NCBI GenBank assembly: GCA_003213375.1
Contig: QCNA01000014.1
Coordinates: 1-32,400 of the forward strand
Length of the DNA stretch: 32,400 nucleotides
Direction: 5' to 3'
Origin: Prochlorococcus sp. AG-424-A03
GTDB taxonomy: Bacteria; Cyanobacteriota; Cyanobacteriia; PCC-6307; Cyanobiaceae
In this document: one piece after another, positions 1 through 32,400 of the stretch
Layout: each line of letters opens with the position of its first letter
Numbering within the stretch: the stretch's first letter is position 1
The notes under the pieces: generated by a model
What the model was told of the DNA's origin: nothing
Databases searched by the model: none
What the model saw: only the letters and a program-made list of their open reading frames with translations
Program-made: the position numbers and the translations under genes

Positions 1-245
1 CTAATGAACCTGACTGCCTTTTTTTTAATATCACTACATGCGGGTCAGATAAAGCTTATGTAAGAGAGGCATATAAAGATGGTAACGCTGCTTTATTTCA
101 TCTCAAAAATATGGGACATATGATTCCCAAGCTTTATGAAGTATCAGATATTACTGTGCAGGTCCAAGGCCCTGCCAAGGAGATTGAACCCTTAAAGGAA
201 ATACTTCCAGATGCTGATTTCTATGAAGCAATATCTGGCTTCTGA
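1..245 (+). CDS. Hypothetical protein, 5'-truncated by the window edge
   Basis: The frame is open from base 3 to a TGA at 243-245 and gives about 80 C-terminal residues ending in DADFYEAISGF. I do not recognise the product. It has alternating strand/helix-like patterning (a charged helix with KAYVREAYKDGNAALF, then a strand ITVQVQGP, then a helix KEIEPLKEIL), which resembles small ferredoxin-fold (ABM-like) proteins; that is only a shape impression. A strong terminator follows 31 bases downstream, so this gene ends its own transcription unit. The start lies outside the window. Confidence 0.6.
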   Translation, partial: NEPDCLFFNITTCGSDKAYVREAYKDGNAALFHLKNMGHMIPKLYEVSDITVQVQGPAKEIEPLKEILPDADFYEAISGF

Positions 246-258
246 TTTAGATTTTATA

Positions 259-273
259 TATTGACAGTCGATC
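259..273. repeat. 15-bp direct repeat, copy 1
   Basis: TATTGACAGTCGATC occurs here, 13 bases after the stop of the first gene, and again identically at 725-739, one base after the stop of the next gene. Both copies sit immediately 3' of a small hypothetical gene. It contains TTGACA, but neither copy has a properly spaced -10 box. Its role is unknown. Confidence 0.6.
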
Positions 274-276
274 GCT

Positions 277-299
277 AGGGGCTTTAAGGCCCCTTTTTA
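277..299 (+). terminator. Rho-independent terminator
   Basis: The arms AGGGGC (277-282) and GCCCCT (289-294) form a 6-bp GC-rich stem around a 6-nt loop, directly followed by a T-run. It lies 31 bases after the stop of the truncated first gene and well before the next start at 376, so it terminates the first gene. Confidence 0.85.
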
Positions 300-375
300 T
301 TTAGGAATTCAAAATAAATTAATATTCCCTTTACTTAGATCAAGTAACTTTATTATCAGATTAAATATTATTTTT

Positions 376-723
376 ATGGCATCAACTTTTTATATTGTTC
401 ATCATGAATTTAAGGCAGGAAAAGCTGAAAAATGGTGGGAAACAGCTTATGCGGCAATGTCACCAGGTGGTGGATGGGATGATTCGGTTGCAGCTAATAA
501 AGAAAAAGGATTTTTTAATCATTCTGCAAATGCCGTAACTAAAACTGGTCCTGTATATTGTTTTTGGGAAGTAAAAGAGGGTATTTCAGCTGAGGAGTTT
601 CAGGAGTTTATAGACGGCCCCTCTGGCCCAGGTTTTGGTCAAGATGCTCTGATGAATATCTGTAAACCAATTGACACATCATTAATGAATGGACAAACAC
701 CTTATCCACCAGTTTTTTCTTGA
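376..723 (+). CDS. Small hypothetical protein (115 aa)
   Basis: An ATG start opens a 115-residue soluble protein with no signal peptide or membrane segment. The N-terminus (MASTFYIVHHEF) reads like a first beta strand. It is followed by an amphipathic helix rich in Trp (AEKWWETAYAAM), a Gly-rich turn (SPGGGWDD), a strand with VYCFWEVKEG and a helix (SAEEFQEFIDG). This order of strand-helix-strand-strand-helix fits a ferredoxin-like/ABM-type dimeric fold, but no catalytic signature is visible and I do not assign a function. No clear Shine-Dalgarno sequence precedes the ATG. It stands alone, with a terminator upstream and the second copy of a 15-bp repeat directly downstream. Confidence 0.75.
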   Translation: MASTFYIVHHEFKAGKAEKWWETAYAAMSPGGGWDDSVAANKEKGFFNHSANAVTKTGPVYCFWEVKEGISAEEFQEFIDGPSGPGFGQDALMNICKPIDTSLMNGQTPYPPVFS

Positions 724-724
724 T

Positions 725-739
725 TATTGACAGTCGATC
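725..739. repeat. 15-bp direct repeat, copy 2
   Basis: Identical to 259-273 (TATTGACAGTCGATC). It starts one base after the TGA of the 115-aa gene and lies 28 bases before the ATG of the next gene. Confidence 0.6.
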
Positions 740-767
740 TAAAATAGATAGCAACTAGCTTTTTTTT

Positions 768-1051
768 ATGACTATTGAAACTACTGTTTTCACCTTTAAA
801 CTTTCAAATACATTTGAGGAGTGGGTAAAATGTTTGATAGTCCAGAAATAGATGCATTTCATAAAACGGTAGGACTTACTCCTCTATACCGTGGCAAAAG
901 TTTAATTGATCCAAAAGAAGTTATTGTTATTCATCAATCTGAAGAAGGTGTGGCTAAGCATGTTTTTTCAGATCCAGAAACCATCAAGAATATAGAATCT
1001 GGAGGGCATATTTATAGCACAACGAAAATCACAAGTTGGGTTTCTGATTAG
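768..1051 (+). pseudogene. Small DUF3764-like gene split by a 1-base frameshift
   Basis: Two overlapping frames make one plausible protein. Frame one starts at ATG 768 (MTIETTVFTF, then KLSNTFEEWVK) and stops at 849-851 after 27 codons. Frame two covers 821-1051; it can only start at GTG 821 or ATG 830 and begins mid-domain (MFDSPEIDAFHK). Joining them at the A-run 827-830 gives EEWVK followed by MFDSPEID, a continuous protein of about 94 aa that resembles the DUF3764 family of marine picocyanobacteria as I remember it. One extra A in the run would restore the frame. Possible causes are a real indel, slippage during expression, or a sequencing error. The separate short ORF from 821 is less likely to be a complete gene because it lacks the first strand and helix. 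Confidence 0.6.
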
Positions 1052-1180
1052 TCGAAACATTAACTATTTAAATCTATACAAATAATTAGAAACAGGAGTT
1101 TCATATAAGATCTTTAAAAACTTAATTAGGATATAGCTGAGTTTAAGGATAAGAGTATTAACTAATTATAATTAGTTCGA

Positions 1181-1300
1181 CTAAATTATTAATAAGAATC
1201 TAAGAGCAAGCGGTAACCAGAGGCATAGAAGAAGCATTAGTAAAAGAGTAATAGCATGGATATTTGGAATGTAATGCTCTTTTAAAATTTGTGTTTTCAT
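1181..1300 (-). CDS. Tiny single-pass membrane protein (39 aa)
   Basis: An ATG at 1300 (minus strand) opens a 39-residue ORF beginning MKTQILKEHYIP. It continues into an uninterrupted hydrophobic stretch, roughly residues 17-39, rich in Leu (TLLLMLLLCLWLPLALRF), which is long enough for one membrane helix. The sequence AAGGCGAGA lies a short way upstream as a possible ribosome-binding site. It starts three bases after the stop of another tiny membrane ORF (1304-1393), which suggests a two-gene unit. Function is unknown; single-helix proteins of this size are common in picocyanobacteria. Confidence 0.5.
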   Translation of the reverse strand: MKTQILKEHYIPNIHAITLLLMLLLCLWLPLALRFLLII

Positions 1301-1303
1301 AAT

Positions 1304-1393
1304 TTATCTCGCCTTTTTAAGTTTGATTTCTCTTCTGATAAGCAACGCTATTACCACAACACACATGTTCATTAGAAATACGTCTAATGGCAT
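1304..1393 (-). CDS. Tiny membrane peptide (29 aa)
   Basis: A minus-strand ATG at 1393 opens a 29-residue ORF: MPLDVFLMN, then a hydrophobic core MCVVVIALLI, then a basic tail RREIKLKKAR. This layout (short acidic N-end, one helix, positive C-end) predicts a single-span protein with the tail inside. Its TAA is three bases before the ATG of the 39-aa ORF, so the two are probably translated from one message. No strong Shine-Dalgarno sequence is seen. It could be a chance ORF, but the paired arrangement and sensible topology argue against that. Confidence 0.4.
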   Translation of the reverse strand: MPLDVFLMNMCVVVIALLIRREIKLKKAR

Positions 1394-1534
1394 TTTTTAA
1401 AAAAGTCTCTATTTAATTAATAGCAAGATTATTTATCTACGAATCAAAAGATGATTACAAATGTTTATTGGCTTAATAAAACGAATTTAAAAATTAAATT
1501 TATGCTTAAATATCTCAGAATTTTTTTCTATTAA

Positions 1535-1834
1535 ATGGCTTATTCAGAAACAAGAATAGTAATAGGCGGTCTAGCTCATGTTCCTGTTCTTGTTTTTATA
1601 GCCAATTTCATCAAAGGTAAGTTTGTAAATAAAACTGAAAAAGCAAAAGACACTTTAGTTCATGAAGAGCCAGTAAAAATTATTGAGGCAAAAGATACAG
1701 TATTTAAAGAGGGAAAAGAAGAAGCTATCAAGGAACTTTCAAATAAGCTGGACAGTATTGAACAGAAGGCTGATGAGGTTTATGAAAAGTTTAAGAAGAA
1801 AAAGAAAGATAAGAAGAAGAAAAAAATTAACTAA
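1535..1834 (+). CDS. Hypothetical membrane-anchored coiled-coil protein with Lys-rich tail (99 aa)
   Basis: The N-terminal third (residues 8-27, IVIGGLAHVPVLVFIANFIK) is hydrophobic enough for one membrane helix. The middle (about residues 30-85) is highly charged and heptad-like, consistent with a coiled coil. The last 15 residues are almost all lysine (KKKKKDKKKKK). No family is recognised. The basic tail could contact nucleic acid or the membrane surface; this is speculation. The gene meets its convergent neighbour with the stop codons overlapping by 4 bases (1831-1834) and no terminator between them. Confidence 0.65.
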   Translation: MAYSETRIVIGGLAHVPVLVFIANFIKGKFVNKTEKAKDTLVHEEPVKIIEAKDTVFKEGKEEAIKELSNKLDSIEQKADEVYEKFKKKKKDKKKKKIN

Positions 1835-2016
1835 ATTGAGATTCTATCAAGCATCAATACATCTTGAGCTTGGATTGTATCTCTATTATCTTCGTCTTCG
1901 GGATCTTTATAAGATTCAATTTCAGCTTGAATTTTTCTCTTGTAAACTCCTTTGATATAGTCCATTTCTCTTTTGTCTTTGTCCAGAATTGAGAATGGTG
2001 ATCTTTTTAAGTTCAT
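1831..2016 (-). CDS. Small acidic hypothetical protein (61 aa)
   Basis: A strong Shine-Dalgarno sequence (AGGAGAA, complement of 2021-2027) sits about 5 bases before the minus-strand ATG at 2016, which makes this one of the best-supported small genes here. The protein is charged, starts MNLKRSPFSI, has a helix-forming middle (EMDYIKGVYKRKIQAEIESY) and an acidic segment PEDEDNRD, and lacks membrane segments. No function is recognised. It may be co-transcribed with the 45-aa gene upstream at 2045-2182. Confidence 0.65.
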   Translation of the reverse strand: MNLKRSPFSILDKDKREMDYIKGVYKRKIQAEIESYKDPEDEDNRDTIQAQDVLMLDRISI

Positions 2017-2044
2017 AACTTTCTCCTAAATAAATAAAATTTAA

Positions 2045-2182
2045 TCAGCTCCAGTTTTTATCAGATTCAACAAAGCTATCCAATGTTTGCTGATTCCTGA
2101 TTTCTTCCTCAAGAAGTTCTTCTTCTGATCTTTCTTCAATCTCAGATTTATATTCTTCTTTTAGTGTGGATTTGGTAGACAT
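2045..2182 (-). CDS. Small Glu-rich hypothetical protein (45 aa)
   Basis: A minus-strand ATG at 2182 opens 45 residues: MSTKSTLKEEYKSEIEERSE, a very acidic helical middle (EEELLEEE), and an end rich in Ser, Asp and Trp. The composition is that of a soluble single helix. It lies 28 bases upstream of the 61-aa gene in the same direction, so an operon is likely. There is no clear ribosome-binding site. No family is recognised. Confidence 0.5.
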   Translation of the reverse strand: MSTKSTLKEEYKSEIEERSEEELLEEEIRNQQTLDSFVESDKNWS

Positions 2183-2242
2183 TTACTCATGACGGCTACA
2201 TTTATGTTCTAACTATTTAGAGAGACTATTCGACTAATAAAT

Positions 2243-2329
2243 ATGTACGGTTTGAGGTACTCCCATATACGGATAAAGGATCAACAATTCAATTTGAATA
2301 TGGGTAAAATGAGAAAAATTTTAGATTAA
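2243..2329 (+). CDS. Possible short ORF or gene remnant (28 aa)
   Basis: ATG 2243 to TAA 2327-2329 gives a 28-residue peptide starting MYGLRYSHIRIKD. The opening MYGLRYSHIR resembles the N-terminus of a family of short hypothetical proteins common in Prochlorococcus genomes (from memory). Those are longer, so this may be a truncated remnant. It overlaps the 3' end of the minus-strand split gene at 2321-2600 by 9 bases. Confidence 0.25.
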   Translation: MYGLRYSHIRIKDQQFNLNMGKMRKILD

Positions 2330-2600
2330 TTTTTGCCTTTTAAAATCATAAGTAAAGGCAGACCAATAAGCATCAAACTCCCATCTATTAATAAAAAAGT
2401 ATTCAGGTTCATTTATCCATTCCTTCGGTGCTATCCCAATTGAGAGAAATTCCTTTTTTAATTGGTTGTTTTTCCATATCATCCATCTCTTTTCTAATCT
2501 TATTGTAATAAGAAAGTTCTTCTGGATCATTAGAGCCAAGACCATAACCCATTGTGGCGGCCAAATAAATCCTATGCATTCTGTAAGAACTTAAAGTCAT
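2321..2600 (-). pseudogene. Hypothetical gene split by a 1-base insertion in an A-run
   Basis: The minus-strand frame from ATG 2600 (MTLSSYRMHRIYLAATMGYG) is open until a stop near 2409. The frame ending at 2321 (FLSIGIAPKEWINEPEYFF) lacks any convincing start. The two join across a run of six A's (complement of 2454-2459). Removing one A gives a continuous protein of about 92 aa in which QPIKK is followed by EFLSIGIAPKEW. The span of 280 bases is exactly one more than 93 codons, which supports a single-base insertion. The restored protein is soluble, aromatic-rich near its C-terminus and of unknown function. It may be a real pseudogene or a homopolymer sequencing error. Confidence 0.55.
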
Positions 2601-2633
2601 ACTGAGATCATAAACAATTAGAGGATAGTATTG

Positions 2634-2735
2634 ATGTCTAATTTCGAATCAAATTTCAATAAAGCATTTTTAATTTGTTTCTTTTTTTTTCTTTTCCAAG
2701 AAGTGCTGTTAGCACTAGTTATTTTAAAAGTGTAA
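2634..2735 (+). CDS. Possible tiny membrane protein (33 aa)
   Basis: ATG 2634 is preceded by AGAGG at a suitable distance. It opens a 33-residue ORF: MSNFESNFNK, then a Phe-rich hydrophobic stretch of about 20 residues (AFLICFFFFLFQEVLLALVI), then LKV. One membrane helix is predicted. It is transcribed divergently from the split gene at 2600. A T-run of nine lies within the ORF, so Phe content by chance is possible. No function is assigned. Confidence 0.35.
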   Translation: MSNFESNFNKAFLICFFFFLFQEVLLALVILKV

Positions 2736-2838
2736 TTAGTGCAGAATTGCTATATTGTCGACATATTTAGATATATCTGGCTAATAATCACTTTTAACTA
2801 ATTTTTTATAACTTCTTACGTAGCGAAGCTTTTGGCCA

Positions 2839-2910
<72 letters not shown>

Positions 2911-2920
2911 AATTTTAAAG

Positions 2921-3002
2921 TGGGCCGGGTTGGATTTGAACCAACGTAGGCAGAGCCAGCGGATTTACAGTCCGCCCCCTTTAACCACTCGGGCACCGAC
3001 CC
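2921..3002 (-). tRNA. tRNA-Tyr (GTA)
   Basis: A class II tRNA with a long variable arm. The acceptor GGGTCGG pairs with CCGGCCC, the anticodon stem GCGGA/TCCGC encloses CTGTAAA (anticodon GTA), and the T-loop GGTTCAAATCC is intact, with discriminator A. It is the upstream member of a Tyr-Thr pair reading away from aroQ. Confidence 0.95.
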
Positions 3003-3101
3003 CCACTATTTGAACTTATCAGTTAATGGACACTTTGTGTGAAATTGTTTTGGTTTTTTTGTTTCTTTCTAGATAGGATTTGTAAAGAAAAGACTTTATT
3101 G

Positions 3102-3545
3102 ATGATGAATATTTTATTGATTAATGGACCAAATCTAAATCTTTTGGGAACTAGAGAACCTGAAATATATGGTAATAAAACTTTGAGTGATATAGAAAAA
3201 GATCTAACTAAAGTTGCAAAAGAAAAAAGTATTAATATTGAATGTTTTCAAAGTAATCATGAAGGAGAAATAGTAGATAAAATTCAGGATTCTGTAAAAA
3301 GTATCCAAGGTATTCTTATAAATGCAGGCGCTTTTACTCATACCTCGATTTCTATTCGTGATGCTTTAATTGGATCTAAAATTCCTTTTGTAGAGTTACA
3401 TATTTCAAATATTTTCAGTAGAGAAGATTTTCGTAAAGAATCTTTTCTTACAGATAAAGCTATAGGAATTATTAGTGGATTCGGAATATCAAGTTATTCC
3501 TTAGCTCTTCAAGGAATTATTGGATATTTAAGTAGTAAAGATTAA
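3102..3545 (+). CDS. aroQ: 3-dehydroquinate dehydratase, type II
   Basis: Catalyses dehydration of 3-dehydroquinate to 3-dehydroshikimate, the third step of the shikimate pathway, as a cytosolic dodecamer. The start [16 protein letters not shown] carries the family signature NGPNLNLLG with the catalytic-loop Arg (TREPEIYG). Later landmarks are [20 protein letters not shown] (catalytic His region) and VELHISN. An upstream in-frame GTG at 3039 would add a hydrophobic 21-residue leader not found in this family, so ATG 3102 (or 3105) is preferred; this gives about 147 aa, the usual length. The stop abuts the ATG of the next gene, which suggests translational coupling. Confidence 0.93.
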
Positions 3546-4154
3546 ATGCTAGTCGATTTTAAAAGGCCTTCTTCTCATATTAAATATTTATCCTCATTAA
3601 CCTCAGATGATTGGATCAAACTCGCTTTATCTAATCCAATTGATATTCTTATTGACCATGCTCATTGTGAAAGAAAAGCAGCAGGAGTAGCAATTCAATT
3701 GATGTTTAGATATCCATCAGAACCAAATCTGGCAGAAGTTCTAAGTCCAATAGCTAGAGAGGAATTAGAACATTTTGAAAAAATACTTTATTTTTTAAAA
3801 GATCTTGGACATTCTCTTGAGTCCTTAAAACCTCCTCCATATGGAGCTGAATTGTCCAAGAATATAAGAAAGGAAGAGCCCAATAGAATGCTTGATAGTT
3901 TCTTAATAGCAGGACTTATTGAAGCAAGAAGTCATGAAAGATTAAGCTTGCTTGCGCTGAATTCTGAAGATAAATCGTTAAAATCTCTTTATGAGTCTCT
4001 GCTTGAGAGCGAGGCAAGACATTTTGGAGTTTACTGGAAACTTGCGCAAACTAAATTCTCTAAAAATCAAACTTTCAAAAGGTTAGAGGAATTGTCTGAA
4101 ATTGAGTCAGCAATACTGGCTGAAACTTTTGTATTGCCAAGGGTACATAGCTAA
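3546..4154 (+). CDS. miaE: MiaE-like tRNA hydroxylase (diiron)
   Basis: The family hydroxylates the isopentenyl side chain of ms2i6A37 in tRNAs using a non-haem diiron centre in a ferritin-like four-helix bundle. Candidate iron ligands are all visible: E42 (HCERKAAG), E73 and H76 (EELEH), E126 (IEARSHERL), E156 and H159 (ESEARHF). At 202 aa the length fits. The ATG directly follows the aroQ stop (TAAATG), so the two genes are in one operon. The ORF of cobI overlaps the 3' end only if a spurious upstream start is used. Whether the actual substrate is ms2i6A cannot be told from this window. Confidence 0.88.
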   Translation: MLVDFKRPSSHIKYLSSLTSDDWIKLALSNPIDILIDHAHCERKAAGVAIQLMFRYPSEPNLAEVLSPIAREELEHFEKILYFLKDLGHSLESLKPPPYGAELSKNIRKEEPNRMLDSFLIAGLIEARSHERLSLLALNSEDKSLKSLYESLLESEARHFGVYWKLAQTKFSKNQTFKRLEELSEIESAILAETFVLPRVHS

Positions 4155-4170
4155 AGTTAATAAAATAAAA

Positions 4171-4926
4171 ATGATAATAAGCAAGTTCTTAAGTTTATTT
4201 AATCGATATAAAACTGATTCACCAACATTCACCATCGTTGGAGTAGGCCCTGGAGATTCATCGCTTTTAACAATTGCTGCTGTGGATGCAATAAAAAAAG
4301 CGAAAGTTATAGTTTTCCCAATATCAGATGATAATAAAAAGAGTTTCGCTGCGGAAATAGTCAAGAAATACATCAAATTTAAAAAAAATATCCCCATCAT
4401 CTTTCCAATGGCTAGGGAGGATTTTGATCCAGATGAAATATGGTCTAATGCTGTAGAAAAAATTGTGAAATTTATAGAAAATGGCGAATCAGTTGTTTTA
4501 CTTTGTCTTGGAGATACTTCACTATTTGCAAGTTCTTCTAATATTTTGAGGTTAATAAAAAATAATCATGCGGAAATTATTACCAAAACAATACCTGGTA
4601 TTTCCTCTATTTCAGCAGCAGCAGCTTTGAATGATTTTGATTTGGTAAAAAAAGGCGAGACATTGATCATCAAAGAATGTCCTTCTTCAGAATCTGAATT
4701 AACAAACCTAATTAGGGAAAGTAAGGGAAATAAAACGGTATTGGCAATTATGAAAGTTGGCAAAAGATGGAATTTAGTAAGGGAAATTTTAAAAAAAGAG
4801 GATATCATCAATACAACATTAATAGCTTTAAGTGTTGGGATGCCTGATCAAATTACTCAATTTGCATCACAATATAAGAAGGAATTTATGCCTTATTTTT
4901 CTTTGATTTTGATAAGGTTCGATTAA
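4171..4926 (+). CDS. cobI: Precorrin-2 C20-methyltransferase
   Basis: Transfers a methyl group from S-adenosylmethionine to C20 of precorrin-2 (or its cobalt form) in corrin-ring synthesis for (pseudo)cobalamin. The tetrapyrrole methylase fold is indicated by VGVGPGDSSLLT near the N-terminus, the LLCLGDTSLFAS motif (GDxxxF-like SAM-binding loop) and PGISSISAAAA. An ATG at 4171 after an A-rich leader is chosen over 4102, because the longer form would overlap miaE by 53 bases and add a stretch unlike the family. The length is about 251 aa. The TAA overlaps the next ATG by one base. Confidence 0.88.
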   Translation: MIISKFLSLFNRYKTDSPTFTIVGVGPGDSSLLTIAAVDAIKKAKVIVFPISDDNKKSFAAEIVKKYIKFKKNIPIIFPMAREDFDPDEIWSNAVEKIVKFIENGESVVLLCLGDTSLFASSSNILRLIKNNHAEIITKTIPGISSISAAAALNDFDLVKKGETLIIKECPSSESELTNLIRESKGNKTVLAIMKVGKRWNLVREILKKEDIINTTLIALSVGMPDQITQFASQYKKEFMPYFSLILIRFD

Positions 4927-5411
4927 TGTATAAAAAAGAAAAATTAGTTGAAAATCAATTTACATGGCCAATATCTAAGGATCTATTATTTCTTGTTCTC
5001 GAAGATAAGGTTAGTGATATTTTTGTTTGTGAATTAGTTTGGGAAAGACTTTTTTATATTAAAGAACTCTCTCTAAATGATTGGGCCTTTAGCGCATTAA
5101 CTCCTTCTTATTGGTCAGAAAAATTTGAAAAAGCTCCTCAAATCATTTCAGAGCGTCCAGCCTCAGTACATTTGACTCGATCAATTCCAAAACACCATAA
5201 ACAGGGATTGAAAAATTTTCTTAATTTTAAAGGTTATAGTATTAATGAACTCTATCCAAGAAGAACTAGAAGAGCGACGGCAGTAAATTGGTTAATTTAT
5301 TGGGCGATTGAAAATGATTGTTTTTCAAAAGATATTGGATTAGTGCCAAGTCCTAGTTCACCCCCTGTTAATCCAGTTAAAGGACATTTTGGCGATCCAG
5401 AAATTGAATAA
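4926..5411 (+). CDS. Conserved cyanobacterial protein, DUF1823-like
   Basis: A 161-residue soluble protein with no membrane segment. Recognisable stretches are VCELVWERLFYI, the WSEKF segment and a basic motif YPRRTRRATAVNWLIYWA, which I associate with DUF1823 (cyanobacteria and plastids) from memory; the family assignment is tentative and the function is unknown. The basic RRTRRA patch could bind nucleic acid. The C-terminal 25 residues are Pro-rich and probably disordered. The start overlaps the cobI stop by one base (TAATG), so it is translated with cobI. No alternative in-frame start is better. Confidence 0.7.
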   Translation: MYKKEKLVENQFTWPISKDLLFLVLEDKVSDIFVCELVWERLFYIKELSLNDWAFSALTPSYWSEKFEKAPQIISERPASVHLTRSIPKHHKQGLKNFLNFKGYSINELYPRRTRRATAVNWLIYWAIENDCFSKDIGLVPSPSSPPVNPVKGHFGDPEIE

Positions 5412-5485
5412 GTTTTATTGAAAAAGGTAAATGATTCTATTAAAGGTATAGTTGTAATGGATACTACTTTCTTTGGAGAGAAGAA

Positions 5486-6859
5486 TTGATTCTTCCTACA
5501 ATAGCGATTATCGGGAGACCCAACGTTGGTAAATCTACCTTAGTTAACCGTCTTTGCCAAAGTAATGATGCAATAGTATTTGATAAGCCTGGTGTTACAA
5601 GAGATAGAACTTATCAAAATGCTTCATGGGGAGGTAAGGAATTTCAAATAGTTGATACTGGAGGTTTAGTTTTTGATGATGATAGTGAATTTCTCCCTGA
5701 GATAAGGACACAAGTTTTCTTGGCTCTAGAAGAGGCTTCACTTGCGTTACTGGTGGTAGATGGGAATCAAGGCGTTACTGATGGTGATTTATCAATAGCA
5801 AAATGGTTAAGAAACTCAAGCTGTAAAACAATTGTTGCTGTTAATAAATGCGAATCGACTACTCTAGGAATATCCCTAGCTTCGGAGTTCTGGAAATTAG
5901 GATTGGGCGAACCTAACCCTGTTTCGGCTATTCATGGTTCAGGTACGGGCGATCTTTTAGATCTCGTTATTGGCGAACTTCCTGAAAATAATATCCAGGA
6001 TGATCAAGAAAAGATAATGATGTCAATTATTGGTAGGCCTAATGTTGGTAAATCTAGTTTGTTAAATACAATCTGTGGAGAAAAAAGAGCAATAGTTAGT
6101 GATATTAGTGGTACTACAACTGATTCAATAGATACGCTTATTAAAAAAGGTGATAATCATTGGAAAATTATTGATACTGCAGGGATTAGAAGAAAGAAAA
6201 ATGTTAAATATGGCACTGAATTCTTTGGTATTAATAGGGCTTTTAAATCTATAGATAGAAGTGATGTTTGTGTGTTAGTTATAGATGCGGTTGACGGAGT
6301 AACTGATCAAGACCAGAAGCTGGCTGGACGTATAGAAGAACAAGGCAGAGCTTGCATAATTGTTGTTAATAAATGGGATCTTGTAGAAAAAAATAGTTCA
6401 ACAATTTATCAAGTAGAAAAAGAACTTAGATCTAAACTTTATTTTTTACATTGGTCAAAAATGATTTTTATATCTGCCCTAACTGGTCAAAGAGTTGATA
6501 ATATTTTTGAGCATGCTCTTATTGCTGTAAATCAACATAGAAGAAGAGTAACAACATCTGTAGTTAATGAAGTACTTAAAGAATCAATCAGTTGGAAAAG
6601 TCCTCCAACGAAGAGAAGCGGCAAGCAAGGTAGACTTTATTATGGTACTCAAGTAAAGAACAAACCTCCCACTTTTACGCTTTTTGTAAATGACCCTAAA
6701 TTATTTGGAATAACTTATAGAAGATATATTGAAAAACAAATTAGAGTAAATTTAGGCTTTGAAGGCACACCTCTCATTTTACTTTGGAGAGGAAAACAGC
6801 AAAGAGCTTTAAATAAAGAAGTCGAAAGAGAAAATATTGAGTTAATTCAAAAAGATTAA
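5486..6859 (+). CDS. der: Ribosome biogenesis GTPase Der (EngA)
   Basis: A tandem-GTPase protein that acts in 50S subunit maturation. First G domain: P-loop GRPNVGKST (residues 10-18), DTGG (57-60) and NKCE (120-123). Second G domain: GRPNVGKSS (183-191), DTAG (230-233) and NKWD (295-298). The last ~110 residues form the KH-like domain that contacts RNA. At 457 aa the length is normal. The start is TTG at 5486, supported by GGAGAG a few bases upstream and by the absence of any in-frame ATG between it and the preceding stop at 5441. NKCE in place of NKxD at G4 of the first domain is a conservative change. It overlaps the next gene by one base. Confidence 0.96.
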
Positions 6860-7773
6860 TGAATTTGCTAACCAAATTTTCTGTTGGTCAATACGTTCAC
6901 GGTAATAGAAGTTGGCTAAGAATTATAGATAGTAGATTAAAAATAATTATGGTAATGATATTTTTAATCACTCCAATTTGGGCAGGTCCAATATGGAGAT
7001 TGAGTTTGGTTGGTTTTTTACTATTAATTACTTTTTTAAGTTTATTGCCATCTAGAGTATGGTGGCGATCATTATTTTTCCTCTCATGTTTGTCACTTTT
7101 AATTGGATGTATATCAATTCTTGCCTCATCTGATATTCAATCTCTTGATGGCTATTTAAGAAATCCCAATGAGTTGCAAGTAGTACTAGAAAGCCAAAAA
7201 GAATGGAATATTTTGCAAATTCCTTCGCAGAAGATATGGTTTATTAATTTTGGTCCCTACAACTTATCAAGAAAAGCCTTTGAATTAGGAATAAAAACCT
7301 CCACTTTGATATTTACCGTTATTCATAGTGTAAATTTGATGCTTTTAACCACATTGCAGGAAGACATTGTATGGGGATTAAGTTGGTTTATGTATCCATT
7401 AAGAAAGATTGGATTGCCAACTAATAAGTGGCTTTTTCAGTTGTTAATTGCATTACGTTTTATTCCTCTAGTGCAGGAAGAACTTCAAAATATCATTAAA
7501 TCAGTGTCAGTTAGATCAATTAATTTTCGAAATTTAGGATTAAAGAAATCATTTAATGTTTTATTAATCTTAGTGGAAAGGTTATTTCAAAATATATTTC
7601 TGAGAATTGATCATGGAGCAGAATCATTACTCTCAAAGAAAAAAATTATTATAAAAACCAACAGATTTAGAACTCTTTATCCTTCAAAATCTCACAATGT
7701 AATTGTTAATACATTATCGATTTGTTTTATTTGCATAGCAATTTATCTAAGAAAACTGTATGGTGCATTATAA
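6859..7773 (+). CDS. CbiQ/EcfT-like transporter membrane protein
   Basis: A 304-residue integral membrane protein. Hydrophobic segments lie near residues 28-45, 50-65, 72-90, 147-170 and 280-296. The cytoplasmic coupling region has SVSVRSINFRNLGLKKS, which matches the position of the EcfT/CbiQ motifs that contact the ATPases of energy-coupling-factor transporters (typically A-R-G or similar; here the motif is degenerate). The substrate is unknown, and no ATPase or S-component is encoded nearby; in cyanobacteria this gene is usually found alone in this setting. The start overlaps the der stop by one base. Confidence 0.75.
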   Translation: MNLLTKFSVGQYVHGNRSWLRIIDSRLKIIMVMIFLITPIWAGPIWRLSLVGFLLLITFLSLLPSRVWWRSLFFLSCLSLLIGCISILASSDIQSLDGYLRNPNELQVVLESQKEWNILQIPSQKIWFINFGPYNLSRKAFELGIKTSTLIFTVIHSVNLMLLTTLQEDIVWGLSWFMYPLRKIGLPTNKWLFQLLIALRFIPLVQEELQNIIKSVSVRSINFRNLGLKKSFNVLLILVERLFQNIFLRIDHGAESLLSKKKIIIKTNRFRTLYPSKSHNVIVNTLSICFICIAIYLRKLYGAL

Positions 7774-7792
7774 ATAACACAATATTTTAGGT

Positions 7793-8059
7793 TTGAGTTC
7801 TGAGCGTTATTTAAACCATCCAACATTTGGTATGTTGTACCAAGTTTCTCCCGGAAATGATGGGAGAGATATTTATGCGACTTTATACGCTCAAAAAATG
7901 TTCTTCTTGGTAGAAGTTAGACAGAGAGAAGTTTTTTTTGAAGTTATACCTTATCTAGATGCCCGTAATCAGGCCGAATTAAACCTTCAAAAAGCCAGAA
8001 GAAAAGGATCTGAAGAACTATCCAAATGGGAGAATTTATTTACGCAAACTTTCTTATAA
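7793..8059 (+). CDS. pipX: PII-interacting protein X
   Basis: PipX is the small co-activator that switches between the PII signal protein and the nitrogen regulator NtcA according to 2-oxoglutarate. The sequence RYLNHPTFGMLYQVSP followed by TLYAQKMFFLVEV is the hallmark N-terminal Tudor-like domain, and the C-terminus ends in FTQTFL like other PipX proteins. At 88 aa the length is right. The start is TTG 7793 (peptide MSSERYLNHP), with AGG shortly upstream. pipY follows after a 3-base gap, the standard cyanobacterial pipXY arrangement, which supports both calls. Confidence 0.93.
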   Translation: MSSERYLNHPTFGMLYQVSPGNDGRDIYATLYAQKMFFLVEVRQREVFFEVIPYLDARNQAELNLQKARRKGSEELSKWENLFTQTFL

Positions 8060-8062
8060 AAG

Positions 8063-8698
8063 GTGAACCCTGCAAATTATTTAAAAATAAAAAATAAAAT
8101 ACCATCCAATGTAAATATTCTTGCGGTAAGTAAAGGATTTAAAAGTCAAGAAATCAAGACTATTCAAAATATAGGTCAGAACGATTTTGGTGAAAGTAAG
8201 GTTCAAGAGGCGTTTGAAAAACAATTAACCTTAAAAGACCTTAAACAAATAAATTGGCACTTTATTGGAAGAATACAAAGTAATAAAATAAGAAAAATAG
8301 TTCAAAATTTTAAATATATTCATTCAGTAGATTCATATGAAAAGTTGCAAAAGATTTCTAATATTGCACGTGAAGAGAAGAAAAATCCATTAATAATGTT
8401 GCAGGTTAAGTTTAGTGATGACCCTACTAAAGGAGGCTTTAATCCTGAATTTTTAATTTTGAAATGGAGAGAAATTCAAGAGTTGAAAAATATTTCATTA
8501 ACCGGTTTGATGACTATCAATCCTAAAGGACTTAGCTCTAAAGAAAATTCAGGGTTGTTCAAAAAATGTCGTGCTCTCGCTGATTCTCTACAACTACCAG
8601 ATTGTTCCATGGGGATGTCAAGCGATTGGGAGGAAGCTATTGACGCTGGATCAACGTGGTTAAGATTAGGATCATTGATTTTTGGAGGTAGATCTTAA
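8063..8698 (+). CDS. pipY: PipY, YggS-family PLP homeostasis protein
   Basis: A pyridoxal-phosphate carrier protein of the YggS/PROSC family with a single alanine-racemase-like TIM barrel and no enzymatic domain 2. The PLP lysine is in ILAVSKGF, the motif WHFIGRIQSNK follows, and the phosphate-binding C-terminal signature GMSSDWEEAIDAGSTWLRLG is intact. It starts with GTG 8063 three bases after pipX, so the two are coupled. At 211 aa it is slightly short at the N-terminus compared with bacterial YggS (about 230), as expected for this lineage. Confidence 0.93.
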   Translation: MNPANYLKIKNKIPSNVNILAVSKGFKSQEIKTIQNIGQNDFGESKVQEAFEKQLTLKDLKQINWHFIGRIQSNKIRKIVQNFKYIHSVDSYEKLQKISNIAREEKKNPLIMLQVKFSDDPTKGGFNPEFLILKWREIQELKNISLTGLMTINPKGLSSKENSGLFKKCRALADSLQLPDCSMGMSSDWEEAIDAGSTWLRLGSLIFGGRS

Positions 8699-8848
8699 TT
8701 AATTATTTTTTTATAAAAATCTTATCTATAAACTTGCAGTAAAGTTCAACTAACGTTATTTAAGTATAGGTAGTTTATTCATTTAAAGAATGGATCTATT
8801 ACTCAAGGTTCTTAAACCTTAGTAATCAATTTCAAGAGGATTTAAAAG

Positions 8849-9424
8849 GTGTCACTTATTTCTAGATTAAAGGCAGTTGTTGCAGGGGATGAGTATCTCG
8901 ATGATGATTTTGATGAGTTGGATTATCCTTCAGAGGACGAATTAAATGATATTAATAATTTCAAACAAAATCCAAAGAATGCAAATGCCCTTGCAAATTC
9001 AAATCCATTCGATTTTATGAATAACAACAGATCACCAAAAGTAGTTGGTATGCCTGGAATCTCAAATTCATCCTCAGAAGTAAGCTTAATGGAACCAAGA
9101 AGTTTTGATGAGATGCCTCAAGCCATACAAGCATTAAGAGAGAGAAAAACTGTAATTCTCAATTTAACTATGATGGATCCTGATCAAGCTCAAAGAGCGG
9201 TTGATTTTATTGCTGGGGGCACATATGCAATTGATGGACATCAAGAGAGAGTCGGTGAAAGTATTTTTCTTTTTGCTCCAAGTTGTGTAAATGTAACTAG
9301 TTCTTCCCCAGAAGAAGCTTCTCCTTCTTCTGTGTCTACAGAAAACACACCACAATATAGTTTGGGTAAAAATACTACTCCTGAACCAGCATGGGGTAAT
9401 TCTAGATTAAGTGCTTATTCATGA
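8849..9424 (+). CDS. sepF: Cell division protein SepF
   Basis: SepF anchors and bundles FtsZ filaments at the division septum. An N-terminal amphipathic segment ([13 protein letters not shown]) suits membrane binding. An acidic disordered linker covers about residues 15-80. The SepF domain follows with [37 protein letters not shown] and the dimer-forming strand [10 protein letters not shown]. The Ser/Pro-rich C-terminal ~45 residues are probably disordered. The start is GTG 8849 after AAAAGG, with a further purine-rich AGAGGA upstream. It lies next to pipY and proC, a grouping (yggS-sepF-proC) that is widely conserved. Confidence 0.93.
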
Positions 9425-9431
9425 TTAATCT

Positions 9432-10244
9432 GTGACAGATAAAATTGCGATCATTGGTTTTGGAAATATTGCAAATGCTATAGTTACCCCTCTATTAGAT
9501 AACAAATTAATTCAGCCAGAGAATGTTTTTTGTGTTGTAAAAACAGAAAAAAGTTTAGAAAACATAAAAAAAAATTATAAACATAATATAAATGTTTATA
9601 AATCAGGTTCTAAAGAGTCAAAAATAATTTGGGATTGTCAATATAAACTACTTTCGATAAAACCCCAACAATTAAATGATATAAGTGAGGCCCATCATAT
9701 AAATAATAAGGACAATTTAATAGTTTCAATTCTTGCCGGGGTTTCAATAAATAGACTTACTAAAAAGTTTCCTAATCATAAATGTGTGAGGGTGGTTACA
9801 AATATTCCAATAACTATTGGAAAAGGTTTAACAGGTATTTCTTGGGGAAAAGAAATTACAGAAGATCAGAAACAATTTACAAAAAAATTATTTGAAAATA
9901 CTAGTAAAATTTATGAATTTACTGAAGATTACCTTGATATATTTTTAGCCTTAACTTCATCAGGTCCTGCAATTATTGCTTTAATTATAGAAGCATTAAG
10001 TGATGGAGGATTAAGCGGGGGATTACCAAAAATAATTTCAGAGGAACTTGTTATGGAAATGATACTAGGGACTATTTGTCTAATAAAGGAAAATAAACTT
10101 ACTACTTCTGAGCTTAAAAATTTAGTAACCTCTCCAGGTGGAACAACTATTTCTGCTTTAAGGGTTTTAGAAAAAAAGAGTGTAAGGTCAGCATTAATGG
10201 AATCAATAGTTTCAGCTAGTAATCGAAGTAAAGAGTTTCGTTAG
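9432..10244 (+). CDS. proC: Pyrroline-5-carboxylate reductase
   Basis: Reduces pyrroline-5-carboxylate to proline with NAD(P)H, the last step of proline synthesis. The Rossmann motif IIGFGNIANAI lies at residues 7-17, the cofactor region SIKPQQ and SILAGVS is present, and the C-terminal helical dimer domain has SSGPAIIALI and SPGGTTISALRVLEKK, close to the ProC signature. It is 270 aa with a GTG start, 7 bases after sepF. It converges with the glycosyltransferase gene with only 5 bases between stops and no visible terminator. Confidence 0.93.
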   Translation: MTDKIAIIGFGNIANAIVTPLLDNKLIQPENVFCVVKTEKSLENIKKNYKHNINVYKSGSKESKIIWDCQYKLLSIKPQQLNDISEAHHINNKDNLIVSILAGVSINRLTKKFPNHKCVRVVTNIPITIGKGLTGISWGKEITEDQKQFTKKLFENTSKIYEFTEDYLDIFLALTSSGPAIIALIIEALSDGGLSGGLPKIISEELVMEMILGTICLIKENKLTTSELKNLVTSPGGTTISALRVLEKKSVRSALMESIVSASNRSKEFR

Positions 10245-10249
10245 GTTTT

Positions 10250-11407
10250 TCAATTGTCTTTTAAGTTCATATAAACCTTTTCAAGTGAATTTATATTTTT
10301 AGCAATTGTGTATCTCTCAAGTATACGTTCTCTAGCTTTTTCTCCAAGATCTTTTGTAAATGAAGGGTGTTCTACAAGAATTGGGATTATGGTTTTTAAT
10401 TGTGCCGAAACATTATCAGTTGAAATCACTATTCCTGCTCCCTTATCTAAAACTTCACCATCAGCACCGGCATCTGTGGCTATACATGCAGTACCAGTAG
10501 ACATTGCCTCTAAAAGTGATAATGACAAACCCTCTACTAAGCTTGGCAAGAAAAATACCTCTGCTATTTGCATTATCGCAACTCTAGTTTCTAAATCTAA
10601 TTCGGCACCCCACCAAATTAATTTCTCATTGCCAAGGTTAGAAAAACTATTTTCAAGTGTTGGCTTTATTGGTCCATCTCCAACAATAACTAGTTTGCAA
10701 TTTTGAGTTTTAGTTTGGCGCCAAGAACGTAAAAGTGCCTCGATATTTTTCTCATTGGCAATCCTACCCATATATAAAAAAATCCTATCATTTCCAAGTT
10801 TGTTTTTTACTTGATCATATTTTTTATTTTTTTCGCAAAAAGGTTTCCAAATATTCTCATCAACACCGTTTGGAATAATTATTTGTTTTTCTTTAGGTAC
10901 TCCTAATTTATAAAGAACATTTTTTTGAAGTTCGGAAAAAATTATTATTTTATCGAACTTTGATAAAGAGGGAGCATAAAGTTGATATGTTAACTGTTGA
11001 GTGCTAGCAGTTAAATTTCTATTTTTTGCATCAAATGGTGGGTGAAATGTTCCTATCAGTGGAAGATTAATTTCATCACAAATCTCTGGAAGTCTAAAGT
11101 CTAAAGGAGATAAAGTTAAGCTTGCATGTACTAAATCAGGCTTTAATCTTTCCAATGATAGCCTTAGCTCTTTTTCTGCTCTTGGTGACGGTATTGTATA
11201 AACTTGGGACTTAATTAGATATGGAAGACTTACATCAGGATCATTTGCCAGAAATAATGGTTTTGATGAATTCGAACTAGAGGGATTGTCAAAATGAATA
11301 AAACTAATTTTATGCCCTCTGGCCTTTAATTCCTTAGTAGTTGAATCACCGTAAGTTACATTTCCACAAAAAGGGGATTTTTTCCCTAACCAGGCAATAT
11401 GAACCAC
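10250..11407 (-). CDS. GT4-family glycosyltransferase
   Basis: A 385-residue GT-B retaining glycosyltransferase. The N-terminal half begins HIAWLGKKSPFCGNVTYGD and contains LVHASLTLSPLDF and GTFHPPF. The C-terminal nucleotide-sugar domain has FLYMGRIANEKN, LVIVGDGP and the EGLSLSLLEAMSTGTACIATDAG motif with the conserved Glu pair. No signal peptide is present, so it is cytosolic or peripheral at the membrane. The N-terminus resembles cyanobacterial glycolipid synthases of the DgdA type (digalactosyl lipid) as I remember them, but the sugar and acceptor cannot be fixed from sequence alone. The start is GTG. It is followed by recO upstream in the same direction with an 85-bp gap. Confidence 0.85.
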   Translation of the reverse strand: MVHIAWLGKKSPFCGNVTYGDSTTKELKARGHKISFIHFDNPSSSNSSKPLFLANDPDVSLPYLIKSQVYTIPSPRAEKELRLSLERLKPDLVHASLTLSPLDFRLPEICDEINLPLIGTFHPPFDAKNRNLTASTQQLTYQLYAPSLSKFDKIIIFSELQKNVLYKLGVPKEKQIIIPNGVDENIWKPFCEKNKKYDQVKNKLGNDRIFLYMGRIANEKNIEALLRSWRQTKTQNCKLVIVGDGPIKPTLENSFSNLGNEKLIWWGAELDLETRVAIMQIAEVFFLPSLVEGLSLSLLEAMSTGTACIATDAGADGEVLDKGAGIVISTDNVSAQLKTIIPILVEHPSFTKDLGEKARERILERYTIAKNINSLEKVYMNLKDN

Positions 11408-11492
11408 ATTAATTGAATAAACTATTTATTAAGTTAACAGGCAAAGACGCCATGATCATAATTTTTAAATTTTTTAATGCTTTATGAAAATG

Positions 11493-12278
11493 CTAACTAT
11501 ATATTTCTCTCAACATTTTTAGTGAAGATAGCTCCTTCTCTAATTGAGTAGAGATCCATGTCTCAATAATGAATAATATTTTAAGCCAGACTTTTTTGGG
11601 ACCTAACAACTCTCCATTAGATTTTATTGGTAATTCGGGAAAAAGAAGTCTTTGTAATAGAGCAACTTCAGATGCATTTATTTTTAGATTACTTTGAGGA
11701 TCTTCAATTGACGAAAACCCTTCACTTGGCAAATAATAACAACTCCATTCCCAATTTCCTAAAGGCGGAATAATCGGTTCTCCAGTTTTACAGCAATGAT
11801 GTATTGGTAAATTTATACCACCAATGGCTAATAGATGGATTAAAGATTGAATACTCATTGAGAGCATTTTAATATCTTCTTCTTTAGATTCTTCATACAA
11901 ATAAATCCTATCTAGATGTGCAAGAACACAAGTTAAATAGTTTTGTTGCTTATCATTATTACCTACTAATAAAAAAGTTAATTCAGTTATTGCTTGCGCG
12001 GCTGCAAGACATTCAATATTTTTCCCTAGACCAGAATAGCTTTTTAATATTTTAATTTGACGTACAGATTTAAGATTTCTTTTCCCAAAAATTTGCAGAC
12101 TTAAATATGTTAATGGAGTAGCTGCGGCAAGACTACTTTTAGGACGTCTAGCACCAGGTACCGCTAATCGAACAATCCCCTGCTCATCAGTAAGAATAGT
12201 TATTAATCTATCATTCTCGCCTAATGGAGAAGCTTTAATACAGAGACCCTCTAGTCTGCACTCACCAGAACCAGACAT
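11493..12278 (-). CDS. recO: DNA repair protein RecO
   Basis: RecO anneals complementary DNA and loads RecA with RecR in RecFOR recombinational repair. The OB-fold N-terminus carries RLEGLCIKASPLGENDRLITILTDEQG and PGARRPKS. The helical domain has LSLQIFGKRNLKSV, and the C-terminal zinc-type region has HHCCKTGEPI. At 261 aa the length is normal. It is adjacent to the DeoC-like gene upstream: the RecO ATG starts directly after the stop of that gene (12279), so the two are translated together. Confidence 0.9.
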   Translation of the reverse strand: MSGSGECRLEGLCIKASPLGENDRLITILTDEQGIVRLAVPGARRPKSSLAAATPLTYLSLQIFGKRNLKSVRQIKILKSYSGLGKNIECLAAAQAITELTFLLVGNNDKQQNYLTCVLAHLDRIYLYEESKEEDIKMLSMSIQSLIHLLAIGGINLPIHHCCKTGEPIIPPLGNWEWSCYYLPSEGFSSIEDPQSNLKINASEVALLQRLLFPELPIKSNGELLGPKKVWLKILFIIETWISTQLEKELSSLKMLREIYS

Positions 12279-12935
12279 TTAAAAATTTACTTCTTGGAAA
12301 ATCTCACAAAAATTAGAAGTTCCAACGCAACTAATTCCATTATCAAACAAATCAATAACTTGTGTCAGTTTTTTTATACCACCTACAACTTTTATTTGAT
12401 TTTGAGAGCCTGTTATTTTTAGTATTTCGGGGACATCATTAGATGTAAGAGGAGATCCAAACCCGTCCCCGAATTGAAAATTTTTTATTCCTAATTCCAA
12501 ACATATTTCTATCGCATTAATAAAAACTTCTTCTTGTAGTTTTGATTTATTTATGATTATTGAAACTGGTAATCCAGATAATTTAACTTGCTCAATTTCA
12601 GCGGCGAAAGTTTCTAAATTTTTTTTAGATAAATTGATAAAGTTTGGGATATATTCAATTCCTTTTGCACCCTTATCTTTTGCAAAACAAACTAATTCTT
12701 CAATAAATGAAACTGGTAAATCTGCTAAAGGGTAAGAAATAAGTGCGTTTATATCCGCACTGTAATTACCCAAACAGTTTTTAAGATCAGTTAAATAATT
12801 TAGTGAAGTAGAAATATTTTTGATATTGTATTTTCTTATTAAATCGCAATTCACACAGAAATCTTCCCATGATAAATAGGGGTTAATAATAATCGCATGA
12901 ATTTTCTCGTTTAATTCATATTCAATATTGGGCAT
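12279..12935 (-). CDS. DeoC-like aldolase-fold protein lacking the Schiff-base lysine
   Basis: The 218-residue sequence follows the deoxyribose-phosphate aldolase barrel: INALISYPLADL at the GFPLG position, GIEYIPNF at EIDMV, a strand VSIIIN at the VILET position, FQFGDGFGS at FIKTSTGFG, IKVVGGIKK at VKASGGI and CVGTSN at RIGTSS. By this alignment the Schiff-base lysine is replaced by Gln154 (or Phe), the catalytic Asp by Glu94, and the second lysine (K182) remains. Classical aldolase activity is therefore doubtful. It sits between recO and hpf in a minus-strand run. It is likely annotated as deoC in related genomes, but the residues argue for a changed function. Confidence 0.7.
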   Translation of the reverse strand: MPNIEYELNEKIHAIIINPYLSWEDFCVNCDLIRKYNIKNISTSLNYLTDLKNCLGNYSADINALISYPLADLPVSFIEELVCFAKDKGAKGIEYIPNFINLSKKNLETFAAEIEQVKLSGLPVSIIINKSKLQEEVFINAIEICLELGIKNFQFGDGFGSPLTSNDVPEILKITGSQNQIKVVGGIKKLTQVIDLFDNGISCVGTSNFCEIFQEVNF

Positions 12936-12942
12936 TTAAAAC

Positions 12943-13527
12943 TTATTTAGATTGAATCAATCCATAACCTCCATGATTCCTTTTATATATAACTTGAAGT
13001 TCATTATTTTTCTTGTTTCGAAAAACATAAAAATCATGATCAATTAGATCTAATTGTTTTCTTGCTTCGTCTGATGAAATTGGAGTCATTTCAAAGTATT
13101 TATTTTTTATAGATGGCTCAGGCAAACTTGCTTCAGTTCCTTCTTTAAAAAAAGTTTTATCTAAAAAATTTGATTCCATACTTTCAATTGGTAAAGAATC
13201 TTTATTTTTAAATTGTTTATTATGAATTGTTTTATTGTTTCTTTCTTTGTATTTGCGTAATTTTCTACAAAGTTTATTTGAAACTAAATCAATGCTTGAG
13301 TATAGATTTTCAGTTTTTTCTTCAGCTCTAATTACGGTACCATTTGCAAAAATAGTAACTTCTGCAGTTTGGAAGGAGACTCTTGGATTCTTTTCAATTG
13401 AAAGGTGTATGTCAGCTTCTTTAACGATATCCTTATAGTGATGTGTTGCTTTTTCTATCTTTGCCTCAGTATATTCTTTTAATGCTCCAGTGAGCTCAAG
13501 ATTCTTTCCATGGATTAAAATTTTCAT
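12943..13527 (-). CDS. hpf: Long-form ribosome hibernation promoting factor (LrtA-type)
   Basis: Binds the small-subunit decoding region and dimerises 70S ribosomes in the dark or under starvation. Residues 1-100 form the S30AE/YfiA domain (MKILIHGKNLELTGALKEY, VEVTIFA-like strand, ENLYSSIDLVSNKL). A linker of about 45 residues is rich in Lys/Asn, and residues about 140-190 form the C-terminal dimerisation domain with RKQLDLIDHDFYVFRN and YKRNHGGYGLI. At 194 aa this is the long form. Cyanobacterial homologues (lrtA) are light-repressed. The divergent intergenic region with lipB is only 44 bp and must hold both promoters. Confidence 0.93.
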   Translation of the reverse strand: MKILIHGKNLELTGALKEYTEAKIEKATHHYKDIVKEADIHLSIEKNPRVSFQTAEVTIFANGTVIRAEEKTENLYSSIDLVSNKLCRKLRKYKERNNKTIHNKQFKNKDSLPIESMESNFLDKTFFKEGTEASLPEPSIKNKYFEMTPISSDEARKQLDLIDHDFYVFRNKKNNELQVIYKRNHGGYGLIQSK

Positions 13528-13571
13528 AACAAATCTAAAAATATTTACTTACTTTCTAAATCTACTTAAAT

Positions 13572-14222
13572 ATGGATAATAGAACAGCAATAATTAAGCA
13601 ACCTGATAATATTTCTTCTTTTAATGATGTTTATAAATTACAAAAAGAATATCAGGAGGCATTGATTTTAGATAATTCTAACCCTTATTTTATTTGGATA
13701 GGGGAGCATCAACTCTGTTATACATTGGGGAGAGGATCTAATTACGATAATTTATTATTTTCTCTAAATGATGCTAAATATGATGTTTTTAAGATTGATA
13801 GAGGTGGTGAGGTAACTTGTCATATGCCAGGACAATTAGTAACGTATTTGGTTTTAGATTTGAAAAATTTTAATAAAGATTTAAATTGGTACTTAAGAAA
13901 AATTGAAGAAATTATTATAAAAATCCTTGGTGCTTTTAATATAGATTGTCACTCTAGAAAAGGGTTTACTGGCGTTTGGATAGGAAATAAGAAAATCGCA
14001 TCAATTGGAATTGGTTGTAAAAGATGGATTACGATAAATGGATTTTCAATCAATATTGACTGCGAATTAGAAAACTTTAATAAGATTGTTCCTTGCGGAA
14101 TAGAAAATTGTCTTATGGCAAATATGATTGATTACAACAAAAATTTAAATATTCAAGAAGTCAAGAGAATTGTTAAAAAAACCATCGAGGAAGAATTTAA
14201 TTTTGATTTTATATCAAAATAG
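13572..14222 (+). CDS. lipB: Octanoyltransferase LipB
   Basis: Transfers octanoyl from acyl carrier protein to lipoyl domains such as the one in PdhC encoded at 18660. The family core [21 protein letters not shown] (residues 77-97) is intact. The catalytic lysine is K141 in [11 protein letters not shown], and the catalytic cysteine is C175 in IVPCGI. It has 216 aa and no signal peptide. It is transcribed divergently from hpf and is followed 27 bases later by the acyl-ACP synthetase gene, also a user of acyl chains. Confidence 0.95.
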
Positions 14223-14249
14223 AAATTAAAATTTCAAAATCAATTTAAT

Positions 14250-16193
14250 ATGGGTGATTTAGCGTATTGGCCTGCAGCCAAACCTCTTTCTAAAAAAAAT
14301 ACATTTGCCAAAAATAGAGATTTTATTAAGAACCTTGATCACATAGATCAAATTTGGGAAAAATTAAAATTTAAATGTGGTGATACTTTAGCTGTTTGCG
14401 ATTTAAGAGGGAAAAACAAAGAAAAATTTTCTTATTCTGAGCTGGCTGATTTAATAACAAAAGTCTCTTCTTCTTTCGAAAATTATGGTTTAAAAAAGGG
14501 GGATGTAGTTACTGTAATATCTGAAAATTCTCCAAGATGGCTAGCAGTGGATCAAGGCTTAATGCGTTTAGGAGCTATAAATGCAGTGAGAGGTATTAAT
14601 TCTCCTTCAGTAGAATTAGACTATATTATTGGGCACTCTAATTCAGTAGGACTAATAGTTCAATCTAAGGAAATTTGGCTAAAGTTAAACAACAAAGAAG
14701 AATTAAAAAAAAGACTGAAATTTATAATCAATTTAGAAGATGAACAATTTGAAAGTTTAATAAGTTGGAGTACATTCATAAGTTCAGTAGAAAAAGAAAA
14801 TTCACAAAATAATAATCTTGAAAAATTTAATCCAGAAATTGATGACGTCGCTACCATTCTTTACACTTCTGGGACGACCGGAAAACCTAAAGGTGTTCCT
14901 TTGACTCATGCAAATTTTTTACATCAAATAATCAATTTAGCCTATATCGCTGATCCAGAGCCAGGTACCTCTGTATTAAGCGTTTTGCCTATCTGGCATT
15001 CTTATGAGAGAAGTGCTGAATACTTCTTTTTTTCATGCGGTTGTTCTCAATACTATACAATTCCAAAATTTCTTAAAGATGATATTACACAAATAAAACC
15101 TGTTGTCATGGCCACTGTACCGAGACTATGGGAAGCAATACATGATGGTTTTTTTCAGGCTTTGAAAAAAATGCCTTCCAAAAAGCAAAAACTTATTAAG
15201 TTTTTGATAAGTAATAGTTCGGTTTTTAAAAGAAGTCTTAGAAAGATAAGAAATATAGATATAAATCAAATAACTTTTAAATCAAAAATCCCCTTACTGG
15301 GTTCTGTTATTAGCCGATACCCTTTACATAAATTGTCTACTATTTTTTTATTGCCGAATATTCTTAGACAACTATGCGGAGAAAAACTGAAATTTCCTAT
15401 TAATGGTGGAGGTGCATTGCCAGAACATGTAGATCTTTTTTTTGAATCTTTAGGTGTAGATGTTTTGGTGGGATATGGACTCACAGAAACTAGTCCAGTA
15501 TTAACTTGTAGGAGAAGAGAATTAAATGTTAGAGGATCATCTGGGCAGCCTCTTTCATTTACTGAAATCAAAATAGTGAATGATGATAAAAAAAAGATTC
15601 TTAAGTTCAGAGAAATCGGGAAAATTCTTGTTAAGGGGCCGCAAGTAATGAAAGGTTATCTTAATAATGAAATAGCTACAAATGATGTTTTATCCAAGGA
15701 TGGTTGGTTTGATACTGGTGATTTAGGTTTTCTAATACCAAATGGTTCTCTCTTTATAACCGGAAGAGCCAAGGATACAATAGTGCTATCAAGTGGTGAA
15801 AATATAGAACCGAATCCCCTAGAGACTGAAATTCTTAGTTCAGAATTTATTAATCAGATTCAATTAGTAGGACAAGATAAGAAATGTTTAACAGCTCTCG
15901 TAGTTCCTAATGTCGAATTGGTTAAAAGCAAGTTTTTGGAAGAAGACCTTTCAAAATTAAACCTGAATAAGAAAATTGGTACATTTTTCAAATCACAAAT
16001 TAATAATTTGCTTAAAAGTCGATTAGGAGCAAGATCAGAAGAACAAATATTAGATTGTTATTTTGTTGATGCCTTTACTCTAGAAAATGGATTATTAACC
16101 CAAACTCTTAAACAAAAAAGAAAAGAAATAGAAAAAAAGTATTCATTACAAATAGAAAATATGTATGAAAACAAATTTAGTAAGAAAATTTGA
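14250..16193 (+). CDS. aas: Long-chain acyl-ACP/acyl-CoA synthetase (AMP-binding)
   Basis: An adenylate-forming enzyme of 647 aa that activates free fatty acids. The P-loop motif YTSGTTGKPKGVPLTH (about residue 206), VLPIWHSYERS, GYGLTETSPV (motif with catalytic TE) and DGWFDTGDLGFL plus TGRAKDTIVLSSGENIEP give all ANL-family signatures. In cyanobacteria this single gene usually encodes acyl-ACP synthetase (Aas), which recycles fatty acids released from membranes, rather than a CoA ligase; this assignment is from family knowledge. No transmembrane segment is clear; association with the membrane is probable. Downstream ylqD follows after 38 bases. Confidence 0.9.
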   Translation: MGDLAYWPAAKPLSKKNTFAKNRDFIKNLDHIDQIWEKLKFKCGDTLAVCDLRGKNKEKFSYSELADLITKVSSSFENYGLKKGDVVTVISENSPRWLAVDQGLMRLGAINAVRGINSPSVELDYIIGHSNSVGLIVQSKEIWLKLNNKEELKKRLKFIINLEDEQFESLISWSTFISSVEKENSQNNNLEKFNPEIDDVATILYTSGTTGKPKGVPLTHANFLHQIINLAYIADPEPGTSVLSVLPIWHSYERSAEYFFFSCGCSQYYTIPKFLKDDITQIKPVVMATVPRLWEAIHDGFFQALKKMPSKKQKLIKFLISNSSVFKRSLRKIRNIDINQITFKSKIPLLGSVISRYPLHKLSTIFLLPNILRQLCGEKLKFPINGGGALPEHVDLFFESLGVDVLVGYGLTETSPVLTCRRRELNVRGSSGQPLSFTEIKIVNDDKKKILKFREIGKILVKGPQVMKGYLNNEIATNDVLSKDGWFDTGDLGFLIPNGSLFITGRAKDTIVLSSGENIEPNPLETEILSSEFINQIQLVGQDKKCLTALVVPNVELVKSKFLEEDLSKLNLNKKIGTFFKSQINNLLKSRLGARSEEQILDCYFVDAFTLENGLLTQTLKQKRKEIEKKYSLQIENMYENKFSKKI

Positions 16194-16231
16194 TTTGTTC
16201 TATCTATATTGAAAAGGCAATTTAATTTTTT

Positions 16232-16675
16232 ATGGAAACAAAAAACTCAATATCTATAAAGCGCTCAATAGCTATTAAAGCTGTAGTTACACCAACTTGG
16301 AAGGAAGATGCTGAAAAAGAATTAAGTAAAGCAATTTCAAACATTGATCAGCAATTATCGCAACTGGAGCAAGAGGGGCAACAAATAGTAAATAATATTA
16401 GATCCCAATCGGTTAATCCCCTAGATCCAAGAGTTCAAGAACAGGTTAGTCAGGTGCAACAACAAGTCGCAGCAAAACGAAATGAAATTGAAGAACAAAA
16501 AAGAAATCTTCTTCAACAACAGAGTCAAGTTCGCGAATTAAAAATGGACGAAATTGTTGATCAAGGGCAAATGGATAGTTTCTGTGATGTCACTGTGGGA
16601 GACAATCTAATTGAAAAAATGCAAGTATCGATTACGGTTAAGGATGGAGTTATTCAATCTATAGATAATAATTAA
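16232..16675 (+). CDS. YlqD family protein
   Basis: A 147-residue protein with an N-terminal strand-forming part (SIKRSIAIKAVVTPTWK), a long Gln/Glu-rich coiled coil (about residues 25-105: ISNIDQQLSQLEQEGQQIV and VQQQVAAKRNEIEEQKRNLL) and a C-terminal beta domain (FCDVTVGDNL, QVSITVKDGVIQSI). This is the YlqD arrangement found in cyanobacteria and Firmicutes; its function is not established. It ends the core-gene run before the accessory island. A loose inverted repeat (AAGATTTA 16680-16687 with TAAATCTT 16708-16715, 20-nt loop) follows the stop and could be a weak terminator. Confidence 0.85.
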   Translation: METKNSISIKRSIAIKAVVTPTWKEDAEKELSKAISNIDQQLSQLEQEGQQIVNNIRSQSVNPLDPRVQEQVSQVQQQVAAKRNEIEEQKRNLLQQQSQVRELKMDEIVDQGQMDSFCDVTVGDNLIEKMQVSITVKDGVIQSIDNN

Positions 16676-16750
16676 AGAGAAGATTTAGTATTTTTGATAA
16701 ATATAAGTAAATCTTAATTTCGAAAAGTTTTAAATTCTAATCGATCTAAA

Positions 16751-16892
16751 TTATTACTTTCTTAAGTTTTAAGAGTTCCCACTGTGAACATGATTTCGTA
16801 TAATTAAAACAAGAGTTTAAAGGGTTCTTAACCATAAAAACTTTAGGAAGTTTGGTAGAAATCCCTTGAAACTTATGCAATAACAATTTTCT
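16751..16892 (+). promoter_or_regulatory. Stranded copy of the pdhC promoter and leader
   Basis: Aligned with the true pdhC upstream region: TTATTACTTTCTTAA (16751-16765) equals 18514-18528, TTCCC (16776-16780) equals 18539-18543, and GTATAATTAAA (16798-16808) equals 18561-18571, with no gap between these blocks. The TATAAT box is at 16799-16804, and the distance to the ATG is 90 bases here against 93 in the pdhC copy. Downstream it leads only into the peptide MSHEILRP followed by a stop, so any transcript would be non-productive or a small RNA. It may be the original pdhC promoter, now separated from its gene. Confidence 0.6.
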
Positions 16893-16910
16893 TATGTCTC
16901 ACGAAATATT
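16893..16910. repeat. 18-bp direct repeat, left copy (attL-like)
   Basis: TATGTCTCACGAAATATT is identical to 18659-18676, where it forms the pdhC start codon and first codons. The sequences diverge completely just after it. In this copy the following bases create an inverted repeat GTCTCA (16896-16901), 8-nt spacer, TGAGAC (16910-16915), a shape like a tyrosine-recombinase core site. Confidence 0.65.
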
Positions 16911-17105
16911 GAGACCTTAGTAAAACTAAACGTTCTTGGTCTGTAGACATCATTTAGACACTAAAGACTAATAATTATAGTTCCAGTTATTCTCTATAGT
17001 CTTGCCTTCTTCAATAGACAGATAAGTAGACATTTGCTTATGAGTGAATACGAGTAATCAACAATAACCCTATGCTTATGTTTTGTTAGGAATCAGATGT
17101 AGAAA

Positions 17106-17753
17106 TTAAGCATACTTAATTGAACAATTAATTCCATCATGATCACTATTATTTTCAGTTGAAATTCTCCTTACGCTTTCTGCCTTTAAGTCATTTGAAA
17201 TAACTATGTGAATAAGACCAAGATTTGTAGTCAATAAATTAAATCCATCGATCATATTTTGTAAAGAAGAAAATACTATTTCCGGTTGATTCTTTTTCGG
17301 AATATTCTGATTAAAATCTCCAAGAATAATAGTTTTCTCATTTGAAAAACTTAAATTTTGAATAAAAGAGAGATGATCCTCCCATGGTTTACGATCTTTT
17401 CTCCCTGTGCTTACGTGGGCAAATCTCCATGGAATGCAAAGACCAACAATTTTGATTCCTTTTGTTAAACCTGATATAAATCTCCCTGTTGGGATTTCCT
17501 TTGAACCTATTTGATTAACGTCAGTCCATTTATCTTTTGACCAAAGGATTACCTTCCTACGTCCATTTTTGGTTTTATAACCATAATCCTCATGAGAAGA
17601 AATAATATATCCATCTTTTGGGAGCAAATTCTCGTATCCTTCTGTAAGACAGATAATATCAGAATCAAATTGATCAATAAAAAATTTACCTCTCTTGGAT
17701 GTAGGAGTTGCCCAATCTGAATTCCAACAAGATATTTTTAATGATGAATCCAA
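17106..17753 (-). CDS. Endonuclease/exonuclease/phosphatase (EEP) superfamily protein
   Basis: A 215-residue protein with EEP landmarks: KISCWNSDW at the start (usual WN motif), CLTEGY with metal-ligand E38, ILGDFNQN with D146 and N148, and NSDHDGI with D204/H205. It has no signal peptide, so it acts in the cytosol; DNA, RNA or a phospho-ester are possible substrates. The Asp normally found before the last strand (usually IDxI) appears as Ile in LIHIVIS, so catalysis may be altered. It follows the GIY-YIG gene by 16 bases in the same direction and is presumably in one operon. It is not part of the core gene set I associate with this locus. Confidence 0.7.
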   Translation of the reverse strand: MDSSLKISCWNSDWATPTSKRGKFFIDQFDSDIICLTEGYENLLPKDGYIISSHEDYGYKTKNGRRKVILWSKDKWTDVNQIGSKEIPTGRFISGLTKGIKIVGLCIPWRFAHVSTGRKDRKPWEDHLSFIQNLSFSNEKTIILGDFNQNIPKKNQPEIVFSSLQNMIDGFNLLTTNLGLIHIVISNDLKAESVRRISTENNSDHDGINCSIKYA

Positions 17754-17769
17754 CTTGTAAAGTTCCTAT

Positions 17770-18378
17770 TTAATCAAAGGAATAAGTTTCGTTATAGATA
17801 TCTTGTAAATTTTTTCCATTGTAATACCAATAAGGAGCACCATGCATTGGACCAGTTCTATCCAATAATTTGTTCGTAAGGTTTGAGAGGAACCAAGATT
17901 CTCCTCCATAAGAAACTTGTCTAGCATTCAAAATTGTACAGACTTCCTCATTCCTTCCAAACTTTAAAATATCTCCTTCTTTTAGACCCATTTCGAAGAA
18001 GTTTTGATTTGGACGCCTTTTTTTCTTGAATTTTTCCGCCGATGCAGTTGCTTCAAGATCGATTTTTTTTGCTTCGTCTTGAACACTTGGTGTAACATCT
18101 TCAATTGCCATTAGTGATAAAACAGCAATTGCCTGTTCTGGGTTGATATTAAAAAACTCTCTTTTTGGGTTAACTCTGCTTGGTTCAAATGCTGTATGAA
18201 ATGCTTTTTCTGTTTTATCTACATCTTTCACTTTCGCTGCATATTCACATTCAAAAGGTAACGGCACACCAGTTGAATATAAGTCAGCAAGTCTAAGTTC
18301 TACATCTCTTGTCGTCTTACCAATCTTTACCATGTTAGGCATTGCTGGATTAGTTAAAACGTAAACACTTCCTTCCAT
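17770..18378 (-). CDS. GIY-YIG nuclease (T5orf172) with C-terminal DUF4357-like domain
   Basis: Residues 1-85 match the T5orf172/MUG113 branch of GIY-YIG nucleases: VYVLTNPAMPNMVKIGKTT, R29, STGVPLPFECEYAAKV, E57 in KTEKAFH, and RVNPKREFF. Residues 90-125 are a charged linker with KKKRRP. Residues 126-200 (GLKEGDILKF, VSYGGESWFLSNLTNKLL, PYWYYNGKNL) resemble DUF4357, a domain often found with restriction or modification proteins. The predicted role is sequence-specific DNA cutting, possibly defence; the substrate is unknown. It is the first gene of a two-nuclease unit inside the putative element. No good ribosome-binding site precedes the ATG at 18378. Confidence 0.75.
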   Translation of the reverse strand: MEGSVYVLTNPAMPNMVKIGKTTRDVELRLADLYSTGVPLPFECEYAAKVKDVDKTEKAFHTAFEPSRVNPKREFFNINPEQAIAVLSLMAIEDVTPSVQDEAKKIDLEATASAEKFKKKRRPNQNFFEMGLKEGDILKFGRNEEVCTILNARQVSYGGESWFLSNLTNKLLDRTGPMHGAPYWYYNGKNLQDIYNETYSFD

Positions 18379-18513
18379 AAATGTAAAATCAGAATTTTCT
18401 AAATTAATTCAATAATCTTTCAATTAATCTTATATCCCCTGTCAATAAACAATAATTAGTAATTAATACTTTATCTAAATTCCCTCTAACCCGCCTGTAA
18501 ATCTATACCCTAT

Positions 18514-18571
18514 TTATTACTTTCTTAATCTTCTTGTATTCCCCTAAGTTACATACCTTTGTATAATTAAA
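18514..18571 (+). promoter_or_regulatory. pdhC promoter
   Basis: TATAAT at 18562-18567 is a perfect -10 box. An exact 15-mer TTATTACTTTCTTAA (18514-18528) and TTCCC at the -35 position (18539-18543, 18 bases before TATAAT) are conserved in the stranded copy at 16751-16808. Conservation at identical spacing suggests both are functional sites, with the 15-mer being an activator site or UP-like element. No good TTGACA is present. Confidence 0.6.
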
Positions 18572-18601
18572 TTATCAAGTGAATGGGTGTTCAAACGTCA
18601 A

Positions 18602-18617
18602 GAAGTGTAGACACTTC
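18602..18617. promoter_or_regulatory. Perfect 16-bp palindrome in the pdhC leader
   Basis: GAAGTGT (18602-18608), AG, ACACTTC (18611-18617) is a perfect dyad. It lies about 35 bases after the -10 box and 43 before the pdhC ATG, so it is transcribed. It could be a repressor operator or an RNA hairpin. It is absent from the stranded left promoter copy. Confidence 0.45.
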
Positions 18618-18658
18618 CGTAGACACCACGTCCAAAACCCTTGCAAACACTAACCTGC

Positions 18659-18676
18659 TATGTCTCACGAAATATT
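18659..18676. repeat. 18-bp direct repeat, right copy (attR-like)
   Basis: TATGTCTCACGAAATATT, identical to 16893-16910. Here it covers the last leader base, the pdhC start codon and the codons for Met-Ser-His-Glu-Ile. Confidence 0.65.
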
Positions 18677-20027
18677 CATGCCTGCCTTGAGTTCTACTAT
18701 GACAGAGGGCAAGATTGTGGAATGGTTGAAAAATCCAGGAGATAAAGTTGAAAGAGGTGAATCTGTCTTGGTTGTTGAATCTGACAAGGCAGATATGGAT
18801 GTTGAATCTTTTCAAGATGGATATCTTGCAGCTGTTTTAATGCCCGCTGGCAGCACTGCACCAGTGGGAGAGACTATCGGTCTTATTGTAGAAAATGAGG
18901 ATGAGATAGCTTCTGTTCAAGAACAAAATAAAGGAAAACAACCCGAAGTTTCTAGTTCGGATCAACTTGAATTGGTAAGCAATAAAACGGAAGAAAAACC
19001 TGAAGTTCAAAGTGAAATTGTTGAAAAAAAAGAAAAAGAAGTTGTATTAATGAGTGAAAAGGCAGCCCCATCTTTCAGTAGCGATCAAATAAATGCTGCT
19101 ACGAGTAATGTTTCTTCGAGGGTGATTGCATCTCCAAGAGCTAAAAAACTTGCCTCTCAAATGGGTGTTGATTTAGCAAAGGTTCATGGATCCGGACCTC
19201 ACGGAAGGATTCAAGCCGATGATATTTTAAAAGCTAATGGCCAACCAGTCTCTATACCATGGATAGGTGAAGGTGGTTCTCCTGCAAGTGTACCTGGTGC
19301 AAATTTGGGAGTTGAAAGTAAACCAGAAACTTCAGGAAATAGTTTTGGTAATCCCGGAGAAACAGTTCAATTTAATACTCTTCAAAAAGCGGTAAATAAA
19401 AATATGGAATCTAGTTTAGATGTGCCATGTTTTAGGGTGGGTTATTCCATTAACACAGATAAATTAGATAATTTCTACAAAAAAGTAAAACAGAACGGAG
19501 TTACTATGACTGCTTTACTAGTAAAGGCAGTTGCAAAGACACTAAAGAAACATCCTCAAGTTAACTCAAGTTTTTCAGAAAATGGAATTTCTTATCCAGA
19601 AAATATAAATATTGCTGTTGCTGTTGCGATGGAAGATGGTGGACTAATAACTCCAGTTTTGAAAGAACCATGCAATACTGATTTATTTGAATTGTCTAGG
19701 GAATGGAAAGATCTCGTAAAAAGATCAAGATCAAAACAATTAGAACCTGATGAATACTCAACAGGAACTTTCACTTTATCTAACCTTGGAATGTTTGGCG
19801 TTGATAGATTTGACGCAATTCTTCCTCCAGGTACCGGTGCTATTTTAGCCATAGCATCATCGAAACCAACCGTTGTTGCTAATAGTGATGGTTCAATATC
19901 TGTTAAAAAAATAATGCAAGTAAATCTAACAGCTGATCATAGAGTGATCTACGGAGCTGATGGAGCTTCATTCTTAAAAGACTTGGCTTCCCTAATTGAA
20001 GATGAGCCAGAGACTCTTGTCTCCTAA
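18660..20027 (+). CDS. pdhC: Pyruvate dehydrogenase E2 (dihydrolipoamide acetyltransferase)
   Basis: Core of the pyruvate dehydrogenase complex; moves acetyl groups from E1 via a lipoyl arm to CoA. The single N-terminal lipoyl domain has K43 in ESDKADMDVE as the lipoylation site. An acidic/Lys-rich linker (about 80-150) follows, then the peripheral-subunit-binding domain with ASPRAKKLASQMGVDL and GSGPHGRI. The catalytic domain ends in LTADHRVIYGADGASFL with the active-site His427. The 455 aa length and the DHRVIYGADG form match cyanobacterial and plastid E2. The first 17 bases of the gene form part of the direct repeat, so an insertion here could leave the protein unchanged. queA follows after 6 bases. 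Confidence 0.94.
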   Translation: MSHEIFMPALSSTMTEGKIVEWLKNPGDKVERGESVLVVESDKADMDVESFQDGYLAAVLMPAGSTAPVGETIGLIVENEDEIASVQEQNKGKQPEVSSSDQLELVSNKTEEKPEVQSEIVEKKEKEVVLMSEKAAPSFSSDQINAATSNVSSRVIASPRAKKLASQMGVDLAKVHGSGPHGRIQADDILKANGQPVSIPWIGEGGSPASVPGANLGVESKPETSGNSFGNPGETVQFNTLQKAVNKNMESSLDVPCFRVGYSINTDKLDNFYKKVKQNGVTMTALLVKAVAKTLKKHPQVNSSFSENGISYPENINIAVAVAMEDGGLITPVLKEPCNTDLFELSREWKDLVKRSRSKQLEPDEYSTGTFTLSNLGMFGVDRFDAILPPGTGAILAIASSKPTVVANSDGSISVKKIMQVNLTADHRVIYGADGASFLKDLASLIEDEPETLVS

Positions 20028-20033
20028 ATTTAA

Positions 20034-21164
20034 TTGATTTCTCAAATTAATAATGAAGAAAGAGATTATAAGCTTGAAGCTTATGATTATTTACTTGATC
20101 CTTCATTAATTGCTAGTAAACCTTCTGCAATTAGGCATGAATCAAGATTGATGATAGTTAGAAATAGTTTTTTAGAAGAAGACTGTTTAACTAATAAATT
20201 TACCAAGAATCTTTTAGATGAATTTAGAGAAGGGGATCTTGTAATTGTAAATAATACTAAAGTTATGAAAGCTAGGTTAAAGGTTGAATTAGAAAATAAG
20301 ACATTAGTAGAATTATTAGTTTTAGAAAGATCCCATGAATGTGTTTGGTTATGTTTGGCAAAGCCAGCAAAAAAGTTAAAAATAAATAGAAAATTAAAAT
20401 TAAAATCTCCATTAGCACAAGATATTAATTTGATTGTTGATGGAGTTGATGAAGAAACTGGAGGGAGATTTATTAAATTTCCGGAAAATATAACTTGTCT
20501 CAATTCAATGAATGAACTTCTTGATAAATACGGGGAAATCCCTCTTCCTCCTTATATAAAAAATTCCGAAGAAGAATCTTTTCATGAGAAAAGTTATCAA
20601 ACTGAGTATGCAACAAATCCAGGGGCAGTTGCTGCACCAACAGCTGGTTTACACTTAAGCAAAAGTCTTATTTCCAATCTAAAAAAAAAAGGCGTAATAA
20701 TCTTACCGATAACTTTGCACGTGGGTTATGGAACATTCAAACCAATTGATCAAGAAGATTTAAGTAACTTAAAACTTCACAAAGAATGGGTAAGTGTTAA
20801 TAAGGAAGTAGTGGAGGAAATAAAAAGAATAAAGAAAACAGATAGAAAAATAATTGCTATTGGTACAACTAGCGTAAGAGCTCTTGAAAGTTGTTATTCT
20901 CACGAAATTAATGACTTTATTCCCATAGCTAAATACGTAGATTTAGTAATTAAGCCAGGTTATAAATTTAAGGTGGTTGATGGATTATTAACTAATTTTC
21001 ATCTCCCTAAAAGTTCATTATTACTTTTAGTAAGTGCAATGATTGGTAGAGAAAGATTATTAGATCTATATAAAAAAGCCATAAAAGAAAAATTTAGATT
21101 CTTCTCTTATGGCGATGCGATGTATATTTCACCAGATTCATTACTGGAGAAAAAATTGATTTAG
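20034..21164 (+). CDS. queA: S-adenosylmethionine:tRNA ribosyltransferase-isomerase
   Basis: Adds the ribosyl moiety of SAM to 7-aminomethyl-7-deazaguanine in tRNA to form epoxyqueuosine. The family blocks are [14 protein letters not shown] near the start, [62 protein letters not shown] and [18 protein letters not shown]. It has 376 aa. The start is taken as TTG 20034, because no ATG lies between the pdhC stop and the conserved N-terminus; about 10 extra residues precede the usual start. It converges on cysK with stops overlapping by 4 bases. Confidence 0.93.
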
Positions 21165-22147
21165 GCTTTGACTGGTTCTTGAATGATTCCGCTTGGAACT
21201 TCAGTAAACATAATTGATGATAAATACCTCTCTGCTAAATCAGGTAGAACAACTACAATTGTCTTTCCAGCATATTCATCTTGTTCAGCTAATCTAACCG
21301 CAGCTGCAGCAGCGGCTCCACAAGATATTCCTACTAATAGACCTTCCTCTTTGGCTAATCTAAGAGCCATCTCTATTGATTCGTCATTTGTTACTTGTTC
21401 AACCTTGTCAACAATTGATAAGTCAAGGTTCTTAGGAATAAATCCTGCTCCAATTCCTTGGATTTTATGTGGTCCGGATTTAACCTCTTCTCCATTCATT
21501 GTCTGTGTAATAACAGGACTATGTGATGGTTCAACAGCTACAGAAGTGATATTCTTGCCCTTCTCTTGCTTAATGTATCTTGAAACTCCTGTAATTGTGC
21601 CGCCAGTTCCAACCCCTGCTACTAGGACATCAATTTCGCCATCACAATCATCCCAGATTTCTGGTCCAGTAGTTTTGAAATGAATTTCAGGGTTCGCTGG
21701 GTTATCAAATTGACCTGGCATGAAATATTGAGAAGGATTACTTTCTGCAATTTCTTTAGCCTTAGCTATTGCTCCAGGCATACCTTTAGATGCCTCTGTT
21801 AAAACAATTTCAGCACCCAACACTGCCATAACCCTTCTTCGTTCAATTGACATGGATTCTGGCATTGTAAGGATCAGTTTATAACCTCTTGCTGAAGCAG
21901 TAAAAGCTAAAGCAATTCCTGTATTTCCAGAAGTTGGCTCAACAATAGTTTTGTCTTTTGTAAGTTTCCCACTTTTCTCTGCATCCCAAATCATGTTTGC
22001 GCCAATCCTACATTTGACACTATAAGCGGGGTTTCTACCTTCAATTTTTGCAAGTACTGTAGCTTTCGCGTTTTTAGTAACTGATTTTAATTTTACTAAT
22101 GGAGTGTTTCCAATAGCAAAACTGTTGTCCTCATAAATTTTTGCCAT
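21161..22147 (-). CDS. cysK: Cysteine synthase A
   Basis: A PLP enzyme making cysteine from O-acetylserine and sulfide. [12 protein letters not shown] opens the fold, K45 in [10 protein letters not shown] is the PLP lysine, [11 protein letters not shown] is the substrate loop, [14 protein letters not shown] binds the PLP phosphate and [10 protein letters not shown] is conserved. At 328 aa the length is normal. It heads a group of sulfur amino-acid genes on the minus strand (with the two trans-sulfuration enzymes just upstream). Its 3' end overlaps queA convergently by 4 bases, with no terminator. Confidence 0.95.
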
Positions 22148-22231
22148 TTATATATTGAGAAAATATATATTAATACTAACTATTATTCAGAAAAAGAGTA
22201 TATAAGTTTCTATACGGTAAATACTAGGAAT

Positions 22232-23701
22232 TTAGAAATTATTTAGTGCTTCAGAAAAGCTTTTCCATAATTGATCTTGGTCTTCTAATCCAACTGATAC
22301 TCTAATAAGGTGCGAGGGTATACCAAAACTTTCAGCCCAATCCAACTCGTCATAATGAGCTAGTAAAACATAAGGACAAACTAGAGTAAATTTTGTACCT
22401 AAACTAGGTCCTTTAGATACTTGTAGAGAATCATAAAATTTCTTGGCTTTTTTCAATCCTCCATTTAATTCAAATGATAATAAGCAGCCGTATCCTCCAT
22501 CAGAAGTAAGTAAAGAATTAAAATTTGGACAATTTTCAGGATGGAAAATATTCTTAATCTCACTATGAGTCTCTAATCTTTTTTTTAATTCTAAACATGC
22601 TTTATTTTGTTCAAAAACTCGTTGTTTTACATCTCTACTAACTTTCTCTAGATAAACTGTATCTCCATCAGAAAGTGTTGGAAGATTAATCTCTTTTAAT
22701 GCATTTCTAAATTGATCAATCCATTTGCTTTTTGGATTTAGTATTAATGATCCGGCAAGAATATCACCACTACCTGAAAAAATTTTTGTAAGTGAGGTAA
22801 AAACTATATCTGCATGTTCTAGAGAATTTATATTTAAATTTGAACCAATTGTATCGTCAACAATTAAGGGAATATTAAACTTTTTTGCTATTTTTGAAAT
22901 TTTTTTAATGTTTACACATTTGAGCATTGGATTACTCGGTAGTTCAATAATTAATGCTGATGGATTTATGATTTTGATTTCTAATTCAATATCTGCGCAA
23001 TTTTCTTCTGTAATTAACTTGGCTCCATGAAAGATATTCATTGGTAATTTAAGTACATCTACATATGGAAAACCAATTTGGAGTGTTGGTTTGGCTGGAA
23101 ATAATTTATATATGATTTCTAATGATGTATGCAATGCAGACATTCCAGATGAAGTTAAGTGAATATCATTAGAGTTAATTTTTGTAGATTTAGAAATTCT
23201 ATTTTTTATTTTTTGAGAACATTCATTCACGTAAGATTTTGGAGGGCAATCTTCAAGACCTAGTTCTATAGCAGCAGCTCTTGAAGAGAGACCAAGACCA
23301 GTATGTTGCCAAAAATATTTTGCATAAATACTTCCTTCTTTTTCAGTAATTAAGAAAGCTAAATTATCTCTTTTTTCTATTAATGAGAATTGTTCAGAAG
23401 TATTTCTATCAATGTATTTTTTAGCTTTAAAAGCTATTCTTTCATTCGGATATGGCCAGATACTTTTATTGTTGTAGTAATTTTGTTTTTTTACTTTTTC
23501 GCATAATCTTTTCACTATGGGGTTTAGCCCGAATCGTGGGTAAATGGACTTCAATAAATTCATACATTCTTGATCTTTTTCCTCGTAATTTATTACATCA
23601 TTCCAAGTTGGTAATGCTACAGAAACAGCATGAATACTATCAGGTATTGCATATCCCAACTCTAAATTTTTCCATATAGGTTTTTTAAGTAAATCTCTCA
23701 A
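22232..23701 (-). CDS. metB: Cystathionine gamma-synthase-like PLP enzyme (extended form)
   Basis: A 489-residue member of the Cys/Met-metabolism PLP family, probably joining cysteine with an activated homoserine to form cystathionine. An N-terminal extension of about 175 residues precedes the aminotransferase-like core. Core landmarks are HLTSSGMSALHTSLEII, PSNPMLKCVNIKKI, the PLP-contact D282 in VDDTIGSNLN, and K306 in FTSLTKIFSGSGDILAG. Strand order and the C-terminal VRVSVGLED-like end (LIRVSVGLEDQDQLW) fit. The extension makes it resemble the long synthases of fungi and some bacteria rather than standard 380-aa MetB. It is 3 bases downstream of the second trans-sulfuration gene, in the same operon. 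Confidence 0.8.
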   Translation of the reverse strand: MRDLLKKPIWKNLELGYAIPDSIHAVSVALPTWNDVINYEEKDQECMNLLKSIYPRFGLNPIVKRLCEKVKKQNYYNNKSIWPYPNERIAFKAKKYIDRNTSEQFSLIEKRDNLAFLITEKEGSIYAKYFWQHTGLGLSSRAAAIELGLEDCPPKSYVNECSQKIKNRISKSTKINSNDIHLTSSGMSALHTSLEIIYKLFPAKPTLQIGFPYVDVLKLPMNIFHGAKLITEENCADIELEIKIINPSALIIELPSNPMLKCVNIKKISKIAKKFNIPLIVDDTIGSNLNINSLEHADIVFTSLTKIFSGSGDILAGSLILNPKSKWIDQFRNALKEINLPTLSDGDTVYLEKVSRDVKQRVFEQNKACLELKKRLETHSEIKNIFHPENCPNFNSLLTSDGGYGCLLSFELNGGLKKAKKFYDSLQVSKGPSLGTKFTLVCPYVLLAHYDELDWAESFGIPSHLIRVSVGLEDQDQLWKSFSEALNNF

Positions 23702-23704
23702 TTT

Positions 23705-24868
23705 TCAGAATTTATTTAAAGCAAATAAAATGTCCGAGATTAAATCGTTTGTATCTTCACATCCAATTGATAATCTGACAAGAGCATCATCTATCCCTAG
23801 TAAATTTTTTGTTTTGTCATCAACAGAAGCATGAGTCATCGTTGCAGGGTGACAAATTAAACTTTCAACTCCTCCAAGGCTTTCTGCTAGAGAGAAATAT
23901 TTGAGAGATTTGCAAAATTTAAAAGTATCTTCTTTATTTAAATTTAATTTTAGGGTGATCATTGAACCTCCAGATTTCATTTGCGATTTTGCTAAGTTAA
24001 ATTGCGAATGTTCTTGATTAAAAGGGTAAATTACTTTACTAATAATTTTATGATTACCTAATTCTTCAGAAATAAATTCTGCACTTTGAGTTTGTTGTTC
24101 GATTCTTAAAGGAAGAGTTTTTACTCCTCTCGTAATGAGCCAACTATCAAAAGGAGATGGTTGAAGCCCGAGAGCTTTTTGAGAGAAAAGCATCTTACTA
24201 TTCCATTCCTCATTATTTGTAAGTACTGCTCCTCCAAGTGCATCACTATGTCCATTAATGAATTTTGTGGTACTTACAAGCGATAGTGTTGCACCAAGGT
24301 CCAATGGTTTTTGAATAAGTGCAGTAGAGAATGTATTGTCTACAACCACTGGTATTTCGAGTCTATTCGCTTCATCACAAATCGCCTTAATATCGAGTAC
24401 CTTCAAAAGTGGATTAGTTGGACTTTCTAGCCATATCAAGGTTGGCTCGAAGGTTGAAATCTTTTTGACATTATTTTCGTTTGTAAAATCTGTGTATAAA
24501 ACTTCTAGTCCAAATTTCTTGAAAACTTTTTCGAACATCCTCACTGTACAACCATAGAGATTTGACTCGCAGAGTATCTTGTCACCTGATTTCAGTGTTG
24601 ATGAAATTGCAGTTACCGCGCTAATTCCAGATCCAAAAACTGTACAGTATTTAGAATCTTCTATTGATTTAAGGATGTTTTCTAGAATTCTAAAGTTGGG
24701 ATTGCCTGATCTGGTGTAGTCGAAATTATCTTTATTTCCATGTTTGAAAGTAGATGTAGAAAAAATAGGAGGCATAACGCATCCAGTTTCTTCAGCAAAT
24801 GTTTCACCATGGTGAATAGATAAGGTCTTAAAACCTGGCTTTTTTAAATTATTTTCCTTATTTCCCAT
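23705..24868 (-). CDS. Cystathionine gamma-family PLP enzyme (lyase or synthase)
   Basis: A standard-length (387 aa) trans-sulfuration enzyme. MPPIFSTSTF and YTRSGNPNFRILENIL bind PLP and the neighbouring subunit. FGSGISAVTAI, ESPTNPLLKVLDI, D177 in VVVDNTFSTALIQKPLDLGA and the PLP lysine K202 in VSTTKFINGHSDALGG follow. The end AESLGGVESLICHPATMTHAS and LVRLSIGCED matches cystathionine gamma-lyase/gamma-synthase. Which direction it works (cystathionine formation, gamma- or beta-cleavage) cannot be decided from motifs; with the longer synthase next to it, a lyase role is plausible. It is flanked by a hairpin terminator that separates it from rpsD. Confidence 0.85.
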   Translation of the reverse strand: MGNKENNLKKPGFKTLSIHHGETFAEETGCVMPPIFSTSTFKHGNKDNFDYTRSGNPNFRILENILKSIEDSKYCTVFGSGISAVTAISSTLKSGDKILCESNLYGCTVRMFEKVFKKFGLEVLYTDFTNENNVKKISTFEPTLIWLESPTNPLLKVLDIKAICDEANRLEIPVVVDNTFSTALIQKPLDLGATLSLVSTTKFINGHSDALGGAVLTNNEEWNSKMLFSQKALGLQPSPFDSWLITRGVKTLPLRIEQQTQSAEFISEELGNHKIISKVIYPFNQEHSQFNLAKSQMKSGGSMITLKLNLNKEDTFKFCKSLKYFSLAESLGGVESLICHPATMTHASVDDKTKNLLGIDDALVRLSIGCEDTNDLISDILFALNKF

Positions 24869-24894
24869 TATTTTTTAAAAATAAGAATTAAATT

Positions 24895-24923
24895 AAATCT
24901 CTCATTTTTTAAAAGAGAGATTT
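24895..24923 (-). terminator. Hairpin between rpsD and the trans-sulfuration operon
   Basis: The perfect 9-bp arms AAATCTCTC (24895-24903) and GAGAGATTT (24915-24923) enclose an 11-nt T/A loop that can pair further. It begins 22 bases past the rpsD stop on the minus strand. The T-tract after it is interrupted, so termination may be partial. Confidence 0.6.
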
Positions 24924-24945
24924 AATAATCCAAAGAAAAGTAGTA

Positions 24946-25554
24946 TTAAACTTTTCTTGAATAATATTCAACAACTAGTAGTTCGTTTATTTCAAGAGCC
25001 ACCCACTCTCTGTCGCATTTCCCATTTATTTTTCCCGTTAATTTTGGCTTGTCTAAATCAAGATGAGGTGGGACATTTGCTAAGCCAGGGAATTCTATAT
25101 TACCTTCTACAAGTTTTTTGCTTGCTTTGTTTTCTTTAATTCCGATTACATCGCCTGATTTGCATTGATAACCAGCAATATCAAGAACCTTTCCATTAAC
25201 GGTTACATGGCCATGATTTACTAATTGTCTTGAGCCTGGAATGGTGCCTCCAAAACCCAATCTAAAACAAACATTATCAAGTCTGTTTTCTAAAAGTCTT
25301 AGTAGGTTAGTACCTGTAGATCCTTCTTGAGCTCTAGCTTTTTTCACATAACGTACTAGTTGTTTTTCAGAAACTCCATAATTAAACCTAAGTTTCTGCT
25401 TTTCTTCTAGACGAATTGCATATTCTGATCGCTTGCGACGGGCTTGGCCGTGCTGACCTGGAGGATTAGACTTCTTTGAAGCTTTCCTGGTGAGACCTGG
25501 TAGTTCTCCCAAGCGACGCGTAACCCTTAATCTGGGGCCGCGGTATCTTGACAT
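24946..25554 (-). CDS. rpsD: 30S ribosomal protein S4
   Basis: Primary 16S rRNA-binding protein that nucleates 30S assembly. [21 protein letters not shown] is the typical cyanobacterial/plastid start, followed by [37 protein letters not shown]. The S4 RNA-binding domain contains [16 protein letters not shown] and [18 protein letters not shown]. At 202 aa the length is exact. It is transcribed divergently from yidD across a 95-bp region. Confidence 0.97.
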
Positions 25555-25649
25555 AATTTTAAATTAAATAGAAAATTGCAATAAATTGGATAATTGATTA
25601 AATTCAATTAAACTAATTACTACTGGAAATATTATTTTACATCATTAAA

Positions 25650-25886
25650 GTGTTCAAAACTATTAATAAATCAATTACTTCTATACTTCTTTTTATGATT
25701 TCGTTTTATCAAAAGTGGTTTTCTCCTTTTTTTGGTCCAAGATGCAGATTTATTCCAAGTTGCAGCTCTTATGGATACGAGGCAATTACTAGACATGGTC
25801 CTTGGAAGGGAGGGTGGTTAACTTTAAAAAGATTAAGCAGATGTCATCCTTTAACTCCCTGTGGATGTGACCCTGTGCCTGACTAA
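25650..25886 (+). CDS. yidD: Membrane protein insertion efficiency factor YidD
   Basis: A small (78 aa) membrane-associated factor that assists YidC-dependent insertion. An N-terminal amphipathic/hydrophobic helix ([16 protein letters not shown]) is followed by the signature [19 protein letters not shown], the basic segment [14 protein letters not shown] and a Cys/Pro-rich end [11 protein letters not shown]. The start is GTG 25650. The glutaredoxin-like gene starts 4 bases after its stop, so the pair is co-translated. Confidence 0.93.
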
Positions 25887-25890
25887 ATGA

Positions 25891-26193
25891 ATGAAAATAT
25901 TTATTTTTGTTAGGCAGGGATGTTGCCTTTGTGATTCATTAAAAAACAAACTGGCAAAAATAAATCTTAATGAGTTATTCCCTAATCTAGAGGAGCTTAA
26001 AGAAATTGATATTGATAGGGTCGATTTATATAAAGATAAATATAAAAAATATGATTATGAAGTACCTGTTATTGCTGTTGAAAAAATTTGGTCCGAGGAG
26101 ATCATAGAATTGCCTCGCATTTCTCCAAGATTAAAAGATGATCAATTAAAGAATTGGTTTCAAAAAAATATTAGTACCATTCTGGAGAAATAA
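25891..26193 (+). CDS. Glutaredoxin-like (DUF836) protein
   Basis: A 100-residue thioredoxin-fold protein: KIFIFVRQGCCLCDSLKNKL gives beta-1 and a CxxC redox motif (CCLC) at the start of helix 1, EIDIDRVDLYKDKYKKYDYEVPVIAV gives the central strand with the cis-Pro of the VPV motif. It is cytosolic; the redox partner is unknown. It follows yidD closely and precedes murE by 9 bases, so the three probably form one operon. An overlapping ATG at 25887 is in another frame. Confidence 0.85.
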   Translation: MKIFIFVRQGCCLCDSLKNKLAKINLNELFPNLEELKEIDIDRVDLYKDKYKKYDYEVPVIAVEKIWSEEIIELPRISPRLKDDQLKNWFQKNISTILEK

Positions 26194-26202
26194 TTTTTTT
26201 AT

Positions 26203-27738
26203 ATGAGATCTATAAAATTACATAAACTTTTAGATTTGGTAGGAATTATTCCTTCATCAAATCTTATCGATCAAGATATCAATAATATTTCTTTTAACTC
26301 TAAAGAAGTACAAAAAGGAACTTTATTTTTAGGAATGCCTGGTTTAAATGTTGATGGAGGAAAATTTTGTATTGAGGCAATTGAAAATGGCGCAGAGGCT
26401 GCCATTATTGGCCCCGTTGCAAAACAGAAAATTGGATCTTTTGATCGAAAAAGGATTTTGGTTTTAGAGGATAATTTAGATTATATTTTTGGTCAAATAG
26501 TCGCTGAGTTTTGGAATAGGCCTTCAAGAAAACTTAAACTTATTGGTGTTACTGGTACAAATGGAAAAACGACAATTACTTTCTTATTGGAATACCTTTT
26601 AAAAAAATTAGGGAAAAAGACTGCATTATTTGGGACCTTGTTTAATAGATGGCCTGGCTTCTCAGAAGTTGCTTCTCATACAACTGATTTCGCTGATAAA
26701 CTTCAAAAGAAATTAAATGCTGCTGTTGAGGCAGAATCTGAATTCGCGATATTAGAAGTAAGTTCTCATTCTATTGCTCAAAAGAGGATATCAGGATGCG
26801 AATTTGAGGCGGCTATTTTTACTAATTTAACTCAAGATCATCTTGATTATCACTCAGATATGGAATCTTATTTTCAAACAAAAAGAAAATTGTTTTTACC
26901 ACCTTATTTAATAGAAAAGGATGGAATTTCTGTATTAAATCATGATGACCCTTGGATATCTAAATTATCATCTGATCTTGAAAAAAGATCTTCATTAGTG
27001 TCTACAAAGATTACTGAAAGTGAATTTAAAAATCATGATTTTTTTTTCGTAACAGATAAAAAATTTACTGAAAATGGCTCAACCTGCATTTTTCATACAC
27101 CCAAGGAAAAAATTCAACTTTTTGTTCCACTCGTTGGAGAATTTAATTTAATGAATGCGATTCAAGCAATAACAATTTTGTATAAACTTAATTTTTCTTT
27201 AAAAGATCTATCAAAGTTAATACGATCTTTCCCTGGCGCTCCTGGGCGAATGGAGAAAATAGAAATTGATAATGATGACGTTTCAAGATCACTCCCAACA
27301 GTAATTGTTGATTATGCCCACACTCCTGATGGATTAAAAAAAGTTTTGCAATCAATTAAAAAACTTTGTAAGGGAAAACTCATTACTGTTTTTGGCTGTG
27401 GAGGAGATCGAGATCTTGGTAAAAGGCCTTTAATGGGATCAATAGCTGAAGAGTTTTCTGATCAACTTTTTATAACTTCAGATAATCCAAGATCAGAAGA
27501 ACCCCAAAAGATAGTAAATGATATTTTGATGGGTATAAAAAAAAGAGAAAAAATAACAATTGAGATTGATAGATTTAAAGCAATAAATGAATCTATTAAA
27601 TTTGCCAATAAAGAAGATATTGTTTTAATTGCAGGAAAAGGACATGAAGACTACCAAATTCTCAATGATAAAGTTATTAATTTTGATGATAGAAAAATAG
27701 CTTATAAATTATTAAAAGAAAAAAGAAAATCTCAATAA
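26203..27738 (+). CDS. murE: UDP-MurNAc-L-Ala-D-Glu:meso-diaminopimelate ligase
   Basis: An ATP-dependent ligase that adds the third residue to the peptidoglycan stem peptide. The ATP loop GVTGTNGKTTITF is at residues 115-127, with LEVSSHSIAQKRI, TNLTQDHLDYHSD and DYAHTPDGLKKVL following. The motif DNPRSEEP (from D427) marks meso-diaminopimelate specificity, as expected for a Gram-negative-type wall. GKGHEDYQ near the end is conserved. At 511 aa the length is slightly above average. Confidence 0.95.
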   Translation: MRSIKLHKLLDLVGIIPSSNLIDQDINNISFNSKEVQKGTLFLGMPGLNVDGGKFCIEAIENGAEAAIIGPVAKQKIGSFDRKRILVLEDNLDYIFGQIVAEFWNRPSRKLKLIGVTGTNGKTTITFLLEYLLKKLGKKTALFGTLFNRWPGFSEVASHTTDFADKLQKKLNAAVEAESEFAILEVSSHSIAQKRISGCEFEAAIFTNLTQDHLDYHSDMESYFQTKRKLFLPPYLIEKDGISVLNHDDPWISKLSSDLEKRSSLVSTKITESEFKNHDFFFVTDKKFTENGSTCIFHTPKEKIQLFVPLVGEFNLMNAIQAITILYKLNFSLKDLSKLIRSFPGAPGRMEKIEIDNDDVSRSLPTVIVDYAHTPDGLKKVLQSIKKLCKGKLITVFGCGGDRDLGKRPLMGSIAEEFSDQLFITSDNPRSEEPQKIVNDILMGIKKREKITIEIDRFKAINESIKFANKEDIVLIAGKGHEDYQILNDKVINFDDRKIAYKLLKEKRKSQ

Positions 27739-27819
27739 AATTTCCTAATCAATTAAGAAAGATCTTTACGCAAATCACAGGAAAAGTTTCTTAGAATTGA
27801 TTGAGTTATTTTTAATAAA

Positions 27820-28524
27820 ATGAAAGGCTTAGCCTTAGTTGTAGGCGCAGGTGGAATTGGAACCCAAATAGCTAAAGATCTGAGTGAAAGTGAAAAAGAT
27901 TTAGAAGTTGTTTTGTGCGGAAGAAAAAGTGAATTTAATTCTTTTTGGGAATTAGATATAGAGGATTCTCAATCCCTTTTACAGTTGAAAAATAAAATAT
28001 CAAATCAGCCTTCAAAATTAAGGCTAGTTGTTAATGCTACAGGTAGACTTCATAGTGATTCTCTTCAACCAGAAAAAAGATTACAACATCTTGATAAAAA
28101 AAATATGATGGAAATTTTTTCAATAAACGCCTTTTCTCCTATTTTATTAGCTAAAGCGATTGAAGAATTTATACCAAAAGATTTGGATTTTAATTTTGCA
28201 AGTATAAGTGCAAGAGTTGGTAGCATTGGAGATAATCAAACTGGAGGTTGGTATTCATATAGAGCTGCAAAATCTGCGCAAAATCAGTTTTTTAAATCTC
28301 TAAGTATTGAATGGGCTAGACGTTTTCCAAAGGCTACTATCACATTGCTTCATCCAGGAACAGTGGATACTGATTTATCTAGACCTTTTCATAAATTTGT
28401 GCCAGAACATAAATTATTTAGTAAAGAAAAATCCTCCCAATTTTTGATCAATATTATTAAAAATCAATCCCCCGAATCTACTGGAAAATTTATTGCTTGG
28501 GATAGCTCAGAAATACCCTGGTAA
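27820..28524 (+). CDS. Short-chain dehydrogenase/reductase
   Basis: A 234-residue SDR of the C-factor-like branch. The cofactor loop VVGAGGIGTQIAKDL is at the N-terminus, VNATGRLH stands in place of the NNAG motif, and the catalytic triad is S130 (SISARVG), Y147 and K151 (YSYRAAKSA). HPGTVDTDLSRPF closes the substrate site. The substrate is unknown. It has its own 81-bp leader after murE, and its last 18 bases overlap the convergent PLP-enzyme gene. Confidence 0.88.
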   Translation: MKGLALVVGAGGIGTQIAKDLSESEKDLEVVLCGRKSEFNSFWELDIEDSQSLLQLKNKISNQPSKLRLVVNATGRLHSDSLQPEKRLQHLDKKNMMEIFSINAFSPILLAKAIEEFIPKDLDFNFASISARVGSIGDNQTGGWYSYRAAKSAQNQFFKSLSIEWARRFPKATITLLHPGTVDTDLSRPFHKFVPEHKLFSKEKSSQFLINIIKNQSPESTGKFIAWDSSEIPW

Positions 28525-29688
28525 TTTTTTAATTTCTTCAGAAAGTAAATTAATCTCAGCTTCTGTAGTCATTTGATGTACGCATGCTCTAAACCATTTT
28601 GGATCTTCTAAAACTCTAATCCAAATTTTCTTTTCTCCAAGTTTATTTACAAATTTATCCTTATCTTTAATATTTTCGATATTAAAACTAACTATCCCAT
28701 TTAAGTACTTTTTTTCTAAAACTAATTCAACACCCTTTAATTGATTTAATTCATCCCAAAGTTTCTCACTTAATCTTTTGATATTTTCGCTTTTTTCTTT
28801 TTCATGGCAGTCTTTATCCAAAAGATCTATAGAATTACGAAGCCCTGCAAGTAAAGGGATGCAAGATGTAGCTACTTCAAACTTCCTTGCATCATTATGA
28901 AAAAGATTATCTGAAGGCTCATAAATGCCTTGTTCTTTTTTTAATGATTTCCAACCAATTATTGTTGGATCTGTTTCATGAATAAATCTATCTGAGACAT
29001 AAATGGCTCCAAGTCCTTCTGGTCCACATGCCCATTTATGAGAAGTTATTGAATATAAATCAGAATAAAAAACTTCTTTTTCAATATTTATGTGCCCAAA
29101 GGTTTGAGCACCATCAACAAGTAAATAAGAATCTGCTCGATTATTTTTTAATTCGATAGAAATTTGTTTTAAAGGAATTTTATATCCAAAGTTCCATAAG
29201 ATATGAGAAATAATTAGTATCTTAGTCTTACTATTTAGATTTTTCAAAATCTCTAAAATTATATTTTCGTCGTTTAGATTTTTAAATTTTTGGATCGGCA
29301 AAATTTTGAATATTAATTTATTTCTTCTGCAAAATTCTCGACTTGCAGCCACTACTCCAGGATGTTCACAGTCACTTATTAACAGCTCTTCTCCCTCTTC
29401 TACTTTTATTCCCCAAAAGGGCAAAATCATACCGGAAGAGATATTCTCGGTTAAAGCTACATTCTTTGAATTTACTCCTAATTTTTGTGCAATGAGCCTT
29501 TTTGTGGTCAAAATTTCTTTGTAAATAAAAGGCCACATATTGTTAGTAAATGGTCCTAAATCTTGGATAATTTCCCACGTTTTAACTATGGCTTCTAAAG
29601 AAGATTTTGGTAATGGTCCTTGACCTCCATAGTTGAAATAATACTTATTTTTTAATGCTGGTATTTGATCTCTTAGATTATTTCTCAT
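28507..29688 (-). CDS. Class V aminotransferase-fold PLP enzyme, cysteine/cystine lyase-like
   Basis: A 393-residue fold-type I enzyme. FNYGGQGPLPKSSLEAI opens it, DCEHPGVVAASREFC is the cofactor-stacking region, D192 in LLVDGAQTFGH contacts the PLP ring and K218 in SITSHKWACGPEG is the Schiff-base lysine. The C-terminus has WFRACVHQMTTEAEI where SufS-type desulfurases carry a mobile catalytic Cys loop (GxHCA); here that Cys is absent. This favours a lyase of the cyanobacterial C-DES type, which releases sulfur for Fe-S assembly, over a desulfurase. That assignment is from family knowledge and moderate. The gene overlaps the SDR convergently by 18 bases. Confidence 0.8.
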   Translation of the reverse strand: MRNNLRDQIPALKNKYYFNYGGQGPLPKSSLEAIVKTWEIIQDLGPFTNNMWPFIYKEILTTKRLIAQKLGVNSKNVALTENISSGMILPFWGIKVEEGEELLISDCEHPGVVAASREFCRRNKLIFKILPIQKFKNLNDENIILEILKNLNSKTKILIISHILWNFGYKIPLKQISIELKNNRADSYLLVDGAQTFGHINIEKEVFYSDLYSITSHKWACGPEGLGAIYVSDRFIHETDPTIIGWKSLKKEQGIYEPSDNLFHNDARKFEVATSCIPLLAGLRNSIDLLDKDCHEKEKSENIKRLSEKLWDELNQLKGVELVLEKKYLNGIVSFNIENIKDKDKFVNKLGEKKIWIRVLEDPKWFRACVHQMTTEAEINLLSEEIKKLPGYF

Positions 29689-29724
29689 GAAAATTTAAGT
29701 TATATTTTTAAACTCTTGAATTTT

Positions 29725-30519
29725 TTAAATATTGCCTACTAAAGTTACTGTTCTAAATTCTATATCCTCAATTACTTTCCAAGGTTCAGCACTCCTTTCT
29801 GCAAATTCTAAATTTTTAAATCCTAGTTCTTTAAAGTCACTTATAAAGTCTGGTTCATACCATGCTCCACTAATACACCCTGTCCATAGATCATGATCAT
29901 TTTGCAATCTTAAAGGAACTTTTTTGTTAGAGACAATATCGCTAATTGCAATTCTTCCATTATCGTTTAAAACTCTTTTTATATTTCTTAGGAGGTTATT
30001 TCTAGATTCTGGACTTACCAAGTTTAAAACGCAATTACTTAAAATAATATCAACTGATTTGTCGGCGATTAATGGACTTAAATCTTTATCTAATTCATCA
30101 AGTTTTTCAATTGAACCTTCTAGAAATTCTGTATTGTTGAAACCTATGTTTTTTGTAACTTCTTTAGAGGCTGATCTAGATAAAGAAAGCATATCAGGAT
30201 TCTGATCAACTCCAATAACTTTCCCTTCTTTCCCAACAATTTGGGCACAAATAAAAGCATTTTTGCCGCTACCACTTCCAAGATCTAAGACTATATCATT
30301 TTTTTGAACATATTTAGTTGGATCCCCACATCCATAGTCTCTTTCTATAACCTCTTGAGGAATTGCTTCAAGTAAAACGGGATTAAACCCAACTGGTGTA
30401 CAAAGACAACTTTCTTTTTCTAGTGCGGCTGAACCATATCTTTCTTGAATCGCATCTTTATGATCGAATTGATTAGATGCTTTATTAGATGTGGTTGTAT
30501 TACAGCAACTTTCAGACAT
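29725..30519 (-). CDS. arsM: ArsM-like arsenite S-adenosylmethyltransferase
   Basis: A class I SAM methyltransferase: motif I is VLDLGSGSGKNAF with acidic GVDQNPDML after strand 2. Conserved cysteines sit where arsenite methyltransferases have their arsenic ligands: in the form numbered from GTG 30537, C44/C46 (SCLCTPVG), C70 (DYGCGDP), C169 (SNCVLNL) and C221 (GCISGAW), plus a CC pair at residues 11-12. The start is ATG 30519; the in-frame GTG at 30537 is possible. The predicted role is arsenic detoxification by methylation, useful where phosphate is scarce. No arsR or arsB gene is beside it. A terminator upstream (30552-30580) isolates it from the DUF4278 gene. Confidence 0.78.
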   Translation of the reverse strand: MSESCCNTTTSNKASNQFDHKDAIQERYGSAALEKESCLCTPVGFNPVLLEAIPQEVIERDYGCGDPTKYVQKNDIVLDLGSGSGKNAFICAQIVGKEGKVIGVDQNPDMLSLSRSASKEVTKNIGFNNTEFLEGSIEKLDELDKDLSPLIADKSVDIILSNCVLNLVSPESRNNLLRNIKRVLNDNGRIAISDIVSNKKVPLRLQNDHDLWTGCISGAWYEPDFISDFKELGFKNLEFAERSAEPWKVIEDIEFRTVTLVGNI

Positions 30520-30551
30520 ATTTTTTAAAGGACTCACGATAAATATAGCCC

Positions 30552-30580
30552 AAAAAAAAAGCCCCTGAAAAGGGGCTTTT
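30552..30580 (-). terminator. Strong rho-independent terminator after the DUF4278 gene
   Basis: The arms AAAAGCCCCT (30557-30566) and AGGGGCTTTT (30571-30580) form a 10-bp stem with a GAAA-type 4-nt loop. Read on the minus strand the stem is followed by nine T's (complement of 30552-30560), directly downstream of the DUF4278 stop at 30597. The plus-strand side also has a T-tract, so it could act both ways. Confidence 0.9.
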
Positions 30581-30596
30581 AATTTGTTTAATTAAA

Positions 30597-30770
30597 TTAT
30601 TTAGTGTAATTAACACCTCTATAATTTAATTCTGCTTTTTCATTACTTGAAGAATCGTCATCCATTCTATTGGTGTATACGTTTCTTCTGTAGGTAAGTT
30701 CAACAAGTTGCTTTTTAGCAGCTTCTTTGTTTTGAACGTAGTTTTTACCTCTGTAAGTTAAAGTAGTCAT
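30597..30770 (-). CDS. pirA: DUF4278 protein, PirA-like (57 aa)
   Basis: Starting at ATG 30770, the 57 residues contain three copies of a short motif: TLTYRGKNYV, ELTYRRNVYT and ELNYRGVNYT. This YRGxxY repeat is the DUF4278 hallmark. The Synechocystis member PirA binds PII and regulates arginine synthesis (from memory), so a nitrogen-status role is likely. The ORF is open further upstream to 30806, but that part lies over a structured leader and is not translated in my reading. A probable glutamine riboswitch precedes it and a strong terminator follows, so it is a single-gene unit. The pirA name is by similarity only. Confidence 0.7.
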   Translation of the reverse strand: MTTLTYRGKNYVQNKEAAKKQLVELTYRRNVYTNRMDDDSSSNEKAELNYRGVNYTK

Positions 30771-30798
30771 GTTTCGATGTGACAACACGGCCATCCCC

Positions 30799-30844
30799 CG
30801 TTCCATGGTATGACTCGAACTGCGCCCTCAAATGAGGGTGAACG
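30799..30844 (-). promoter_or_regulatory. Probable glutamine riboswitch (glnA / Downstream-peptide type)
   Basis: In the leader of the DUF4278 gene the minus strand reads CGTTC (30844-30840), then a hairpin CCCTC/GAGGG with an ATTT loop (30838-30825), a joining region GCAGTTCGAG, and GGAACG (30804-30799), whose GAACG pairs with the first CGTTC as P1. This matches my memory of the Downstream-peptide/glnA aptamer, which binds L-glutamine and lies before short ORFs in marine cyanobacteria. The ATG is 29 bases beyond P1. How the switch acts on expression cannot be seen from here. Confidence 0.65.
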
Positions 30845-30849
30845 AAAAA

Positions 30850-30875
30850 GTAGCGATTGCTACCAAATCATTATA
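30850..30875 (-). promoter_or_regulatory. Promoter of the riboswitch/DUF4278 unit
   Basis: On the minus strand TATAAT (30875-30870) gives a perfect -10 box, with transcription expected near 30863. A small hairpin GTAGC/GCTAC with a 4-nt loop (30863-30850) would form the very 5' end of the RNA. No convincing -35 box is visible. Confidence 0.6.
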
Positions 30876-31025
30876 AGCGTATTTTTAGCTGCATGTCTAA
30901 CTTTTACAAATAGAAATGAAGATTTAATGTTTCTTTAATTATTATCTTAGGTAAATTTTTTTATAAATAGTCTCTAAAAAGGTTTATGTTTATATTTGGT
31001 TTAATCTTCATGTAACTATTTATTT

Positions 31026-31283
31026 ATGACAGGTTTTTTATATTTCTTGGGAAATACTTTAAGGTGGCCAGTGTTAAAGCCAAAAGAATTTTTTTCACTA
31101 CATGCTTATTTTTCAATTATTTATTTGATAACTTTTACTTTGAGTAAATATGATGTTAGCCAATCAAATTTAGTTTTTACTTTAGGAATTCTTGCACCTC
31201 TTTTAATCGCTATTGGTCAAGGACTTCCAATTGATTGCCTTGATATGGAATCATCTTTGTTGAAGGAATTAAAAACTAAATAA
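31026..31283 (+). CDS. Small hypothetical membrane protein (85 aa)
   Basis: An ATG at 31026 opens an 85-residue protein with two likely membrane spans (about residues 26-40, SLHAYFSIIYLITFTLS, and 49-66, LVFTLGILAPLLIAIGQG) and a short charged C-terminus. No family is recognised. It stands alone between the riboswitch unit and the NifU-domain gene, converging with the latter with 22 bases between stops. The N-terminus MTGFLYFLGNTLRWPV could be a partial third hydrophobic stretch. Confidence 0.65.
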   Translation: MTGFLYFLGNTLRWPVLKPKEFFSLHAYFSIIYLITFTLSKYDVSQSNLVFTLGILAPLLIAIGQGLPIDCLDMESSLLKELKTK

Positions 31284-31305
31284 TTTATATTTCAGTTAAA
31301 AATTT

Positions 31306-31551
31306 TTATAAAACCTGGACAACTTCGCTTATTTCAGGAATCATTTCTTTTAACTTTCTTTCAATACCCATTTTGAGAGTCATAGTGCTACTTGGGCAAC
31401 TACCACATGCTCCTTGAAGTCTGACTTTGACAATTGGACCATCTATTTCTGCAATCTCTACATTACCTCCATCAGAAATTAAAAAAGGTCTTAGCTCATC
31501 AAGGACTTTTTCTACATTTTCGTTTGTCAGCGAGAGTGTTTCAGTACTCAT
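31306..31551 (-). CDS. nfu: NifU C-terminal domain Fe-S scaffold
   Basis: An 81-residue single-domain protein that assembles and hands on Fe-S clusters. [26 protein letters not shown] and the cluster-binding motif [18 protein letters not shown] with C49 and C52 are complete. In cyanobacteria the stand-alone domain is the main scaffold for photosystem I Fe-S clusters. The initiator MSTETLSLT is close to the expected start. It is transcribed divergently from mqo across 70 bp. Confidence 0.95.
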
Positions 31552-31621
31552 AATTTTGGATTAACTTTATAATAAGCCTAGAAAGAAATTTGATTAATTG
31601 CAAAAAAGATAATTTTCTGTT

Positions 31622-32400
31622 GTGACTTCATCTAAAAATCCCACTAATGACAATAGCTACTTTGATGCAGTCTTAGTAGGAGCAGGGATAATGAGTAGTA
31701 CTTTAGCCCTCCTAATTTCAGAAGTTTTACCAGATATCAAATTTCTTATTATAGAAAAATTAAATGCTCCAGGAAGTGAAAGTACAGGCGCTTTTAATAA
31801 TGCAGGTACGGGACATGCGGCTAATTGTGAATTAAACTATACTCCTTTAGATGAAAAAGGAAATCTAAAAATAGATAAAGCGCTCTCAATAAATCGTTCT
31901 TTTGAAACATCCATGTCTTTATGGGCCTCATTGTATGAAGCAGGGAAAATTGATATTAAGAAGTTTCTAAAATTTATTCCTCATATTAGCTTTGTTTCTG
32001 GTCAGGATAATATTTCTTTTTTAAAAAAAAGATTTCAGAAAATGACCGAAAATCCTGAATTTATCGATATGGAATTTTCTACATCTTTTGATGAAATTTC
32101 ATCATGGGCTCCTTTAATAACAAAAGATAGAAATCCATCTACTCAAATTGCTGCTACCAGAATAGGTAGAGGAACTGATATTAATTTTGAGGCTTTAACA
32201 AAAGAGTATTTGTCATTAGTTTCCTTAAACAAAAATGTTGAAATTAGATACAAAACAGAATTAGTAGATTTAAAGAAAATTGATAAAAAACAATGGGAAC
32301 TAGAAATCAGTTCTGAAGGTAGAAAAACTTCAATTAGAACTGGCTACGTTTTTCTCGGTGCTGGTGGAAAAACAATTAATTATTTACAAAAATCAAAAAT
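31622..32400 (+). CDS. mqo: Malate:quinone oxidoreductase, 3' part beyond the window
   Basis: An FAD enzyme that oxidises malate to oxaloacetate and reduces quinone. The FAD loop [16 protein letters not shown] follows a short N-terminus, and [31 protein letters not shown] and [16 protein letters not shown] are characteristic of Mqo. About 260 of the usual ~490 residues are present. The start is GTG 31622 ([10 protein letters not shown]). It opens divergently from the NifU-domain gene. Confidence 0.93.

Follow-up and report, generated by a model that had tools for sequence, protein, structure and literature searches.

Putative site-specific integration of a recombinase-less, two-nuclease element at the 5' end of pdhC in Prochlorococcus

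Introduction

What placed two nuclease genes directly upstream of pdhC in Prochlorococcus sp. AG-424-A03, and how could a segment that encodes no recombinase have arrived there? The DNA analysed here (the window, 32,400 nucleotides of contig QCNA01000014.1, assembly GCA_003213375.1) has two genes between ylqD and pdhC, both on the minus strand, and ylqD lies upstream of pdhC in all 79 genomes in which the interval could be measured. A preliminary description had read the segment as an integrative element that uses the 5' end of pdhC as its attachment site and restores the gene, and had guessed that it might be mobilised in trans. From a comparison of the locus across 266 Prochlorococcus genomes, together with relatives with empty sites fetched by PdhC search, we conclude that the segment is very probably a site-specifically integrated, recombinase-less element with an intact attP at the pdhC 5' end. 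Its mobilisation in trans, which is inferred, mobility not having been observed, we regard as probable, with less assurance.

Results

The sequence TATGTCTCACGAAATATT is present in two exact copies, at 16893-16910 and 18659-18676, as the preliminary description had it, and these are the sole sites in the window even with 3 mismatches allowed (shuffle mean 0.07; two copies in 0 of 100 shuffles). The element (16893-18658) is 1766 bp long, the pdhC ATG (18660) falls inside the right copy, and the closest tRNA in the window is ~13.9 kb away. For the window PdhC, the top NCBIfam model is TIGR01349 (E 2e-95, under its curated cut-off). The features of the locus are as follows.

16232..16675, plus strand: ylqD, the left core neighbour (PF11068, E 2e-36)
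16676..16892, plus strand: native pdhC leader, now severed from pdhC; its last 175 nt and the start are identical at nine other loci
16893..16910, plus strand: left 18-mer copy, the attL core (exact repeat)
16899..16905, plus strand: TCACGAA, inferred strand-exchange segment, left copy (right copy at 18665-18671)
16911..17105, plus strand: left element end, with arm-type TAGACA at 16944, 16955, 17015 and 17027, the first three at offsets common to the elements
17106..17753, minus strand: endonuclease/exonuclease/phosphatase (EEP)-family gene, 215 aa (PF03372, Exo_endo_phos, E 8e-8)
17770..18378, minus strand: T5orf172 GIY-YIG nuclease gene, 202 aa (PF10544, E 2e-16; PADLOC PDC-S57)
18379..18658, plus strand: right end, with the replacement pdhC leader, TATAAT 97 nt before the core and TAGACA at 18608 and 18620
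18659..18676, plus strand: right 18-mer copy, the attR core, with the pdhC ATG (exact repeat)
18660..20027, plus strand: pdhC (pyruvate dehydrogenase E2), the target gene, frame intact (PF00198, E 9e-63)

The view that all DNA between the repeats is foreign needs amending in one respect: the ~145 bp that adjoin the right copy (18514-18658) are a diverged homologue of the pdhC leader, the homology starting at 18514.

In close relatives, several with 100% identical PdhC, the sequence preceding the left copy of the window continues straight into pdhC, with one copy of the 18-mer and a ylqD-pdhC gap of mostly 218 bp. The last 175 nt of the native leader and the start lead into pdhC at the nine loci that share this left leader, and all eight of those that could be measured have the empty 218-bp gap, the ninth (L107) being too short; identical left leaders with empty gaps imply that the window insertion is either recent or often lost. 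Across the genus sample the 18-mer is found at one mismatch or fewer in 223 of 266 genomes, with two copies only in the window genome (G000) and in G099. The gap, measurable in 79 of a set of 81 genomes, is below 300 bp in 68, 430-481 bp in 3 and above 1000 bp in 8, a ratio that is no frequency since the set was chosen partly for hits.

Other gene content occupies the same point in six more genomes, so that an element is present at pdhC in at least seven of the 266 (G000, G099, G204, G122, G151, G233 and G196). In G099 the insertion is 1097 bp long and has both 18-mers; the GIY-YIG gene is present in it and the EEP gene absent, and its ends are 84-85% identical to those of the window element (84% over 133 bp of the left end, 85% at the right end). 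A search of the 266 genomes with the right end as DNA query found G204 (9350 bp start to start), G122 (7605 bp) and G151 (1513 bp); the 6831-bp element of G233 was found by recombinase search, and the 1724-bp element of G196 by a scan for the arm pattern described below. Their cargo comprises a different EEP-family protein and a 60-aa ORF in G151, a 391-aa TPR protein in G196, and resolvase and DruA-like genes in G204, G122 and G233 (DruA match above cut-off in G204 only). In G033, an eighth genome, the gap measures 1486 bp and holds different small ORFs; the leader there is element-like, and the left copy is missing, apparently through complete loss. The element loci L114, L178, L179, L182, L202 and L223 contain no tRNA. 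The comparison of the ylqD-pdhC interval that had been proposed as a check thus bears out integration at the 5' end of pdhC with restoration of the gene, with empty sites and varied cargo at the same point; the same genes and repeats in all relatives, or the lack of an empty site anywhere, would have refuted it, and neither is the case.

The ends of the elements follow a common plan. TAGACA occurs at approximately +51, +62 and +122 from the left core start and at approximately -51 and -39 before the right core in all seven elements, within one base, filling 35 of 35 slots compared with 0-2 in 2000 composition shuffles, with the caveat that the slots were derived from the same data. When neither the motif nor its positions were fixed, the sole hexamer common to all seven elements at either end was TAGACA, together with the overlapping AGACAG, and none of 500 shuffles gave any hexamer common to all seven at either end; these shuffles ignore kinship by descent (e.g. 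the window and G099 ends, 84-85%). A fourth TAGACA near +134 is exact in some elements only. The four recombinase-less elements (G000, G099, G151, G196) all keep the five arm positions within one base. Scanning the 266 genomes for the left-arm spacing gave seven exact matches, every one at pdhC. Six are the elements that had supplied the pattern, and the seventh, G196, was new and was then shown to be an element; a single-mismatch match elsewhere occurred in G014 only, and the reversed control gave none. TAGACA is absent from the 90 nt before the start in 62 of 70 pdhC leader copies (a number that includes both G099 copies and a few genomes twice). The right-arm pair is not element-specific: G099 and G204 have it at -50/-38 in their native left leaders, and the native left leader of G122 has one right-arm copy. 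Some pdhC leaders may thus have contained the pair before an element visited, or only afterwards. That the TAGACA arms bind the recombinase is inferred, and we have no binding data.

The core itself can be narrowed by its variants. The left copies of G204, G122, G151 and G196 agree with pdhC only through TATGTCTCACGAA, diverging after position 13, and the right copies of G122 and G233 read TATGAGTCACGAA, which differs at positions 5-6 in a synonymous serine codon (start ATGAGT in place of ATGTCT; protein start MSHE unchanged) and which we take to be element-borne. Strand exchange is accordingly inferred to lie inside the 7-bp TCACGAA, putatively bracketed by the left and right copies of G122 alone. 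Core inverted repeats are an expectation for a tyrosine recombinase; they are at chance in six of the seven elements, including the window (best repeat matched in 115 of 200 shuffles), and only G196 stands out (4 of 200).

Integration would also have exchanged the sequence in front of pdhC. The leader that now precedes the gene in the window is 58% identical to the native leader at the left copy, and in a leader tree (without support values) the right ends of the window and G099 elements form one group with the G033 leader, apart from native leaders. By motif search, a TATAAT-like box lies 95-107 nt before the core in the right leaders of six of the seven elements; the same search found none within 200 nt in the right leader of G233. 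A consensus promoter scan, which returned fewer sites than in shuffles, lists the native leader and does not list the imported right-end box. Transcription of pdhC from the imported leader is therefore an inference only. Two further genomes, G155 and G116, have an empty site yet an element-like leader (87% over the pdhC-leader-homologous part), which indicates that leaders also change without insertion.

The three larger elements encode a candidate recombinase. G204, G122 and G233 carry integrase-family proteins of 458, 452 and 442 aa, respectively, whose genes start ~150 bp past the start of the left copy and point toward pdhC; identity to the G204 protein is 85% for G122 and 62% for G233. 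All three match the PHROG integrase family phrog_1 (E 7e-23 for G204, 3e-22 for G122 and 4e-23 for G233). Pfam gives no integrase match for G204, PF00589 under cut-off for G122 and the SAM-like PF13102 under cut-off for G233. Residues R248, K282, R396 and Y428, assigned by eye, presumably fit the tyrosine-recombinase catalytic pattern. An AlphaFold model from the three sequences was too poor to be of use, with a mean pLDDT of 38.9; the N-terminal 60 residues alone, modelled as four strands and a helix, reached 61-83. A sequence search of the PDB returned a single match (E 0.79). Recombinase matches occur in 14 of the 266 genomes, and the three strong ones are G204, G122 and G233, all at pdhC. 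The recombinase was not found in the window element or in its own assembly, which is 64% complete; the Pfam model is a weak detector of this protein, the G204 recombinase going unreported too. Because a recombinase is absent there and integrase-family genes are present at the same site in G204, G122 and G233, we file the window element as a non-autonomous derivative. Junction and protein scans of viral contigs found neither junction and no confirmed relative of the GIY-YIG protein or the recombinase; phage records gave GIY-YIG matches only, all below 60% identity (103 records).

The remaining 11 of the 14 genus matches are distant relatives, mostly 36-44% identical over ~55 aa, and a profile comparison with the pdhC-site recombinase gave a probability of 98.3 over 398 aligned columns. 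A tRNA site was considered for them and rejected, there being no tRNA around eight, nor in wider stretches around six. Instead, the truncated start of an EVE-domain gene lies upstream of the recombinase in seven of eight fetched loci (not L210 of G137), and an intact EVE gene is found in L208 (PF01878, E 2.6e-52). Seven genomes provided 18 EVE starts for inspection: paired repeats with an 11-bp spacing occur at +67/+78 in 8 of them and at -57/-46 in 7 (one of these at -58/-47), one start has both, and 4 lack a pair; the repeats are of two sequence versions at the same positions. One EVE-site element has type I restriction-modification genes beside the recombinase. From these sequences we infer that the related recombinases use the 5' end of the EVE-domain gene in the same way as pdhC. 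In a set of 116 genomes (those at least 85% complete, and the window's own) the EVE start is found at three mismatches or fewer in 105, with at least two same-strand copies in 53, at least three in 21 and a maximum of five. These multi-copy counts were not checked singly, and a few copies lie on different contigs.

As for the cargo of the window element, the GIY-YIG protein matches PADLOC PDC-S57 at full length (E 4.8e-77, residues 2-200 of 202) and, more weakly, the C-terminal part of PD-Lambda-1. The latter, renamed SNIPE, is a membrane-bound nuclease whose GIY-YIG catalytic residue is required for defence against phage lambda (PMC13190303). A phage-defence role for the window protein is inferred and no more than a lead. 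Both nuclease genes look to be under purifying selection: nine comparisons put dN/dS of the GIY-YIG gene at 0.05-0.18, and four put that of the EEP gene at 0.10-0.28. For homologues elsewhere in the genus, similarity is mostly confined to the genes and does not extend to their flanks; the closest, in G048, is 93.8% identical over both genes, after which similarity stops.

Discussion

In the mechanism we propose, attB would be the 5' end of pdhC, with strand exchange in TCACGAA, which spans the third base of codon 2 and all of codons 3 and 4. The right end of the element would bring its own pdhC leader and start codon, so that integration would swap the 5' end of pdhC with the reading frame kept. 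The complete attP would consist of the core and arm-type TAGACA repeats on both sides, and the recombinase would be expected in trans from full-size relatives using the same site. Cargo would be exchangeable, and that of the window element pairs an EEP-family nuclease with a GIY-YIG nuclease from a candidate phage-defence family. Two of the criteria for such an element are met by the window copy, direct-repeat att cores with an empty site in relatives and arm-type repeats at fixed attP positions (TAGACA, five positions in all seven elements); a third, an element-encoded recombinase, is not. The early guess of mobilisation in trans gains weight, and remains unproven, from the integrase-family protein in full-size relatives at the same site and the arm repeats kept in the window element.

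The reading that competes most closely with mobilisation in trans is that of a dead relic, integrated once with a recombinase that it then lost and now only inherited. The recombinase is neither in the element nor found in the assembly, the fourth TAGACA varies between elements, and G033 seems to be without a left copy through loss, all of which would suit a relic. Such decay is harder to reconcile with the five arm positions being held within one base in all four recombinase-less elements, with cargo ORFs that are intact and look selected, and with the eight measured identical-leader loci all being empty, as for an insertion that is recent or often lost. We consider a relic unlikely, with some real chance of being right; sequence alone does not tell a mobilisable window copy from a recent relic.

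The other alternatives dispense with a site-specific recombinase or with the element altogether. Homologous or illegitimate recombination could have duplicated the pdhC 5' region together with foreign cargo, as might be suspected from a right end that is a pdhC leader homologue and from the element-like leader (87%) of G155 and G116 without an insertion. Three genomes have integrase-family genes at this site, however, a single arm plan is shared by seven elements despite differing cargo, and the left junction is confined to the same few bases; we rejected plain duplication by homologous recombination on the integrase genes and arm repeats, and we give the wider explanation very little credence. 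GIY-YIG proteins include homing nucleases, so the window protein might have cut the pdhC start and been copied in by repair, and its gene is indeed scattered (matches in 28 of 266 genomes at E 0.001, in varied surroundings). Yet the nuclease is not constant at the site: the gene is in two of the seven elements (window and G099), ORF lists and searches giving none in the other five, and among the GIY-YIG places that could be compared with the listed pdhC places only these two adjoin pdhC. Homing would also leave the 18-bp duplication and the arm repeats unexplained, and we rejected it as even less credible than recombination without a recombinase. Finally, a fragmentary genome (57 contigs, 64% complete) invites the suspicion of an assembly or amplification chimera; the same junctions in the independent G099, and the same plan in five others, already refute this for the element family and leave it a negligible chance overall. 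Site-specific integration thus remains our preferred reading of the window segment.

More broadly, the pdhC and EVE sites could belong to one Prochlorococcus class, in which related recombinases act at the 5' ends of protein genes and bring replacement leaders and starts, recombinase-less riders with intact attP ferry defence genes, tandem pile-up at EVE builds an island in about half of the more complete genomes, and the pdhC promoter is repeatedly rewritten. We see the case for this composite picture as evenly balanced. For the most abundant photosynthetic genus, the results provide a precise and testable attachment-site map of mobile DNA (core, arm positions and candidate recombinase), and they suggest that elements down to 1.1 kb can live as riders on larger ones. 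They further suggest that genomic islands of Prochlorococcus may grow by a route other than tRNA genes and, if the imported leaders are active, that mobile DNA repeatedly replaces the promoter of a central metabolic gene.

Several known systems resemble the pdhC elements in part. SXT supplies its target gene, prfC, with a new start. The SXT/R391 ICEs insert by means of an integrase at the 5' end of this conserved protein gene (PMC4344509), a likeness to entry at pdhC, and are ~100 kb long and conjugative (PMC2654960), whereas no conjugation family was reported for the scanned pdhC-element proteins. The dusA-associated genomic islands replace the 5' end of their target gene (PMC4482086), and the window element meets the corresponding criterion, a new 5' end and leader supplied to the target, by way of its foreign right leader. 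It differs in target gene and hosts, and in having no integrase, by which the dusA islands are defined. The phage-like SpyCI lie at the 5' end of a protein gene, mutL, as the pdhC elements do at theirs, and in one strain a decayed island supplies a gene-rescuing promoter (PMC3430984, PMC4689407); SpyCI blocks mutL when integrated, in contrast to the pdhC element, whose right end brings a leader homologous to the native one. The microcin H47 island is, like the window element, small, bounded by short direct repeats and devoid of a recombinase of its own, and its excision was traced to none of the tested host recombination functions (PMC5426353); the pdhC element, unlike it, has recombinase-bearing relatives with the same end plan.

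The tycheposons of Prochlorococcus are tyrosine-recombinase elements whose cargo is exchangeable, described from seven tRNA genes (PMC10872708). They share genus and exchangeable cargo with the pdhC elements and differ in target, tRNA genes as opposed to a protein gene. We did not file the window element among them, the tRNA-site criterion not being met; kinship to the named tycheposon recombinases was not part of the test. No element at pdhC or the EVE gene in Prochlorococcus came up in titles and abstract openings of the open literature, a search limited in part to the best 15 of 148 and the best 10 of 156 matches. Since islands that replace the 5' end of their target are known, and no description of the two sites was found in that literature, we regard pdhC and the EVE-domain gene as apparently new target sites for a known type of island.

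Two genomes, G155 and G116 (loci L180 and L181), have an empty pdhC site, yet carry a leader that resembles the right ends of the elements (87%) and is preceded by different upstream sequence; judged from sequence alone, this would be leader replacement without insertion. The presumed arm repeat TAGACA also occurs at -50/-38 in the native pdhC leaders that form the left flanks of the G099 and G204 elements (L114, L178), and a single copy is found in the native left leader of G122 (L179). As far as sequence comparison can indicate, the native leaders of these three lineages look as if derived from an earlier element. The ylqD-pdhC gap of G033 spans 1.5 kb (L183:4182-5670) with ORFs of 103 and 64 aa, and its pdhC has an element-like leader and no left copy of the 18-mer core, so that the gap is perhaps a decayed element.

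The start of the EVE-domain gene is a second 5'-gene-end hotspot, after pdhC. At least two copies of this start lie on one strand in 53 of 116 genomes (at least 85% complete, plus that of the window; up to 3 mismatches, copies not individually checked). Truncated starts are seen in repeated copies, with recombinases and paired arm repeats (L208:3992 and 9627; L230, L229, L227, L236 and L238). In one EVE-site element (G044, L203:2336-4977), the recombinase is immediately followed by methylase and specificity genes of a type I restriction-modification system.

The nuclease genes recur in islands as blocks running nearly from start to stop (L118:910-2182 and other homologue loci), their flanks not shared even at 93.8% identity. 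Family searches gave no convincing match for the 245-aa protein of the G122 element (L179:3971-4708), in which an HTHIY motif, judged by eye, recalls HUH replication proteins.
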